This document shows, piece after piece, positions 1 to 64,000 of a DNA stretch of 64,000 bases. The notes beneath the pieces were generated by a model. The model was not told the origin of the DNA and made no database searches. It was given only the letters and a program-made list of their open reading frames with translations. The stretch spans positions 1,116,001-1,180,000 of the forward strand of contig CP069394.1 in NCBI GenBank assembly GCA_016887485.1, written 5' to 3'. This DNA comes from Chloroflexota bacterium. Lineage in GTDB: Bacteria; Chloroflexota; Anaerolineae; Anaerolineales; Anaerolineaceae. Numbering within the stretch: position 1 is the stretch's first letter; each line of letters opens with the position of its first letter. A program made the position numbers and the translations under genes.

Positions 1-181
1 TGTCCACTTTGACCTTTCGTTCCACAATCTGCCCCATCACCGAAGGCCAGGATTGGCTGGCTTTTGATTTGGCTTTATTGCGAAAGTATAAAATGATCAG
101 AACAATACCGATGATCCCTAATACCCCGCCAATGCCAACAGCGATCATCGGACCAACCCATCCAGTAGATGTTGAAGTCAT
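1..181 (-). CDS. N-terminal part of a single-pass membrane protein, cut by the window edge
   Basis: Reading the minus strand from an ATG at 181 gives 60 codons that run off the left edge. A good ribosome site (AGGAAAGG) lies just upstream of the ATG. The protein starts with a short polar stretch, then one Gly/Ile/Val-rich membrane helix at about residues 12-32, a basic RNKAKSK stop-transfer segment, and then SWPSVMGQIVERKV. A membrane helix followed by W-P-x-x-x-G-x-I is the way DUF3592-type proteins begin, but too little is present to be certain. Function unknown. Confidence 0.6.
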   Translation of the reverse strand, partial: MTSTSTGWVGPMIAVGIGGVLGIIGIVLIILYFRNKAKSKASQSWPSVMGQIVERKVKVD

Positions 182-324
182 ATTAATCTCATCCTTTCCT
201 AATAAGCTATATGCTGCACGCTTAATTTGTGGATATTGAAAGTTATTATTGGTTTCGAGGAATTTCTGTGATGATAGCAACAATGACCTAACCCATTATA
301 CATCTGGAACACCCACTGATTAAC

Positions 325-360
325 TATAAAAAAAAGGCTATGGATTTCTTCATAGCCTTA
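325..360 (-). terminator. Intrinsic terminator of the maltodextrin operon
   Basis: A 9-bp perfect stem (AAGGCTATG / CATAGCCTT, 334-342 and 351-359) with an 8-nt loop is followed on the minus strand by a run of eight U. It lies 60 nt beyond the stop codon of the GH13 gene and would end the minus-strand transcript. Confidence 0.85.
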
Positions 361-422
361 ACTATGTTTCAAATTGATCTGTTCCAGAACACCTTGATTA
401 TCAACGAAATTCCTCCGTGGTG

Positions 423-2222
423 TTATTCTGCAGATAGGACCATCCCTGTCATAGGAGGTATTAAGACCCGCACCTGGTGATCCGAGTAGGGATATCTTTC
501 ACCTGTGAGCAGATCCAGATACACAGCTTCGTCATATGCCACGGGGATATCCACTGACTTCGGCTGATCTGAGCGATTCATCACAAGTAACGACTTGGTT
601 TTCACAGTTGCTAAAACCAGAACTTGCTCTTGTTCATCCAAGACAAGCACTTTCCATGACTCGGTGGCATAAAAGGCTTCCTGCAACCGGATGTCAGCTA
701 ATTTCTTCAAGTAATCATTCAGCTTAAAGCCCCTTTCCTCAGCCCAATCCATCTCCAAACGGGCTTCATCAAAACCCAAACCGCCGCCTTCATGCAGCAG
801 GTGATTCTGAGATAGGGGTATTTCCGAACCATAATAAATGATCGGTGGCCCCGGAAGGACATAGAGAACGAGGAGCGCTAACCTGAGCCGCTGAATATTG
901 TCCTTGGCAATGGTGAAGAAACGATCCATGTCGTGATTGTCAATAAAACTTGGTAGGCTATGACCCACAGGAAAATAGTGGTAATGGCTGTTAAGAAAAC
1001 CTGCAAATTGGGATAATGACCAGATCTCTGTCGCGAATGTGGAACGAAGGGCCTGACAGAGCAGGAAGTCCAAACTGCCGCCCAGGCTGTCCGCGTAACT
1101 GGCCTGGATATCCGCAGGCAGGACCAATTCACCAAACGTCCACACATCAGGGTTAACGGCCAGGCAAGTCTTTCGGAAGTCTACCCAAAAATCATGTTCA
1201 GGCCCGTAGGCATAATCCAGTCGGTAAGCATCCACACCCAACTCAAGCCAATATTTTGCCACCGAGAGTAAGTGATCTCTCGCAGGGCTGCCATAAGCCA
1301 GGTTGATTTTGGGCATCGTCCCGACATCAAAAAAGCTATCATAGGCTGGCCACTTCTTCCAGACAAACCAATCATGATAGCTGCTATTATTATTTTTCAA
1401 AGCATCCTGAAAATACGGGTGTTTATTCGAGCAGTGATTGGCAACAAAGTCCAGGATGATCCTGATTCCAAGCTGATGGGCTTCTGACACCATTTGGTTA
1501 AATTCTTCCAGTGTCCCAAACTCGGGATTAATCCGGAAATAATCCGATGCATCATAGCCATGATGCGAGGGTGAAGCGAAGATCGGTGTCAGCCAGATGG
1601 CATTGAACCCCATATCCTTGATAAAAGGAAGTCTTTCAGTTACACCAACGATCGTTCCCCCAAAGGGCTGGCAAACATCAGATGTCTGCTTCCAGTCTTT
1701 TCCGTCTCCGCGATTGAAACGGTCCACAAAGACCTGGTAAACAATGGCCTGTTTTGACCATTCCGGGTTGCAACTGCCGCCATACCAAATCGAATAATGC
1801 GTGGCTTCGTCAAAAGAATGAGCCTGATTATCCGTAAAGGTCACTATTTCAGAGTTATCTGTTTTTGCGCCAATTTTGTAACGCAACATTACCCCCTCAA
1901 GCCGAGGGGGTAATGTAACTTGCCATTCCTGGATATAGGACCAGGTAATACTGTTCCACTTGAGATCCGCTTTTTCAAACGGCATCTCGTGGGTGGTTTG
2001 CCATTCATCCATCGTGAACCAAACAATAATCTCATCAACGGCATGCCCGGAATCAGTGGTCACTTTCAAAATGACCGCATCCCCGGGCTTAGGCGCTCTT
2101 GGTACCTTTTGTGAGTAATGGCGCACGCCGGTAAGGCGTTCTTTCATCCATACTGCCGCATTTCCAGGCTGATCTAATTCGCCAAAGATATAATCGCGCG
2201 GAGCTTCTATGTTTTCAGTCAT
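423..2222 (-). CDS. Cytosolic GH13 alpha-amylase family enzyme (neopullulanase/cyclomaltodextrinase-like)
   Basis: 599 residues with no signal peptide, so it should act in the cytosol on imported maltodextrins. Residues 1-150 form an N-terminal beta domain of the CBM34 type seen in neopullulanases and cyclomaltodextrinases; the (beta/alpha)8 barrel starts at AIVYQVFVDRF (about 159). The four GH13 regions are visible: DFVANH (258-263), DAYRLD with nucleophile D336, GEL with acid/base E365, and FIDNHD with the third carboxylate D431. ATG at 2222 has an AGGAGAG ribosome site. It is the last gene of the operon with the maltodextrin ABC transporter, which supports hydrolysis of linear or cyclic maltodextrins. 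The exact specificity (amylase, pullulan, cyclodextrin) cannot be told from sequence. Confidence 0.9.
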   Translation of the reverse strand: MTENIEAPRDYIFGELDQPGNAAVWMKERLTGVRHYSQKVPRAPKPGDAVILKVTTDSGHAVDEIIVWFTMDEWQTTHEMPFEKADLKWNSITWSYIQEWQVTLPPRLEGVMLRYKIGAKTDNSEIVTFTDNQAHSFDEATHYSIWYGGSCNPEWSKQAIVYQVFVDRFNRGDGKDWKQTSDVCQPFGGTIVGVTERLPFIKDMGFNAIWLTPIFASPSHHGYDASDYFRINPEFGTLEEFNQMVSEAHQLGIRIILDFVANHCSNKHPYFQDALKNNNSSYHDWFVWKKWPAYDSFFDVGTMPKINLAYGSPARDHLLSVAKYWLELGVDAYRLDYAYGPEHDFWVDFRKTCLAVNPDVWTFGELVLPADIQASYADSLGGSLDFLLCQALRSTFATEIWSLSQFAGFLNSHYHYFPVGHSLPSFIDNHDMDRFFTIAKDNIQRLRLALLVLYVLPGPPIIYYGSEIPLSQNHLLHEGGGLGFDEARLEMDWAEERGFKLNDYLKKLADIRLQEAFYATESWKVLVLDEQEQVLVLATVKTKSLLVMNRSDQPKSVDIPVAYDEAVYLDLLTGERYPYSDHQVRVLIPPMTGMVLSAE

Positions 2223-2257
2223 CGTTGTTCTCTCCTATCATCGTACAGCGATACAGA

Positions 2258-3148
2258 TTAGCCTTTGACAGCGCCGCGTGTCAACCCACCGACAATCTGA
2301 TCCTGCAAAACCAGATAAATGATCATAATCGGTAATGCCGCAATCAATGCACCGGCTGCAAATACGCCCCAGTTCTGGGTATATTGGCCCGAGGTATAGA
2401 TTTGGAGACCTACCATCACGGTTTGTAGTTCACGCTTGGTCAACAAAGTTCTGGCGATAATAAATTCGCCATAGGTGCCTATGAAGCTCAGGATGCCAAT
2501 CACGACCAGGATTGGACGTAGGAGTGGCAGAATCAACTTTGAAAAAACTTGCCAGTCATTCGCGCCATCCACATGAGCGGATTCGTCAATATCCCGGGGG
2601 ATAGTATCCATATAGCCTTTCATCAACCAGATATTCATTCCCATTGCGCCGCCCAGATACACCATAATCAGACCTGCATGGGTGTTTAGACCCAGGCTGG
2701 CAAAGACATCACCAATCTGCTTATTGATGGAGAACAGCGCGACAATCGCCAACAGGTTCGGGAAGCTCTGAACCAGCAGAATCACTTTAAGCAATCCCTG
2801 CCGGCCTTTGAAACGGAACCTTGAAAAAGCGAAGGCTGCCATAGTTGTCAGGGACAACGTCAGAACTGTCGTCAGGACAGAAATCTTGATCGAATTCCAC
2901 AGCCATGCAAAGAACGGAAAAATATCCGTATTAACCAAGGCAACGAAATTATCAAAACCAGCATTTTCAGGGATGAGCTGCTGGGTCGCCAGGTCATTGA
3001 CCGGGTTGAACGCCGCCGATATGATCCAGATGACGGGGAAGATGCTGAAAGCGATCAGAAAAACAGCCAAAATCCATCGCAGGATCAAGCCAATGCGCTT
3101 CTTCTGCGATACTGTCTGTATCTTTTTCTTTTTCTCTGTGTTAGGCAT
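2258..3148 (-). CDS. MalG-like maltodextrin ABC transporter permease
   Basis: About 296 residues with six predicted membrane helices and the cytoplasmic EAA-type loop DESAHVDGANDWQVFSKLILP, which contacts the ATPase. Family: inner-membrane component of carbohydrate ABC importers (MalG/CUT1). Two starts are possible, GTG at 3154 and ATG at 3148; both share the AGGAGG ribosome site, and the ATG has the better spacing. Its start overlaps the end of the malF-like gene by 8 nt, indicating translational coupling. No ATPase gene is present in the operon; CUT1 systems often share one MsmX/MalK-type ATPase encoded elsewhere. Confidence 0.9.
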   Translation of the reverse strand: MPNTEKKKKIQTVSQKKRIGLILRWILAVFLIAFSIFPVIWIISAAFNPVNDLATQQLIPENAGFDNFVALVNTDIFPFFAWLWNSIKISVLTTVLTLSLTTMAAFAFSRFRFKGRQGLLKVILLVQSFPNLLAIVALFSINKQIGDVFASLGLNTHAGLIMVYLGGAMGMNIWLMKGYMDTIPRDIDESAHVDGANDWQVFSKLILPLLRPILVVIGILSFIGTYGEFIIARTLLTKRELQTVMVGLQIYTSGQYTQNWGVFAAGALIAALPIMIIYLVLQDQIVGGLTRGAVKG

Positions 3149-4742
3149 TCTCACCTACCTCCTCCCACATGTTCGTGAATCGGAATTGGATCAAGGCCAT
3201 GATCGCAATCAGGATAAAGAGGACAACCGAAATCGCTGAAGCATACCCATATTGGATGCCTCGACCGCTGGCAAAGGCAAGGTTATAGACATAGCTGATG
3301 ATGATGTCTGTATACCCAGCCTGAGTCATTGCTGTCGGAATTGGCGGGCCACCATTGATAAAGGCATAGATCAAGTTGAAGTTGTTGAAATTGAAAATGA
3401 ACGACGATATCATCAATGGGCCAACTGAAACCAGCAGTAAGGGTAGCGTAATCCGCCAGAAACGCTGCCATCCCGTCGCCCCATCCACTTCGGCTGCTTC
3501 GTAAATGTCCTGAGGAATGGACTGCAAAGCTCCACTCGTCACGAGCATCCAGTAGGGATAACCCAGCCACATATTGACGATTAGGATTGCAATTTGCGCC
3601 AGGTAACGATTATTGAACCAATCCGGTGAGATGCCAATAACGGCTTCAAGCACACGGTTCACAATACCAAGATTGGGGTTCAACATACCTCGCCAGATCA
3701 AGATTGTAATCAGGCTTGGGATCGTATAGGGAATCAACAGCAGCGATTGCAGGATCTTCTTACCCTTAAACCCTGGGTCGTTATAGATTACTGAAATTAA
3801 CAACCCCATAGAAAAGGTCAAAAAAAGGCTGAAGGTCGCAAACATAAAGTTCCAGGAAACAATCGTCACTAATGGACCGCGTAAACCAGGGCTGGTCGCA
3901 AAGTCTACAAAGTTCCTGAAACCGATTACATCAGAATACCCCGGGATTAATTCTTTGCCATCCACAGACGTCCAGGTGCCTTCGATATCAAAATACTCCT
4001 TCCCATTTCTGACATCGGTGAAGACATCCGTTTCAGGATCAAATTCATAGAGAGGAACCAGTTCTGCAGCTTCAGAAGGCGAGCGGACCTGAATTGTTTG
4101 ATCCGCCTCACCAAATAGGATGTTCGTCAGATTTTCATCTGTACTGGCAGTAATTTTATTTAACCGAGTATATCCTTCGATCGTTTTAGGTGCACCATCA
4201 TCATCTAATTCACCAATGCCATTCTCACCAGGGACTACTTCAAAGATAAGATCATCTGCCCCTGACTCTGTCGTCCGGGCAATACTGGTTTGCCCATCGG
4301 TATCTTTTAACCAAAGTAAATAATCATTTGTTTCAGACCGATATGCTATCCATTCGTAAGATTTTCCTGATTCCGGGAGATATTTCTGTTTGTTGATCTG
4401 CTGGATCGCCAAGGCTTTTGAAATCAAATGACCATCGCCATAGTTGGTAAAGCCATTATAGATTGTAAAAAGGATGGGGAATATCGAAAACAGCAACCAA
4501 GCCGACAAACCAATGGACATCCATTTCAAATGCCGTAACTTGGGGATAAGAAAGGATACCGTTATAAGCAGGATAATCAAACAGAATACAATAGCAAGAG
4601 GGATGTAATCCAGCACGATTAATTGATAGGTCAAATATCCGAGAACGAGATCAACTGCAACAATGATGATGTAGATGAAAATGGAAGAAACACTGGAAAT
4701 CATCTTCTTTATCGATGATGAAGTACTCTTACGATTTTCCAT
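3141..4742 (-). CDS. MalF-like maltodextrin ABC transporter permease
   Basis: 533 residues. Three N-terminal membrane helices (about 10-105) are followed by an extracytoplasmic loop of roughly 180 residues (about 105-285) and then the conserved permease core with the EAA loop YEAAEVDGATGWQRFWRITL. A long loop between helices 3 and 4 is the hallmark of MalF, where it contacts the loaded binding protein. The ATG has a strong AAAGGAG site. The gene sits between the binding protein and the MalG-like permease in one minus-strand operon. Confidence 0.92.
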   Translation of the reverse strand: MENRKSTSSSIKKMISSVSSIFIYIIIVAVDLVLGYLTYQLIVLDYIPLAIVFCLIILLITVSFLIPKLRHLKWMSIGLSAWLLFSIFPILFTIYNGFTNYGDGHLISKALAIQQINKQKYLPESGKSYEWIAYRSETNDYLLWLKDTDGQTSIARTTESGADDLIFEVVPGENGIGELDDDGAPKTIEGYTRLNKITASTDENLTNILFGEADQTIQVRSPSEAAELVPLYEFDPETDVFTDVRNGKEYFDIEGTWTSVDGKELIPGYSDVIGFRNFVDFATSPGLRGPLVTIVSWNFMFATFSLFLTFSMGLLISVIYNDPGFKGKKILQSLLLIPYTIPSLITILIWRGMLNPNLGIVNRVLEAVIGISPDWFNNRYLAQIAILIVNMWLGYPYWMLVTSGALQSIPQDIYEAAEVDGATGWQRFWRITLPLLLVSVGPLMISSFIFNFNNFNLIYAFINGGPPIPTAMTQAGYTDIIISYVYNLAFASGRGIQYGYASAISVVLFILIAIMALIQFRFTNMWEEVGENA

Positions 4743-4769
4743 TCCCTGCTTCTCCTTTCAATATGAAGC

Positions 4770-4797
4770 GAGGAGACCAGAATAATCTGGTCTCCTC
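4770..4797 (-). other. Intercistronic stem-loop after the binding-protein gene
   Basis: A perfect 12-bp stem (GAGGAGACCAGA / TCTGGTCTCCTC) with a 4-nt loop lies in the 76-nt gap between the binding-protein stop and the MalF-like start. There is no U-run after it, so it is unlikely to be a full terminator. By analogy with the malE-malF interval of E. coli it could protect the upstream message and lower permease expression. Confidence 0.8.
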
Positions 4798-4818
4798 TCA
4801 TTGTTTGTAAGTTATTTG

Positions 4819-6384
4819 TTACGGGAGTACGATCTCAAGCAGGTGGGTCTCAGGGTCATAGATAAATGTGACATCCCCATCGGCCGCAACGGTGAACATA
4901 TAGTTGTCACCACCAGCGACGCCGTCAACACCGTAGTTGGTATCCCAGCCACCATCCAGGGCAACTTTAACTTCGTAGTCGCCAGCAGGAATGGTGAATG
5001 TGCCGGTGTAAAGACCATCATCGCCCATTGTCAGAGCGGTAGTCGCACAAGCAGGATTCCATTCACACTCGGGGTCAACCTGGACTTGCCATGAACCTGG
5101 GATATTGACCATACCGGTCGTATCCGCAGCGATGGCAGCCACGATGGCTTCCTGAGCAAATGTATAGGCTTCTTCGGGGGTCTTTTCGCCATTCAAAACG
5201 AAGGTCAAAGCATTGCCCCAGTCACCCCACACCTTACCCATTTCAGGGATAGCGGGCATGGGTTGGGCGCCTACACCAGCTTCAGCAATCAAAGCCAGGT
5301 CGGCATCGGTCATCTGGGAGAGAGCAGGAACATAAGCAGGAACACGGGGGTCGGATTCCACGAATTTCAGCATGGTTTCTTCGGTTGCAACATATTCGGT
5401 CAGGAAGGCTTCGGCCAGGAGGATGTTCTCACTGAAGGCATTGATCATGAAGCCCTGAACGCCCAGGAAGGGAACGCCGCCATCGGGGAATTTTGCAATG
5501 CTGAAGGGTGTGCCAGCTTCACGCAGGTTATTCAGCTCCCACGGTCCGTTCATGAAGAAGGGAATTTGCCCATTCAGGAACAGTGATTTGGAAGTGGTGT
5601 TGTCTGTATTTGATGAGAGGATCCCGTCATCTGCCCATTGTTTGGCCATATTGCCGAAAGCAATCATGCCTTCGCCGCCAACGCCAACATCCTGTGGGTT
5701 GTAGTCGCCATTTGCATCCAGGCCAAAGATGTAACCACCCTGCGATGTCATCCAGGGATAAGCATCGTAGGAGGTGCCGGCCAGGGCGATACCGTATTCG
5801 ACAAGACCTTCATCAATCAACTGCTGGCTCATGTCATAAACTTCCTGCCAGGTTGTGGGAACGGTCTCAACGAGATCGGTGTTATAGAAGAAGCCAAGGT
5901 TCTCTGTGGCATAGGGCATACCGTAGAGTTGTCCTTCATAGGTAAAAGCTTTGAGGGCTTCAGGAGTGAAATCCCCAACCTTGTCACCCAGGTCAACGGG
6001 TGCAGCCAAACCGCTGGCCACGATGGCAGCAGCCTGGTCATGCGCCACAACGATGATGTCGGGACCTTCACCGGCGGGAGCCGCAACCAGGAATTGGTCA
6101 CGAATACCGGAGATGTTCTCGACGACCAGTTCCACGTTGTATTCAGCCAGGAAATCAGCGGCCAAATCGTTCAGAACTGGAGCACGTTGTTCGTCAGCCC
6201 AAATCCTCAAGGTTGCAACAGGTTCCACAACCTCTTCGGTGGGTTCTTCGGTCGCAACAACCTCTTCAGTCGCAGGGGGTTCAGTTTCCTCAACGACCTC
6301 AGTGGGTGTGGTACCTTGGCAGGCTGTCAGTCCCATAACAAGGATGAGAGCCAACGCAAAGGTTGTATACAATAGTTTCTTCAT
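4819..6384 (-). CDS. Maltodextrin-binding lipoprotein with a C-terminal X25 (pullulanase-type) domain
   Basis: 521 residues from the ATG at 6384, chosen over an upstream ATG at 6429 because it has an AAAGGAG ribosome site and begins directly with a lipoprotein signal (MKKLLY...LTAC, lipid-anchored Cys about 22). A Thr/Glu/Pro/Val linker (to about 55) leads to a family 1 solute-binding fold (about 60-415). The last 95 or so residues (from about NIPGSWQ) are a separate beta domain resembling the X25 module of bacterial pullulanases, with paired Cys (PECEWNPACATT) and GDYEVKVALDGGWDTNYG. This is unusual for a transporter binding protein and suggests a second glucan-contacting surface. First gene of the operon. 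Confidence 0.92.
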   Translation of the reverse strand: MKKLLYTTFALALILVMGLTACQGTTPTEVVEETEPPATEEVVATEEPTEEVVEPVATLRIWADEQRAPVLNDLAADFLAEYNVELVVENISGIRDQFLVAAPAGEGPDIIVVAHDQAAAIVASGLAAPVDLGDKVGDFTPEALKAFTYEGQLYGMPYATENLGFFYNTDLVETVPTTWQEVYDMSQQLIDEGLVEYGIALAGTSYDAYPWMTSQGGYIFGLDANGDYNPQDVGVGGEGMIAFGNMAKQWADDGILSSNTDNTTSKSLFLNGQIPFFMNGPWELNNLREAGTPFSIAKFPDGGVPFLGVQGFMINAFSENILLAEAFLTEYVATEETMLKFVESDPRVPAYVPALSQMTDADLALIAEAGVGAQPMPAIPEMGKVWGDWGNALTFVLNGEKTPEEAYTFAQEAIVAAIAADTTGMVNIPGSWQVQVDPECEWNPACATTALTMGDDGLYTGTFTIPAGDYEVKVALDGGWDTNYGVDGVAGGDNYMFTVAADGDVTFIYDPETHLLEIVLP

Positions 6385-6483
6385 TCTTTTTTCTCCTTTT
6401 GATATAGATAGAACCATTGATAAAATCAAAAACCTTCCGAGTTTTTAATAATACCTAGACCGATCGAGAAACCCCTTCTATAA

Positions 6484-6513
6484 ATTTTCGAAAATTGAAT
6501 GGTAATTTGTCAA
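6484..6513 (-). promoter_or_regulatory. Candidate promoter of the maltodextrin operon
   Basis: On the minus strand TTGACA (6513-6508) is a perfect -35 box; GAAAAT (6489-6484) at 18-nt spacing is a weaker -10 box. The -35 lies inside the palindrome at 6509-6524. The transcript would begin roughly 90 nt upstream of the binding-protein start. Confidence 0.5.
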
Positions 6514-6524
6514 CTCGTGTTGAC
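6509..6524. promoter_or_regulatory. Candidate LacI-family operator shared by divergent promoters
   Basis: Perfect palindrome GTCAAC-tcgt-GTTGAC. It overlaps the -35 boxes of both divergent promoters, so one bound repressor could shut off the ABC operon and its own gene. A second site at 6637 shares the left flank ATTTGTCAACT. Confidence 0.6.
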
Positions 6525-6548
6525 TGTGAGCATGTTCAAGATTATAAA
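6520..6548 (+). promoter_or_regulatory. Promoter of the LacI-family regulator gene
   Basis: TTGACT (6520-6525) and TATAAA (6543-6548) are separated by exactly 17 nt, five of six matches to each sigma-70 box. The predicted 5' leader is about 185 nt and contains the second operator-like site. Confidence 0.75.
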
Positions 6549-6636
6549 TAGTCCGTCAATCAAAGTCAAGCAGCTAAATGGTAAACCTCAATGGGCGTCC
6601 TTATTAGAGATTAAACTACCAATAAGACGATTTGTC

Positions 6637-6651
6637 AACTTTATCAAAGTT
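6637..6651. promoter_or_regulatory. Second operator-like inverted repeat
   Basis: AACTTT-atc-AAAGTT is a perfect 6-bp inverted repeat preceded by GATTTGTC, so ATTTGTCAACT occurs here and at 6505-6515. It lies downstream of the regulator promoter, where a bound dimer could form a loop with the upstream site or block elongation. Confidence 0.35.
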
Positions 6652-6741
6652 AGGCCGATTGTGGCGGCACTCACTACCCAATCAAATTTTTACGCTGCCG
6701 AAAAACATCAAATAATCCAACGACCGCTTACAAATAGAATT

Positions 6742-7788
6742 ATGACCCAAGTATCAAAAATTGTCACGCAAAAGGATGTCGCCACTCTGGCAGGTGTGTC
6801 GCGCAGCGTGGTCTCATATGTGCTCAATGGTGGCCCGCGCAGTGTGGCTCCCGAGACAAGAAGGCGCGTTCTGGAAGCCATCGAGGCGTTGGGTTATCAC
6901 CCCAATAAATATGCCCAGCGGCTCAAGTTGGGATCGTGCTCCGCCAAGCGCTGTATGGGCATCATCGTCAGCGGCCGCAGCTTTGGTTTTTTGGAACATG
7001 CCAGTTACAATTCAATCCTCTCTGGGTTGTTTGAAGAAGCTCATAAAGTTCACCAGGAAATCCGTCTCTTCAGTTGTTTTGAGTCACTAACCGACCCCGT
7101 CTTTTTCAACAAAAACATTCACCCCGATGAAGTATCCTCACTGGTCCTGATCCTTCCCCAAATCATTACCTCTATGCCTGACCATCAAAAGCTCCTCAGT
7201 CAAATTGCAGAACGGATAAAAAATGTGGTCTGCCTGGGTGAACCCATCAAGGGCTGGCCTTCTGTAAATTATGATCATGCGCTGGCTGCTCAACAAGCAG
7301 TGGAGCACCTGATCCATCTGGGCCATCAACGCATCGCCTATCTGGGCGTTAGTGACGGCCGTCTGACCGGTTACAAACAGACGCTGAAAAAGCATGGGCT
7401 GGCCTATGAAGAAAACCTGGTTGAGCTCCCCGCCCTCACCACTATGTCCGTTTCTTCTTACCAACTCACCGAAAAACTTCTACAGGTCAATCCCCGCCCG
7501 ACAGCGCTCTTTATCGCCTGCGATGAGATTGCGATCAGCGCAATGGCAGCCATTCACGACCACAGCCTTTCCATTCCACGGGATATTTCTTTCTCTTCCA
7601 TCGGCAATACTAAACTGGCCGGTATCATCCGCCCCAGTCTGACCACGGTCAATGTCCCCTATCGAGAGATTGCTTCTCAGGCCATGCAGCTCCTGTTGAC
7701 CTTACAAGATGGTCGCAAAAATGAAGCCGAATCCATTTATGTGCCCACGGAGTTGGTGATCCGCGAATCCTGCGGCGCGAAACAATAG
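6742..7788 (+). CDS. LacI/GalR-family transcriptional regulator of the maltodextrin operon
   Basis: 348 residues from the ATG at 6742. An upstream in-frame ATG at 6499 would add 81 residues that match no LacI domain, would precede the promoter, and is rejected. The helix-turn-helix is at about 9-28 (TQKDVATLAGVSRSVVSYVL) with the hinge helix after it, followed by a periplasmic-binding-like effector domain (about 65-345). The gene is divergent from the maltodextrin ABC operon and the shared palindromic operator supports it as the local, autoregulated repressor, presumably released by a malto-oligosaccharide. The ligand is inferred from context. Confidence 0.9.
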   Translation: MTQVSKIVTQKDVATLAGVSRSVVSYVLNGGPRSVAPETRRRVLEAIEALGYHPNKYAQRLKLGSCSAKRCMGIIVSGRSFGFLEHASYNSILSGLFEEAHKVHQEIRLFSCFESLTDPVFFNKNIHPDEVSSLVLILPQIITSMPDHQKLLSQIAERIKNVVCLGEPIKGWPSVNYDHALAAQQAVEHLIHLGHQRIAYLGVSDGRLTGYKQTLKKHGLAYEENLVELPALTTMSVSSYQLTEKLLQVNPRPTALFIACDEIAISAMAAIHDHSLSIPRDISFSSIGNTKLAGIIRPSLTTVNVPYREIASQAMQLLLTLQDGRKNEAESIYVPTELVIRESCGAKQ

Positions 7789-7802
7789 CTCCTTATTTGA
7801 TT

Positions 7803-7835
7803 AAAAAGACACGAACAGTCATTGCGACTGCTCGT
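7803..7835 (-). terminator. Intrinsic terminator after the GNAT gene
   Basis: Stem ACGAACAGTC / GACTGCTCGT (7811-7820, 7826-7835; one wobble) with a 5-nt loop; on the minus strand it is followed by CTTTTTAAT. It lies between the convergent regulator and GNAT genes and may work weakly in both directions. Confidence 0.65.
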
Positions 7836-7865
7836 CTATATTTCAACCCAATTATCAGAGTGTTA

Positions 7866-8759
7866 TCAAATCACCTTTGACCACAAAATCCCCTGGTAAA
7901 CCTCAGCAGGATTCAGAGAATCATACAACGTATTCACCACCTGATTTTCCACGTCAGAGGCGATATATGCCAGGTGCAACCCTAAAGCCTGCATTTGTTT
8001 GAAACTGTGCAACACAATAGCCCGTGCTAGGCCCAACCGGCGGAAATCAGGATGCGTCCCCAAGGGATCGATCTCACCAGCGCCCGTCTCTGGATATGGC
8101 CAGACCAAAGCGGCCGCAGCTGACTGCCCCTCCGGCGATATCACCAATAGATCAAGGTTGGGGAAATAATGGGGGGATGAGCTCTTGCCCCGATACCAGG
8201 CTTCATCCAATTGCGCCTCCCAGATGGCATTTTCCAGCGCCACCCGCGCCTGCGGGTTCCTCTCATCCGCCACAGAGCTGAAACGAAACCCTTCCGGCAG
8301 GTAAGGTTCTGGATAAGCCTCATTGAGGTCATAAATTCGCACCTCCTCAATCACCCGCACCGGTTCATAACCGTTCTGCAACAGCACAACCTGCCGCCGG
8401 GTATCCCAATCATACGCCATCACCGAGGTGGTTCTGTCCGGCGATGCCCAATGTTCCACAACCCAAGCCAGAATTTCCCCCAGCAGCGCCGGATCGTTCG
8501 AACGCGTCTGAGGATGGACCAATTTAATCCCTTTAATCACAAAACCTGCCAGGCGATCATCCGGATCCCGCCAGAGTCGCACCCGATCAATGAAATACTC
8601 CCTGGGCTCCAGGAAGCGGGATGCCATATTCCAGTTTTCAATCAATGCCAACCGCCAATTGCGCGGGCGGTGATCCTGCAGGTAAGTCTCATTCAGCAGG
8701 TCACAGATCTCTTGAAATTCTTTCTGGCTATGCGAGTAGGTTTGGAAAGTGTACGTCAT
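7866..8759 (-). CDS. GNAT-family N-acetyltransferase, two-domain type
   Basis: 297 residues. The C-terminal half carries a GNAT acetyl-CoA motif: IDPLGTHPDFRRLGLARAIV is the conserved V-x-P-x-x-R-x-x-G-x-A segment. The N-terminal half (about 1-150) looks like a degenerate GNAT repeat, as in tandem GNAT proteins. No signal peptide, so it is cytosolic. Substrate unknown. It closes a minus-strand run with the PD40 lipoprotein (9-nt gap) and the deaminase gene, so the three are probably co-transcribed. Confidence 0.75.
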   Translation of the reverse strand: MTYTFQTYSHSQKEFQEICDLLNETYLQDHRPRNWRLALIENWNMASRFLEPREYFIDRVRLWRDPDDRLAGFVIKGIKLVHPQTRSNDPALLGEILAWVVEHWASPDRTTSVMAYDWDTRRQVVLLQNGYEPVRVIEEVRIYDLNEAYPEPYLPEGFRFSSVADERNPQARVALENAIWEAQLDEAWYRGKSSSPHYFPNLDLLVISPEGQSAAAALVWPYPETGAGEIDPLGTHPDFRRLGLARAIVLHSFKQMQALGLHLAYIASDVENQVVNTLYDSLNPAEVYQGILWSKVI

Positions 8760-8768
8760 AATACTGCC

Positions 8769-9812
8769 TTAATCTGAGCTAATAGAGATCGGCCCCCAGG
8801 ATGGCCAGAGTTCATCAGAAGGGAATGTAAAAAAATGAAAGGCTGGATCGTTACTGTGAAAAGCCTTCACGTATATTTCAAAGTCACCATCCATATTGGT
8901 CTGATAGGCAATCCATTGCCCGTCCGATGAAAAGGTCGGATTCTCGTTATAGCCGGAGCCCCAGGTTTCCTGTCTGAGATTAGTCCCGTCGCTGCTCACG
9001 GAAAAGACATTGGTCTCTCCTGAGCCTGGGACCATCTGTACAAACGCAATCCATTCCCCATCCGGTGACCAGGTTGGGAAGATCTGCCAGGTCTGGTCAA
9101 CTTCCAAGATCGCCTGGTTGCTCCCATCCGCATCCATTGTGAATATATCCCAATCGCCATTACGGTCGGAACTGAAGGCAATCTGGCTGCCATCCGGTGA
9201 ATATTCACCGAATTGGTCGTTATGCGCCCCGGTGGTCAGCCGCACCAAATCCGTCCCATCGGCTGCCATCGAGTACATTTCATAAAACCTATCCCCATCG
9301 TAATCAGCATCGAATAGGATCCGGGATTCATCCGGCGACCATGATGGGTGGTCTTCACCGGCTTCCGTAGCAGTTAATTGCGTGAGGCCAGTACCGTCAC
9401 AATTGACCACATAGATGTCATATTTAAAATCGGGGAACTGAGGGTCAGGATCATTCCGGGCGGAAAGAAAAACCACCCGTGTGCCACTCGGGGACAGATC
9501 AGGGCTATCGTCAAAGGCCGCGTCATCGGTCAACTGGGTCAAACCGGTGCCATCCGCCTGAATAATATAGATGTCAGGATTCCCAGCCATATCAGAATAA
9601 AAGGCAATCGTCCCCTCAAATTGAGGGCGGCTACCCACAGTGGCAGTTGGCTGCATTTCAGTCACTTCGAGGGTTGCGGTCAGTGTTGGCGAAGGGGTTG
9701 GCTCCTCACTGGTGACCTGGCTCGCTTCATCTAAAGCAGATTGGCAAGCTGAAAATATCAACAGGCAGGCCAGCGCCAAACCCAGACGTGAAAGGAAGTT
9801 AATGCTTTTCAT
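8769..9812 (-). CDS. TolB-like PD40 beta-propeller lipoprotein
   Basis: 347 residues with a lipoprotein signal (LLIFSACQ; Cys about 23), a Thr/Pro/Glu-rich linker to about 60, and then repeated WD40-like PD40 units, each with the signature D-(G/L)-T-x-L-x-x-L-T ... P-x-W-S-P-D-x-x-x-I-x-F (at least five can be counted). It would be anchored outside the membrane as a binding propeller. A ribosome site AGGGAG precedes the ATG. Partners cannot be deduced; such propellers are common in Chloroflexota. Confidence 0.8.
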   Translation of the reverse strand: MKSINFLSRLGLALACLLIFSACQSALDEASQVTSEEPTPSPTLTATLEVTEMQPTATVGSRPQFEGTIAFYSDMAGNPDIYIIQADGTGLTQLTDDAAFDDSPDLSPSGTRVVFLSARNDPDPQFPDFKYDIYVVNCDGTGLTQLTATEAGEDHPSWSPDESRILFDADYDGDRFYEMYSMAADGTDLVRLTTGAHNDQFGEYSPDGSQIAFSSDRNGDWDIFTMDADGSNQAILEVDQTWQIFPTWSPDGEWIAFVQMVPGSGETNVFSVSSDGTNLRQETWGSGYNENPTFSSDGQWIAYQTNMDGDFEIYVKAFHSNDPAFHFFTFPSDELWPSWGPISISSD

Positions 9813-9861
9813 AGGCTCCCTAACGTTTCACCCCAAGAGACTGTTAACGTCAAGCTATCTG

Positions 9862-10878
9862 TCAGGTCAGGTTTTGTTGATGGAAATCTGACAGCTCATC
9901 CAGCAGCGCCTGTTTTCTGTCCTCATCCACAAAAGCGGCTTCGATGGCATTCCTGCTGATCTGGTAAAGGTCTTTCTTGGAGAGGTCCAGCCCGGCCTGC
10001 GTGGCCAGGAAGTTCTCGTTCATATACCCGCCGAAATAGGCCGGGTCATCGGAATTGACCGTCACCCGCACACCCAGATCCAGCAGCTGCTTGATATTAT
10101 GCTGCCCCATCTCATCAAACACACACAGTTTGATATTAGAAAGCGGACAGACTGTCAGCGGAATTTTATGTACCACCAGGTAATCGATCAGCTTGGGGTC
10201 CTCGATTGAGCGAACGCCGTGGTCAATGCGTTTCACATCCAGCAGGTTGATCGCTTCCCAGACATATTCCGCAGGACCTTCTTCGCCTGCGTGTGCCACA
10301 GTCAGGTAGCCTTGTTCTTTAGCCTTCTCAAACACTTCGGTGAAGAGTTCCGGCGGTCGGCCCTTCTCAGATGAGTCCAGCCCCACCCCCAAAATCCGAT
10401 CTCGATAGGGATAAGCATCTTCAAGAGTTTTCATGGCTGCTTCCGGGCTGAGATGGCGCAGAAAACAAAGGATCAATTCTGAGGTGATCCCCAATTGTTG
10501 CTCAGCATCTTCCATCGCGTGGGTAAGGCCGCCAATCACAGTCTTAAAAGGAATACCGCGGTCGGTGTGAGTCTGCGGGTCAAAGAAAATTTCCGCATGA
10601 CGCACGTTTTGTTCGCTGGCCTTTTTCATGTAAGCCCACATCAGGTCATAAAAATCCTGCTCATGGACCAAAACCTGCGCGCCCTGGTAATAAATATCCA
10701 GGAAGGATTGCAGGTTCGTGAAGTGATAGGCTTCGCGCACTTCCTGTACGGACTTAAAGGGCAGTTCGATTTGGTTGCGCTGCGCCAAAGCAACCATCAA
10801 CTCCGGCTCCAGCGTCCCTTCGATATGAAGGTGAAGTTCCACCTTGGGCATTTGTTGGATAAATTGTTGTAGCGTCAT
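9862..10878 (-). CDS. Adenosine deaminase family protein, probably an adenine deaminase (EC 3.5.4.2)
   Basis: 338 residues of the ADA amidohydrolase family. Zinc ligands and catalytic residues are visible: HLH (16-18), HAGEEGP (about 199-205), IDHG, and SDDPAYFGG near the end. The segments [40 protein letters not shown] and the lack of the longer ADA insertions match the bacterial/fungal adenine deaminase subgroup (Pseudomonas and yeast AAH1-type), not classical adenosine deaminase. Reaction expected: adenine to hypoxanthine plus ammonia. It would feed the purine hydroxylase encoded 14 kb away. An AAGGGA ribosome site precedes the ATG. Confidence 0.85.
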
Positions 10879-11071
10879 AGTTCCCTTTGGATAGAGGTTA
10901 AGGTGAGTAGGTCAATTAAAATCAAAAGAAACGGTACTTACACTATAGGGTGCTGAGGTGAGCGGAAAGGTCAGACAATTCCTGTTCCCTATTTCCCCCT
11001 ATTGTATATTATTTTTTCGATGTTTTCAAAAATACCTAATATTATCTATGCTCCTGGATTTTTATTCCTAC

Positions 11072-11077
11072 TATAAT
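11072..11077 (+). promoter_or_regulatory. -10 box for the small membrane protein gene
   Basis: A perfect TATAAT lies 43 nt upstream of the ATG at 11120. The matching -35 position (TGCTCC) is poor, so only the -10 is supported. Confidence 0.4.
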
Positions 11078-11119
11078 TAAGAGACAAATTAGTAAGAAGA
11101 AAAAGGAGAATTAAATATC

Positions 11120-11335
11120 ATGGAAACAGAACGAGTAGAGTATCACAACGGACATTGTCGTAAAACTTATCATCACAGCAACGGCGGAAATGCCGTCTAT
11201 GGCTTGGGCATGATTGGCGCAGCCATCTTTTATATCGGCCAGGCCACGACCTTCTGGATGGGCGTCCTCGGCTTTCTCAAAGCCATTGTCTGGCCCGTAT
11301 TCCTTGTGCTGGAAGCCCTAAAAGCCCTGGCCTAA
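11120..11335 (+). CDS. Small membrane protein of unknown function
   Basis: 71 residues with an AAAGGAG ribosome site. A charged, His-rich N-terminus (about 1-22) is followed by two hydrophobic segments, about 27-42 (VYGLGMIGAAIFYIGQA) and about 46-68 (WMGVLGFLKAIVWPVFLV). The second segment, with FLKAIVWP, is a conserved pattern in small hypothetical membrane proteins of many bacteria. A single-gene unit with its own promoter and terminator. Function unknown. Confidence 0.75.
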   Translation: METERVEYHNGHCRKTYHHSNGGNAVYGLGMIGAAIFYIGQATTFWMGVLGFLKAIVWPVFLVLEALKALA

Positions 11336-11385
11336 CCTGATTAACTAACAACATCATCACAGAATCTCAACGTTGAAGGTAACAA

Positions 11386-11419
11386 AATGCCTCGACCCAA
11401 TCTCCCTGGTCGAGGCATT
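11386..11419. terminator. Bidirectional intrinsic terminator
   Basis: A perfect 12-bp stem (AATGCCTCGACC / GGTCGAGGCATT) with a 10-nt loop, flanked by AAAACA on the left and ATTTATTTT on the right, separates the convergent small membrane protein and stomatin genes. Confidence 0.85.
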
Positions 11420-11442
11420 ATTTATTTTAAACAATTTGACGA

Positions 11443-12315
11443 TTAAGCTTCGTTTTTACGGCCCTTGACGAAATCCTCCAGCATGGAAGTAAATTCCATC
11501 GGGAAAATGTACTTGGTGGAAGGATTAGCGCCCATGTCCTTCAAAGTATCGAAATACTTCAGGGTCATGGTTTTGGAATCCACAGCCTGCGCCACCTTAT
11601 AGATGCTATCCAGAGCCTGAGCATAGCCTTCAGCTTTTAGGATTTGGGCCTGCTTATGGCCTTCAGCTTCCAGGATCGCGGCCTGTTTCTGCCCGTCAGC
11701 CACGTTGACCGCAGCTTCACGGTGACCTAAGGATTCTGTTACAGCTGCTCTGCGGACGCGTTCTGCAGCGAGCTGGCGGTTCATCGATTCCTGCACCTCT
11801 CGGGGTGGGATAATCTCACGGATTTCAACATTCGTCACCTTGACGCCCCAGCGCTCCGTCACCTCGTCCAGACGGGTACGCAAGGCGTTGTTGATCTGCT
11901 CCCGTTCCGAAAGGACGCTGTCGAGCATAATGCTGCCGATCACTGAACGCAGGGTTGTTGTGGCGATACCCTGAGCAGCCAACTCAAAATTGCCGACCTG
12001 CAAAACGGTCTTGATGGGTTCAATAACTTTATAGAACCACAGGAAGTCAATTGAGATTGGTGCGTTGTCTTTTGTAATGGAGGTCTGGACAGGGATCTCA
12101 CGCACTTGCTCACGCAGGTCCACATTGACTGCCTTATCCACCACCGGGATAAGCATCACAAAACCAGGGCCGCGTTCACCAATGCTGCGACCCAGTCGAA
12201 ACACGATCAACCGCTGATATTCAGGGATGACGTGGATGGAACTCGCTAAAAGAAAAATGACTATGATCACCAAAATGGCGATCAAAATCGGGACAAGTGA
12301 AAAATTACTGAACAT
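11443..12315 (-). CDS. SPFH/stomatin-family membrane protein (slipin type)
   Basis: 290 residues. One N-terminal membrane helix (about 7-28) is followed by the SPFH (band 7) domain (about 30-190; the typical I-x-P-G-x-x-x-x-x-P pattern appears as RGPGFVMLIPVVDK) and an Ala/Glu/Gln-rich coiled coil (AAERVRRAAVTESLGHREAA and following) that drives oligomerisation. Family role: membrane microdomain scaffolding and protease regulation. The NfeD-like gene upstream is its usual partner; the 17-nt gap implies one operon. Confidence 0.9.
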   Translation of the reverse strand: MFSNFSLVPILIAILVIIVIFLLASSIHVIPEYQRLIVFRLGRSIGERGPGFVMLIPVVDKAVNVDLREQVREIPVQTSITKDNAPISIDFLWFYKVIEPIKTVLQVGNFELAAQGIATTTLRSVIGSIMLDSVLSEREQINNALRTRLDEVTERWGVKVTNVEIREIIPPREVQESMNRQLAAERVRRAAVTESLGHREAAVNVADGQKQAAILEAEGHKQAQILKAEGYAQALDSIYKVAQAVDSKTMTLKYFDTLKDMGANPSTKYIFPMEFTSMLEDFVKGRKNEA

Positions 12316-12332
12316 AGAACCTCCAAACAGAA

Positions 12333-12932
12333 TTATGAATCTTGAATATCTTTGTTGTTTTCTGCAAGTTCAACTTTCAGAACCAATCCGTTTCGTTGTA
12401 GTATCCTAACCGAACTCCCCGCGGGGATGAGCGTGTCACTCACCGCAGTCCAACCTTCCCCATCCACGCGCACACTGCCCTCTTTCAAGATGTCAGTGTT
12501 TGCTGTGCCGATCTTGCCAACCATGCGGTCCAGGTCAGAGTAGGGTTGCTGGTGAAATGTAGCGGAGATATTATGACCGATGACCCAGATGAACGCAGCA
12601 ATGCCGACCGCGCCGAACCCTGCCAACAAGGGATTGACACCCAAAAAGAGGAAGACCATCCCAACGATCAGCAGAGCGATCGGTCCGGCAATAAAGTACC
12701 ACTTCTTGGTTTTCCGGAACGCGATAATCACGGTCACAATGCCGGCCAGCAGCACAAAGAGTGCCCAGAGATTAACCGGCAGATTTGAGACGGCATAACC
12801 CACGCCGATCAGGAATATCAGGGCAAGCACCTCCAAAACGCCGGAGCCGGGTGCCAATAAGGCAAAGATCGTGATTAATAATGCGAAACCCAGAACGATA
12901 AACGCAATATCAGGATTTAATAGCAGCGTCAA
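12333..12932 (-). CDS. NfeD-family membrane protein
   Basis: 199 residues starting at a TTG (AAAGGG ribosome site 7 nt upstream). Four or five hydrophobic helices fill the first 125 residues, and the last 70 or so form the NfeD soluble OB-fold domain (MVGKIGTANTDILKEGSVRVDGEGWTA...), in which G-x-A-x-T-x-L-x-P-x-G-x-V-x-(I/V)-x-G is recognisable. It lacks the ClpP-like protease domain of long NfeD forms. Encoded just upstream of the stomatin gene, with which NfeD proteins typically pair. Confidence 0.88.
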   Translation of the reverse strand: MTLLLNPDIAFIVLGFALLITIFALLAPGSGVLEVLALIFLIGVGYAVSNLPVNLWALFVLLAGIVTVIIAFRKTKKWYFIAGPIALLIVGMVFLFLGVNPLLAGFGAVGIAAFIWVIGHNISATFHQQPYSDLDRMVGKIGTANTDILKEGSVRVDGEGWTAVSDTLIPAGSSVRILQRNGLVLKVELAENNKDIQDS

Positions 12933-13021
12933 TTCAGATCCCTTTCTTAGATATCATCAATAACTTGCTTTCTATATGAGTGAAACCGGCCTTTCTTGTC
13001 CACCCTGAAATTAAATTTAGT

Positions 13022-13056
13022 ACTTTCATTATTGCACCTCTAGTGCATCTGAAAGT
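13022..13056. repeat. Interrupted inverted repeat, function uncertain
   Basis: ACTTTCA ... GCAC ... GTGC ... TGAAAGT forms a two-part inverted repeat. It lies between the lipoprotein gene at 13223 and the start of the NfeD gene; it may be a weak terminator for the former or a regulatory site for the latter. The rest of 12933-13222 shows nothing else. Confidence 0.35.
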
Positions 13057-13222
13057 AATTATACCTAACAATAACCTTTTGACCCATGAATCCCCCGGAT
13101 TCTTGTACCCAATATCGAAATCGCCCCACGCTAAACGACGAGTTATTCATCCCCGCCCAAGGCAGTAAGCCAGAATTAGCCCGTCCCAAACGAAATATAA
13201 TCTTGCTATTTTCTAGTGTGGT

Positions 13223-13945
13223 TTATGGAACCTCAATGACCTGGTCTTGAACTTCTAAATTGTCCAATACAGGGCCCTTACAGCAATACATAAGCACTAA
13301 AGATTGTGAATCAAATGACCTGTCATCGAAATGTCCAAGTAGAAATTCGCCGTCCAGATAAACCTTTATCAAACCATTTTCACTTTTCGTAATATCAAAA
13401 TGGTGCCAGCCATCAATTTTCTCCCCTAAATCCACAAAAGAACGAAAGATCCCATCATCATCTTTTTGCGTGGTGACCCATATCTGAGTGTTATCGAACT
13501 GTTTTACTTCTAAATTCTGAAAATTAATTATCCCTTCTGTGAAACGAAACTCATGGGTGCTTCCTTTATCATTTGCACTTATATATAGATCAAAACTCCA
13601 GGTTCCAAACAAAGTTGGGCTAGGGTGAGACAGATCACCTCTTTGCGAAGATGTTAATATACCGTTTTCAATAAAGAACCCACCATCTGCACTCCACGTA
13701 TCCCACCCATCAAAATTTTCATCCTCGAAGTTTTCTGACCAGGAAGTAGGCCAATCCGAAGTAGGTAAGATCTCTTCGGTTAGGGTCACCTGCAGGGCTT
13801 CGGTTACGGTCACCTGCGGGACTTCTGTTGTCTGACTCTGGCGTGGACTGGGCGTAGTTGGCTGAACTACCGTTTGACAACTGGCAAGTAAGGATACTTG
13901 TAGAATTAAACCAACGATCACCAAACACATTCGTTTGCGGTTCAC
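13223..13945 (-). CDS. Lipoprotein with a concanavalin/LamG-like lectin fold
   Basis: 240 residues from a GTG with a perfect AGGAGG ribosome site. Lipoprotein signal with LLASC (Cys about 23), a Thr/Pro/Val/Glu repeat linker to about 65, and then a beta-rich domain of about 165 residues starting SENFEDENFDGWDTWSADGG. The opening F-x-D-x-x-F-x-G-W and the later FVDLGEKIDGWHHFDITKSE match concanavalin-like jelly-roll domains that bind sugars. No catalytic glutamates of a GH16 type are evident. Probably a surface glycan-binding protein. Codon use is AT-richer than in the flanking core genes. Confidence 0.65.
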   Translation of the reverse strand: MNRKRMCLVIVGLILQVSLLASCQTVVQPTTPSPRQSQTTEVPQVTVTEALQVTLTEEILPTSDWPTSWSENFEDENFDGWDTWSADGGFFIENGILTSSQRGDLSHPSPTLFGTWSFDLYISANDKGSTHEFRFTEGIINFQNLEVKQFDNTQIWVTTQKDDDGIFRSFVDLGEKIDGWHHFDITKSENGLIKVYLDGEFLLGHFDDRSFDSQSLVLMYCCKGPVLDNLEVQDQVIEVP

Positions 13946-14068
13946 TTTTCCTCCTCAACTCGAGATAGTTTTTATTTAGATGTCTCTGCTATGGGGGTTC
14001 ATTACATTCTTATTATAAATATGGAAAATTATTTAGGCAAATCAGGTCAACTATTCACTCTACAAGAA

Positions 14069-14098
14069 AGACCAGACATCTAAACTAATGCCTGGTCT
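14069..14098 (-). terminator. Probable terminator after the TIR gene
   Basis: AGACCAG-a-CAT / ATG-c-CTGGTCT with an 8-nt loop lies about 58 nt beyond the stop codon; on the minus strand it is followed by the pyrimidine-rich TCTTTCTTG. Confidence 0.55.
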
Positions 14099-14155
14099 AT
14101 AAGTTCCTAGATATTGAGGTTTTTTAGGCTTATAAGAGTAAAAAGGATTCCACTC

Positions 14156-15553
14156 TCACTTCCACTGCAGGGATTCCACCAGGCGATCCATAACAAAGAC
14201 GTTCTCACAATATTCTTTGTAAGACCCATTGAAGCCAAAGGTGAAAACAAATTCAGCGTTCTGATTGGTAACGGGATTTGGGAAGACAATCGAATACTTC
14301 CGAGTCCAGTAACCAAACATGCGATAGGTAATGGCAAACTGGCTCAACCCTTCATGGAAAATGAGGTGCAGCCCGTGGACTTTCGCTTTCAAACGGCTGG
14401 TATGCTTCTCAGCATGCTGCCGCAACAAATTGAACATTTGCCGATCGTCAATGGCCTGCCCCAGGCGATTGCCCTGACGAGCATATTCCTGACCGCACAC
14501 CAAATTGACATGTAAGCTGTATTTTTCTTTCCGGGGAAGGTACTCCATAGCCAACAGGTCTGTTGTTCCCATCATCTCTTTACCTGGCTCCGTGACCCGC
14601 CAATCAGTGATATCCAAAATGACGTCCCGCAGCATACAGGCTGAAACGTGCGTGCGATGATCGGTTTCGACAACCTCAGGAATCAGAGATTTGACCGCCC
14701 AACCGGTTTGATATTGAATAAACGACAATATATCACGGAGGTCGCTGCCCACAAAAGCCGGGCAATTATCCAGCGCCTGATATTTTTGATGGGGCAAATC
14801 TTCCTTGGGGATCATGATCTCTAAAATATTATCGGAAGGAAGCTTATCGAGAAGTTGTTCCATCTCTATCCGGCAATATGGGGAGCCAATATAGCGATTG
14901 TTCGTCAGACAGATAGCCCAGTCCGAATGAGCAATACCGAAATCAATCGCATCCTGAAATTGATCGAAGTTTTGCAGCAATACACGATATTCATTGAACC
15001 AAACCTGCAGGCCCGAAGCAACCAGCTGGTTGGCGATGCGCCTTGCAAGATGAACATCTTCACTCTTATAGCTGATAAAGACATCCCAGCGGTTCTGATC
15101 GTCACGGGGCGTATCATCTGCCACCCGCCTCGTACGCTTGGAAGCGGACGATTTCTTCAGTTTGTGCTGGATGGGCACCCGGGCGCAGAGGATCATATCC
15201 CATACACCGATAAAACCGGCTGCGCCGGCAGCGACAGTCCAGAAGACATCCTGCTGGATGAATGCGAACTTCTTAAAGCTTGCCATGGTCAAATTGGGAA
15301 AAGTTGTCCAACCCAACTTGCCTGCAGCGGCGTTATAGATCAGTGAAACCATCCAGGCCAGTAAGGTTGAAATGGCGATGAATCGCGGGATCAACTTCAC
15401 AATGGAGATGGTTTTATTGATTGCCGGAAAATCCGCATAATATGTTGGATCTATTGTTGGGTCAAAGCGCAGGTCATACTTAAAAATGAGAATTAATACA
15501 ACTGAAACAAGCACACAGGCAAGTAAGAAGATCAACCACCCCGGAATCGCCAT
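14156..15553 (-). CDS. Membrane-anchored TIR-domain protein
   Basis: 465 residues from the ATG at 15553 (GGGAGGG ribosome site 6 nt away; an upstream in-frame TTG at 15619 has none). Three hydrophobic helices (about 5-25, 55-78, 103-123) and a basic linker (HKLKKSSASKRTRR) precede a TIR domain at about 156-290: WDVFISYKSED, VWFNEY, and SPYCRIEME, where E230 is the likely NADase glutamate. The last 180 residues are an alpha/beta domain whose final part (FAITYRMF ... FVMDRLVESLQW) resembles PsbP/DcrB-like folds. TIR domains act as signalling modules or NAD-cleaving effectors, often in defence. No clear partner gene lies next to it. Confidence 0.8.
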   Translation of the reverse strand: MAIPGWLIFLLACVLVSVVLILIFKYDLRFDPTIDPTYYADFPAINKTISIVKLIPRFIAISTLLAWMVSLIYNAAAGKLGWTTFPNLTMASFKKFAFIQQDVFWTVAAGAAGFIGVWDMILCARVPIQHKLKKSSASKRTRRVADDTPRDDQNRWDVFISYKSEDVHLARRIANQLVASGLQVWFNEYRVLLQNFDQFQDAIDFGIAHSDWAICLTNNRYIGSPYCRIEMEQLLDKLPSDNILEIMIPKEDLPHQKYQALDNCPAFVGSDLRDILSFIQYQTGWAVKSLIPEVVETDHRTHVSACMLRDVILDITDWRVTEPGKEMMGTTDLLAMEYLPRKEKYSLHVNLVCGQEYARQGNRLGQAIDDRQMFNLLRQHAEKHTSRLKAKVHGLHLIFHEGLSQFAITYRMFGYWTRKYSIVFPNPVTNQNAEFVFTFGFNGSYKEYCENVFVMDRLVESLQWK

Positions 15554-15680
15554 AAGAAAATCCCTCCCAAAATCACTCAATGCAGTTCTTGTATTGTGTA
15601 AGTTTATCAGAAATGGCAATGTTCTGAAGTTTCTAATAAACTTCTCCTTAATTGTAGGCCACTAATAACCTACAGACAGC

Positions 15681-15841
15681 CTATTCTTCCTCATACCATC
15701 CCCAGGCCAGACCTTCTATAGAGGGGATAAAATCTTCGGAAAATCGGGCGCATATTCTTCCATCCCCTTGAGGTGATAGCTAAAGAAGGCGATAGCCAAA
15801 TGGGTCATTTGGTCACTGGGTGTTGGAGCAAAGATCATCAT
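15681..15841 (-). pseudogene. Decayed C-terminal end of an alpha/beta hydrolase
   Basis: An ATG at 15841 overlaps the stop of the cupin gene and opens 41 codons that read like the end of a dienelactone-hydrolase-type protein (PSDQMTHLAIAFFSYHLKG, then EEYAPDF) and hit a stop. Shifting frame continues the same theme (IEGLAWGWYEEE, stop at 15681). The catalytic domain is absent. It looks like the remnant of a larger gene that lost its 5' part and acquired a frameshift. A short coupled peptide gene is the alternative. Confidence 0.45.
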
Positions 15842-16242
15842 ATGATCCCGCCCAACAAATGAGCTGTCGGCTGCCACTTCCCTTCAATAAACGTTGCTTC
15901 CTTGTCACCCGGCCAGCGTGGCATGGAAACACAAATGAATTTCAAGTCTTCATCTGAAACATTCCGGTATTGAAAGGCCGTGCCAACAGGAATATCAATG
16001 GATGTTCCGGGTAGCAGGTCAGTAATGCAACTTTCTACGCCATCATCTCTCCAAATCTCACCGCGCCCCTCTAACACATACCAAAATTCACTAACCGTTG
16101 CATGGACCGTTGCTCGATTGATTTGACGAGGTGGAACCGTACTATGAATCATGTTGCCTGTTTTCCCATCCATCAAGTAACGAATATCTGCCCCAGCAGG
16201 CGATTTAGCGTCTGGATACTTGGGAAGCAATGTCGATTTCAT
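15838..16242 (-). CDS. Single-domain cupin protein
   Basis: 134 residues from the ATG at 16242, which has an AAGGAG ribosome site; a TTG 15 nt upstream lies over that site. One cupin beta-barrel: motif 1 around RATVHATVSEFWYVLEGRG (the usual two His are reduced to one His plus E) and motif 2 around LPGTSIDIPVGTAFQYRN, where the usual His is Gln. So the metal site is incomplete, and a sugar- or small-ligand-binding role is as likely as an enzyme. Function unknown. Confidence 0.78.
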   Translation of the reverse strand: MKSTLLPKYPDAKSPAGADIRYLMDGKTGNMIHSTVPPRQINRATVHATVSEFWYVLEGRGEIWRDDGVESCITDLLPGTSIDIPVGTAFQYRNVSDEDLKFICVSMPRWPGDKEATFIEGKWQPTAHLLGGII

Positions 16243-16518
16243 ACGAATCTCCTTCAATTGCTAATATTACGAATTCATCAAGAACGACTAACTGGATTTA
16301 ATTATATCGATGCCGCTTGTGGTGATCAATAAGCCCCATACAAGTCGGGATTTTTCCAATATCAAATCAGGAAATTAGGCGAATAATGGGTCAACTTCTG
16401 GCATTAAAGGACCGATTCTCACTTTAAATGACTTGCCTTCAATTTTATGAATGGATTTGTAAAAAGAGGGACACCGATAATTATCTGAATTTCATCAGCT
16501 CATCCAGAAACAAACTAC

Positions 16519-16662
16519 TCAGAACACATCCACCTTCGGCCGGTACTGCAGCGCCTCAGCCAAATGCACCTGGCTGATCGTCTCCGCTCCTGCCAAGTCG
16601 ACAATCGTCCGGGATAGCTTCAACACCCGGTGATAGGCTCGCGCGGTCAGCTGCAACTGGCG
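16519..16662 (-). pseudogene. Duplicated 3' fragment of comM
   Basis: Bases 16538-16662 match 20600-20724, inside the intact comM, at 121 of 125 positions in the same orientation. The frame encodes the last 47 residues of the ATPase ([16 protein letters not shown] ... ALQYRPK) with two substitutions (A to S, A to V), and then a different but proper tail (VDVF and a stop, where the intact gene has LELM). Upstream of 16662 the similarity stops abruptly. It is therefore a truncated second comM end, probably brought in by recombination with a related chromosome, and marks the left edge of a 4-kb block. Confidence 0.85.
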
Positions 16663-16952
16663 TCTATTAGCGTTGTTGGCGAGTACTGTCAATTCGCTTA
16701 TTTATTTCACTGTCTTTCCTTGACCGATTTAAATCTTGGCCTCTCAAACTTTGGTGGCGTTTTGTTCTGCCGTGTAACTTCGCCTTCTTACCACGCCTGA
16801 CCTCCAATTTCTCCAAAAACCATCACAATATTTGGATCAGTTATTGGGGGTCAGGTCATGAGAAGTGCCCCGTGCTAAATAATGTAAAAATGAATATTAG
16901 GTAATGGTTAATCTGTAGTTGAAAGTCGGAATTGGACCTTAAGTCTTCTAAG
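16663..16952. other. Non-coding stretch next to the comM fragment
   Basis: AT-rich, stop-filled in all frames on inspection, with no recognisable gene, promoter or terminator. It holds the junction between the comM fragment and the glycosyltransferase block. Confidence 0.4.
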
Positions 16953-18719
16953 TTAGTTTTGGGGTTTCAGTAGTACCAAACGGTTGCTGGTGCTGTAAAA
17001 GGCATCATACAGGCTCGTCACTACTTCGAACAACTGTGGGTTATTTTCAATGACCTGCCATTCGGCATTTGTTATGAGGATGTAATCATAGACTTCTTCA
17101 ATGATATCCGTGGAGACGTCATGGGGTGCATATACAAAGGAGAAGTTCTCCCAGGTTGCGCTTGCGTCAAAGTAAACGTTGAAGAGCGCAATCAGTTCAT
17201 TAATATCCTTGCCAATACGAATTGATCCGGTTTCAAAGACAGAATTGATCGCGTACAAGCGCATATCGGAGGAAAAGTTTATTTCGTCCTCAAATTCTGA
17301 TAGAGGTGAAACCGCCTGGGAAAATTTCCGTTCATTCATGCGTGTGATAAACATGGAACGCAGATTGGTTTTTATTGGAGTGAGCAGAAGAGAAAGAACA
17401 ATTACCAGGTTGATAATATTGCGGGTCATTTTATCCGGCAAGAGAAAGAGCGATGCGAACAACAGGGTCAGTAAGATTGGGTAATAATAAAGGGTCACAA
17501 CGGATTGCAAATTCCAATCTAGGATGGGCGCTGCAAAACGCAATAAAAATCTGACTCCGACCAAGGCTGCCACGCCGAGAGAGCCATAAAGTAGAATTGT
17601 TTTCCGATTTTTTCCAGATTCTGACCACCTCAGGTTGATAAATTGTGCCCCTAAAACGCTTAGGACTGGGAGGATGGGCAGACCAAAGCGTGGAGCATAG
17701 CCAAAATGGATATTGATTGTCAGAATTAAAAAGGCGATAAAGGCCAAGGGTACACTCCATACCATCTTTCGAGTTATGGGTGATTTCCGGTTGATCATCA
17801 CACCGCTGATAATGAATAATACAAAGGGGATTAATGTATGTTCAAACCAGTAACCTTGGTACCAATCATAATTATAAGCATCCCAGACTGAATCGGCAGC
17901 GTGGGCGACATAGGTGCCAAAAAAATCCCGCCAGTCGGTCGGTCTCAATCCGAATAACGGATCGTTTAAGACGATACCATTGAGAATCACAAATAAGATT
18001 ACCGCTGCAAAAACACCGGTTAATACCCAAATTATATTTTTAAGTAGAAATTTTAAGTTGAATTCTTCATTTTCTGTCCAGCCAAACCCAATCAAAAGAA
18101 CAACAGACGGTAAGGTGGTTTCTTTGGTTTTAAAGGAGAGGAATAACAGCAAGCCGAATAAGGCTATCATCCACGGACTTCGATGGTTTTTGTTGACAGA
18201 AATGATGTAAACGGCGATCATGGCTGAGATCATGGTCATGGCGGTGATATCAACGACGATCACACCAGAAAAATCAGCAACCACTGGTATGGCAAAGAAC
18301 AACCCCACTGCCAGAAAGCCATTGATAAAACTGCTGTTCTTGAGAACTTTCCTGGCAGAAATATAAATCAAGAAAATGTTCATACCAATTAAGAAACCCC
18401 AAAAATAATGATAGCCTTCCAGGGGATGTGGGGCAATTTCGAGGAACAGCTTCTGCAGAAAGACATGAAAATACCGATTAAGGATCCAGGTCGTCCTGAT
18501 GTTATTGAGCCCAACGTTCATATAGAGAGTGATGTCTGAAGAATTAGGGCCGCCGCGAGCAAACATAGCGAAGAGCCAGGCAATCACAATCGAAGCAAAA
18601 ACCGCGAGTATGACTTCCAAGGTCCAGCTGATATGGAATTTTTTCAAAAAATTTGAGATTAACTCATTGGTTTTTGCTTTTGGGATTTCCATGTTTTCGG
18701 GTGATTGTTGATCTGACAC
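16953..18719 (-). CDS. Polytopic membrane protein, probable GT-C type glycosyltransferase
   Basis: 588 residues from a GTG with an AAGGAAT ribosome site. About ten to twelve hydrophobic helices start near residue 34; a periplasmic loop after the first contains DITLYMNVGLNNIRTTW, the position where GT-C enzymes (ArnT/PMT/GT39-like) carry a catalytic acidic residue. A soluble tail of about 120 residues lies at the C-terminus. The GT2 gene follows upstream with a 14-nt gap, an arrangement typical of lipid-linked sugar transfer: the GT2 makes polyprenyl-phosphate sugar and the GT-C uses it outside. AT-richer than neighbouring core genes and inside the comM-bounded block. Acceptor unknown. Confidence 0.65.
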   Translation of the reverse strand: MSDQQSPENMEIPKAKTNELISNFLKKFHISWTLEVILAVFASIVIAWLFAMFARGGPNSSDITLYMNVGLNNIRTTWILNRYFHVFLQKLFLEIAPHPLEGYHYFWGFLIGMNIFLIYISARKVLKNSSFINGFLAVGLFFAIPVVADFSGVIVVDITAMTMISAMIAVYIISVNKNHRSPWMIALFGLLLFLSFKTKETTLPSVVLLIGFGWTENEEFNLKFLLKNIIWVLTGVFAAVILFVILNGIVLNDPLFGLRPTDWRDFFGTYVAHAADSVWDAYNYDWYQGYWFEHTLIPFVLFIISGVMINRKSPITRKMVWSVPLAFIAFLILTINIHFGYAPRFGLPILPVLSVLGAQFINLRWSESGKNRKTILLYGSLGVAALVGVRFLLRFAAPILDWNLQSVVTLYYYPILLTLLFASLFLLPDKMTRNIINLVIVLSLLLTPIKTNLRSMFITRMNERKFSQAVSPLSEFEDEINFSSDMRLYAINSVFETGSIRIGKDINELIALFNVYFDASATWENFSFVYAPHDVSTDIIEEVYDYILITNAEWQVIENNPQLFEVVTSLYDAFYSTSNRLVLLKPQN

Positions 18720-18733
18720 TAGGATTCCTTTTG

Positions 18734-19624
18734 TTATGATTTTGAATTGATTAACTGCAATCGCATTGCAGATAATTGGTTTGCGATCAAGCCAATCACA
18801 AAAAACAATAAGCCAGTGAAAATAGCTAATGTCGAACCTACGCTTAATCCTCTACCCATAATAATAATGGGGAGCCCCCAACTAATACCCAAAAGAATAA
18901 AGATAAAAGATAGAGGCAAGAAAAACCTTAAAGGTTTGAACATCATAGCAATATTGAGGATATTAACAACGGTGTCAAAAGCGGTATGGACGCTAATAGT
19001 GCTTTTTCCCGCAATTCTTTTATTGATTGAAATCGGATGCTCCAAAACAAGATGACGTTGATTAATGAAAATGAGGGTTATGATATCGCTAAAAGCCATA
19101 GAATCTGGGCATAACTCGATATACTTCTGCACAAGATCTGTTCTATATAGTTTGAAACCGGAATTTAAGTCCTTGATAGGAAGGGGCATAAGAAAACGAG
19201 CAAAACAATGGATGAGCCATTTTCCAATTGATCGAAAAGAGCTGGATAAAAATTCAGGAGGGCGAGAACCCACAACTAGATCAGCCTGTTTATTTATTGC
19301 TAGTTGTAACAGGGGTACGACATCTTCCGGATTGTGTTGCCCATCAGCGTCCATTGTAACTATGTACTCGGTTGTAGCTTTTGATATACCCGTTTTCAAC
19401 GCACCCCCATAACCATGATTAATACCATGATGGAAAATAACTACATCAGGGTTCGGTTCATATTCTTCAAGTATCGATTTTGTTCCATCTGTTGATCCAT
19501 CGTTGATCAATACTAAAGTCCACTTCATATCCCGGCAATATGCAATTAGGGGAGGCAAAAACTGCCGTAAAGCCTCTTCCTCGTTATAGATTGGAACGAC
19601 AACTGAAAGTAAATTGTTTTTCAT
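18734..19624 (-). CDS. GT2 glycosyltransferase, polyprenyl-phosphate sugar synthase type
   Basis: 296 residues from the ATG at 19624 (GGAGAAGG site); an upstream in-frame start adds seven residues without support. GT-A fold with VVVPIYNEEE, the nucleotide-binding INDGSTDGT, the metal-binding DADGQHNPED (DxD-like) and a donor/acceptor helix near FLMPLPIKDLNSGFKLYR. Two membrane helices end the protein (about 235-285). This matches dolichol/polyprenyl-phosphate mannose or glucose synthases, which load a sugar from a nucleotide donor onto a lipid carrier at the cytoplasmic face. Paired with the GT-C type gene. Confidence 0.85.
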   Translation of the reverse strand: MKNNLLSVVVPIYNEEEALRQFLPPLIAYCRDMKWTLVLINDGSTDGTKSILEEYEPNPDVVIFHHGINHGYGGALKTGISKATTEYIVTMDADGQHNPEDVVPLLQLAINKQADLVVGSRPPEFLSSSFRSIGKWLIHCFARFLMPLPIKDLNSGFKLYRTDLVQKYIELCPDSMAFSDIITLIFINQRHLVLEHPISINKRIAGKSTISVHTAFDTVVNILNIAMMFKPLRFFLPLSFIFILLGISWGLPIIIMGRGLSVGSTLAIFTGLLFFVIGLIANQLSAMRLQLINSKS

Positions 19625-19891
19625 ATACCTTCTCCAAATTCCCACATGAGATTATAACATCAAATACGTTTCTAATATTAAACAAAAAAATGCTTCTGTA
19701 AAACCGAATAGAAGATAGATAAAAAGCGCAGATTACAATATTTGATCACAGGAAGAGCAGATTACCTCCGATTTAACACCAATGCTTGGAGTAGAACTTA
19801 AGAAATCAAATTTACGACTCCATTTAGTGTAGTATGGGCATTCGTTGGATAATTTCCTGTAGAGATTTACTAAAAGGTTAAGGTCTTCCTC

Positions 19892-20390
19892 CTAACCACA
19901 CGCCGTTTGCTGAACCAAAAGGTCAAACATTGGCACTTTATCACGCACAATTACCTGCAAGGTAGTAAAATCTTCTTCCATAAGGTTGATTCCCCAAATA
20001 GGGCCCTGCCCCTGTCTGTCGGTTTCTGTTTGGCGCTGCCGGTAATCAAGCAATACATTAGCACCCTGCTCAGGGGCGAGAGACCTCACATCGACTAACA
20101 GTTTCAGTTTACCGATCTGTACGTCTATTTGAGGATGCGAGAGCAAATTTCGGGGGCACTCTGACTTATATCCCCACGAGGAAGCAAAGTAAGTATCGGA
20201 GTCTGCGTCATTGCTCACTACTCTCACCACCGATTGGTGTGCAGTGCCGGATTTACGACCTATAAGATTTTGAAAGATTATGTGTTCATCCAATACCCCC
20301 CAGACCCAGACGACATGTGATGATTAGTAGCTTTGCGATACAACCGAGTAGCTCACTTGGTGGTCTTTTAATCAAGAGTGATCCAGTCAT
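19892..20390 (-). pseudogene. F420/deazaflavin-dependent nitroreductase (Ddn family), frameshifted at a G6 run
   Basis: The true start is the ATG at 20390 with a perfect AGGAGG ribosome site. It encodes MTGSLLIKRPPSELLGC ... RLGLGG and then meets a stop at 20286. The rest of the family domain (LIGRKSGTAHQSVV, YFASSWGYKSE, NLLSHPQIDVQIG, LAPEQGANVLLDY) is in a second frame that runs to 19892. The frames join at six consecutive G on the minus strand (20296-20301); five G would restore one protein of about 165 residues. GRKSG is the family signature. This is either a real mutation, a phase-variable tract, or an assembly error. Confidence 0.75.
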
Positions 20391-20391
20391 T

Positions 20392-20565
20392 CTACACCTC
20401 CTGCGTAAATCTCATTTCGTCGATAGTATTTTTTAAGGTTCTCAGTTCTTGCCGATCTTTGTTTTTCCTGAAACGAAATGGAGTGGTGCAAAACCGAACA
20501 AGGGGCTTGATCTTGATTTCGCTGGTGTCCTCATTGGGAAGCCTCCTGTAAGGACCAGCGACTGA
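20392..20565 (-). pseudogene. Truncated ORF of unknown family ending one base before the nitroreductase start
   Basis: 57 codons without a usable start, reading SVAGPYRRLPNED ... PLVRFCTTPFRFRKNKD ... MRFTQEV and stopping at 20392. Its coding-like composition and tight spacing to the next ribosome site suggest the 3' remainder of a gene that was cut where comM now ends (20581). I do not recognise the family. Confidence 0.35.
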
Positions 20566-20580
20566 TCATCTTCTGTCTAA

Positions 20581-22110
20581 TCACATCAATTCTAACTTTG
20601 GCCGGTACTGCAGCGCCTCAGCCAAATGCACCTGGCTGATCGTCTCCGCTCCTGCCAGGTCGGCAATCGTCCGGGCTAGCTTCAACACCCGGTGATAGGC
20701 TCGCGCGGTCAGCTGCAGCTGGCGCATCGCCGTTTTCATCAACGTTTGGCATTCTTCATCCAGGGCGCAATACTGTCTGATCTGCGCTGGGCGCATGTCC
20801 GCGTTACTGGCGATATCCGTCCCCTCAAAACGGGTTCGCTGCCTTTCTCGGGCTGCTTCCACCCTGGCACGAACTTCTGCTGAACTTTCGCCAGGCTTGA
20901 GTTCCCGCAGCTTTTGATATTCCACTCTTGGCACCTGAATATGGATATCGATCCGGTCCATTAAAGGGCCTGAGATCCGCTTCTGATAGCGGGTCACGGC
21001 GGTGGAGGAACAGGTACAGGGACGAGTCGGATCGCCATAATAACCACAGGGGCAGGGATTCATCGCTGCGGCCAGTTGGAAATTAGCTGGAAAGGTCAGC
21101 GACCCTTGCGCACGGCTGATCGTCACGACCTTGTCCTCCAGCGGCTGCCGTAACACCTCCAGCACCTTCGAACTGAACTCGGGCAGCTCATCCAGAAACA
21201 GCACCCCGCGGTGTGCCAGGCTGATCTCGCCGGGATGCGGCCAATTGCCCCCGCCCACCAGTCCGGCATGGCTGATGGTGTGATGCGGCGCCCGGAAAGG
21301 CCGGGCCCGCACCAGGGGTACATCCGATGGCAGCAGATCCGCCACACTGTAGATTCGGGTCACGTCCAGCGCTTCGTCAATCGTCATCGCCGGCAGAATG
21401 GAAGGCAGGGCCCGGGCCATCAGGGTTTTTCCTGCGCCAGGTGGACCAATCATCAGCAGGTTATGGCCCCCAGCGGCGGCAACTTCCAGAGCGCGCTTGA
21501 CGTGCTCCTGCCCCTTGATCTCACTGAAATCCGTTTCGACGAGGATATTCTCGGGGTGATGGTCAGGTGGTTCAGCCGGTGTCAGCAGCGCCATGCCGCT
21601 CAGATGGTCATAGAGGGCATTTAAGGTTGGTGCAGGGATGACCGTGATATCCGGGATGAGGGCAGCCTCAGCAGCATCCACTTCCGGCACGATCACCGTC
21701 TTATACCCTTCCTGACGGGCCAGTGCGGCCATTGGCAGAACACCCTTCACATGCCGCACGCCGCCATCCAAGGACAGCTCACCAATGATCAGGGCATCTT
21801 CCACAGACTCGGGGTCCAGCTGGTTAGTAGCAATCAGCACCCCCACGGCAATCGGCAAGTCATAAGCAGGGCCTTCCTTGCGCACTGAGGCTGGTGCGAG
21901 ATTTACAGTTAATTTCTTACGGGGATAGTAAAAGCCAGCATTCTTCACCGCCGATTGGACCCGTTCGCGGCTTTCCTGTACGGCCGCATCGGGTAAACCA
22001 ACAATGACCATCTTCGGCAGCCCGCCCCCGGTATCCACTTCCACTTCAACGATGACGCCATCCAGGCCGATGACCGCACAAGAATTTACTCTGGCCAACA
22101 TAGATTTCAC
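20581..22110 (-). CDS. comM: ComM/YifB-family Mg-chelatase-like AAA+ ATPase
   Basis: 509 residues, normal length. N-terminal Lon-substrate-like domain (about 1-180), Mg-chelatase ATPase domain with Walker A GPPGAGKT, Walker B VLFLDELPEF, a Cys cluster NPCPCGYYGDPTRPCTCS, and a C-terminal lid (about 410-509). In naturally transformable bacteria ComM is a hexameric helicase that extends heteroduplex DNA during integration of incoming DNA. Its last 42 codons are duplicated about 4.06 kb away, so the gene borders a recombinant block. Confidence 0.93.
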   Translation of the reverse strand: MKSMLARVNSCAVIGLDGVIVEVEVDTGGGLPKMVIVGLPDAAVQESRERVQSAVKNAGFYYPRKKLTVNLAPASVRKEGPAYDLPIAVGVLIATNQLDPESVEDALIIGELSLDGGVRHVKGVLPMAALARQEGYKTVIVPEVDAAEAALIPDITVIPAPTLNALYDHLSGMALLTPAEPPDHHPENILVETDFSEIKGQEHVKRALEVAAAGGHNLLMIGPPGAGKTLMARALPSILPAMTIDEALDVTRIYSVADLLPSDVPLVRARPFRAPHHTISHAGLVGGGNWPHPGEISLAHRGVLFLDELPEFSSKVLEVLRQPLEDKVVTISRAQGSLTFPANFQLAAAMNPCPCGYYGDPTRPCTCSSTAVTRYQKRISGPLMDRIDIHIQVPRVEYQKLRELKPGESSAEVRARVEAARERQRTRFEGTDIASNADMRPAQIRQYCALDEECQTLMKTAMRQLQLTARAYHRVLKLARTIADLAGAETISQVHLAEALQYRPKLELM

Positions 22111-22348
22111 CCCTTTTCAGTGAAAGAGCAATCGTGTTAGTAAAGAAATTCTAGCATAGAAAACCCGAAAATCAGGTAGAACTTACTTTATTATTCCCTT
22201 CAAACAAGGTAAATCTACTTATAAATAATGCCTACGCGAAATAAATGAAGTCCAATTTAGTATTAAATCTTAACTTCTTCACAATAGAAATAATACAACC
22301 TATTACTGCTAACCCTATTCGATGAATTTACTAGTAATTGAGGAACAT

Positions 22349-22861
22349 ATGAATAAGAAACAGAAAACCAACTGGTGGATTGATTTACTCCTGTTCATCA
22401 GTTTTCTAACCACCTTTTTCCTACAGTTCACCGGGCTGATCGTCCATCAATGGATCGGGATTGTCAGCATCGCCATTACAGCCTTCCACCCCTTGCTTCA
22501 TAAGGACTGGGTGAAAACAATCTTCAATCGGTTCTTCCAAAAACGCTTTGGGAAAGCCCGTCAAAATTTTGTCATCGACCTGACGATCCTAGTCGGTTTT
22601 GCCGTGATCGGGTTGACAGGTGTGGTGATGTCCACTTGGCTGAACCTGCCCTTGCCTGCTTATGATATTTGGCAGCAAGTGCATATCACAGGCTCCGTGG
22701 CCACTTTGGTGCTGATCATAATCAAGATTGGTCTGCACATGCACTGGATTGAGCAAACCACCCGAAAGATACTGGCGGGCGTTTTTACTTTTCCAGCGAA
22801 GAAGCTGGCTCCACAGCCCATCGAGGCTGACGGAATCGTTGAACAACGACGATATACCTGA
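22349..22861 (+). CDS. DUF4405 membrane protein
   Basis: 170 residues from the ATG at 22349 with a GAGGAA ribosome site; an earlier ATG at 22322 adds nine residues without support. Four membrane helices: about 9-31, 35-50, 78-100 and 112-132, with His residues in helices 2 and 4 (HQWIGIVSIAITAFHPLLH; QVHITGSVATL ... GLHMHW) that could bind haem as in cytochrome b561-like folds. The ending (PIEADGIVEQRRYT) is reached by a frame that abandons a second, coding-like frame, so the C-terminus is probably not the ancestral one (see 22839-23138). Confidence 0.8.
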   Translation: MNKKQKTNWWIDLLLFISFLTTFFLQFTGLIVHQWIGIVSIAITAFHPLLHKDWVKTIFNRFFQKRFGKARQNFVIDLTILVGFAVIGLTGVVMSTWLNLPLPAYDIWQQVHITGSVATLVLIIIKIGLHMHWIEQTTRKILAGVFTFPAKKLAPQPIEADGIVEQRRYT

Positions 22862-23138
22862 CCTGGCAACTGAATCCACTCAGGCAGCCACAAGCACCGA
22901 AACCGCTACCCCGCAAGCAACCGCTACCACTGAAGCGACCGCCGAATCGACTGCAACCGTAGAATCGGTGGCTCAAACCCCCACGGTTACGGCCACACCC
23001 ATTCTACCCACCGCCACAGCCGTGACGGAAAGCAACTGCACGGTACAGTGTGCCCGCGGATGCTCCTACCCCAGTCACTGCCGGCGCTATACCGATGCCA
23101 ATGGCAACGGGCTCTGCGATTTGGGAGAATGTCTCTAA
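22839..23138 (+). pseudogene. Out-of-frame Thr/Ala/Glu linker and Cys-rich C-terminal module of the DUF4405 gene
   Basis: About 99 codons in the +1 frame relative to the DUF4405 gene, overlapping its end. They read as a Thr/Ala/Glu/Pro linker (ATESTQAATSTETATPQATA) and then a compact module with six Cys: CTVQCARGCSYP, HCRRYTDANGNGLCDLGEC. The D-x-N-G-N-G-x-C-D part resembles calcium or metal loops that end many Chloroflexota redox-linked membrane proteins. The only start is a TTG at 22839 without a ribosome site, so a frameshifted extension of the membrane protein is more likely than a separate gene. Confidence 0.55.
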
Positions 23139-23179
23139 GACAAAGTTGCTCTATGAATCCAGTGTTTAGTACCATAATA

Positions 23180-23233
23180 AATCAATCCTGCCTTAGCCGA
23201 AATTCAAAGAGCAGGATTGATTTTGTTTTCTTT
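23180..23233 (+). terminator. Intrinsic terminator after the DUF4405 locus
   Basis: A perfect 12-bp stem (AATCAATCCTGC / GCAGGATTGATT, 23180-23191 and 23211-23222), a 19-nt loop and a TTGTTTTCTTT tract. Its left flank AATAA may also help stop the convergent lipoprotein transcript. Confidence 0.8.
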
Positions 23234-23245
23234 GCGTCCTCAAAA

Positions 23246-24103
23246 CTATGGCACGATCGGATCATATCCAAGCTCACGCAACAATTGGGCAATGACCGTC
23301 GCACCTAATTCATTCGGATGGATATTATCTTCTTGTGTAAAGCCCTTCTCAACAGGATCTTCATTGTGGTCAATCCCATTCCAGGCATCAAACGCATTTG
23401 CAATAGGTACTCCCATTTCATCAGCAGCCTGATGAACTGCCTCATTATAGGTCTCCCAACAAACAGTACATGTATTACGAATTTCCGAATCACAAGAACG
23501 GACTAACCCCGGATTTATGGCATCTATTGCTCTGATAATCGTTGGCTTCCCCTCACGGATAGTGAATATAATTTCGTAAATCTCCTTAAGATCGGCAATA
23601 TATTGTGAAAAGGTATCCATATCACAATTATTTACATAACACTTCCCTCCCCCAGGCTGCCCACATAACCAATCACCCGGGTTTTCCGGATTCACTGAGG
23701 ATTCGGGGTTACCATAAATGACAATGACTTCAGCCTCTGCGATTGTGTCACGCAGCTTATCCAGCGAAGCGTTATGGGTATCCTGAGTTTTCAAGCCTTG
23801 AAGGATTTTGCCGGCTGATAGGTTCGAAACCCAACTATCAATCACATTTACTTCCACGCCATTGTCCTCTGCAATAAATTGGCCATAGATTTCTGCAACA
23901 CCCCACCCACTCGAATCAGATATCCAGAGCAGATCCCATGTTTCTTCTTGGATATTGACTGACTCCTCGTTTGCTTGAACTTCTTCCGTATTTATTTCTC
24001 CGCTATCTGGAGAGTATACATTGCCTTTATTGCACCCAGAACCTGACAATAATAGAAATACTAGCAGCCCCCTGATTATGGCTGTGCTCGCGGAGCTATT
24101 CAT
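23246..24103 (-). CDS. SGNH/GDSL-hydrolase-like lipoprotein
   Basis: 285 residues from the ATG at 24103 (GGAGGAAAG site). Lipoprotein signal ending in SGSGC. The mature part opens WDLLWISDSSGWGVAEIYG, matching SGNH block I (D-S-x-x-x-G with Ser nucleophile), has VIVIYGNPESS at the Gly/Asn block position, and ends with EDNIHPNELGATVIAQLL, the block V D-x-x-H dyad. Four to six Cys between about 150 and 215 (WLCGQPGGGKCYVNNCD, CDSEIRNTCTVC) suggest disulfides. Predicted surface esterase/lipase-type enzyme; substrate unknown. Confidence 0.75.
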   Translation of the reverse strand: MNSSASTAIIRGLLVFLLLSGSGCNKGNVYSPDSGEINTEEVQANEESVNIQEETWDLLWISDSSGWGVAEIYGQFIAEDNGVEVNVIDSWVSNLSAGKILQGLKTQDTHNASLDKLRDTIAEAEVIVIYGNPESSVNPENPGDWLCGQPGGGKCYVNNCDMDTFSQYIADLKEIYEIIFTIREGKPTIIRAIDAINPGLVRSCDSEIRNTCTVCWETYNEAVHQAADEMGVPIANAFDAWNGIDHNEDPVEKGFTQEDNIHPNELGATVIAQLLRELGYDPIVP

Positions 24104-24350
24104 ATCTTTCCTCCATATCAATTATTGCACTGTAGGAAATGTTCTGTTGTTTAATTCCGATTAATTATTTCCTGGGATTTTTGTGATCCATCATGCGGGG
24201 TATATTGGGTTTCGGCAATGTTAACGCCAGTAATTAGCAATCAATAGAATATATTCTTATAATATTTTATATCAAATAAACAAATTTGTCACATTTTATT
24301 CATTAATCAAAGCTACCCTGTCAAATGATGATTGGGCTGATCCTTAAAAC

Positions 24351-24530
24351 ATGAAGATTTTTGATATCAGGTCAGATATTATTAAAAAGTGCTATAGCCT
24401 TTGTAATGCATCTGGTCTACAAACTATTTTACAAAATAAAACCATTGAAGAAAGATGGAAACCATTTAGTCCGGAAAGCATCACCAATACCCACGATGTT
24501 CGGGCCCACCATAAAATAGCCCGGGGGTAA
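24351..24530 (+). CDS. Possible small ORF, 59 residues, unknown
   Basis: An ATG at 24351 opens 59 codons (MKIFDIRSDIIKKCYSL ... RWKPFSPESITNTHDVR) inside the 458-bp gap between the SGNH lipoprotein and the hydroxylase gene. No ribosome site is present and I recognise no family. It may be a gene remnant or chance. The remainder of 24104-24561 is AT-rich with no other feature. Confidence 0.2.
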   Translation: MKIFDIRSDIIKKCYSLCNASGLQTILQNKTIEERWKPFSPESITNTHDVRAHHKIARG

Positions 24531-24561
24531 TGACAAAATTAGGCTGAGTTAGTAAATCTGC

Positions 24562-27357
24562 TTAGTCTTTGGAGTGCTTCAAGAATTCTTGCACCGTCTC
24601 GGCCTTAATCGGCAAACTGTGCACCCGCAAGCCAATCGCGTTATAAAGCGCATTGGCAATGGCCGGCGGCGTGGGGATGCTGACGATCTCGCCAATCCCC
24701 TTGGCGCCATACGGTCCGTCATTGGTCGGAACTTCCACAGGGAAGGTATCAATTTTTGGTGTATCCATGATCCCGGGGATGTGATATTGCCTGAAACCCT
24801 CCGAGAGGTTATGGCCCTCTTCGAGCAGGACCTCCTCCATCAGCGCATGTCCCACTCCCATCACCGTGCCGCCTTCGATCTGTGCGTTGAAGCCGAGGGG
24901 ATTGATCACTTCCCCGGCATCATTGGCCGTGATGACATGCAGCACCTTGATTTCTCCTGTGCCCAGATTGATCTCAATCTGGACCGCCTGGACAGCAAAG
25001 GAAAATGCAAAATGGATATCGCCATCCGTTCCCAGCGGTTCGGTTGCCGGGGCGGAGTAGCGATAGGTTTCTTCGGGCGTCACCCCTTCGCTAACCAACA
25101 ATTGATAAAGAGCCTGCAGGTCCAATGATTTCTCGCCAACGGTCACCCGGCTGTCTATAAAGCTGATATCCGCTTCATCCACCTCATAATGGTCAGCGAG
25201 GAACTGCGCGACTTTCCGGCGAAAAGCTCGAGCCGCAAATTTTGAGGCATTCCCGGTGACATAGGTCTGCCGGGAGGCTGTGGTCGGGCCGCCATCCGGT
25301 GCATTATCGGTATCCATGACATGCACCTGCACATCTGCGGGATCAGCATCCAGTTCCTCAGCCACGATCATCCGCAGTACGGTGACCAACCCCTGGCCTA
25401 ACTCTGCGGCCGAAGAGCGTACATCATACTGGCCGTTTGGCAGCAATTCCACAACCGCGCCGGAACTGTCATCCGCTCCGCTGCCCAGGCCGGTATTTTT
25501 GAAAGCCGCTGCCACGCCCCAGGTGCGCACAAATTCATCACCATCACGGGTGATCCGCTCTGGCTCGAAGGGCAATTCGCCAGCGACCTCATGCAGTTTC
25601 GCTTCAACTTTATCGATACATTCCACCAGGCCAACGCTATCGACCAGCAGCTGGTTGGTGTTGGTCCGAGTGCCTGTTCGCAGGGCATTCATCCGGCGGA
25701 ATTCAAAGGGATCCAGGCCTAACTCCCGGGCCAGCATATCCATCATGCTTTCAATAGCAAAGGTCGCCTGAATCACACCAAACCCGCGGAAAGCTCCCGA
25801 AGGTGGGTTATTGGTAAACATGGCGTAGCAATCCGCCTTGGTATGCGGAATGACATAACAGCCCGCGGAATGGGTTGTGGCGCGGGTCATCACCTTATCC
25901 CCCAGCGAGGCGTAAGCACCCGTATCGCCATAGAGCAAAGTCTTGGCTGCCGTCAGATGCCCATCCTGCTCCACGCCCAATTTCACCGTGATCTGCGTGG
26001 CATGCCGTTTAGGATGCACCAGCAGAGATTCACGCCGGTCAAAGAGCAGCTTCACAGGTCTTCCGGTGGCATTCGCCAGTAATGCAGCATGGATCTGGCC
26101 GGCGATATCCTCCTTGCCGCCAAAACCGCCGCCCATCGTCTGACCGGCAATGTGAACTTGTTCCAAAGGCCAATTCAAGACCTCCGCCACCTGCCGCCGA
26201 TCCTCATATGGGATCTGCGACGCAACGTAAACCGTCATCCGGCCATCCTCAGTGGGCACAGCCACACTGCATTCCGGCTCCATAAAGGCATGGTCCATCG
26301 TGGGTGTGGTAAAGGTCTCTTCAATCACCAAATCCGCGTCAGCAAAGCCCTGGGCCAGATCGCCTTTGCGGACCTTGATATGTTCCATCAGGTTACCAGT
26401 TTCACGCACCTTGGGCGCGTCATCCTCACAAGCCTGCACCGGGGATGAAACCACCGGCAAGGGGTCTATCTCTACCTCGATTAATTCAATCGCCTGATCC
26501 ACGATCGCCTGGGTCTCAGCTGCGAGGATGGCAATAGCGTCTCCTTCATAGCTGACCTGTTCCCCCACCCCAACCATCACCGGCCAATCCGGGAAGACCA
26601 GACCATGGACATGCGATCCAGGAATTTCCTCCGCTGTCAGAACTGCAACCACACCAGGAAACGCGCGTGCTCGGGTCACATCCAGCTTGGTCAGAATACC
26701 GTGCGGCACCAATGCCCTTTTCACCCTGGCGAAGAGCATCCCATCAAAAACGAGGTCATCGGTAAACACAGCTTCCCCGGTCACTTTGTCAACTGCATCC
26801 GGGCGCACTTCCATTCGACCCACAACTTTACCGGGGCGGACGGAATTTGTCACTTCTGGGGGCTTCACCGCCTCACCGGTCCGCAGCGATTCAGCCGCAG
26901 CGAGGATGGCCTTCTCAATGGATGGATAACTGCCGCAGCGGCAAAGATTACGTTTCAGAGCTTTATGAATGTCTTCTGATGATGGATTTTGATTGTTCTC
27001 CAGCAAGGCAAAGGAAGCCATAATCTGGCCTGGTGTACAGAAGCCGCATTGCACCGCACCATAATCAACAAAGGCTCTTTGCAAGGGGTGCAGACGTCGG
27101 ACGCCATTCACCACCTCGGCCAGCCCCTCAATGGTCAGAATCGCTTTGCCATCCGCCCGTTCAGCCGGGAACAAACAGGACTTGACCGGCCGCCCATCCA
27201 GGAGGACCGTACACGTACCGCATTGCCCCTCTCCGCACCCGACCTTGGTACCGGTCAGGTGCAGTCGATTGCGTAAGATATCAACAAGTTTTTCGCCAGG
27301 TTCAATGGATATAGAATACGCCTGTCCATTGACAGTGATGTGGATGATTTGGTTCAT
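24562..27357 (-). CDS. Xanthine dehydrogenase family hydroxylase: 2Fe-2S and molybdopterin subunits fused
   Basis: 931 residues. Residues 1-80 are a plant-type ferredoxin domain (CGEGQCGTC), 85-165 the second 2Fe-2S domain (QCGFCTPG, CRCGSYPSI), and 190-925 the molybdenum cofactor domains (QTMGGGFGGKED, GAFRGFGVIQATF, AKGIGE with the catalytic Glu). There is no FAD domain, so electrons must leave through another partner, as in Desulfovibrio aldehyde oxidoreductase. Encoded last in the nucleoside ABC operon, so a purine (hypoxanthine/xanthine) is the likely substrate; an aldehyde is the alternative. There is no ribosome site, but TATACT ends 8 nt before the ATG, so an internal leaderless transcript is possible. 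Confidence 0.85.
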   Translation of the reverse strand: MNQIIHITVNGQAYSISIEPGEKLVDILRNRLHLTGTKVGCGEGQCGTCTVLLDGRPVKSCLFPAERADGKAILTIEGLAEVVNGVRRLHPLQRAFVDYGAVQCGFCTPGQIMASFALLENNQNPSSEDIHKALKRNLCRCGSYPSIEKAILAAAESLRTGEAVKPPEVTNSVRPGKVVGRMEVRPDAVDKVTGEAVFTDDLVFDGMLFARVKRALVPHGILTKLDVTRARAFPGVVAVLTAEEIPGSHVHGLVFPDWPVMVGVGEQVSYEGDAIAILAAETQAIVDQAIELIEVEIDPLPVVSSPVQACEDDAPKVRETGNLMEHIKVRKGDLAQGFADADLVIEETFTTPTMDHAFMEPECSVAVPTEDGRMTVYVASQIPYEDRRQVAEVLNWPLEQVHIAGQTMGGGFGGKEDIAGQIHAALLANATGRPVKLLFDRRESLLVHPKRHATQITVKLGVEQDGHLTAAKTLLYGDTGAYASLGDKVMTRATTHSAGCYVIPHTKADCYAMFTNNPPSGAFRGFGVIQATFAIESMMDMLARELGLDPFEFRRMNALRTGTRTNTNQLLVDSVGLVECIDKVEAKLHEVAGELPFEPERITRDGDEFVRTWGVAAAFKNTGLGSGADDSSGAVVELLPNGQYDVRSSAAELGQGLVTVLRMIVAEELDADPADVQVHVMDTDNAPDGGPTTASRQTYVTGNASKFAARAFRRKVAQFLADHYEVDEADISFIDSRVTVGEKSLDLQALYQLLVSEGVTPEETYRYSAPATEPLGTDGDIHFAFSFAVQAVQIEINLGTGEIKVLHVITANDAGEVINPLGFNAQIEGGTVMGVGHALMEEVLLEEGHNLSEGFRQYHIPGIMDTPKIDTFPVEVPTNDGPYGAKGIGEIVSIPTPPAIANALYNAIGLRVHSLPIKAETVQEFLKHSKD

Positions 27358-27375
27358 ATGAATTTAGTATAACCG

Positions 27376-28341
27376 CTAGAGGCCGCGCTCACCTCGGATA
27401 TAGGGAATGCCTAAGGCTGCTGGAGTACCCTTCCGTTTCCTTCTGGCCGCGCCGGAACCCCAAACCAACGCCACAATCGTCAAAAGGAAGGGCACCATTT
27501 GAAGGAAGAAAACCAGGTTGTGGTTATAGAAGAAGGGATTGCGGAAACCAAGCAGCATCGCCGGTCCCTGCAGGTCCAGAGTGAACCTTCGGAGCATACC
27601 GAAGAAATAACCACCCAGGGCAGCCGTAATCGGATTCCAACGGGCAAAGATCACCAGAGCAATCGCAATCCAGCCTTGCCCGGAAGTCGTCAGGCTGCTA
27701 TACCAACCGGGAGAGATCGCAATGCTGATGGTTGCTCCAGCCAAACCAGCCAGACAACCGCCAACGAAAGTGTAGAGATAACGCGTGCCATACACACTGA
27801 TCCCCAGGCTATCCGCTGCCGAGGGTTTCTCACCCACAGCCCGCATATGCATCCCTGGCCGGGTTTTATAAATGAAGTACCAGGCAATCGGGATCAGCAG
27901 ATAACCCACATAGACCAGCAAGTTGAAATCAGTAAAGATAATCGGGCCGATATAGGGAATTTTTGAAAGCAAAGGAATTGAGAAGCTAGGAATCGTGGGG
28001 GTGTTCAGTCCGGTCAGTCCCTCACCCAATACCAGGGCCAACCCTGTGCCTAAAAAGGTCAGCGACAAGCCGCTAACCGTCTGATCAGCTTGTAATGAAA
28101 TCACCACCAGCCCGTGCATCAGGCTCAAGATGCCGCCAGCCAGGATCCCCGCCATCAACCCTAACCAGGCGTTTTGAGTGACATGCGCAACTTTGAATGC
28201 CGCCATAGCGCCAATCAGCATCATCCCTTCCACACCAAGGTTCATCACACCGGAACGCTCCGCCAGAATTTCGCCGATAGCTGCAATCAGCAGGATTGTT
28301 CCGGTGGAAAGCCCTGCCCGAAATATGACCAATAAGTTCAT
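27376..28341 (-). CDS. BMP-type nucleoside ABC transporter permease (second)
   Basis: 321 residues with eight or more membrane helices; the GVMNLGVEGMMLIGAM segment at about 32-47 is the signature of the RbsC-like permeases of nucleoside (BmpA/NupQ, YufQ-type) importers. The start overlaps the stop of the upstream permease by 4 nt (ATGA), giving tight coupling. Works as a heterodimer with that permease in the cytoplasmic membrane. Confidence 0.9.
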   Translation of the reverse strand: MNLLVIFRAGLSTGTILLIAAIGEILAERSGVMNLGVEGMMLIGAMAAFKVAHVTQNAWLGLMAGILAGGILSLMHGLVVISLQADQTVSGLSLTFLGTGLALVLGEGLTGLNTPTIPSFSIPLLSKIPYIGPIIFTDFNLLVYVGYLLIPIAWYFIYKTRPGMHMRAVGEKPSAADSLGISVYGTRYLYTFVGGCLAGLAGATISIAISPGWYSSLTTSGQGWIAIALVIFARWNPITAALGGYFFGMLRRFTLDLQGPAMLLGFRNPFFYNHNLVFFLQMVPFLLTIVALVWGSGAARRKRKGTPAALGIPYIRGERGL

Positions 28342-29444
28342 GCTGCCTCCTCCTGATGCCTGCGAACGATGCTGACTTTATAGCGCAGGAAGACATCACT
28401 GCTGATGACCAGGAAAAGAATGGTTCCCTGGATCATAAATGAAAGGCCTGAGGGTTGAATTTCACGTCCGGCCACAATCAGTGCCCCAAAGAGGATCGCC
28501 ACCGGAATGACCGCAAAGGGGTTCAATTTTGCCAGCCAGGCCACGATCACACCGGAAAAGCCATAATTGGTCGAGATCCGTTCCTGCAGGCGGTGAACCA
28601 CACCGGTCACTTCAGACATCCCTGCCAACCCGGCCAAAGCGCCGGAGAGCATCATCACCAGGATGATGTTCTTCTTGATGTTGATCCCGGCATAATTCGC
28701 GGCTTTGGGGTTATCACCGATCAAAGTGATTTCATAGCCCCAGCGGCTGTGCTTCAAGATGACCCAGATCAGAACAGCCGCTACCAGCCCAAACACCACC
28801 CCAAGGTGGAGGGTGATCCCCGAGAAGAAGGGGTGCTCCCGGGCCAGATCTGCTAAACGAGGCAGCCAGGCGACCTTGTCGAAGGTCGGTGTCATCTGAA
28901 AGCCTGCGTCACTGTATTTACCAAAGATCCAGTAGTTATTCCAATAGACAGCCACATAGTTCAACATCAAGGTCGTAATGATCTCATTGACATTGAACAT
29001 GGCTTTCAAAAAGCCGGGGATAAACCCATAAAGTGCGCCGCCCAGGATACCCATCACCGCCATCAAAGTCAGCACCATCCATTTGGGGCTATCCAGAGGG
29101 ATGATCGGCACCAGCACAACCATGCTGGCAAAGAAAGCGCCCATATAAAATTGGCCTTCAGCGCCAATGTTGAGGATGTTCATCTTAAAGGCAACAGCAC
29201 ACCCAAGACCGATCATAATCAGGGGGGTGGCCTTCACTAAAATATCAGAAAACGCTCCCCAGCTGCCAAAAGCGGCACTGAAGAAATATCTGTAAACTCG
29301 GAAGGGATTCCCGCCAATAGCCCATAAAACAATCCCGCTGATGATGAATGCCACGATGATCGCACCCATCGAGGTTGCAAAGGGCAGCCACTTCGGGACA
29401 TCTTTTGTTCGAGGTTCAAATTTGATTCTATATGGCAGTCTCAT
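28338..29444 (-). CDS. BMP-type nucleoside ABC transporter permease (first)
   Basis: 368 residues, about ten hydrophobic segments, with MNILNIGAEGQFYMGAF at about 88-105, the counterpart of the RbsC-like signature in the partner permease, and LIGDNPKAANYAGI in the cytoplasmic loop. YufP/NupP-type. The ATG overlaps the stop of the ATPase gene by 4 nt. Confidence 0.9.
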   Translation of the reverse strand: MRLPYRIKFEPRTKDVPKWLPFATSMGAIIVAFIISGIVLWAIGGNPFRVYRYFFSAAFGSWGAFSDILVKATPLIMIGLGCAVAFKMNILNIGAEGQFYMGAFFASMVVLVPIIPLDSPKWMVLTLMAVMGILGGALYGFIPGFLKAMFNVNEIITTLMLNYVAVYWNNYWIFGKYSDAGFQMTPTFDKVAWLPRLADLAREHPFFSGITLHLGVVFGLVAAVLIWVILKHSRWGYEITLIGDNPKAANYAGINIKKNIILVMMLSGALAGLAGMSEVTGVVHRLQERISTNYGFSGVIVAWLAKLNPFAVIPVAILFGALIVAGREIQPSGLSFMIQGTILFLVISSDVFLRYKVSIVRRHQEEAA

Positions 29445-30976
29445 TCATCTCTCCTCAGTGTCCCGGTCATCATCATACCAATCTGATTGAGATCCGCATC
29501 TTTGGCGTCCATCTGCCCCACCAGCTCACCATCAAAAATGACGGTAATCCGGTCGCTCAGCATCAGCAGCTCATCCAGCTCTTCTGAAATGAGCATGATC
29601 GCGGCGCCTTTCTGGCGCTGCTCCAGCAATAACTTCTGGATGCCCTCAATCGCGCCCACATCAAGGCCGCGCGTTGGTTGCATGGCAACGATCAATTGCG
29701 GTGCGCCGGAAATCTCACGGGCCAGGATCAGCTTTTGCAGGTTCCCACCTGAGAGCTTGCGCGCCATCGTATCCACGGTTGGCGCTTGAATATCATAATT
29801 CTCTTTCAAACCACTTGCATGATCATGAGCAGCGACATAGTTGATCCGCCAGCCATTGCTGATCGGATCCTGAATGTAACTCTTCATGATGGCGTTTTTG
29901 GTGATGGATAGATTAGGCGCTGTGCCAACCCCGGTACGATCTTCGGGGATATGCGCCAATCCACAGCGAATGGATTTCCGTGGGGAACAATTGCCCACTT
30001 CCGTGCCATTGATCCTGATCGAACCCTCGCTCGAACGCAATCCGGTTAAGGCTTCCACCAATTCACTCTGGCCATTGCCGGCAATCCCGGCAACCCCAAA
30101 GATCTCACCTTCCCGAATCTGGAAGGACACGCCTCTCACAGCCGGCAATCCCCGGTTGTTATCGGCGGAAAGGTCTTCCACTTCCAACACAACCTTTCCC
30201 GGCTCTCTTTCCTGTTTATCCACCTGGAAGATGACCTTGCGCCCAACCATCAACTCTGCCAGCTGCGTTCGGGTCAGCCCTTGCGGGTCAATCCCTTCTG
30301 CTGTGGCCTTGCCTTTACGGAGGACTGTCAACCGGTCGGCCACTGCCTGGACTTCGTTCAATTTATGGCTGATAAAGATGATGGACTTCCCCTGATCGAC
30401 CAGGGTCCGCATAGTCTCCATTAATTCGTCAATCTCCTGGGGAGCCAAAACAGCGGTGGGCTCATCGAGGATCAGGATATCCGCTCCTCGATAGAGCGTC
30501 TTTAGAATTTCCACCCTTTGCTGCTCTCCCACGGAGAGCTGCCAGATCTTGGCAGTAGGTTCTACCTTCAAACCAAAAGTCGCCTGTAATTTCTCAATCT
30601 TCTTATCATAGGTTGATAGATTCATGAAGAATTTTGGTTCGTTGAGACCCAACAGGATATTTTCCGTCACTGTCAGGGTAGGTACAAGCATGAAGTGCTG
30701 ATGCACCATCCCAATCCCAGCCGCGATGGCATCTTTTGGTGAACGGAAGGAGACTGGTTTTCCTTTAACCTTGATGACACCCGATTCGGGTCGATACATC
30801 CCCGAAAGGACATTCATCAAAGTGCTCTTACCAGCGCCATTTTCACCTAAAAGCGCATGAATTTCGCCCTTCTTCAAGGTGAAATTCACATGATCATTTG
30901 CTAAAACGCCTGGGAAACGGATGACAATATCCCGCATATCAACTGCGTATTCATTATCATCAGGTATATGTGTCAT
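29441..30976 (-). CDS. Nucleoside ABC transporter ATP-binding protein, tandem ATPase domains
   Basis: 511 residues with two ATPase halves, the rule for the sugar/nucleoside CUT2-BMP class. Half 1: Walker A GENGAGKST (about 44-52), signature LSVGEQQRVEILK, Walker B ILILDEPTAVL. Half 2 starts near 265 with a degenerate Walker A (GIAGNGQSE) and signature LSGGNLQKLILARE. The asymmetric second site is normal for the family. Powers uptake through the two permeases encoded downstream. Confidence 0.93.
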   Translation of the reverse strand: MTHIPDDNEYAVDMRDIVIRFPGVLANDHVNFTLKKGEIHALLGENGAGKSTLMNVLSGMYRPESGVIKVKGKPVSFRSPKDAIAAGIGMVHQHFMLVPTLTVTENILLGLNEPKFFMNLSTYDKKIEKLQATFGLKVEPTAKIWQLSVGEQQRVEILKTLYRGADILILDEPTAVLAPQEIDELMETMRTLVDQGKSIIFISHKLNEVQAVADRLTVLRKGKATAEGIDPQGLTRTQLAELMVGRKVIFQVDKQEREPGKVVLEVEDLSADNNRGLPAVRGVSFQIREGEIFGVAGIAGNGQSELVEALTGLRSSEGSIRINGTEVGNCSPRKSIRCGLAHIPEDRTGVGTAPNLSITKNAIMKSYIQDPISNGWRINYVAAHDHASGLKENYDIQAPTVDTMARKLSGGNLQKLILAREISGAPQLIVAMQPTRGLDVGAIEGIQKLLLEQRQKGAAIMLISEELDELLMLSDRITVIFDGELVGQMDAKDADLNQIGMMMTGTLRRDE

Positions 30977-31033
30977 AGATCCAACTTAATCGATAAATGC
31001 ACCAAAAATGATGCGTGATGAGGGCCATATGAC

Positions 31034-31070
31034 ACAACCAGGAAACTGCCGAAGCAAGTTTCCTGGTTGT
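31034..31070 (-). other. Intercistronic stem-loop after the BMP lipoprotein gene
   Basis: A perfect 14-bp stem (ACAACCAGGAAACT / AGTTTCCTGGTTGT) with a 9-nt loop lies in the 109-nt gap between the binding-protein stop and the ATPase start. No U-run follows on the minus strand, so partial termination or mRNA protection is more likely than full termination. Confidence 0.8.
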
Positions 31071-31085
31071 GGTTATTTAGTTCAA

Positions 31086-32291
31086 TTAATCAAGTGAGGG
31101 TAATTCTGCAGTGATGTTCTCATTCCACCAGTACATACAGGTGGTGCAGTCACTGCCGAATTGAGCGAAACCGTCCAGGTCGAGCTGTTCGAGGCTCACA
31201 CCATCAGCCAGAATTTCATTACCCTGGTTGTCGGTGATGGGGCCTTTGAAAACATCGAAACGAGTGAATTCGCCAGCCAGCATCTGGGCAAGGATCTCGC
31301 GAACCATCGCCAAATCCTCTGCGGGGAGGTCAGCCAAACCGGGCTGTAATTCCTCACCCTCCATGAAGCCGTACAAGCCTAAGCCGCCGGAATCAGCATC
31401 GAAGTATTCCCAGCCACCCTTCCAGGTGCCTTCGCGAGAAGCTTCAACGATTCGAGCGTATTCCACACCCCAGTTCCAGTACATGGAGGTGAGGCAGGCA
31501 TCGACTGTGCAGTTTCCATAATAGTCATAGGTGATGCCCCATTTTCCTTCAGGAGCAGCAATGGCGGGAGCAGGTGTGTCCGCACCGGTCATAACGACCT
31601 GAGCGCCAGCCGAGAACAGGGATTCAGCGCCCTCCTGTTCGAGGATGGGATCGTGCCAGGTGTTGATGAAACGGACATCAATGGTGCAATCAGGGCAGGT
31701 CTTTTGAGCACCGAGGGCAAAAGCGTTACCCAGGCGGAGTTCTTCCGGGATCGGGAAGGTGGCCATATAACCAAGTTTCGGATTACCATCCATCTTTGCC
31801 CGGGAACCGGCCAGCATACCAGCCAAGTATTTTATATCTTCCATGGCACCCATCAGGTTGCCAAAGTTTTCGCCATTGGCTTTGTAACCGCTGACATGGA
31901 TGATATCCACATCCGGGAATTCATCTGCAACAATTTCAGATGCATCCATAAAACCAAAGGAAGTTGTGAAGATTACATCAAAACCTTTGCGAGCCAGTGA
32001 GCGGATCACCTGTTCGGCATCTGCACCCTCCGGCACGTTTTCAATGTAAGCGGTGTGAACATCAGCGACATTCTCTTCTACATACATCCGGCCGACATCA
32101 TGCGATTGTGACCAACCGCCGTCGTCGTGTGGGCCAACATAGACAAAAGCAACGTTATATTTACCTTCTTCAGGGGCAGGGATTTGGAAGCCTGCAACGG
32201 TTTCTTCGGTTGCTTCGGTTTGACCACAAGCTGAAAGGGCAAACACTGCAACAACTAAGATCGTGAAAAGCCAAAAAATGTGTTTTCTCAT
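31086..32291 (-). CDS. BMP-family nucleoside-binding lipoprotein
   Basis: 401 residues with a lipoprotein signal (LSACGQ; Cys about 22) and an AAGGATGAG ribosome site. The body is the PnrA/BmpA fold: NVAFVYVGPHDDGGWSQSHD near the start, DVIFTTSFGFMD, a nucleoside-binding D in VVMTGADTPAP, and VEYARIVEASREGTWKGG near the end. First gene of the five-gene operon; it captures purine nucleosides (or bases) outside the membrane for the ATPase and the two permeases. Confidence 0.9.
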   Translation of the reverse strand: MRKHIFWLFTILVVAVFALSACGQTEATEETVAGFQIPAPEEGKYNVAFVYVGPHDDGGWSQSHDVGRMYVEENVADVHTAYIENVPEGADAEQVIRSLARKGFDVIFTTSFGFMDASEIVADEFPDVDIIHVSGYKANGENFGNLMGAMEDIKYLAGMLAGSRAKMDGNPKLGYMATFPIPEELRLGNAFALGAQKTCPDCTIDVRFINTWHDPILEQEGAESLFSAGAQVVMTGADTPAPAIAAPEGKWGITYDYYGNCTVDACLTSMYWNWGVEYARIVEASREGTWKGGWEYFDADSGGLGLYGFMEGEELQPGLADLPAEDLAMVREILAQMLAGEFTRFDVFKGPITDNQGNEILADGVSLEQLDLDGFAQFGSDCTTCMYWWNENITAELPSLD

Positions 32292-33090
32292 CTCTCATCC
32301 TTCATTGTCTAAATTCTTGGTTGGATAGAATTGACAGAATTGCCTAGTTCTTCGCCATTTTCTCCTTTCCTAATAACCATATAGACCAAGAGATGAAAAC
32401 ATTTCATGTCCATCATTCGATCACATGGTAGTGAAATAATAAATACAGCAATTGATCCTTCGCCAGAAAAGATAAATCCGGAATGGATTTTTGGATTGCA
32501 CACATCCCCCAAGAAACGACCTGTGTTGTCTTGATAATTTGGTGGTTCCTAACGCAAGAAGTTTTCCTTGCAAACATAACCTCAACCCATTCGGTAATGG
32601 TCAGTCAATAGACAGATTTTATCATTAATTATCGTGAGAATTGGTTGTCTATACATCTTAACTAATCGTTTACATTCAAATAGCCAGATAGTCCATCCCT
32701 CCTTCAATTGTCAGACTTATACCCTATATTTTATACGAAAATGGAGAATTTCATAGGTTAAAGGATACCATTTTTATGAAATTCATCGTCTGAGAATTTT
32801 TCTTAAATGTTTTGATTGTTTTATGGTGTACATGATATGCGCTTTATTCGGTGAAACTACACAATCTGATATTCTATTACACTCTGAAGAAGCCCATCCT
32901 TGCCTTTTTTCCAGGGAATTATTGCATAAAGCAATTCCCCTCAACTAATCTCTCCAAGGGTTCCCATGCGGATCATCCAATATATCCATTTGAATATTCT
33001 CCATCTTTTTGGTCTTCTGACTTAAATACCAGCTCAGATAAACATAACTTAACGGCTCGTTAACAACCTGATGAAGTAAAATCGTGGATA
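32292..33090. other. 800-bp AT-rich intergenic region between divergent ABC operons
   Basis: It separates the BMP operon (minus) from the amino-acid operon (plus). Short open frames (such as 32309-32512 and 32851-33063) lack ribosome sites and family character. No purine riboswitch core could be recognised on the minus strand. Promoters for the BMP operon must lie here but none stands out. Confidence 0.5.
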
Positions 33091-33092
33091 TT

Positions 33093-33101
33093 TGCTAAAA
33101 T
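33093..33101 (+). promoter_or_regulatory. Extended -10 promoter of the His leader peptide
   Basis: TGCTAAAAT is a TGn extension joined to a five-of-six -10 box (33096-33101). The -35 position is poor, as tolerated with an extended -10. Transcription should begin near 33108, only about four bases before the leader-peptide ATG. Confidence 0.5.
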
Positions 33102-33111
33102 CGAACCAATT

Positions 33112-33195
33112 ATGATAAAGACATACGTTCAAGAACTCAAGCGAAATCACCATCATAACCGACCTTCAACCGGAGGAGCGGCGCTTGGCGCTTAA
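33112..33195 (+). CDS. Leaderless His-rich leader peptide of a candidate attenuator
   Basis: 27 codons starting MIKTYVQELK, with R-N-H-H-H-N-R at residues 11-17 (His codons CAC CAT CAT at 33148-33156), and a TAA at 33193. There is no Shine-Dalgarno; the predicted transcription start is a few bases before the ATG, so it would be a leaderless mRNA. The terminator at 33223 follows the stop by 27 nt, and an amino-acid ABC operon comes next. GGAGGA in codons 21-22 (33172-33177) can pair with UCCUCC (33230-33235) in the terminator's 5' side, so a ribosome stalled at His would favour read-through. CGTTCAA near the peptide start can also pair with TTGAACG after its stop. Confidence 0.55.
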   Translation: MIKTYVQELKRNHHHNRPSTGGAALGA

Positions 33196-33222
33196 TTGAA
33201 CGCAGTCTACTAGCGTACACCG

Positions 33223-33252
33223 AAGACCTTCCTCCAATGGAAGGTCTTTTTT
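33223..33252 (+). terminator. Attenuator terminator upstream of the amino-acid ABC operon
   Basis: A perfect 10-bp stem (AAGACCTTCC / GGAAGGTCTT) with a 6-nt loop and six U. Nothing but the 27-codon peptide precedes it, so its natural role is to stop transcription before the ABC operon. Just beyond it a strong GAGGAG site precedes a five-codon mini-ORF (MMRPF, 33269-33286). Confidence 0.8.
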
Positions 33253-33350
33253 GTTACTTGAGGAGAAGATGATGCGACCTTTTTGATACTAGAAACCGTT
33301 CAACCTAACCTATTGAATTTCAAAGTAAAAACTATTTTTGAGGAGAAAAA

Positions 33351-34088
33351 ATGAAGCAGAAAATTGTGATCACACTTGTTGCCATATTTGCCCTGGGTCT
33401 ATTGGCCTCCTGCACCGGTCAATCTGATGCGCTGGTTGTTGCCACCGATCCCGCCTTCCCACCATTTGAAATGGTTGACGAAGAGAGCAAAGAGGTCATC
33501 GGATTTGATATTGACCTGATGAATGCCATCGCTGAAAAAGCTGGCCTGGATATCGTATTCCAGAATGTTGCTTGGGATCCGCTGCTGGCGGGTATGGCCG
33601 ACTGTCAATATGATATGGCGATTTCCGGAATGACTATTACACCCGAAAGGGCTGAGCAGTTCAGTTTCTCAATTCCATACATAAATGCAGGCCAGATCGT
33701 CACAGTTCAAGCAGACAACACCACCATCAATGGTCCTGAGGACCTGGTTGGTTTGACAATTGGCGCTCAGATCGGCACCACGGGTGGAATGGAAGCTGAA
33801 GCCATCGAGGGTACGACCCTCAAAGTTTACGATACTTACGAATTGGCTTTCCTTGATCTAGAAAATGGGCAGGTGGACGCTGTCATTGCCGATTATCCCA
33901 CAACGGTTGCATTTGTTTCAAAGAATGGTTCAGACCTCAAGACGGTTGGTGATATCTTCACCGATGAGGGTTACGGCGTCGCTTTCTGTCTTGGCAATGA
34001 CGAATTAATTGCACAGGTCAATGCTGCCATCGCTGAACTTCAGGCTGAAGGCTTCATCGATGAATTAGTTCTTGAATGGTACAACTAG
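33351..34088 (+). CDS. Polar amino-acid ABC transporter substrate-binding lipoprotein
   Basis: 245 residues with a lipoprotein signal (GLLASC; Cys about 22) and a GAGGAG ribosome site. Family 3 solute-binding fold: VVATDPAFPPFEMVD, GFDIDLMNAIAEKAG, the ligand-carboxylate Arg in TITPERAEQFSFS, and VIADYPT, whose Asp grips the amino group. Ligand class His/Arg/Lys/Gln cannot be separated by eye; the upstream leader peptide with three His hints at histidine. It delivers to the permease and ATPase that follow. Confidence 0.9.
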   Translation: MKQKIVITLVAIFALGLLASCTGQSDALVVATDPAFPPFEMVDEESKEVIGFDIDLMNAIAEKAGLDIVFQNVAWDPLLAGMADCQYDMAISGMTITPERAEQFSFSIPYINAGQIVTVQADNTTINGPEDLVGLTIGAQIGTTGGMEAEAIEGTTLKVYDTYELAFLDLENGQVDAVIADYPTTVAFVSKNGSDLKTVGDIFTDEGYGVAFCLGNDELIAQVNAAIAELQAEGFIDELVLEWYN

Positions 34089-34121
34089 CAATTTTTAGGT
34101 AATCCCATCTTCTTGGTTCAC

Positions 34122-34152
34122 CCTCTCGCCAGGGATTTATCCTGGCGAGAGG
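34122..34152 (+). other. Intercistronic stem-loop after the amino-acid binding-protein gene
   Basis: A perfect 12-bp stem (CCTCTCGCCAGG / CCTGGCGAGAGG) with a 7-nt loop, 33 nt after the stop and 17 nt before the permease ATG. No U-run. It matches the placement of the stem-loops at 4770 and 31034 but not their sequence. Confidence 0.8.
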
Positions 34153-34169
34153 ATTGAGAAAGAGTTCTT

Positions 34170-34982
34170 ATGCGAATCCGAAAATCCTTGGAAAAAGTTC
34201 CTGGCTTTGAAGTAGCCAATCACCGAATCGACAGCTGGTGGTGGCTGGTGGCTGCGGTCGTCGCCATTGTAGCGCTTCTGGCTGGGCTCGAACCCGATCC
34301 ATATTGGCGAATCATCAAGTTTGTCAGTGATGGCTTACTGGTGTCCATTGGCGTCACTGTTGTTTCATTTATCCTGACCTTACTATTGGGTCTGCTCACC
34401 GCTTTAGGCCGCCTCTCAAAGAACGGCATCATCCGCTGGATCACCACCATTTATGTGGAAGTAGCCCGCGGTATTCCGCTCCTTGTTCAATTATTGTTCT
34501 GGTATTTTGCATTTCCTTCCATTATTCAAGGCTTTGGCGAACTGATCCACTACGAACCCTTTGAGCACTACCACGCCAACCCCTTTGCTATGGCCATATT
34601 AGGCCTAACCTTCTGCTATAGTGCTTATATGAGTGAAATCTACCGGGCAGGCATCCAGAGTGTCCCCAAAGGTCAAAACGAGGCTGCCCGCAGTTTAGGC
34701 ATGACCCGTAATCAGGCTATGCGCTATGTGATCCTCCCCCAGGCTTTTCGGACCATCCTGCCGCCGGGTGGGAATGAATTCATTTCATTATTGAAAGATT
34801 CATCCCTGGTCAGCGTTGTCTCTGTGGCGGATATCACTCGCCGAGGCCGAGAATTCATGGCTTCCAGCTTCCTCCCGGTTGAGACCTGGCTGATGATTGC
34901 CCTGATCTACCTGATCATGACCCTGATCTCCGCCCGAATCGTTGCCTGGATCGAACGCAAAACGCAAACGGAGGAACGTTAA
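34170..34982 (+). CDS. Polar amino-acid ABC transporter permease
   Basis: 270 residues, HisM/GlnP-type. Helices start near 25; [19 protein letters not shown] and the EAA loop [20 protein letters not shown] are diagnostic. Only one permease is encoded, so it should work as a homodimer. A 12-residue-longer N-terminus than usual precedes the first helix. The stop is followed two bases later by the ATPase start. Confidence 0.93.
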
Positions 34983-34983
34983 A

Positions 34984-35733
34984 ATGACCTCTCTCACCCC
35001 AACCCCCACCCCTATCATTCAAGTCGAAAACCTGCATAAACACTTCGGAGAAACCGCCGCTCTGAACGGCGTTAGCCTGGATGTCTACCCCGGCGAAGTT
35101 GTGCTGATCATCGGCCCCTCCGGTTCCGGAAAATCAACGCTGCTGCGCTGTTTGAACCGTCTGGAAGAATTTCAGGCCGGCTCCGTGATCGTTGACGACA
35201 TCCCCCTGACCACTGCCGAAAATATCAACGCCATACGCACTGAAGTCGGTATGGTTTTCCAATCCTTCAACCTCTTTCCCCACCTGACGGTGCTGGAAAA
35301 CGTGACTATCGCCCAAAAGGTCGTGCGGAAACGCAGCCCCGAAGAAGCGGATGAAATTGGACGGGCACTTCTGGCGAAAGTCGGCATCCCTGAAAAGGAA
35401 AGTGACTTCCCCGGGCAGCTTTCCGGCGGCCAGCAGCAGCGAGTCGCCATTGCCCGAGCCTTGGCGATGAACCCCAAGATCATCCTCTTTGATGAACCCA
35501 CCAGCGCGCTGGACCCGGAAATGATCCAGGAAGTGTTGGATGTCATGCTCCAGCTTGCCAAAGAAGGGATGACAATGGTTGTCGTCTCCCACGAGATGGG
35601 CTTTGCGCGGGCGGCAGCGGACCGGGCCGTGCTCATGGATGACGGGCTGATCGTTGAAGAAGCCCCCCCTGAGGTGCTTTTCAGTAATCCCACCCAGGAC
35701 CGCACCAAAGAATTCCTCAGCAAAATCCTGTAG
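34984..35733 (+). CDS. Polar amino-acid ABC transporter ATP-binding protein
   Basis: 249 residues from the ATG at 34984 (GGAGG site, 9 nt); an upstream start inside the permease gene is rejected. Walker [11 protein letters not shown]-loop [17 protein letters not shown], signature [19 protein letters not shown], Walker [16 protein letters not shown]-switch VVSHEMGFA. HisP/GlnQ family. Starts two bases after the permease stop and is ended by the terminator at 35757. Confidence 0.95.
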
Positions 35734-35756
35734 ATACATTATTAACCATTCCATAA

Positions 35757-35794
35757 TAAAAACCGCTTTGAGTTGCCTCTCAAAGTGGTTTTTT
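35757..35794 (+). terminator. Terminator of the amino-acid ABC operon
   Basis: AAAACCGCTTTGAG / CTCAAAGTGGTTTT (one G-U pair) with a 6-nt loop, ending in six U. Confidence 0.85.
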
Positions 35795-35839
35795 AATGCT
35801 ATGATTTAAACGACACAAAGACAATCCAAAGGAGCAAAA

Positions 35840-36301
35840 ATGAAAATTGCAATTGGCAGTGATCATGCTGCATTTGAAATGAAGAAACTCGTCATCCAAC
35901 ACCTCAAAGATCGGGACATTGAGGTTCTGGACCTCGGGACAAACTCCTCAGAACGAACCCACTACCCAATCTATGGTCAACGGGTTGGCAAAGCTGTGGC
36001 AAACGGTGAAGCGGATCTGGGAATCACCATTTGCGGCACCGGCATCGGCATCGGTATGTCCGCCGGTAAGGTCAAGGGCATCCGAGCCGCGATCGTCAGC
36101 GACACCTACTCCGCCCGGATGGCACGCCAGCACAACAACGCCAACGTGCTCTCCTTCGGTGCTCGGGTAGTCGGCCCCGGCCTGGCTGAGGACATTGTGG
36201 ACGCCTTCCTCGACCATGAATTTGAGGGTGGCCGCCATGCCATCCGCGTGAACCTGATCGCGGACATTGATGAAGGCAAAGACATCACTGAAATCCCCTA
36301 G
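35840..36301 (+). CDS. rpiB: Ribose-5-phosphate isomerase B
   Basis: 153 residues with an AAAGGAG ribosome site. RpiB/LacAB fold: MKIAIGSDHAAF with the phosphate/sugar-binding D-H pair, and the active-site loop ICGTGIGIGMSAGKVKG with its conserved Cys. Interconverts ribose-5-phosphate and ribulose-5-phosphate in the cytosol. It stands alone with its own terminator; LacA/B (galactose-6-phosphate) activity is unlikely without a lac cluster. Confidence 0.93.
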   Translation: MKIAIGSDHAAFEMKKLVIQHLKDRDIEVLDLGTNSSERTHYPIYGQRVGKAVANGEADLGITICGTGIGIGMSAGKVKGIRAAIVSDTYSARMARQHNNANVLSFGARVVGPGLAEDIVDAFLDHEFEGGRHAIRVNLIADIDEGKDITEIP

Positions 36302-36321
36302 CCTTCATTATTAAGCAAACT

Positions 36322-36348
36322 AAAAACCAGCCGATTTGGCTGGTTTTT
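36322..36348 (+). terminator. Intrinsic terminator of rpiB
   Basis: AAAAACCAGCC / GGCTGGTTTTT with a 5-nt loop and a U tract. Confidence 0.88.
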
Positions 36349-36445
36349 GTTTTACAAGAATTATTCTTGAAACAAAGAGAGCTTTTTCAAAGGGGCTTCG
36401 GAATATTCCAAATACTTGATGCCCGAAATGAAAAATCAGAGTCTT

Positions 36446-36552
36446 AAGGCTTCTCCTCAAGGAGAAGCTGGCTGCGCAGCAGACTGATGAGGTGGAGATA
36501 GATTTTCCCCTCATCCGGCACTACGTGCCACCTTCCCCCCAGGGGGAAAGGC
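36446..36552. repeat. Palindromic MITE-like repeat, copy 1
   Basis: About 107 bp beginning GGCTTCTCCTCAAGGAGAAG, then CAGACTGATGAGGTGGAGAT, a short spacer, CCTCATCCGGCACTACGTG and CACCTTCCCCC...GGGGGAAAGGC. The halves are mutually complementary (GAGGTG with CACCT; the ends with each other), so it folds into a long hairpin. Non-coding. Confidence 0.7.
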
Positions 36553-36634
36553 AAAATACACGAAAATAAATTTTATTTACTGTGAAGTTATGAAATATCC
36601 ATCAAAGTTGCAGATTTTTATGTAGATCTTATTC

Positions 36635-36774
36635 AGGCTTCTCCTCAAGGAGAAGCTGTCTGCATAGCAGACTGATGAGGTGGAGATTGGGATTAACACA
36701 CCTCATCCGGCACTTCGTGCCACCTTCCCCTCTCCCAAAGGGACTGCGTCGCAATGCTCCTTGAGGGGAAGGCT
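36635..36774. repeat. Palindromic MITE-like repeat, copy 2
   Basis: About 140 bp, same orientation and core as copy 1 (GGCTTCTCCTCAAGGAGAAG, AGCAGACTGATGAGGTGGAG, CCTCATCCGGCACTTCGTGC) but with a longer right end that includes CTCCTTGAGGGGAAGGC, the near-perfect inverted copy of the left end. Two short target-like flanks separate the copies by 82 bp. It sits just downstream of the PHP gene and may also terminate its transcript. Confidence 0.72.
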
Positions 36775-36824
36775 TTTTGAAGAAGAAACATATCCTCTAA
36801 ATGAAATGAGGCTGGATTGGTCTA

Positions 36825-37514
36825 CTAGTTTTCGTTCGGATGAAGCGCTTTCTGACGCTTCTTTGCCATATTGGCATGACGGGAGATCAGCCGGACATAG
36901 GGAGAAGACAAATGCCCGTTAATCTCTGCCGACTTCAATGCCTCACGGAACTCATCCGCTGTTGTAAATATCGGAATTGTAAGGGTTGCTGCACCGATCT
37001 CACCCAGTGAATGAGCATCCGAACCGGCAGCGTTAGCAAGGCCATACTCATCAGCAAAGGCTTTCGCTTTATTGTTAATCTCCGGGGTTAGCACACGGGC
37101 ATTGAACACTTCCACGGCGTCCAGCATCGGTGCCAATTCAACCAGCTCCTCCCATTCCCAAGGCGCATTCCCGCGCCGGTCAAAGGGATGGGCAATACTG
37201 ATCACCGCGCCCTGATCCTTCAAGCGCTGAACGGCTTCTTTAGGGCTGAGATAAGCCGGAACTTCCTCGGTCATGAAATAGCCCAAGATTTCACCGGCGG
37301 TCGTTTTGATTTCCTCACCCACAATGATCAAATCAGGGGCAAGCTTCTGGGCTGTGAAAGCGCCCTCAATGACATTGTGATCGGTCACAGCCAAACGATC
37401 CAGACCAATTTCCCGCGCCCGTTCAATCATCTTCTCGATCGGCATTAGGCTGTCTGGTGAATAACAGGAGTGAAGATGCAATTCAACTTGCAAAGTAGAT
37501 TGTGATGACATCAT
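36825..37514 (-). CDS. PHP-domain metal-dependent phosphoesterase
   Basis: 229 residues. ELHLHSCYSPDS (metal H-x-H), VTDHN, GEEIKT, ISIAHPFDR and AAGSDAHSLGEIG provide the nine PHP metal ligands. Family relatives hydrolyse 3',5'-bisphosphates of nucleosides or short RNA ends (YciV/TrpH-like). The length is somewhat short of TrpH (about 280), lacking an insertion. Its ATG overlaps the alr stop codon, so it is translated from the alr message. Confidence 0.82.
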   Translation of the reverse strand: MMSSQSTLQVELHLHSCYSPDSLMPIEKMIERAREIGLDRLAVTDHNVIEGAFTAQKLAPDLIIVGEEIKTTAGEILGYFMTEEVPAYLSPKEAVQRLKDQGAVISIAHPFDRRGNAPWEWEELVELAPMLDAVEVFNARVLTPEINNKAKAFADEYGLANAAGSDAHSLGEIGAATLTIPIFTTADEFREALKSAEINGHLSSPYVRLISRHANMAKKRQKALHPNEN

Positions 37515-38626
37515 TCGTTCAGATAAATCCTTGGTAATCGGTCTGCGAGCCCGCAGACCACCTCATAGTTAATCGTGCCCCATTTTTGCGCCAGGTCATC
37601 AGCGGTGATCTGGTGTTTGCCCTGGGAACCCAGCAGCACTACCTCATCGCCAACCTGCGCCTCGGGAACTGAATCCAGCTGGAGCATACATTGATCCATA
37701 CAGACGGATCCAACAACATTCACCCGATGGCCGCGCACAAGCGCTTGTTGCCCTGCCACGCGACGAAAACCATCGCCATAGCCCACAGGGATCACCCCGA
37801 TCCATTCATTGCCGCTGGTCACATACTTATGTCCATAGCTCACACCATGCCCCGGTGGCAATATCCGCAGGGAGGTGAGCCTGGCTTTCCAGGTCAATGC
37901 AGGCCGGAAATCTTCCGTGAGCTGGGAATCCGGGGAGGGGTTCAAGCCATAAATGGCGATGCCCGGCCGCACCAGGTCAAAATAGGCCTGGGGAAAATTG
38001 ATGACTGCTGCAGAGTTACCAGTGTGAACAATCTTGGGCAGGAGACCATCCTTACGGAGCTTCTCCAAAAGTTCGATGAAGCGTGAGAGCTGGATCTGAG
38101 TCGTTTCTTCATCAGGTTCATCCGCTTTTGCAAAATGGGTAAAGATCCCATCAAAGTCCAGGTATTCATTGTTATGATAAGCCGCCAGGAATTCAGCGGC
38201 CTTCTCGGGTACCATGCCCAGCCTCCCCATCCCGGTTTCGACCTTCAGATGGACCTTCAACTGCCCGGCAGCCTTTTTGGCATATTCGAGATAAGCCTCA
38301 GCCATTTGGGGGTCATAAACAGCCACGTGGATATTCTGGGTGATGGCATCCGGTATCAGTGCGGGTGGTGTATAGCCCAGTACCATCAACTCAGATGTGA
38401 CACCCTGGTGTCGCAGTGTCAACGCTTCTTCCATACGAGCCACGCCGCACCAGGTGGCACCAGCCTCAGTCACTGCCCGGGCAACCTGCAGCGCACCATG
38501 TCCATAGCCATTGGCCTTGATCACGGCCATGACATTCGTATTCGTCCGCCGCATAACGGCGCGGACATTATTCCGGATAGCATCCAGATCAATTTCAAGC
38601 CAGGTTGAATATACTTGCGTTTCCAT
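37511..38626 (-). CDS. alr: Alanine racemase, probably from a leaderless mRNA
   Basis: 371 residues from the ATG at 38626; the 32 upstream in-frame codons lie over the promoter and are rejected. PLP Lys in MAVIKANGYGHGA, substrate-side Tyr in PGHGVSYGHKYV, and VGSVCMDQCML near the C-terminal beta domain. Converts L- to D-alanine for peptidoglycan. TTGAAA-17-TATACT ends seven bases before the ATG, so the transcript probably starts at the initiation codon itself, and no ribosome site is present. The PHP gene is coupled downstream. Confidence 0.93.
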   Translation of the reverse strand: METQVYSTWLEIDLDAIRNNVRAVMRRTNTNVMAVIKANGYGHGALQVARAVTEAGATWCGVARMEEALTLRHQGVTSELMVLGYTPPALIPDAITQNIHVAVYDPQMAEAYLEYAKKAAGQLKVHLKVETGMGRLGMVPEKAAEFLAAYHNNEYLDFDGIFTHFAKADEPDEETTQIQLSRFIELLEKLRKDGLLPKIVHTGNSAAVINFPQAYFDLVRPGIAIYGLNPSPDSQLTEDFRPALTWKARLTSLRILPPGHGVSYGHKYVTSGNEWIGVIPVGYGDGFRRVAGQQALVRGHRVNVVGSVCMDQCMLQLDSVPEAQVGDEVVLLGSQGKHQITADDLAQKWGTINYEVVCGLADRLPRIYLNE

Positions 38627-38633
38627 GGGGTGT

Positions 38634-38662
38634 AGTATAGCCCCCCTTGCCCAACCTTTCAA
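38634..38662 (-). promoter_or_regulatory. Promoter of alr with start at or next to the ATG
   Basis: On the minus strand TTGAAA (38662-38657), 17 nt, TATACT (38639-38634), then ACACCCC and the ATG. Both boxes match at five of six positions. Confidence 0.7.
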
Positions 38663-38727
38663 GGTTCCCGCCCAATTCTGAAATCGGTCACCTACGGTAT
38701 AATCTACAATCAAAACAATCAATTTGA

Positions 38728-39864
<1,137 letters not shown>

Positions 39865-39879
39865 TCACAGGAGTCACCC

Positions 39880-40704
39880 ATGACCCTTATCCAAGCCATC
39901 ATCCTCGGGATCATCCAGGGGTTGACCGAATTCCTCCCCATTTCCAGCTCCGGTCATCTGGTTGCCCTCCCCTATATACTCAACTGGGACCTGCCCGCCA
40001 AAGAGATGTTCATTTTCAACATCCTTGTGCAATTGGGGACCCTTGCAGCGGTAATTATCTATTTCTGGAAAGACCTGGTCGCCATCCTTAAGGGCTTCTT
40101 CCAGGCGCTCTTCGCCGGGAAACCTTTCAGCACCCATGAAGCCCGCATGGGCTGGCTGCTAATCGTCGCCACCATACCCGGTGGCCTGGCAGGGCTTTTT
40201 CTGAACGACCTGATTGAACAGGCTTTTTCCACCCCACTGGTAACAGGATTCGCTCTGCTGGCGACTGCTGTCCTGATGCTTATTGCCGAAAAAGTCAGCC
40301 GGCAAGTCGGTGACCTGAAAGATATGAATTTCGGCACGGCTCTGGTGATGGGCCTGATGCAGGTCCTTGCCCTGCTCCCTGGTGTTTCCCGTTCAGGGTC
40401 CACCATTTCCGGCGGGATGTACCGCAACCTCAAACGTGAAGCGGCCGGGAAGTTCTCCTTCCTGATGTCCATCCCGATCATGCTGGCGGCAGGCGGCCTT
40501 TCCACCTATCAGATGATCACAGAAGTGCCCGACCTGGGCTCGTTCCTGCCCTTTATGATCGCTGGCTTTCTAACAGCGATGGTTGTGGGCTATGTCTCCA
40601 TTCGCTGGCTGCTGAAATTCCTGGTCAACCATTCGCTGGTCTATTTCTCCATCTATTGTGCGGCTTTAGGCAGCTTCATTCTCCTGATGGGATGGCTGCG
40701 GTAA
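39880..40704 (+). CDS. uppP: Undecaprenyl-diphosphate phosphatase
   Basis: 274 residues, eight membrane helices. Both family motifs are intact: GLTEFLPISSSGHL (about 15-28) and LLPGVSRSGSTISGG (about 165-180). Recycles undecaprenyl pyrophosphate to the phosphate carrier used in cell-wall and glycan assembly. Second gene of the tgt-uppP-lipoprotein run. Confidence 0.96.
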   Translation: MTLIQAIILGIIQGLTEFLPISSSGHLVALPYILNWDLPAKEMFIFNILVQLGTLAAVIIYFWKDLVAILKGFFQALFAGKPFSTHEARMGWLLIVATIPGGLAGLFLNDLIEQAFSTPLVTGFALLATAVLMLIAEKVSRQVGDLKDMNFGTALVMGLMQVLALLPGVSRSGSTISGGMYRNLKREAAGKFSFLMSIPIMLAAGGLSTYQMITEVPDLGSFLPFMIAGFLTAMVVGYVSIRWLLKFLVNHSLVYFSIYCAALGSFILLMGWLR

Positions 40705-40708
40705 TCAG

Positions 40709-41443
40709 ATGAAAAAGCTCGTTTGGATTGGATTGGTTTTCCTGCTGCTGGGTGCGTTGACAGCCTGTAATGGCACCGCGCAGTCCGACACCGAGTTGGA
40801 AGTGGTGCATTTGCAGACCACTCCTGCCCTGGCGCATTGGCTGCCGCGGGTTGCGACCTGCGCTGACGTTATTCCCTACCTGGGTGTCGCCAGTGAGATC
40901 GTCAGCCCTACTGTTCTCGATCCGGATAATGCTGATCTGATCTTACGTCTTGGCCCCCGCCAGGCGGATGATCCCTATACAGCCGTCATGGGAACGGAAA
41001 GCCTGGTACTGGTCGCAGGAGATCAGGTGCCGCTGGATGTCCTCTCTTTGGAATCCCTGCACTCCATCTTTGCCGGGGATGTCACGCTTTGGTCTGAGGT
41101 GCCGGAAGTGGATAAAACCGCTGCCGCAAACCACCCGATCACGGTTTTTAGCTATCCCAATGGTGATGAATTGGCGAATCTGTTCAGCCAAGCTTATCTG
41201 GACGGTAAAACAATCACAGGTTACTCTCAGCGCTATTCCTCTTCGGAAGGACTGGCTGCGTTGCTCACGGCGAACCCTTACGGCCTGGGATACACCCTGG
41301 CCAGCCAGTCGCCAACCGGGTTCCGCACCCTTGTGATCACCGGACTGGAGCAGGACCCCAGCTTCTATGTCCTGGCCGTGACAGCCGTTGAGCCGGAGAA
41401 CGGGCTAAGACAGCTTCTGCTCTGCCTGCAAGATATTCAGTGA
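40709..41443 (+). CDS. PstS-like periplasmic-binding lipoprotein, orphan
   Basis: 244 residues with a lipoprotein signal (GALTACNG; Cys about 20). The body follows the PBP-like/PstS2 fold: VLVAGDQVPLDVLSLESLHSIFAGDVTLWSEV is the typical L-x-x-I-F-x-G-x-x-x-x-W pattern of phosphate/tungstate-type binding proteins. No transporter genes lie nearby. Four bases after the uppP stop, it is probably coupled to it. Its last 39 bases overlap the 3' end of the convergent methyltransferase gene. Confidence 0.75.
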   Translation: MKKLVWIGLVFLLLGALTACNGTAQSDTELEVVHLQTTPALAHWLPRVATCADVIPYLGVASEIVSPTVLDPDNADLILRLGPRQADDPYTAVMGTESLVLVAGDQVPLDVLSLESLHSIFAGDVTLWSEVPEVDKTAAANHPITVFSYPNGDELANLFSQAYLDGKTITGYSQRYSSSEGLAALLTANPYGLGYTLASQSPTGFRTLVITGLEQDPSFYVLAVTAVEPENGLRQLLLCLQDIQ

Positions 41444-42262
41444 GTCGATAACTCCGGGCTGGTGACTGGCAAGGAAAACGCCGGTCTCTTTCCTGATCTT
41501 GATTCCCCCATCCTTTTCAATCTTCTGATTAAAAAACGCCAGCATCTCAGCCGCTTTCTGGTTGGTGATGTCATCCTCCACATCCCACATCGAGAAGGCA
41601 TAATTCACCAGGGCCTGCCCGTCTGTCACCCATAAATCCGATTGGTAACAATCCAGCCGCACCTCCGCAAACTGGGATGCCAAGTATTCCTGACCATTCT
41701 GCAGGCCAAACCGCCTGCGGTCACTGTCGGGAATTCTGAAGCCTGGCGAGAATTCCTCAAACAAATGGTAGAGGTCCACCATATGCGTGGCACCATTGGT
41801 AGCTGCCATGAACAGACCATCGGGTTTGAGCACCCGTGCGCATTCCGCCACAGCCAGCTCAATTGTCGGGACGTGATAAAGCATATGATTGGCTGTCACG
41901 CGGTCAAACAGCGCATCATCGAATGGCAGATATTGCGCATCCCCACTGAAGTAGTTAAAGCGCGGGTCATCTTCACCAATCTCCCGCCGCGCCCCTCGAA
42001 GCATCCCAATCGATAAGTCCATCAGGAAGAAACGGCTGGAATCCGGGAAACGGGAGGCATTATCCCGCCACTGGGTTGCATTGCCACAGCCCACAGCCAG
42101 TACATTTTGATCCTCTGCCATGCCCAAATGTTCATAGATCCAGGTTGTCCAGGGCACTTTGGCTGTGCTGTATAGTTCATGCAGGGCAATTCTGAAATTC
42201 AGGTTATCCGGTGAATGATACTGGTCATCCTTCAAATAGTCTTGATCGGTGAATTTACTCAT
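41405..42262 (-). CDS. Class I SAM-dependent methyltransferase
   Basis: 285 residues with a GGAGG ribosome site. Motif I is NVLAVGCGNATQW (about 53-65); FLMDLSIGMLRGARRE and NYFSGDAQYLPFDDALFDRVTANHMLYHV follow in the order of UbiE/COQ5-like (Methyltransf_11) enzymes. The usual G-x-G-x-G is V-G-C-G-N. Substrate not evident. Convergent overlap of 39 nt with the preceding lipoprotein gene. Confidence 0.82.
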   Translation of the reverse strand: MSKFTDQDYLKDDQYHSPDNLNFRIALHELYSTAKVPWTTWIYEHLGMAEDQNVLAVGCGNATQWRDNASRFPDSSRFFLMDLSIGMLRGARREIGEDDPRFNYFSGDAQYLPFDDALFDRVTANHMLYHVPTIELAVAECARVLKPDGLFMAATNGATHMVDLYHLFEEFSPGFRIPDSDRRRFGLQNGQEYLASQFAEVRLDCYQSDLWVTDGQALVNYAFSMWDVEDDITNQKAAEMLAFFNQKIEKDGGIKIRKETGVFLASHQPGVIDSLNILQAEQKLS

Positions 42263-42377
42263 CCGGCCTCCAGGAGTTCAATCCAGTCCAATGATCACTT
42301 ACCACCCGTGGGTTAATTCTAACATTGAAACATTTACTCCATGATGATATCGATAAATCAAATATACAAACCAGATT

Positions 42378-42476
42378 GGTGCGCTCACAAACAGAGCGCA
42401 CCCTACTTACTACTTCATTTGGACCATAGATCAAGCCTTTGGCCTTTGCAGGGTGCGCAGCTCATTTCTGCGCACC
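42378..42476. repeat. Pair of inverted GGTGCGC hairpins
   Basis: Hairpin 1: GGTGCGCTC / GAGCGCACC (42378-42386, 42394-42402). Hairpin 2: GGTGCGCAG / CTGCGCACC (42452-42460, 42468-42476). Read outward, they are inverted copies of each other (TTGGTGCGC...GCGCACCCT), bounding about 100 bp. It looks like a short palindromic repeat element in the gap between the methyltransferase gene and csp. Confidence 0.65.
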
Positions 42477-42535
42477 AAAAGAAATAATATCCACTGAAGA
42501 ACTACGCCTTCCCGCCTTTACGCCGCCCCCTCAAC

Positions 42536-42564
42536 TTGACACTGACTTTTAAAGGGATTATATT
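42536..42564 (+). promoter_or_regulatory. Promoter of the cold-shock gene
   Basis: TTGACA (42536-42541), 17 nt, TATATT (42559-42564). It predicts a 5' leader of about 60 nt containing a stem CAAGCATC / GATGCTTG at 42568-42595, a plausible cold-responsive leader structure. Confidence 0.8.
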
Positions 42565-42631
42565 AAGCAAGCATCTTAAAAAATGTTGATGCTTGGAACA
42601 TTAAAAAATCCTAGAAAGATGGAGAATTAGC

Positions 42632-42871
42632 ATGTCAGAACGTTATGTCGGTACCGTCAAATGGTTCAGTGCCCCAAAAGGGTATGGGTTCATTGGTCGG
42701 AATGATGGTGAAGACGATGTCTTCGTACATTTCTCGGCAATCCAAATGGAGGGATACAAAAGGTTAAAAGAAGGTCAGGAAGTTGAATTTTCCGTTGAAG
42801 ATGGCCCCAAGGGGCTCCAGGCAGCGAATGTCACCCTGGTCAATGGTGAAGAAGTAGAATCTGAAGCCTGA
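42632..42871 (+). CDS. Cold-shock domain protein (CspA family)
   Basis: 79 residues. RNP1 is KGYGFIGR and RNP2 is VFVHFS in the five-strand OB fold (about 4-70); [10 protein letters not shown] carries the usual aromatic surface. The short acidic tail (NGEEVESEA) is normal. It binds single-stranded RNA/DNA and melts secondary structure. GGAG ribosome site; single-gene unit with its own promoter and terminator. Confidence 0.95.
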
Positions 42872-42932
42872 ACGGGAATAATCACCAATAACCGTTCAGT
42901 AAATTACTGAAAGATCAAATCATCTAAGTAAA

Positions 42933-42961
42933 AAATCGGGTCGCAAATTGCGACCCGATTT
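42933..42961. terminator. Bidirectional terminator between csp and the lyase gene
   Basis: A near-perfect palindrome AAATCGGGTCGCAA / TTGCGACCCGATTT flanked by AAAA on the left and TCGTGTTT on the right. Confidence 0.85.
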
Positions 42962-42986
42962 CGTGTTTAAACCAATTATCTATTCT

Positions 42987-44141
42987 CTACTTTTCGCGGT
43001 TTGCCAGCGCTTTCTTCATTCGCTCCAGGCCTTCTGTCAAAAGTGTCCGCGGGCAGCCAAAGTTCAATCTGACAAACCCTTCGCCCTTATCGCCAAAGTC
43101 CGTACCCTTGTTTAAGCCCACTTTGGCGTTTTCCAGGAAGAATTGCTGTGGTGAAACTGGTAAGTCTAATTCCCGGCAATCCAGCCAGGCCAGGAATGTC
43201 CCTTCAGGCTTCCAAATGGAGATGCCAGGCAGTTCCGAGCGGGCATAATCCACCAGGTAATCCCGATTGGCCTCAAGATAAACCAATAACTCATCCAGCC
43301 AGTCTTGACTATCTCGATAAGCAGCCAAAGCAGCCCGAGTACCTAAGATATTGGGATGTCCCAGCAGCATAGTCATCGAGTGCTGCAATTTATCCCGAAG
43401 CGCTTCACTTTGGGCCACATAGACTGAAGTGGAGAGCCCGGCGACATTGAAGGTCTTGCTTGGGGCAAAATAGGTGACCGTCTTGGCAGCAATCTCCGGT
43501 GAGAGGCTGGCAATCGGAATATGCTTCGCACCGCTGAAGACCAGATCAGCATGGATCTCATCCGAACAGATCAGAATGTCATGCGCCAGGCAGATCTCAG
43601 CCATTCGGGTCAATTCCTCCCGTGTAAAAACCCGCCCTACGGGGTTATGCGGGCTACAGAGGATAAACAATTTGACCCCAGAGGCAGCCTTGGCCTCAAA
43701 ATCCTCAAAATCAATCTCATATTTACCATCCGGCTGGCGAATCAGGGGATTGACCACCCGTTCACGGCCAGCCTGCTCCGGGGCCGCCAGGAATGGCGGG
43801 TAAACCGGGGTCTGGATCAACACCTTATCACCCGGCTCCGTCAGGCTGTAGATGGCATGGTTAAATCCGGTGACAACGCCTGAGATGAAATCAATTTCCT
43901 CCTGGGCCACCTTCCAGGCGTGCCGCTTGAGCAAATGGGCCTGAATGGCGTCCTTCAAATCCTCGGGCGGCCATCCGTAGCCAAAAACACCATGTTCAAT
44001 TCTGGTGCGCAGCGCCTCAATTACAGGCTCAGGTGAGCGGAAATCCATGTCGGCAACCCACATCGGCAGCACATCCTCATCAAACCAATTCCATTTGATG
44101 CACTCTGTGTTCCGGCGATCTATTACTCGATCAAAATCCAT
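42987..44141 (-). CDS. PatB/MalY-type PLP C-S lyase or aminotransferase
   Basis: 384 residues, AAGGAG ribosome site. Fold-type I aminotransferase with WVADMDFRSPEPVIEAL and FGYGWPP at the N-terminus (typical of PatB/MalY cystathionine beta-lyases), NPVGRVF, CSDEIHADLVF, and PLP Lys in FAPSKTFNVAGL. Likely cleaves cystathionine or cysteine conjugates to pyruvate, ammonia and a thiol. MalY in E. coli also modulates MalT, but no MalT is visible here, so a maltose link is not supported. Confidence 0.9.
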   Translation of the reverse strand: MDFDRVIDRRNTECIKWNWFDEDVLPMWVADMDFRSPEPVIEALRTRIEHGVFGYGWPPEDLKDAIQAHLLKRHAWKVAQEEIDFISGVVTGFNHAIYSLTEPGDKVLIQTPVYPPFLAAPEQAGRERVVNPLIRQPDGKYEIDFEDFEAKAASGVKLFILCSPHNPVGRVFTREELTRMAEICLAHDILICSDEIHADLVFSGAKHIPIASLSPEIAAKTVTYFAPSKTFNVAGLSTSVYVAQSEALRDKLQHSMTMLLGHPNILGTRAALAAYRDSQDWLDELLVYLEANRDYLVDYARSELPGISIWKPEGTFLAWLDCRELDLPVSPQQFFLENAKVGLNKGTDFGDKGEGFVRLNFGCPRTLLTEGLERMKKALANREK

Positions 44142-44260
44142 TCTTTCTCCTTTTTCTTAGCGCTCAAATTATAGTCCAAATCCCCCAAATCTCAGGGCAT
44201 CTCACCTCCGATAATCAAGAATGGTATACTCAAACGCAAGAAAGAATTGCGGAGTGATAA

Positions 44261-45154
44261 TTGAAAAACACCTTCAAGGGTCTGCTGCGACTGACCCATT
44301 TCAATGAATACGCCTGGTTTGTGGTCATCACCACCATTTTAGGCATCACCTCCGCCAAGGGCCAACTCACCTGGCAATTTGCGGCCGTCCTGGCTGCAAA
44401 TCTCCTGACTGTAGGTTTCGCCTTTATGGTCAATGATATTGAGAACGCCCCGGATGATGCCCTCTCACCTGCTGGTGTGAGCCAAAATCCAATCGCCTCA
44501 GGCTGGCTAACCCCCAAAGCTGCGCGTTTGGGCGCTTTCGCAGCTGCCCTCCTTGCAGGCCTGCTCTTTGCCCTTCTGGGATGGATTCCTTTGATAATTG
44601 GGCTGCTGAGCCTGCTCCTGGGTTACTTCTACTCTGCCAAAGCCTTCCAGTTGAAACGCATCGTTTTTGTCAATCTCATCGCACAATGCCTGATGCTGGC
44701 CGGCCTGCAATTCCTCACCGGGTATTTCAGTTTTCAGACGGTCCTCACCCGGCAATGGTACTGGCCGTTCATTTTCGTCCTGACCATCTCCATCTATGCT
44801 GAACTGCGATATGGCACATTTAAAATAAAGACAAACTCAGATCGGGCAGCGAATTCACCTGAAAGCAGAACCAGCCATGCCCTGATGCTGGCGGTATTGT
44901 TAATCGGGCTTTTTTCAGGCTTCGTCTCCTTTATCACCCTCAACTTGATTCCGTTCTGGGCCATCATGATCCTGCTCGTACTCACGGCGCTATTCCTCAT
45001 CCCACTGATCATCAAATCTCGGAATCGGGAGACCCGCTCAACCATTCAAAATTCACTCCTGAAGCCGGTGGAACGAGCCGCAGCTATTGCGTTATTATTA
45101 CAATACATCCTGCCCTGGTTGAACCAACTTGTGGACCTGGGTATATTCAAATAG
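44261..45154 (+). CDS. UbiA-family prenyltransferase-like membrane protein
   Basis: 297 residues from a TTG with GGAG six bases upstream. Eight or nine membrane helices. The first Asp-rich motif (usual N-D-x-x-D-x-x-x-D) is NDIENAPDDALSPAG and QNPIASG matches the downstream R-P-(L/I)-A-x-G, but the first motif is imperfect (Glu for Asp). The second motif reads YSAKAFQLKR and lacks the D-x-x-x-D part. It may act on a non-canonical prenyl acceptor or have lost activity. The next gene starts 24 nt downstream. Confidence 0.7.
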   Translation: MKNTFKGLLRLTHFNEYAWFVVITTILGITSAKGQLTWQFAAVLAANLLTVGFAFMVNDIENAPDDALSPAGVSQNPIASGWLTPKAARLGAFAAALLAGLLFALLGWIPLIIGLLSLLLGYFYSAKAFQLKRIVFVNLIAQCLMLAGLQFLTGYFSFQTVLTRQWYWPFIFVLTISIYAELRYGTFKIKTNSDRAANSPESRTSHALMLAVLLIGLFSGFVSFITLNLIPFWAIMILLVLTALFLIPLIIKSRNRETRSTIQNSLLKPVERAAAIALLLQYILPWLNQLVDLGIFK

Positions 45155-45178
45155 AAATCATCAATGCAAGGAAAAATT

Positions 45179-46078
45179 ATGAAGAACAACCCAACCCTCC
45201 CCCAGCTAAATTTAGCGGCGCCTACCCGCTGGCAAGATTACGAACTGCTCGATTCCGGAGAAGGGCTCGCCCTGGAACGTGTGGGTACTTACACTTTAAT
45301 CCGCTCTGAACCGCAAGCCATTTGGTCAAAAGCGCTGCCACAATCCGAATGGAAAAAAGCGGATGCTGAAATGATCACAACCGGGGGTGAAGCAGGCGGT
45401 TATTGGAATTTCCGTCACGAAATCAAACAGCCCTGGTGGATCGATTATCATGGGTTACAGGCTGAAATCCGGCTTGCCAAATCGCGCCATATCGGCGTAT
45501 TTCCGGAACAAGCCAGCCAATGGGACTGGATCGAAGATCAGATCCGAACCGCTGGCCGACCACTCAAAGTGATCAACCTCTTTGGTTATACCGGCATGGC
45601 TACCGCAGCCGCCGCCAGAGCAGGCGCAGAGGTGACCCACGTGGATGCTTCCAAACATGCCGTCTCCTGGGCCAGCCGCAACATCGAGCACTCCGGGTTG
45701 GCAAAGGCGCCCGTCCGCTGGCTGGTGGAGGATGCTCGCAAATACCTGCACCGGGAAGCTAAACGGCAATCCTATTATGACGGCATCATCCTCGACCCAC
45801 CCAAGTTTGGCCGCGGTCCAGATGGCAGGGTCTGGAGCTACTTTGAAGACATTGCCGATCTGCTCGATCTTTGCCGTAAAGTGCTCACCCGCCAGCCCCG
45901 CTTCATCTGCCTGACCTCCTATGCCATTCAGGCTTCCGCCCTGGTCCCCCATCAGGCGCTGGAAGAGATGATCAGCTCATTTAACGGTCACGTGACCAGC
46001 GGCGAGTTGGTCACCGTTGAAAAAAGCAAAGGGAGAATCCTTTCCCATTCCCTCTATTCCCGTTGGACATCCGATTAA
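45179..46078 (+). CDS. SAM-dependent methyltransferase, RlmI/RlmK-like (PF10672 type)
   Basis: 299 residues from the ATG at 45179 (AAGGAAAAA site). VINLFGYTGMATAAAARAGAEVTHVDASK is motif I to the acidic ribose-binding loop; ILDPPKFGRG is the D-P-P-K motif of 23S rRNA cytosine methyltransferases of the RlmI family. It lacks the N-terminal PUA domain. Probable role: rRNA or other nucleic-acid methylation. proC follows after 18 nt. Confidence 0.82.
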   Translation: MKNNPTLPQLNLAAPTRWQDYELLDSGEGLALERVGTYTLIRSEPQAIWSKALPQSEWKKADAEMITTGGEAGGYWNFRHEIKQPWWIDYHGLQAEIRLAKSRHIGVFPEQASQWDWIEDQIRTAGRPLKVINLFGYTGMATAAAARAGAEVTHVDASKHAVSWASRNIEHSGLAKAPVRWLVEDARKYLHREAKRQSYYDGIILDPPKFGRGPDGRVWSYFEDIADLLDLCRKVLTRQPRFICLTSYAIQASALVPHQALEEMISSFNGHVTSGELVTVEKSKGRILSHSLYSRWTSD

Positions 46079-46096
46079 GCAGACGAAGGAATTATT

Positions 46097-46939
46097 ATGA
46101 AAAGTGACAAGAAATTTGCCCTGATCGGCCCCGGTGTGATGGCGGAAGCAATTATTGAAGGGCTGATCCGTGAGAGCGTAATCCCTGCTGGCAAGATCAT
46201 CGCTGCAGGCCCACGCCAGGAACGCCTGGATGAACTGATGCAACGCTATAGCATCCAAACCAACCTCGACAACGCCAAAGCGACCAAAGAAGCCGATGTT
46301 GTGATTATCTGCGTCAAACCCCAGAAGCTAACCGAAGTGTTGACTGACCTTAAAAGTCAAATCCCCCTAAAGACTTTGGTGATCTCCATTGTGGCCGGCG
46401 CAACCTGTCAGCAACTAAAAGCCGGACTCGATCATGATTGCGTGGTCCGCTCCATGCCCAACACTCCTGCTCAGGTCGGCGAGGGAATGACCGTTTGGAC
46501 CCAAACCGAAGCTACTTCCGAAAACCAGCATGCGCTTGCCCAACAAATCCTCGCAGCCCTCGGGCATGAGATCTTTGTGGAAGAGGAGAGTTATATCGAC
46601 ATGGCGACTGCCGTCTCCGGAACCGGACCAGCCTATGTCTTCCTCTTTCTGGAAGCAATGATTGACGCCGGTGTTCACCTGGGACTCCCCCGCCGAATTG
46701 CGGAAGAAATGGTTGTGCAAACCATTCAGGGATCTATGTCCTATTACACCCAGAACCAATCTCACCCCGCCCGCCTGCGCAACCGGGTGACCTCACCCGG
46801 CGGCACTTCCGCCACAGCGCTCTACTATCTGGAGAAGATGGGTTTCCGCACAGCCATCTCCCGAGCCATTTGGGCTGCCTTTACCCGGTCGCAGGAACTC
46901 GGTAAAGGGCAAAAACACCAGGACCCTGAAAAAATCTAA
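46097..46939 (+). CDS. proC: Pyrroline-5-carboxylate reductase
   Basis: 280 residues, GAAGGAAT site. N-terminal Rossmann fold (KFALIGPGVMAEAIIEGL), substrate/NADP elements VRSMPNTPAQVGEGM, and the dimer domain with ATAVSGTGPAYVFLFLEAM and RLRNRVTSPGGTSATAL, both diagnostic. Last step of proline synthesis. Normal length. Confidence 0.96.
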   Translation: MKSDKKFALIGPGVMAEAIIEGLIRESVIPAGKIIAAGPRQERLDELMQRYSIQTNLDNAKATKEADVVIICVKPQKLTEVLTDLKSQIPLKTLVISIVAGATCQQLKAGLDHDCVVRSMPNTPAQVGEGMTVWTQTEATSENQHALAQQILAALGHEIFVEEESYIDMATAVSGTGPAYVFLFLEAMIDAGVHLGLPRRIAEEMVVQTIQGSMSYYTQNQSHPARLRNRVTSPGGTSATALYYLEKMGFRTAISRAIWAAFTRSQELGKGQKHQDPEKI

Positions 46940-46949
46940 GGTTGCAACT

Positions 46950-48671
46950 ATGCAAGAAAAAATATTTGACATTTCAGAAAAACTCGGTGAAGCATTAATC
47001 GCCAGTAGCCTCACAATAGCCACCGCAGAATCATGTACTGGCGGCCTTTTGGGACATCTGCTGACCAGTGTCTCAGGTTCCTCCGCCTACTATCTTGGTG
47101 GCGTGATCGCCTACAGCAATGCCGTCAAGGAAGCCTTCCTGGGAGTCCGGCATGAGACCCTGGTTAAATATGGCGCCGTGAGCGAACAAACCGCCAAGGA
47201 AATGGCAGCCGGGACCCGTGAGCGGATCGGCAGTGATATTGGCATCTCCACTACCGGGATCGCCGGACCAACCGGCGGCACACTGGAAAAACCTGTCGGT
47301 CTGGTCTATATCGGGATCAGCACTGCAGAAAAGACGTTTGCCATCAAATGTAATTTCAAGGGCAGCCGCGAAAATGTCAAAGAAGAAACAGCCCGTACAC
47401 TGTTGAAAAAAACATTGGAAATGGTACAGGAAAAGGCTGAGGAAGAAAGAAAGAAGAAAATCCTGATCCTAATGAGCGATGCCGGAATGGGCCACCGCTC
47501 TGCCTCAAATGCGCTTCGGGACACCTTCCAACTTATGTTTGGCGAAGATTGCGAAGTGGTCATAAATAATCCCCTTGACCATCCAAAAACTCCCAAAGCC
47601 TTACACAGAAGCCAGACGGATTATGATTCGATCATCAAACATCTGCCCGATCTCTATAAAGTAGGCTATCAAATTAGTGATAGCTCCCTTCCGGTGACTT
47701 TCATTGAAGGCGGCCTGATCGCTGCCCTCTACCTCCCCTTGCGGGATATCCTCCTTAAGAATCAACCTGATCTGGTCATATCAACCTTTCCCCTCTATCA
47801 AGCCCCTTTGGAAGCTGTGCTGGCGATGAACAACCAGCCCCGGAGCCCTCTCTTCACCACAATTACTGATCTGGTATCCGTACACCAGCTTTGGTTTGAT
47901 CGCAACATCACCCGTCTCGCTGTTCCCACGGAAGAGGTGAAGCAATTGGCCCTCAAAGCTGGTCTGAAAGAATCTCAAATCATCATGACAGGGATTCCTG
48001 TCAACCCCAGGATCAGCCAATTACAGCAAGCTGACCCAAATGAACTACGCCGAGAATTGGGTTGGGATGAGAATCTGACCCCCATTCTGGTGGTGGGCAG
48101 TCCCCGGATGTATAACCTCGGTGATCTGCTGCCAGCATTGGATCAATGCGAAGCCCCCTTCCAATTAGTGCTTGTGGCAGGTGGCAATGAAGACTTCCAT
48201 AATCAACTGCTGGAAACAGAATGGAAGCATCCAACCCATATTTACAATTTCGTCGATGATTTACCCAAAATGATGCGTGCTTCAGGGATGAATGTATGCA
48301 AGGCAGGCGGACTGATCGTAACCGAATCACTGGCATCCGGATTGCCCCTGCTGCTGGTGGATGCGCTGCCGGGTCAGGAAATTGGCAATATGGAATTTGT
48401 GGTTGCCCATGGAGCTGGCGAATATCATACTACCCCAGAAGACGTCCAGGACTGCATCACTCGCTGGTTTGCCAACCATGAAGAAGTCCTCAAACAGATT
48501 GCAGAAAATGCCAAGAAAATCGGCAAACCCGAAGCGGCGTTCAGAATTGTTGATGAAGCCTGGAAAATAATCCAAGAAGGGCCCATTGATACAACTATAA
48601 AGCCCCTGCAAGTTTACAGACGTAACCTGCAGGAGCTGTTGGACAGATTCAATATCAATTTATCTGATTAA
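46950..48671 (+). CDS. Fusion of CinA C-terminal (PncC) amidase and an MGDG-synthase/UgtP-type glycosyltransferase
   Basis: 573 residues in one frame. Residues 1-160 are a complete PncC/CinA-C domain: ATAESCTGG (catalytic Ser 28), GGVIAYSNAVK, STTGIAGPTGG. A charged linker (QEKAEEERKKK) leads at 170 into ILILMSDAGMGHRSAS, the start of the MGDG-synthase N-domain, followed by a GT28 C-domain with VVGSPRMYNLG, CKAGGLIVTESLASGLPLLLVD and GQEIGN. The first part would deamidate nicotinamide mononucleotide, the second make glycosyl-diacylglycerol. The two activities have no known common pathway. No stop or frameshift separates them. Confidence 0.88.
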   Translation: MQEKIFDISEKLGEALIASSLTIATAESCTGGLLGHLLTSVSGSSAYYLGGVIAYSNAVKEAFLGVRHETLVKYGAVSEQTAKEMAAGTRERIGSDIGISTTGIAGPTGGTLEKPVGLVYIGISTAEKTFAIKCNFKGSRENVKEETARTLLKKTLEMVQEKAEEERKKKILILMSDAGMGHRSASNALRDTFQLMFGEDCEVVINNPLDHPKTPKALHRSQTDYDSIIKHLPDLYKVGYQISDSSLPVTFIEGGLIAALYLPLRDILLKNQPDLVISTFPLYQAPLEAVLAMNNQPRSPLFTTITDLVSVHQLWFDRNITRLAVPTEEVKQLALKAGLKESQIIMTGIPVNPRISQLQQADPNELRRELGWDENLTPILVVGSPRMYNLGDLLPALDQCEAPFQLVLVAGGNEDFHNQLLETEWKHPTHIYNFVDDLPKMMRASGMNVCKAGGLIVTESLASGLPLLLVDALPGQEIGNMEFVVAHGAGEYHTTPEDVQDCITRWFANHEEVLKQIAENAKKIGKPEAAFRIVDEAWKIIQEGPIDTTIKPLQVYRRNLQELLDRFNINLSD

Positions 48672-48681
48672 TTGGTGCTGA

Positions 48682-49989
48682 TCAGGCTTCCTCGGCGATG
48701 GGTGTGACCAATACCCGGTCCACCCGGCGGCCGTCCATATCCACCACTTCAAACTCGTAATTATCATAGGTGAATTTCGCACCAGTCTTCGGGATTCGCC
48801 CCAGCTGGCTCATCACAAAACCGCTGAGGGTCTGATAGCCTGCACGATCCTCATCGACCATTTCGTGGATATTTAAAAGTTCCTTGAGTTCATCCACGAC
48901 GAGTAACCCATCGAATAACCAGGAGCCATCCTCACGCTGAACGGCCATGTAATCTCTGTCAGCGCCGTCCTCGGGGATTTCACCCACAATTGCTTCTAAA
49001 ATATCATAATCCGTCACCATGCCGGTGATGCCGCCAAATTCATCCACAACCATCGCGAGATGCACACCGCTAGTCTGGATGTTCTCCAGCGCTTTCAAGG
49101 CGGGCATATTCTCCGGAACGTAAATCGGTTCCAGAATGTAATCCCGCAGGTTAAAATCCGAATCGTTCATGTCATGCCCCAACAGGTCCCGGGTCTGGAT
49201 ATAGCCAAGGACATTATCCATATTGCCCTCAGCGACAGGCACCCGGGAGTGCGACACTTCCTTGATCTGCTGCCAGATTTCCTCTTTGGGGGCATTCACA
49301 TCAATCCAGGCCATTTCCATGCGGGGGGTCATCAATGCTTCCACCCGCCGGTCCCCCAGACGGAAGATACCTGAGAACATATCCCGCTCAGCATCCTCAA
49401 TCACACCAATCTCACGGCCTTCATCAATAAAGCCCTTGATCTCTTCCTCGGTGATGGATGGGCCCTTATCCGTGTTGATATGAAGGATTTTCAGGCCGAC
49501 GTTGGTCGAAATGCTAAGCAGTTTGGTGAGCGGCCGGAAGATCTTGGTCATCACAAATATGACCGGCGAGAGCCGAACGACAACGGCTTCTGGTTTACTC
49601 ACCGCCAGTCGCTTGGGGATCAGCTCGCCCATCACAATGGAGAAATAAGTGATCACCGTCACAACCAGGATCAGTGCGATCAACTCAGCTTGCGGCGCCA
49701 GGAAGGAGATATGCTCCAGCTGCCGCGCTAACGGATTAGCTAAAGTGGCACCACCAATACCGCCTGCCAGCGTGTCGATCAGCGTGATCATGATCTGAAC
49801 CGTGGACAGGTACTGCTGGTTAGGATCGGCTAATAATGTCAGTGTGCGTTTCGCACCCACACTGCCGGCTTCCACCCGCTGCTGCAGGCGTGTCTTCCGG
49901 GAAGCTACCATCGCGATCTCATACATTGCAAAAATCGCGTTGAAGAAAAAGAGGACAAAAATAAGAATGATATTGACGTAAATAGGCAT
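48682..49989 (-). CDS. HlyC/CorC-family (CNNM-CBS) membrane protein
   Basis: 435 residues from the ATG at 49989 (AAAGGAAAG site 12 nt away; the TTG upstream overlaps it). DUF21/CNNM membrane domain with four helices to about 185, tandem CBS domains about 200-330 (LMTPRMEMAWIDVN, VDEFGGITGMVTDYDILE), and the C-terminal CorC_HlyC transporter-associated domain (about 345-430). Family role: magnesium/cobalt export or sodium-coupled divalent transport, gated by nucleotide at the CBS pair. Confidence 0.92.
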   Translation of the reverse strand: MPIYVNIILIFVLFFFNAIFAMYEIAMVASRKTRLQQRVEAGSVGAKRTLTLLADPNQQYLSTVQIMITLIDTLAGGIGGATLANPLARQLEHISFLAPQAELIALILVVTVITYFSIVMGELIPKRLAVSKPEAVVVRLSPVIFVMTKIFRPLTKLLSISTNVGLKILHINTDKGPSITEEEIKGFIDEGREIGVIEDAERDMFSGIFRLGDRRVEALMTPRMEMAWIDVNAPKEEIWQQIKEVSHSRVPVAEGNMDNVLGYIQTRDLLGHDMNDSDFNLRDYILEPIYVPENMPALKALENIQTSGVHLAMVVDEFGGITGMVTDYDILEAIVGEIPEDGADRDYMAVQREDGSWLFDGLLVVDELKELLNIHEMVDEDRAGYQTLSGFVMSQLGRIPKTGAKFTYDNYEFEVVDMDGRRVDRVLVTPIAEEA

Positions 49990-50178
49990 TGATACTACGA
50001 CTTTCCTTTCAATCAACTGCTCTTATTTTACCGTTGATTTCATTGGGTCTGTTGTTTCGGGAGTATAAGGGCGGCGTCAGTTTCTTAACAAACTTCACCT
50101 GACAGGGAATTTCCAACGCATTTAGGAGCTGAAATAATGACTGTATAGGGGGAGGAACAGGGTCGTCAGAAGATGGCA

Positions 50179-50826
50179 TCATTGGGAAAGCTCTTTAACC
50201 ATCCAGCGATACCCCGCCCCAGCCACCTTCACCCGTCGGTTTGTTTCCAGGTACATCGCTGTGGTCTTGAAGCCAAAATCGTTATAAAGTTTTTTCGCCG
50301 TCTTGTTCTCAATGGCAACCCGAAGTGCCAGGCGACGCGATCCGGCTTCCTTCGCCTGCTTTTCAGCATATTTCAGGAGCTGATCGCCAATACCCCGCCC
50401 GCGATATTGTGGCCTGACGGCCAAATTACCGATGACATAATCCCCCCTTTTGGCATCCTTCATAAAGACCAGCGGCCAGGTGCGAACGATCATGGCCAGC
50501 CTTCCCCGGAACTTGTACTGCTTGAGGAGCAAGCGGTCAGTCACCCGGTCCAGCCTAGGCAGCCTTTTTGCTGAATAGGCCACTAAACCTCCCACAACGC
50601 GGCCCTGGACGACAGCTAAAGTCATTTCTTCGTAACTCAATAGGTGACCGGGAATAGTGAAAACCTTTTCCAGAATTGCCTTGGCACGGTCTTCGCTGCC
50701 CAAACCAATCGTAAAGGTGGCCACCTGTGGGAAGGTCGCATAAATCAGAGAGCTAGCGACTTTGGCATCCGCTTCTGTTGCCGGTCGAAAGCTGATCTCG
50801 TCGGGTTGAATAGGTTTTTTTGCCAT
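50179..50826 (-). CDS. GNAT-family N-acetyltransferase
   Basis: 215 residues. ISFRPATEADAKVAS opens the fold; NLAVRPQYRGRGIGDQLLKYAEKQAKEAGSRRL contains the acetyl-CoA R-G-x-G-x-G loop, and the fold closes with VAIENKTAKKLYNDFGF, typical of RimI-like enzymes. Substrate unknown. 20 nt downstream of the phosphatase gene, so probably co-transcribed. Confidence 0.85.
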   Translation of the reverse strand: MAKKPIQPDEISFRPATEADAKVASSLIYATFPQVATFTIGLGSEDRAKAILEKVFTIPGHLLSYEEMTLAVVQGRVVGGLVAYSAKRLPRLDRVTDRLLLKQYKFRGRLAMIVRTWPLVFMKDAKRGDYVIGNLAVRPQYRGRGIGDQLLKYAEKQAKEAGSRRLALRVAIENKTAKKLYNDFGFKTTAMYLETNRRVKVAGAGYRWMVKELSQ

Positions 50827-50846
50827 TTGAGCCTTACTTCGCGTGA

Positions 50847-51578
50847 TTATGTGATCAGATCATCTGGCAGATGATCAACTTTATTCTGATAGGCCAACAT
50901 CGCCCGGCCATCATCTCGGACATCAATCCGGCTGATGGCGGTGTTATTCATGTGAATCCAATAGGACTGCGAGGTGACCTCAAAGAATGCACCTATGATC
51001 CGGCTGAAAATGCCGCCATGCATTACAATGCCCACCCGGTGATTCGTGCCGGCATGTTCTTCAAGCAGTTTTTCCACAATTGACCGCGCCCTGACGCTAT
51101 ATTCCTCACGCGGTTCCTTGTCCTTGTTCCACCAACCTTCTTCCGGAAGATCTTCGGGGATGATTAGCTCAGGGAAATTGGTTTCAAAGTAGGAACGCCC
51201 CTTACCGGGCAATCCCATCCACAAAATTTCTTCGCCTTTTCGTTCGGCCAGGAACACGCCGCCGTTTTCATGCACTTCCGGCCAAGCCACCAGCGGCAGG
51301 CCGGTCTCCTGCGAAATGGGCAGTGCGGTTTGGATCGCCCTTGTCATCAGCGAGCAGTAGAGATGGGTCAGCCCAAAGCCTTTACGGTTTTGCAGGTCAT
51401 TACCACCCTCGGGCTCCGGCCGGTTTAAATATTTCGCCACCAACTCAGCCTGGCATTTTCCGATGTCAGTCAGTTTGGGATCTTCCACCCGTTGGAAGAG
51501 GTAATCCTTGCGATCCACCGTATCCATCGTAAGGTTATTTTGAGATTGTCCATGACGAATAAAATAAAATTGCAGCAA
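50847..51578 (-). CDS. Histidine phosphatase superfamily protein (phosphoglycerate-mutase-like)
   Basis: 243 residues from a TTG with AGGAG six bases upstream. FIRHGQSQNN carries the phospho-accepting His in R-H-G; LTDIGKCQAELVAKYL follows as usual, and MHGGIFSRIIGAF provides the second catalytic His. Its middle (about 60-150) is longer than in small phosphatases. Cytosolic phosphatase of unknown substrate. Confidence 0.85.
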   Translation of the reverse strand: MLQFYFIRHGQSQNNLTMDTVDRKDYLFQRVEDPKLTDIGKCQAELVAKYLNRPEPEGGNDLQNRKGFGLTHLYCSLMTRAIQTALPISQETGLPLVAWPEVHENGGVFLAERKGEEILWMGLPGKGRSYFETNFPELIIPEDLPEEGWWNKDKEPREEYSVRARSIVEKLLEEHAGTNHRVGIVMHGGIFSRIIGAFFEVTSQSYWIHMNNTAISRIDVRDDGRAMLAYQNKVDHLPDDLIT

Positions 51579-51587
51579 AATAAACTC

Positions 51588-52619
51588 CTATAAGTTATGG
51601 TTTTTCCGAACCGTCTCAATCAAAGGCGCAATCGTCCTGGATTGGTCCGGCCCCTTACCATAATGATCTGAATATTCATCCTCACCACACAGCGCGGCCA
51701 GAGAAGCCTGGAGGTTATCACTCAGGGCGAGGGCATCATAGCCTCCCTCCAGTGCAAGCACCATTTTGCCGCCTGTCAACCTGTCCGCCAAATCAACCAG
51801 CTTTTGTGTGATGTTGAAAAAGCCCTGGGTATTCATGGTGAGGCTTGTGAGCGGGTCCGAAAAATGAGCGTCATATCCGGCGGCAACGAACAGCATATCA
51901 GGCTGAAATGCTTCCAGCCAGGGGGTCACCACCTGATCAAAAAGCTGCTCAAAGACCTTTGTGCCGGAAAAAGCCGGGACGGGAAGGTTGATCAGCCGTC
52001 CAGGGGCATGGGGAGCAGCTTCAATTTCCCCTGTGCCCGGATAAAGCCCCTGTTCATGGATTGAGCAGTATCCCACTTGTTCAGTATTCCAAAAGATATC
52101 CTCAATGCCATTCCCATGATGGGCATCAAAGTCAAAGATCGCCACCTTGCCCACCCCGCTGATCACAGCGTCTGCCGCAGCGATCGCGAGGTTATTGAAC
52201 AAGCAAAACCCCATCGCCTGCTCCCGCGCAGCATGGTGGCCTGGCGGGCGCACGATGGCAAATCCCATACCACCATCCTCATTAATCACTTTGCGGCTGA
52301 CGGCCAAGGTCGCTCCTGCGGCACCAAGCGCCGCCTGAAAACTGGCAGGCGTCACATATGTTGGCGCATGCTCAATCTCGTGTGCACCAAACCGGCATTC
52401 TTCCTGCAAAGCCTCAAGCATGCGCTGGGTATGTCCCAGGACGAGGTCGCCCAGGGTCGCAGGTTGATAATTCAATTGTTGCATGCCTGGGAAGGATGAA
52501 TCCCTCAGCCAATCCTCAAAAACCCTGAAACGTTCAGGGGATTCGGGATGGCCGGGGTAAGAATGTTCCGGCGCTGCCTGATAAGTATAGAAGACTTGGT
52601 TTTGTTTTTCGTCCATCAT
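51588..52619 (-). CDS. Class II-type histone deacetylase family protein (AcuC/HDAC-like amidohydrolase)
   Basis: About 343 residues; the start is uncertain among ATGs at 52646, 52619 and 52616, none with a good ribosome site. GHPESPERF, RPPGHHA (catalytic His pair), DFDAHHGNGIEDIF (Zn Asp and His), SIHEQGLYPGTG, AAGYDAHFSDPL (second Zn Asp) and ALEGGYD mark an active deacetylase fold. Bacterial members act on polyamines, acetoin-related substrates or protein lysines. Gap to the histidine phosphatase gene is 9 nt. Confidence 0.88.
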   Translation of the reverse strand: MMDEKQNQVFYTYQAAPEHSYPGHPESPERFRVFEDWLRDSSFPGMQQLNYQPATLGDLVLGHTQRMLEALQEECRFGAHEIEHAPTYVTPASFQAALGAAGATLAVSRKVINEDGGMGFAIVRPPGHHAAREQAMGFCLFNNLAIAAADAVISGVGKVAIFDFDAHHGNGIEDIFWNTEQVGYCSIHEQGLYPGTGEIEAAPHAPGRLINLPVPAFSGTKVFEQLFDQVVTPWLEAFQPDMLFVAAGYDAHFSDPLTSLTMNTQGFFNITQKLVDLADRLTGGKMVLALEGGYDALALSDNLQASLAALCGEDEYSDHYGKGPDQSRTIAPLIETVRKNHNL

Positions 52620-52786
52620 TTCGTTGCAGTCAATAGTATACCGCATCTGGCCTGACCAGGTTGGGTCATCAGGACTATTGATAATCCCAAGAACACTTTA
52701 AATTGCCTATACGAAAGCCACTTCGCCGCTGAAAGTGGTATAATCCCTACGTTAATTTCATTATCCTGAACGAGATTGAACCAAAT

Positions 52787-53848
52787 ATGCTTGAAAAACT
52801 ACAAGGTATCATTGACCGATACGAAGAAATCGAACAGCAGTTGACCGAGGTCGGCGACGACTATAACGCCGCGATCGAGCTTTCCAAGGAACGCTCGGAG
52901 CTCGAACCCCTGGTCACCAAGGCGCGCGATTATCAAAGCACGCTTGATAAGATCAAAGAAACCCAATCCCTGCTAACCGCAGAGGATGAAGAAATGCGCT
53001 CTCTGGCGGAAATGGAGATGGAAGAACTCCAGGAACACCAGGCCACCCTCGAAGACGAGCTGAAGAGCATGTTGGTCCCCAAAGACCCCCGTGATCAGCG
53101 CAACGTCATTATGGAAATCCGCGCAGGCACCGGCGGTGACGAAGCCGGCTTGTTTGCCGCGGAACTCTACCGGATGTACTCCCGCTATGCTGAACGCCAG
53201 GGTTGGAAGACTGAAATCATCACCCTGCACGAGACCGGCATTGGCGGTATCAAGGAAGCCAACTTCATTATTAAAGGTAAGGGCGCTTATTCCCGCCTGA
53301 AATATGAATCCGGCGTCCACCGGGTGCAGCGCGTACCTGAGACGGAATCCCAGGGGCGCATCCACACCTCCACCGTCACCGTGGCCGTTCTGGCTGAGGT
53401 GGATGATGTTGAAATCAACATCCCGGATTCGGATATCTCCATTGATGTCTATAAATCCGCGGGGGCTGGCGGCCAGAACGTTCAGAAGAACGCCACTGCG
53501 GTGCGGATCACCCATATTCCCACCGGGCTGGTCGTGGCCTGCCAGGATGAACGCTCCCAGTTGCAGAACAAGATGCGCGCAATGAGTGTCCTCAAAGCCC
53601 GTCTCTATGAGATTGAAGAATCCAAACGCCAGGCCGAGGAATCAGCCACCCGCCGTTCCCAGATCGGCACCGGAGAACGCTCCGAAAAAATCCGCACCTA
53701 CAACTTCCCCCAGAGCCGCGTCACCGATCACCGGGTGAACCTCTCATCCTATAACCTGAGCGGCGTCCTCGATGGCGACATTGATGAATTTATCGACGAA
53801 CTGACGCTGGTGGACGAAGCGGAAAAACTAGCCCTGGTCGAGGAGTAA
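52787..53848 (+). CDS. prfA: Peptide chain release factor 1
   Basis: 353 residues. The GGQ motif is GAGGQNVQKN; the codon-recognition tripeptide region reads RVPETESQGRIHTS, giving P-E-T for the usual P-x-T of RF1 (UAA/UAG), which excludes RF2 (SPF). Terminates translation and is modified by PrmC at the GGQ Gln; prmC is encoded directly after it. A TATAAT at 52739-52744 is a likely promoter. Confidence 0.97.
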   Translation: MLEKLQGIIDRYEEIEQQLTEVGDDYNAAIELSKERSELEPLVTKARDYQSTLDKIKETQSLLTAEDEEMRSLAEMEMEELQEHQATLEDELKSMLVPKDPRDQRNVIMEIRAGTGGDEAGLFAAELYRMYSRYAERQGWKTEIITLHETGIGGIKEANFIIKGKGAYSRLKYESGVHRVQRVPETESQGRIHTSTVTVAVLAEVDDVEINIPDSDISIDVYKSAGAGGQNVQKNATAVRITHIPTGLVVACQDERSQLQNKMRAMSVLKARLYEIEESKRQAEESATRRSQIGTGERSEKIRTYNFPQSRVTDHRVNLSSYNLSGVLDGDIDEFIDELTLVDEAEKLALVEE

Positions 53849-53852
53849 ACTC

Positions 53853-54689
53853 ATCAACCTGAAGCAGATTCGGGCGGACATCCAGACTTCCCTGGCGGAA
53901 AATGATTTTGAAACGCCGGGTAACATCAGCCTGCTCCTGTTCAGCCATCTGCTGAATAAACCCAAGGCCTGGGTCCTCGCCCATCCTGAATTTGAAATTA
54001 CTACAGATGAACATCACGCCCTGCAAGCAGCTTTAGATCAGCTCCTGCAGGGTGTTCCTTTACCCCACTTGCTGGGTGAGTGGGAATTCTTCGGTCGGTC
54101 CTTCATCGTCTCACCAAATGTACTGATCCCCCGCCCGGAGACGGAACTGCTGGTCGAACGAGCCCTCACATTGGCAGCGGAAATGGACCACCCTCGAATC
54201 GTCGATGTCGGCACCGGTTCCGGCGCCATCGCCCTCACCCTGGCAGCAGAATTGCCCCAGGCGAAAGTGATCGCCATCGATATCTCCCGGCCTACCCTGC
54301 GTATAGCCCGTCAAAATGCTCAAAAGCATTTTAACAAACCTTTCCCCCTCGTTCAGGGCAACCTGCTGCAGCCCCTGTCCGGACCTTTCGACCTGATCTG
54401 TGCCAACCTGCCCTATATCCCGACCCGCACCCTGCAAGACCTTCCCGTGGCGCAGTGGGAACCCGTACTGGCGCTGGATGGCGGTCCATCCGGGTTGGAC
54501 CTGATCGAGGCACTCCTCCACCAGGCTCTCAGCCGCATAGCTCCGTCGGGCTGCATCCTGCTTGAAATCGAATCCAGCCTGGGCGCTGAAACCCTATCCC
54601 TGGCAAAATCCGTTTTTCCCATTGCTGAAATCCACCTCCACCAAGACCTGACCGGTAATGACCGACTGGTTGAGATAGAATTCCCCTAG
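53853..54689 (+). CDS. prmC: Release factor glutamine methyltransferase with non-standard start
   Basis: 278 residues if translation starts at the ATC at 53853. The frame is open back into prfA and encodes the full N-terminal helical domain (NLKQIRADIQTSLAE ... SHLLNKPKAWVLAHPE), but has no ATG, GTG or TTG before 54069, which would delete 72 residues. GAGGAG lies seven bases before the ATC; a CTG at 53859 is the alternative. The methyltransferase part has IPRPETELLVE, VDVGTGSGAIALTLA and NLPY instead of the usual N-P-P-Y. It methylates the GGQ Gln of release factors; the start overlaps prfA expression closely (4-nt gap). Confidence 0.85.
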   Translation: MNLKQIRADIQTSLAENDFETPGNISLLLFSHLLNKPKAWVLAHPEFEITTDEHHALQAALDQLLQGVPLPHLLGEWEFFGRSFIVSPNVLIPRPETELLVERALTLAAEMDHPRIVDVGTGSGAIALTLAAELPQAKVIAIDISRPTLRIARQNAQKHFNKPFPLVQGNLLQPLSGPFDLICANLPYIPTRTLQDLPVAQWEPVLALDGGPSGLDLIEALLHQALSRIAPSGCILLEIESSLGAETLSLAKSVFPIAEIHLHQDLTGNDRLVEIEFP

Positions 54690-54745
54690 ATTATCTCAAA
54701 TATGGTTTAGAATTGGTCATTGATAGCGTTTATAAGGATGACCTC

Positions 54746-55372
54746 ATGATCGAAACAGCCATTCTTGCAGCAAGTGACCCCCAGGCAATACCCACAGCAT
54801 CTCAGATCATCGCTGAGGGCGGTCTGATCGCCTTTCCCACAGACACCATCTACGGTCTGGCCGGAGATCCCTTCAATCCGGATGCGCTTAAAAAGATTTA
54901 TCAGGCAAAAGAACGGCCGGATGAAAAAGCGCTGCCCGTACTGATCGGCTCACTGGAACAGTTTACCCTTTTAGTCTCAGCTCTCTCCGCAGAGGTTGAA
55001 GCCATCACCAGAACCTTCTGGCCAGGGCCACTCACCCTCGTGCTGCCCAAACACCCCAATCTACCTCCGGAACTTTCCGCTTTCCCAACTGTTGGTGTGC
55101 GTATGCCGGATCACCCTTTCACCCTGGCCTTGCTGCATCAAACCGGACCGCTGGCGACCACCTCGGCAAATATCTCCGGTGGCCCAAACCCGACCAATGC
55201 GCAGGATGTTCTGAAACAACTGGGTGGTCGAGTTGATCTTATCCTGGATGGAGGCCCCACACCTGGGCCCACTGCCTCCACCGTAGCCGATGTTTCCTCA
55301 CCTCATTACAAAATCTTAAGGGAAGGCCCCATTTCCTTATCTGACCTCCAAAATCTCAGCAGACAGGACTAA
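54746..55372 (+). CDS. Threonylcarbamoyl-AMP synthase (Sua5/YciO/YrdC family)
   Basis: 208 residues from the ATG at 54746 (AAGGAT site); a TTG at 54713 is unsupported. IIAEGGLIAFPTDTIYGLAGD, the K-x-R segment YQAKERPDEKALPVLI, FWPGPLTLVLP and TTSANISGGPN are the ATP/threonine-binding motifs of TsaC. First step of tRNA t6A37 synthesis. The short form lacks the Sua5 C-terminal domain. Next to prfA-prmC, a common translation-fidelity cluster. Confidence 0.93.
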   Translation: MIETAILAASDPQAIPTASQIIAEGGLIAFPTDTIYGLAGDPFNPDALKKIYQAKERPDEKALPVLIGSLEQFTLLVSALSAEVEAITRTFWPGPLTLVLPKHPNLPPELSAFPTVGVRMPDHPFTLALLHQTGPLATTSANISGGPNPTNAQDVLKQLGGRVDLILDGGPTPGPTASTVADVSSPHYKILREGPISLSDLQNLSRQD

Positions 55373-55374
55373 TC

Positions 55375-57717
55375 ATGGAATTCGAAACCAAGGATTTCAG
55401 CCTATCCATCTCCTCCCTTTCAGGTATTCTCACCCTGCGGTCTCGTAACTTCCCTGAGACGTCCTTCCAAACCCGGGTGAACGCCATCATCGATTTTCTT
55501 GGCAAAGAACAACCACTGTTGGAAAAATCCTTGTCCATCCTTGAAACCGAAGAACCCACCATACTGGAAGCCCCTGCCGGCCCCATGCGGCTGATCACCT
55601 TCCGGTTGGCGACAACGCTCAAAGAAGTACAGCTCATCGTCCGCTGCGGTCTTTCCATAGCGGAACCAATGGCCTTTTTGCAGCTGGAACTGGTCAATAG
55701 CAGCGATAAAGAACTCGTGCTCATACGAATGGACCTGCTGGATATCCCGGCTGGGCAGCTGCATCTGGGAAAGATCAACCCAAGTGATCCGTTCTTCTAT
55801 AGTAACGGCTGGCAGTCCTGGTCCAGCACAGGTTCCTTTGGCCTGGGTGACCAACAGAACAAATCCATGTTGAAGCGATTCCAAAATCCAATGGTCGTCA
55901 ACCCAGGCACACCACAACCCAAGAAACGCAACACCTTCACCGGTGATATGTACGGCCTGGTTGGTGACAAGCAGAACAAAATCGGCCTGGTGGCGGGTTT
56001 CCTCTCCCAAAAGGCGCAGTTCGGCAGCCTGGAAGCCACTTTCAGCCCAACACCTTCCTTGAAAGCCTGGGCGAATGGTGACTATATCCACATTAAACCT
56101 GGCTCAAACGTCCAAACCGACTGGCTGGCGCTCAGTTTTGTCAATCTGGCCGATCCTGATCCAATGGGACCCTACCTGACAACGGTTGGACGGCTGCATG
56201 GCGTGTTGCAGGACGAATCCGTGCCCGTGGGCTGGTGCTCCTGGTATCACTTCTATCAGGACATTGACGAAAAGGTGCTGGATGCCAACCTCGATACCGT
56301 AATTGCCTTAAAACCCGAATTGCCGCTGGAACTCTTCCAGATTGATGACGGCTTTGAGACCTATCCCGGTGATTGGTACGATTTTGTCTCCGGTTTCCCC
56401 AAGGGATTGAAACCCCTGGTTGAAAAGACTAAAAAAGCGGGGCTGATCCCTGGTGTTTGGCTGGCCCCCTTCATCGTTCACCCCAAAGCACGGCTGGTGA
56501 CGGAACACCCGGATTGGCTGCTGCGTGATGCCGATGGCAAGACTGTAACCGCGGGCTTTGTCTGGAACAGCTTCACCCTTGCCCTTGACCTGACCAACCC
56601 AAAAGCCCTGGCTTATACCCAGGAAGTAATCCGCACGGCTGTGCAGGATTGGGGATTCACCTATCTCAAACTGGACTTCCTTTATGCAGCGGCATTGGAA
56701 GGTATCTATCAGGACCCAACCCTTTCCAGGGCCCAGGTGCTGCGGATGGGATTGGAGGCACTGCGTGAAGCCGCCGGGCCGGAGATCACCATGTTGGGCT
56801 GCGGCTGTCCCCTTGGCTCTGGGCTGGGCATTTTTGAAGCCATGCGGATCAGCGCCGATGTCAGCGGCTTTTGGAAACCGCATTTTCCACCAGCCAGCAT
56901 TATCCTAAAGAATGAACCCCACATGCCCTCCGCCCGCAACGCCATTAATAACATCCTCACCCGCGCCCCGCTCCACCGCCGCTGGTGGGTCAATGACCCG
57001 GACTGCCTGCTGGTGCGACCGGATACCCGGCTTTCACTGGCAGAAGTGCAGACCCTCACGACCGCGATTGGCCTGACCGGGGGATCACTGTTGGTATCGG
57101 ATGACCTGCCTGCCCTGCCAAAAGACCGCCTGGCGATTGCCCAGGCTCTGCTTCCGGTGATCGGTAAGCGTGCTCGGGTTTTGGACCTCTTCGAGACGGA
57201 TTTCCCCAGTATGCTGCGAGTGGACCTGGAAGGACCGGAAGGCCCCTGGCACCTGCTGGCGAAGTTCAACTGGGAAGCATCTCCCAAAGACCTGACCTTC
57301 ACATGCGAAGAATATCAATTGGATATTAATCAATCCTATTGGCTGAGGGAATTCTGGACCGGTCAGATTGGGCTGCTCAGACCTGATCGCCCACTGACAT
57401 TTGCCAAAATCCCAGCTCATGGCGTGGCCGTTGTGGCTGCCCGTGCCTTTGCCCCCCATAGACCGACCTATTTGGGCAGCAGCCTGCACCTCGCCCAAGG
57501 GGTTGAAATTTCCGACTGGCAGGATGGGGAAAAGGAATTGTCTATCGCATTTAGATTGGAAAGGAACGCCTCCGGAGATGTCGTCCTGTCTCTGCCCTGG
57601 CAGCCCACTTCTGCCCATTGCAATGGAAATCCATGCACCATTGAGGACTTGGGCGACGGAATCTACACCCTCCACCTGACTGATGCCGATCAGTGCAAGC
57701 TGAACCTCCTTCATTAA
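55375..57717 (+). CDS. GH36 alpha-galactosidase, cytosolic
   Basis: 780 residues, no signal peptide. An N-terminal beta-supersandwich (about 1-275), the barrel with VGWCSWYHFYQDI, LFQIDDGFETYPGDW, and the nucleophile region TYLKLDFLYAAA (Asp in L-K-L-D), acid/base Asp in RISADVSGFW, and a C-terminal beta domain from about 620. Hydrolyses alpha-galactosides such as melibiose or raffinose after uptake. Starts two bases after the tsaC stop, an unusual neighbour for a glycosidase; no transporter is adjacent. Expression could come from read-through of the translation-factor operon. Confidence 0.9.
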   Translation: MEFETKDFSLSISSLSGILTLRSRNFPETSFQTRVNAIIDFLGKEQPLLEKSLSILETEEPTILEAPAGPMRLITFRLATTLKEVQLIVRCGLSIAEPMAFLQLELVNSSDKELVLIRMDLLDIPAGQLHLGKINPSDPFFYSNGWQSWSSTGSFGLGDQQNKSMLKRFQNPMVVNPGTPQPKKRNTFTGDMYGLVGDKQNKIGLVAGFLSQKAQFGSLEATFSPTPSLKAWANGDYIHIKPGSNVQTDWLALSFVNLADPDPMGPYLTTVGRLHGVLQDESVPVGWCSWYHFYQDIDEKVLDANLDTVIALKPELPLELFQIDDGFETYPGDWYDFVSGFPKGLKPLVEKTKKAGLIPGVWLAPFIVHPKARLVTEHPDWLLRDADGKTVTAGFVWNSFTLALDLTNPKALAYTQEVIRTAVQDWGFTYLKLDFLYAAALEGIYQDPTLSRAQVLRMGLEALREAAGPEITMLGCGCPLGSGLGIFEAMRISADVSGFWKPHFPPASIILKNEPHMPSARNAINNILTRAPLHRRWWVNDPDCLLVRPDTRLSLAEVQTLTTAIGLTGGSLLVSDDLPALPKDRLAIAQALLPVIGKRARVLDLFETDFPSMLRVDLEGPEGPWHLLAKFNWEASPKDLTFTCEEYQLDINQSYWLREFWTGQIGLLRPDRPLTFAKIPAHGVAVVAARAFAPHRPTYLGSSLHLAQGVEISDWQDGEKELSIAFRLERNASGDVVLSLPWQPTSAHCNGNPCTIEDLGDGIYTLHLTDADQCKLNLLH

Positions 57718-57884
57718 AAAAGGGCAGAAATTCCTTTCGTTTGGTTGTTTTCAGGGATAATGTGATCTTTTTACATGTCCATGTGTCACTAAATCAAAAT
57801 TTTTCCATGTAAATTGTACCCAAATTTCAATTTGCCACTATCCAAAATCGTCCCAATCGGATAGGATTATATGCTTGCCGGATA

Positions 57885-57912
57885 ACGTCGGCCTGGTTGG
57901 CCGATGTTTTTT
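57885..57912 (+). terminator. Terminator between the alpha-galactosidase gene and typA
   Basis: ACGTCGGCC / GGCCGATGT (one G-U pair), loop TGGTT, then six U. It ends 42 nt before typA, so it could equally be an attenuator in the typA leader. Confidence 0.75.
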
Positions 57913-57954
57913 ATGGAACAAACCTATCTTTTATTAAGTGAGATTTATTGATTT

Positions 57955-59820
57955 ATGCTTACAGAACGAACTGATCTAAGAAATATCGCCATCATTGCCC
58001 ATGTTGACCATGGCAAAACCACACTTGTGGATGGCTTGCTGAAACAGGCCAATGTTTTCCGCGCGAATCAACAAGTGGCCGAACGTGTGATGGATTCTAA
58101 TGATTTAGAACGCGAACGCGGTATAACCATTTTGGCCAAGAACACCGCTATCGAAATTTGGGATCAAAAAACAAATCAAAATGTCAAAATCAACATCGTT
58201 GATACACCCGGGCATGCCGATTTTGGCGGAGAAGTGGAACGGGTCATGAACATGGTTGATGGTGTGCTGCTCCTGGTGGATGCAGCTGAAGGGCCCATGC
58301 CACAGACACGTTTCGTGCTTAAGAAAGCCCTCGAATTGGACCGCCGCGCGATCGTCGTCATCAATAAAGTGGATCGCAAAGATGCCGATACAGAGCGGGT
58401 GCTCAATCAAACCTTTGATCTATTCATTGAATTGGGTGCCAGTGAGGAGCAGGCATATTTTCCGGTGATTTACGCCAATGCCGTCACCGCCCAGGCCGGT
58501 CTTACCCCGGATTTGGGCCCCAACTTACAACCCCTCTTTGATGCCATCTTAACCCAAATCCCCTGCCCAAAGGTGGATCTCGAAGCGCCTCTGAAAATGT
58601 TGGTTACCAATCTGGGTTACGATCAATACCGCGGCGTTACGGCTATCGGTCGAATTCATGCCGGTCAGATGCGAGTTAACATGCCTTTGGCCCGTGTCCG
58701 GGTAAATGGTGAGATCCTGCCTGAAAGTGTTCGCTATTTAAACACCTATGAAGGATTGGCTCAGGTCGCCGTTGATTCCGCTCAAGCGGGAGATATCGTT
58801 GTCCTGGCTGGGTTGGAAGGGATTGCCATTGGTGAAACCCTGACCGACCCGGAGCACCCTGAACCCTTGCCGCCTATTCAGGTTGAAGAACCTACTGTGC
58901 ATATGACCTTTGGAGTCAACACGTCACCTTTTACCGGACGTGAGGGCCAATGGGGCACCTCCCGAAAATTGCGCCAGCGTCTTTTTGATGAACTGCGCAC
59001 TAATGTGGCCCTGAAAGTGGCCGAAGGCGAAAGTCCAGATACTTTCCTGGTTTCCGGAAGAGGCGAGCTTCATCTCGCCATTCTGATTGAAACCTTGCGT
59101 CGGGAAGGGTACGAATTCCAGGTGTCGAAGCCTGATGTAATCCTGAAGCAGGATGGCGAAGGCAGAACACTGGAGCCTTTCGAAGATGTATTTATCGAGA
59201 CCAGTCCGGATACAGTTGGCGTGGTCGTTGAGATGTTGGGAACACGGCGTGGCGTCATGAAAAATATGGTTAACACCACGACCGGCACCGTACGTCTGGA
59301 ATTCCTGGTGCCAACCCGCGGTCTGCTGGGCTTTCGATCTCACTTTCTATCAGCCACTCGCGGCGAAGGTGTCATCCATACACTCTTTCATGGCTATTTA
59401 CCGCATGCCGGGGAAATCAGCGAGCGCGCATCCGGCTCCCTGGTTGCCTTCGAGACAGGTATGACAACCACCTTTGGCCTAAAGAATGCTGAAGAACGGG
59501 GAATTTTGTTCTACGGAGCCGGTACGGCAGTTTATGCCGGTATGGTGGTTGGAAAATATCAGCGTCCCGGTGATCTGGATATTAATGTCTGCAAGAAGAA
59601 AGAGCTCACCAATATGCGAGCAGCCAATGCAGATAAAGAAATCCGATTAACGACCCCCACACACTTGAGCCTTGAAGAAGCCATCGAGTATCTGGGCAAG
59701 GATGAACTTTTAGAAGTTACCCCGCTTGCATATCGTATCCGTAAACAATTGCTTGACGCTCGGGAGCGTGGACGACTTAGCAAAACAGCCAGAAAAGCAG
59801 AGCTTGAGGTGGAAAATTAA
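57955..59820 (+). CDS. typA: Ribosome-associated GTPase TypA/BipA
   Basis: 621 residues. G1 [10 protein letters not shown], switch-[10 protein letters not shown]3 DTPGHADF, G4 NKVD, then EF-G-like domains and the TypA-specific C-terminal domain (from about 490; [16 protein letters not shown]). Involved in 50S assembly and stress translation. It lacks a strong ribosome site (GTGAG) and is preceded by a terminator-like hairpin. Confidence 0.96.
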
Positions 59821-59883
59821 GCTGGAGACTTTCATGCTACATTGAACTTCTCTCTTTTGCAAGAAGTGTTTGCTTAAATAAAT

Positions 59884-59917
59884 AAAAAGAGACCTCCGGT
59901 TGGAGATCTCTTTTTTT
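59884..59917. terminator. Bidirectional terminator between typA and the MFS gene
   Basis: AAAAAGAGA-c-CTCC / GGAG-a-TCTCTTTTTTT: A-rich on the left, U-rich on the right, placed between convergent genes. Confidence 0.85.
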
Positions 59918-59919
59918 GA

Positions 59920-61317
59920 TTAATTACTGGCTGGGACAGGGACATCCACCTCTTGCGGTAATCCCTCTCCTGGAGACGATTGTGGCTGGTCTGGGACGGC
60001 GTCCGGGATTTCCGTTTCCAGTTTGCGGACTCTCGGATTGGCATAGGCCAGACCGGTGACAAAGAACAGGATGATCCCGCTGGTGATCAGCATTAACCCG
60101 ATCCCTCGGGTTGGTCCGACCCCAATCCAGCGACCCACAAAAGTACTCGCCAGCTTCCCGCCTTCAACCAGCAAGGGGTTGAAGACATGATCCGCCAAAA
60201 AACCACTGAGCAGGAAAGCGATTGGCATCATAGACATGCTGATCATACTGCGGGTGGCCATCACCCGACCCTGGATTTCCGGGGCGACCTTGGTTGCAAA
60301 CATGGCTGAACTGGCGCTGCTTCCGAAGGGCGAGAAAAACATCACCACAAACAAACCCGCGCCGATCAGGGCTACTGAAGGTTGGCTGCCAGCGAGGAAA
60401 AATCCAAGCGTTGAGAGCAAGATGAACACCATGATGAATACGACCCGATTCTTCTTAACGCCACCCCAGACGCTCATCACCAGGCTGCCCGCCAACATCC
60501 CCACCCCGAGGAAGGTCTGCACGACACCAAGGCTGGTGGCGGAACCGATCGCCAGAACCAGAGGACCGATCATCACTGCCGAAATGTTCAGGAAGAAATT
60601 GACCAGGGCAAAATACCACAGGAGACCCATCAAGCCGGGGCGGTCCTTCAGGTAACCCCATCCAAATGCCACATCCTTCCAGACGGAATGCTTTTCCTTG
60701 GAGATCTCCATCGTATTCTCCGGCTGGGGAATATGAACCAAAATCAGCGTTATCAGGGCAAACAGAAAAGTACCGATATCAATAATAATGATCCCCGCCA
60801 TTCCAATTGTGGTCAACAGCGCTCCCGCCAGGATGGGGGTCAGAATGGTTTGAATGGCATCTCCCATCTGGATCAGACTGTTGGCACGGGTGAGTTGCTC
60901 CTTAGGCACCATCATCACAATCGAAGCGGAATAGGCCGGCTGCTGGAAGGCACCAAAGACCGCTTCCAAACAGCTAATCAGGTAGATCATCCAGACTTCC
61001 ATGGTTCCGGTCAACAACAGTGCAGCCGTTGCCAGTGTGACCAATCCGGCCAGCGAATCCGAGACCAGCATGATCATCTTGCGGTTCCAGCGGTCACTCA
61101 CCGCACCGGCTATGGGAGATAGCAAGATTCGAGGCAGCACACTGAACAGAGCCGTCATGGCAAAAGGCGTGGCTTGCCCTGTTTGGTCATAGATCCAGAC
61201 TGCGAGGGCAAAGCCGATCAACCCGGAGCCGATCAGTGAGGTGACCTGCCCCACCAGGACGATGAGGAAGGTCCGCATACTTTTCAAAGAGTTATTTTTC
61301 TTATTTATTTTCTTCAT
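59920..61317 (-). CDS. MFS exporter (MFS_3/MefA-like)
   Basis: About 465 residues; several ATGs near 61317-61335 could start it, and 61317 is the most downstream that keeps the basic N-terminus before helix 1. Twelve membrane helices; the loop between helices 2 and 3 is GAVSDRWNRKMIM, the MFS motif A. Closest in layout to macrolide/siderophore exporters of the MFS_3 family. A Pro/Glu-rich tail ends the protein. Its start lies inside the end of the ArsR-like regulator gene, so the two are coupled and the regulator probably controls export of a compound it senses. Confidence 0.83.
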   Translation of the reverse strand: MKKINKKNNSLKSMRTFLIVLVGQVTSLIGSGLIGFALAVWIYDQTGQATPFAMTALFSVLPRILLSPIAGAVSDRWNRKMIMLVSDSLAGLVTLATAALLLTGTMEVWMIYLISCLEAVFGAFQQPAYSASIVMMVPKEQLTRANSLIQMGDAIQTILTPILAGALLTTIGMAGIIIIDIGTFLFALITLILVHIPQPENTMEISKEKHSVWKDVAFGWGYLKDRPGLMGLLWYFALVNFFLNISAVMIGPLVLAIGSATSLGVVQTFLGVGMLAGSLVMSVWGGVKKNRVVFIMVFILLSTLGFFLAGSQPSVALIGAGLFVVMFFSPFGSSASSAMFATKVAPEIQGRVMATRSMISMSMMPIAFLLSGFLADHVFNPLLVEGGKLASTFVGRWIGVGPTRGIGLMLITSGIILFFVTGLAYANPRVRKLETEIPDAVPDQPQSSPGEGLPQEVDVPVPASN

Positions 61318-61939
61318 CTTTTTCATCATTCTCATAGTAGAAACTTGGGTAAAGGAAATAAGCTGCACTATAAACTCTGGCATCTGGATCGGAGGGCTTT
61401 GCCTCTGGTAAAGCTTCAAATTCTTCCAGAAGATCCTTGAACCGCTGACTCATTTTCTTAAAGTCTTCATCTTTGAGCCGCCTCTTTTTCCGGATAATTG
61501 AGATCTCGCTTGATTTTCCACCTTCCTCTTTATCAGATGAGAAATCCAATGCTTGTAGGCTTCGAACGATATCCTCTTTTGTCGCTTCCAGAGCAGCGAC
61601 GATCATACGATTAATGTCTTCAGCGATAATGCCGGGATTTGTGTTGACAATATCCTGATCGACCATGATTTCTTTGGCTGTAGTCCAGTAGTATTTCTCG
61701 ATAATGTTATTGATAGTCTGGGTTCGAACCACTTTGATCAACCCGGTGGACTCCAACATGTTGAAATGGTAATAAAGCCGGTTGCTGGTCATACCCAATT
61801 GGTCTGCTACAAACTTAACAGTCTGCGGTTGTTCTCCCAAAATCTCAATGATCTGAATCCGCAGAGGGTCTGTCATCACCTTAAGCGTCTCAAGGTCTTT
61901 GATGATGAATAATGGCTGTTGTTCATATTTTTCGCCCAT
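61301..61939 (-). CDS. ArsR/HTH_20-type winged-helix regulator of the MFS operon
   Basis: 212 residues from the ATG at 61939 (AAAGGAG site). Winged helix at about 15-90: VMTDPLRIQIIEILGEQPQTVKFVADQLGMTSNRLYYHFNMLE, with recognition helix SNRLYYHFNML. The second half is helical and charged, a likely dimer or ligand domain of unknown type. A perfect palindrome lies 14 nt upstream of the ATG, suggesting autoregulation with the exporter gene it overlaps. Confidence 0.85.
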   Translation of the reverse strand: MGEKYEQQPLFIIKDLETLKVMTDPLRIQIIEILGEQPQTVKFVADQLGMTSNRLYYHFNMLESTGLIKVVRTQTINNIIEKYYWTTAKEIMVDQDIVNTNPGIIAEDINRMIVAALEATKEDIVRSLQALDFSSDKEEGGKSSEISIIRKKRRLKDEDFKKMSQRFKDLLEEFEALPEAKPSDPDARVYSAAYFLYPSFYYENDEKDEENK

Positions 61940-61953
61940 AAAAATCTCCTTTG

Positions 61954-61973
61954 TCGTTAAAATTATTTTTAAC
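61954..61973. promoter_or_regulatory. Candidate operator of the ArsR-like regulator
   Basis: Perfect 8-bp inverted repeat CGTTAAAA-ttat-TTTTAACG, downstream of the predicted promoter and just upstream of the ribosome site of the regulator gene. Confidence 0.7.
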
Positions 61974-61982
61974 GTCAAAACT

Positions 61983-62011
61983 AGTTTACAGCGATCAGAA
62001 ATATTTGTCAA
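61983..62011 (-). promoter_or_regulatory. Promoter of the regulator-MFS operon
   Basis: Minus strand TTGACA (62011-62006), 17 nt, TAAACT (61988-61983). The operator lies about 10-30 bases downstream of the -10. Confidence 0.6.
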
Positions 62012-62025
62012 TGCCTAAAGGAATC

Positions 62026-62052
62026 AAAAAGCGCTCCATTGCTGAAGCGCTT
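62026..62052 (-). terminator. Terminator of the DUF4349 gene
   Basis: Minus strand AAGCGC...GCGCTTTTTGA: a 6-bp GC-rich stem, 12-nt loop and U-run, 20 nt after the stop codon. Confidence 0.75.
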
Positions 62053-62073
62053 CAAAGGATCTTCTAGTTTGGA

Positions 62074-63060
62074 TTACTTTTCAGGTTTACTATCCGGGAT
62101 TTGTTCCAGTGCTTTCCGTTTCTTGGCCTGACGCTTGGCCTTGCCTTTCTTCATCATCCTGACCACGAAGTAGATTATTGCGCCGAATAAGGCCAGGAAG
62201 GGCAGCCAGGAAATCACGAACCAAATCAGGATATCAACGAGCTTCTGCCCGGCCTTCACCAGGGCTTCCACAGCATTCTTGACCGTCCCCTGCGGTTCCC
62301 ATCCGGCAATCACAATGGGCTGCAGGGATTCTTTGGCAACAATCTCCACCGAAATGGCGGACATGGCAGCGGATTCTGACAGGTACTGCATCCGGCCCTT
62401 GACCGATTCGATCTGTCCCCGATAGTAGGTCAATTCATCAAACACATCCAACACGTCTTCCGTATCCTGCGCCTTTTCCATAATGGCGGTCAGGGCTTCT
62501 TCGGCCGCTTCCAGGTTACGCAGCTGGGATTCGAGATCTGTATATTCCGAAGTAACATCCTGGCCGGACACATTCTCAAAAAGGACATCATCTTCAGGCT
62601 CCGGCGTGAGCCCTTTGATAGCGGTCATAATCGGATCCAACTGCCCGGCAGGCACCCGGATGGTCACATTGGCATAAGGCACCGTGTTGCCGCTGGAGGT
62701 GGTGGACTGGTAGATATTTGAATAGACCACGAACCCACCCGCACTCTCAGCCATTGCAATGATCGAATCAAGTGACGTGGTTGGATTTTCGACGGCAATC
62801 CGCAAATTCGCATTGTAGATCACCATCCGCTCTGTGGCTGCTGCTGATTCGCCCATTCCAGCGTCATAACTGCGAGGGGACTCTGCCGTCATGCCATCCA
62901 TTTCCATCGCTTCTTCCATCACGACATACTCATTTTCGAGGCCAGCCTCAGGCATAAAACCCACTTTATCTTCTGCAGTGGATTGCGCGGCTGCGCATGC
63001 AGAGGCAAATAAGGCGACTATCAGGATCATGCTGACCAGTAAGATATTTCTCTTCTTCAT
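62074..63060 (-). CDS. DUF4349 lipoprotein with C-terminal membrane anchor
   Basis: 328 residues (two adjacent ATGs, 63063 and 63060; the second has better spacing to AAGGAG). Lipoprotein signal ending FASACAAA, an acidic Met/Glu linker, the DUF4349 domain (about 75-290) opening ERMVIYNANLRIAVENP, with a central coiled coil (YTDLESQLRNLEAAEEAL, RGQIESVKGRMQYL), then one membrane helix (about 280-305) and a basic tail. The two-ended anchoring suggests a sensor or scaffold at the cell surface. Function unknown. Confidence 0.85.
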   Translation of the reverse strand: MKKRNILLVSMILIVALFASACAAAQSTAEDKVGFMPEAGLENEYVVMEEAMEMDGMTAESPRSYDAGMGESAAATERMVIYNANLRIAVENPTTSLDSIIAMAESAGGFVVYSNIYQSTTSSGNTVPYANVTIRVPAGQLDPIMTAIKGLTPEPEDDVLFENVSGQDVTSEYTDLESQLRNLEAAEEALTAIMEKAQDTEDVLDVFDELTYYRGQIESVKGRMQYLSESAAMSAISVEIVAKESLQPIVIAGWEPQGTVKNAVEALVKAGQKLVDILIWFVISWLPFLALFGAIIYFVVRMMKKGKAKRQAKKRKALEQIPDSKPEK

Positions 63061-63126
63061 CATTTTCTCCTTTTCTTCAGAACGAGCTTATCCATACTAT
63101 TTTATACTTTTTTTGACGCTCTAGGT

Positions 63127-63169
63127 ATAAAAAAAGTTCCCTGATGGGATAATTACCCATCCAGGGAAC
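63127..63169 (-). terminator. Terminator of the metallophosphoesterase gene
   Basis: A long stem GTTCCC-t-GATGGG / CCCATC-ca-GGGAAC with a 7-nt loop; on the minus strand it is followed by seven U. Confidence 0.88.
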
Positions 63170-63196
63170 ATTTATTATCACTGAAATCCGTCTATC

Positions 63197-63931
63197 TCAC
63201 CAGCCCTCGCTCAACCGGGCCGCATGCCGCACTGGCAAACCAGCCGCCAAAATTCGCTCCTGTACCGCTTCGACGTCATAGGGCACCCGGTGATAAACCC
63301 AGGGCAGTTCTTCCTGGTCATCGTAGATCATATATGATGACAGCGGGTTATGGTCTCGGGGCTGCCCCACCGATCCGGGGTTCACAATGGACTTCAAATT
63401 CAATTTAAACGGCTGATCGGGGCCGATCAGGTAGAGATTCGTGGAATCCGCAGTCTCGTCATCCATCTTGAAAATACAGGGGATATGCGTATGCCCAACC
63501 AGACAGAATTGGGTATCAAACATATCCATATTCCTCCTGGCGATGCTGAGCTCCATCACATATTCCCAAACTGGGTTGCGCGGGCTGCCGTGTGCCAGCG
63601 TGAACGCATCGATTTCAAGTTTCTCAGGGCGTTCACGCAGCCAGCGGTAGTTCTCGGGGGTGAGCTGGGAAACCAGCCATTCCAGAGAAACCCGAGCATC
63701 ATTATTGAAAGCGTGAATATCAATTTCACCCAGGATTGCCGCGTCATGATTCCCCTTGACGCAGGCCAGTTCAGCCAATTCCCGCAGAGCGTCAATGCAC
63801 TCATTCGGATCCGGCCCATACCCCACCACATCCCCCAGACAAAACACACGATCAAAAGGCGCTGCATCATCAAGCACGGCTTGCAGCGCCGTCAGGTTCG
63901 AATGAACGTCCGAAAGGATCAGGGTTCGCAT
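63197..63931 (-). CDS. YfcE/MJ0936-like calcineurin-type metallophosphoesterase
   Basis: 244 residues. MRTLILSDVHSN, CLGDVVGYGPDP, KGNHD, LAHGSP, and GHTHIP supply the metal ligands of the class; GSVGQPRD follows as in single-domain phosphodiesterases of this family. Cytosolic phosphodiesterase of unknown natural substrate. The ATG is one base downstream of the stop of the gene before it, so it is probably coupled to it. Confidence 0.9.
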   Translation of the reverse strand: MRTLILSDVHSNLTALQAVLDDAAPFDRVFCLGDVVGYGPDPNECIDALRELAELACVKGNHDAAILGEIDIHAFNNDARVSLEWLVSQLTPENYRWLRERPEKLEIDAFTLAHGSPRNPVWEYVMELSIARRNMDMFDTQFCLVGHTHIPCIFKMDDETADSTNLYLIGPDQPFKLNLKSIVNPGSVGQPRDHNPLSSYMIYDDQEELPWVYHRVPYDVEAVQERILAAGLPVRHAARLSEGW

Positions 63932-63932
63932 T

Positions 63933-64000
63933 TTATGGCAGATTGAAAATGAATTTCCAATCGCCTTCCGTCTGGGTAGCGTTGGAATAAATGCCCATGA
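63933..64000 (-). CDS. C-terminal end of a gene cut by the window edge
   Basis: The minus strand from 64000 reads in one open frame MGIYSNATQTEGDWKFIFNLP and stops at 63933, one base before the metallophosphoesterase start. Too short to classify. The spacing favours a co-transcribed gene. Confidence 0.45.
   Translation of the reverse strand, partial: MGIYSNATQTEGDWKFIFNLP

Follow-up and report, generated by a model that had tools for sequence, protein, structure and literature searches.

Polycysteine leaderless sORFs of mycobacteria were reportedly described by Canestrari in 2020. Excerpts of PMC4633059 contain an earlier proposal of such ORFs, and the M. smegmatis cysteine case is termed translation attenuation in the literature extracts available. 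In Streptomyces lividans, leuL, trpL, ilvL and metL are presented as leaderless leader peptides in the retrieved part of PMC8079986, metL being a Met leader located before metNIQ. For some Firmicutes, passages of PMC9413887 propose RNA attenuators as regulators of his operons and/or hisXYZ-type transporters. Arginine-sensing leader ORFs are documented, in extracts of PMC13009471, for rbfL of Staphylococcus aureus, which has a Shine-Dalgarno sequence (SD) and blocks the translation of a biofilm regulator, and reportedly, in PMC6386406, for the Salmonella speF leader. Regarding their distribution, the accessible sections of PMC2965389 and PMC1262725 place leader-peptide systems in Proteobacteria and Actinobacteria and extend them to Firmicutes, and those of PMC4833913 count leader genes in Chloroflexi among others, the group being called too noisy to judge. 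Among the matches listed for the openly licensed PubMed Central literature, represented by partial texts, no Chloroflexota leader-peptide attenuator or Arg-/Lys-coded attenuator of this kind was found.

The locus described here belongs to a 64 kb stretch of DNA, hereafter the window, from an uncultured bacterium of the family Anaerolineaceae, in the order Anaerolineales, which belongs to Chloroflexota. An initial annotation had read it as a leader-peptide attenuator responding to histidine; its nature as an attenuator placed before an amino-acid ABC operon is retained, histidine as the sole signal is not. The use of such a device by an uptake operon, which had been considered unusual, is less so in view of the metNIQ leader and of the hisXYZ-type proposals. 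We propose that the locus is very probably a ribosome-mediated transcription attenuator, leaderless or nearly leaderless, tuned to basic amino acids.

Promoter, leader ORF and terminator of the window locus

The leader ORF (MIKTYVQELKRNHHHNRPSTGGAALGA; 33112–33195, forward strand), read from the sequence and compared with its relatives, comprises 27 codons from the ATG at 33112 to the TAA at 33193–33195, and its peptide core, KRNHHHNR, includes the His codons CAC CAT CAT at 33148–33156. A -10 box TAAAAT (33096–33101, forward strand), with a TG upstream at 33093–33094, ends 10 nt before the ATG. Both the 27-codon ORF, about four bases past a predicted transcription start, and its three consecutive His codons had been pointed out in the initial annotation and are confirmed by direct reading. 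An intrinsic terminator with an 11-pair stem (33222–33249, forward strand) separates the ORF from the importer operon; it had been reported in the initial annotation and is indeed present, 26 nt and not 27 nt past the leader stop. Direct reading also locates GGAGGA at 33172–33177, TCCTCC at 33230–33235 and the two copies of GACCTTC reported before, one within the ORF (33161–33167) and one in the terminator arm (33225–33231).

The 148-nt leader of the window folds better than 200 of 200 shuffles (z -4.2), the terminator contributing much to this value. A codon-blind layout detector, requiring TAnnnT or four close variants 8–12 nt before an ATG, an ORF of 13–45 codons and a terminator at most 95 nt past its stop, returned the leader at 33112 as the sole match on both strands of the window, this detector having been written after related leaders had been seen. 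The leader promoter was not listed by a consensus promoter scan of the window. The motif GTTAAC occurs at 33059–33064 and also at three related loci (L003, L004 and L007), about 30–40 nt upstream of the -10 box, and is a possible operator near the same-genus leaders. On the other side, a second GGAGG-like purine run lies about 10–30 nt past the terminator in the window (33260–33265), in L003–L007, in L013 and at many importer loci, away from the SD of the gene itself and without an obvious conserved ORF.

According to the available text of Zheng et al. (PMC3160421), bacterial leaderless genes have a TANNNT element located some 12 bp upstream of their start, and Chloroflexi are listed among the groups having them. 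In the window, the first T of the -10 box is found about 16 bp before the ATG, and a 5′ untranslated stretch of about 4 nt (33108–33111, forward strand), devoid of SD, is therefore expected. From this spacing, transcription is predicted to start near 33108, and the leader ORF is predicted to be nearly, perhaps not strictly, leaderless. Among 77 curated leaders, whose choice of ATG favoured a -10 spacing of 6–11 nt, the distance between the -10 box and the ATG is most commonly 10 nt (41 leaders), and lies between 8 and 10 nt in 58 and between 6 and 10 nt in 72 of them. In 69 of the 77, a TTGACA-like -35 box (5 of 6 or better) is present, beginning 34–46 nt upstream of the ATG. Of the 77 leader ATGs, 3 have an SD-like 4-mer in front of them, compared with 65 of 74 first downstream genes, any in-frame ATG near the start being allowed for the latter.

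The importer operon and the codons of related leaders

The operon encodes, all on the forward strand, an amino-acid ABC substrate-binding lipoprotein (33351–34088), a permease (34170–34982) and a GlnQ/HisP-like ATPase (34942–35733), the latter more likely starting at the ATG at 34984 than at the listed 34942. The permease scores above the cut-off of TIGR01726 (HEQRo_perm_3TM), and the ATPase below the curated cut-offs. For the binding protein, the best NCBIfam model is TIGR01096 (Lys/Arg/Orn), below its cut-off, and no curated specificity cut-off is passed; its nearest solved relatives are the glutamine-named 6h30, the ancestral AncQR and, further down, ArtJ. We infer that this operon imports basic amino acids. 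No hisD, hisG, argG or lysA, and no PF04715 anthranilate-synthase gene, was found in the genome itself (95% complete), and among 15 other genomes of the genus, several of them incomplete, hisD was not found in 13 and argG was found in none. Since hisD, hisG, argG and lysA are not found in the genome itself, an uptake gated by tRNA charging makes sense: the host would have to import His and Arg, possibly Lys, and would gain by tying the importer to the charging of the corresponding tRNAs. On the minus strand, a divergent neighbour operon (27376–32291) encodes a lipoprotein, an ATPase and two permeases and, on reading, resembles a BMP-type (nucleoside) ABC transporter.

When 101 genomes were searched with the binding protein, 30 loci were obtained, 29 of them assessable, L008 being cut off at a contig end. 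Each of the six close same-genus orthologues that could be assessed (L002–L007, E below 1e-110 in this search, the window included) has the leader upstream, and it was recognised by eye at L009, L013 and L019, giving a total of 9 of the 29; no such leader was recognised in the 420–450 nt upstream of the match at the other 20. The peptide cores are KRKPHHR in L003, HIHHAKRQN in L004, KRKSLDH in L005, KRHPHHYHR in L006 and KRKPKYR in L007 and, beyond the close orthologues, KHPRARHR in L009, KRTKKN in L013 and SRRRNE in L019. Since the His run varies among these nine leaders, what is constant at the sequence level is the presence of basic residues (Lys, Arg, His), not the His run. Five of the six same-genus peptides share the ending PGGAA(L/F)G(A/V), which takes the form TGGAALGA at the window locus. 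In L004 and L013 the conserved 3′ half is read to its stop in a different frame (EPFLKERLLALN and FPQEDRLVVLKQ, respectively), compared with the terminal GGAALGA of other same-genus leaders, most of which carry a TTAAYTGA end giving a stop in both frames. As this 3′ half is open in two frames, a frameshift was also considered.

These comparisons bear on the possibility that the attenuator is specific for histidine, with only the HHH run being relevant and the operon being a histidine importer, which we consider improbable. The three His codons of the window, the HH of L003, L004 and L006, the lack of detected hisG and hisD and the HHHH leaders of both same-genus hisD loci (L150 and L160) would be in agreement with it. 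However, L005 and L007 keep the promoter, the ORF, the RNA core and the terminator before the same transporter with no His run, a case that the initial annotation itself had held to speak against histidine as the ligand. Moreover, K and R codons share with His the zone permissive for anti-termination (see below), and the importer leaders found elsewhere are K/R-rich, with or without His.

The extent of the basic-residue leaders was approached with covariance models, which were trained on K/R-rich leaders, so that their matches are biased toward these. A 7-leader model matched 105 of 147 family genomes at E up to 1, many of the matches being weak and some being plain terminators. With a 29-leader model, matches at E up to 0.001 were obtained in 69 of the 400 genomes searched within the order, at least four of these genomes resting on matches judged to be plain terminators. 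In a phylum sample of 301 genomes, all four genomes matched were inside Anaerolineales, and the leader was not found in the sampled genomes outside the order by these models, whose filters can lose weak matches. The genome itself has one convincing match; none of the six inspected among 14 others has a leader. Several matches inspected in other genomes were also plain terminators.

In total, 88 model-match loci were tabulated (30, plus 58 of 60 further stretches picked from the model-match rows) and 77 were kept. Ten were left out for want of a fitting leader (L061, L106, L109, L115, L118, L120, L122, L128, L133 and L134), and L131, a real-looking argG leader, was dropped since its ATG is off the expected place; L069–L079, L138 and L139 were left out of the table. 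After removal of near-duplicates, 56 of the 77 form a non-redundant set. With classes drawn from short self-written motifs (six labels set by hand, L101 doubtful), the 77 leaders precede importers of two kinds (10 and 33, with one further doubtful case), lysX-type operons (16), homocitrate-synthase-like genes (4), argG (12) and hisD (1); NCBIfam names were assigned for ten representative downstream proteins. The argG leaders contain on average 5.1 Arg, 1.0 Lys and 0.1 His codons, the lysX leaders 3.2 Arg, 2.1 Lys and 0.3 His, the homocitrate-synthase-like leaders (three of the four being near-identical) 3.0 Lys and 2.0 Arg, and the 43 importer leaders 1.5–1.6 His, 2.2–2.6 Lys and 2.1–2.4 Arg. 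Leader codons therefore tend, as far as these counts indicate, to match the amino acid of the operon. In the two importer classes, K/R/H account for 26% and 25% of in-frame codons against 13–16% out of frame. No in-frame enrichment was found for the lysX leaders (0.213 vs 0.209 and 0.177), and in the argG and homocitrate-synthase leaders one other frame equals frame 0 in K/R/H. For these three classes it is therefore the clusters and not the bulk count that constitute the evidence.

Such clusters were also found at biosynthetic loci. The hisD loci were collected from 61 genomes, independently of the covariance models (28 of 30 used, two partial genes being left out), and 23 of 24 argG loci over the family cut-off were used. 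A scan for His-rich ORFs found short ones upstream of hisD at 21 of 24 loci; with L165 and L166, which came from the codon-blind detector, His-rich leaders were found at 23 of 28 hisD loci overall. Used alone, this detector found ORFs at 20 of the 28 hisD loci, all 20 having three or more His within six residues, and at 8 of the 23 argG loci, all eight having three or more Arg within six residues. Upstream of argG (L186–L207 and L212), many loci across the order show an Arg-clustered short ORF about 180–270 nt upstream, several of them with leaderless spacing. For trpE, the layout was found at none of the 15 loci used (16 fetched) and no Trp leader was found in the scanned stretches; for ilvB, one of 19 loci had an ORF, rich in Ile, Leu and Val. 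In both scans, promoters located far upstream in long operons are out of reach. The short ORFs rich in Leu, Ile and Val seen upstream of ilvB are those of L225 (at -656, beginning MLINLLVLVPVILLLVIEK) and, as a second case, L234 (at -288, beginning MSISIIVVLVVLIELLIVK). These ilvB cases suggest branched-chain attenuators in some lineages, as isolated cases only.

Predicted alternative pairing of the leader RNA

Five segments, all on the forward strand, describe the predicted RNA switch. In the ribosome-free protector structure, segment A (TCAAGCG, 33137–33143) pairs with segment D (CGCTTGG, 33182–33188), immediately 5′ of the stop codon. Segment B (33159–33167) comprises CCG (33159–33161), pairing with CGG at 33179–33181, and CCTTC (33163–33167), pairing with GGAGG at 33172–33176, which hides segment C (GGAGGAG, 33172–33178), the 5′ strand of the anti-terminator. 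Segment C can pair instead with segment E, formed by the 5′ arm and the loop of the terminator (about 33226–33236). In an alignment of 78 rows, the three nested helices and the terminator show covariation, with 23 of 27 pairs changed on both sides and none of 500 shuffles reaching the observed values; this alignment was fitted to the tested structure and has one antisense match among its rows. A hairpin with a T-run follows all 77 curated leaders.

A conserved fold binding a small molecule, i.e. a riboswitch in which the ORF would be incidental, could be envisaged on the basis of this covariation, of the strong conservation of the leader 3′ half as RNA, and of the L004 peptide ending in another frame. 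We regard it as very unlikely, since the spacing of the ATG is near-fixed and the open frames have codons that track the amino acid of the operon, and since no Rfam family reaches its gathering score at 13 loci. Within positions 30000–36000 of the window, Rfam gave 12 matches at E up to 10, to chance families only. In this region and at the 13 loci, there was no match to the T-box models or to the lysine riboswitch model; His_leader (RF00514) was absent from the window matches and did not reach its gathering score at any of the 13 loci.

For 56 non-redundant leaders, the cognate C:E duplex has a mean energy of -17.05 kcal/mol compared with -13.88 kcal/mol when partners are swapped, and none of 100,000 permutations reaches the cognate value, either overall or within class. 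At 41 of the 56 leaders, no more than 5% of the shuffled versions of that leader give an equally good duplex, and the value of the window leader (-17.2) is better than 100 of 100 shuffles (mean -9.2). It is the second of the importer classes, together with the lysX leaders, that accounts for the cognate gain, the swap test being nearly flat in the importer class of the window (-13.86 vs -13.26) and for argG (-18.30 vs -17.93). In alignment A4, a column-fixed count of C:E pairs shows no covariation (62.9% paired, 63.3% when shuffled), which we attribute to a shifting register.

Folding of the RNA made up to 33238 gives a C:E probability of 0.22 with no ribosome. With a ribosome, this probability is 0.99 at all nine first free bases tested from 33145 to 33172, and 0.00 when the first free base is 33178, 33196 or 33208. 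When the first free base is placed 13 nt downstream of the point where the A-site codon begins, the permissive A-site codons extend from V6 to R17, and permissiveness is lost from P18 on, stop codon included. K10, R11, H13, H14, H15 and R17 are inside this zone and K3 is outside. The control codons in this simulation are K10 R11 N12 H13 H14 H15 N16 R17 (33139–33162, forward strand), and the model predicts that stalls from K10 to R17 would all give anti-termination, so that K10, R11, H13–H15 and R17 would all count. The initial annotation had proposed GGAGGA and UCCUCC as anti-terminator, freed by a ribosome at His and masked by one at the stop. Duplex energies and stall folding support this putative pairing, and the folds of both alternatives give, in simulation, the anti-terminator for the K10–R17 stalls and the terminator with the ribosome at the stop. 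Across the 56 leaders, K/R/H codons occupy more permissive sites than the others (0.535 vs 0.394; none of 5000 within-peptide shuffles reaches this), a signal which may be due in part to codons at the C-terminal end that the RNA helix holds constant. The mean value is 0.33 in the absence of a ribosome and 0.16 when the stop codon occupies the A site. In the full-length transcript, the terminator is preferred in every fold, and anti-termination therefore needs a kinetic order of events.

A nascent peptide may also arrest its own ribosome by sensing a free ligand, in the style of TnaC or SpeFL. A peptide responding, inside the ribosome tunnel, to a free basic amino acid instead of to tRNA charging would be in agreement with the C-terminal end shared by five of the six same-genus peptides. 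We regard this as very unlikely, since it is the protector helix that specifies this end, which is different in other genera, and since the control residues are interchangeable K, R and H runs at variable places. Also very unlikely is a plain promoter-proximal terminator without regulation, which would account for a strong hairpin that always wins in full-length folds but not for the alternative pairing, the promoter-ORF-terminator order or the codon match across operons.

Proposed mechanism and comparison with known attenuators

We propose that the RNA would start a few bases before the AUG and that a ribosome would begin near its 5′ end without SD. Under low charging of Lys-, Arg- or His-tRNA, the ribosome would stall somewhere from K10 to R17 and cover or strip A and B; GGAGGA, thus freed, would pair with UCCUCC ahead of the synthesis of the terminator 3′ arm, and the polymerase would read into the uptake operon. 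When the control codons are read fast, the ribosome would pass C and reach the stop, and the terminator would form. In the absence of a ribosome, A:D and B:C would mostly hide C, and the terminator would also form.

At the level of the order, it is likely that one leaderless attenuator design has been re-coded within Anaerolineales, with His codons for his genes, Arg codons for argG, Lys/Arg codons for lysX and homocitrate-synthase-like genes and mixed codons for uptake, that the leader of the auxotrophs integrates the charging of three tRNAs, and that this represents a new RNA family with Arg-/Lys-coded attenuation. The mechanism is known; the RNA family, the phylum and the specificity appear to be new. 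If this is correct, leader-peptide attenuation would be extended to Chloroflexota, the sensor ribosome could start on leaderless RNA across a whole order, and leader codons would reveal the transporter substrates and the auxotrophies of uncultured bacteria. Related leaders that nature has coded with His, Arg, Lys or a mixture of them would also allow the effect of stall position on attenuation to be tested.

As far as the extracts of PMC9413887 describe them, the enterobacterial his leader (RF00514) and the classical attenuators likewise combine an ORF with regulating codons, a protector, an anti-terminator and a terminator, with a stall-dependent choice between them. Compared with the classical his leader, that of the window has no SD, some 4 nt separate its start codon from the predicted 5′ end, it combines several basic amino acids, the operon is one of uptake, and no Rfam model is matched. 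The Firmicutes His leaders, in the same extracts, resemble it by their 3–5 His codons, their terminator and anti-terminator and their proposed use for transporters; they respond to His only, and the extracts describe neither a leaderless start nor a scaffold shared with Arg/Lys. According to the retrieved sections on them, the leaderless leaders of Actinobacteria differ by their phylum and their amino acids, the terminator of metL being unclear, and are similar in having regulating codons and, in one case, in preceding an amino-acid ABC importer (metNIQ). Finally, in the excerpts concerning it, rbfL serves neither amino-acid uptake nor synthesis, unlike the window leader, whereas in both rbfL and the speF leader Arg codons in the leader region sense the arginine supply, as would be the case here.
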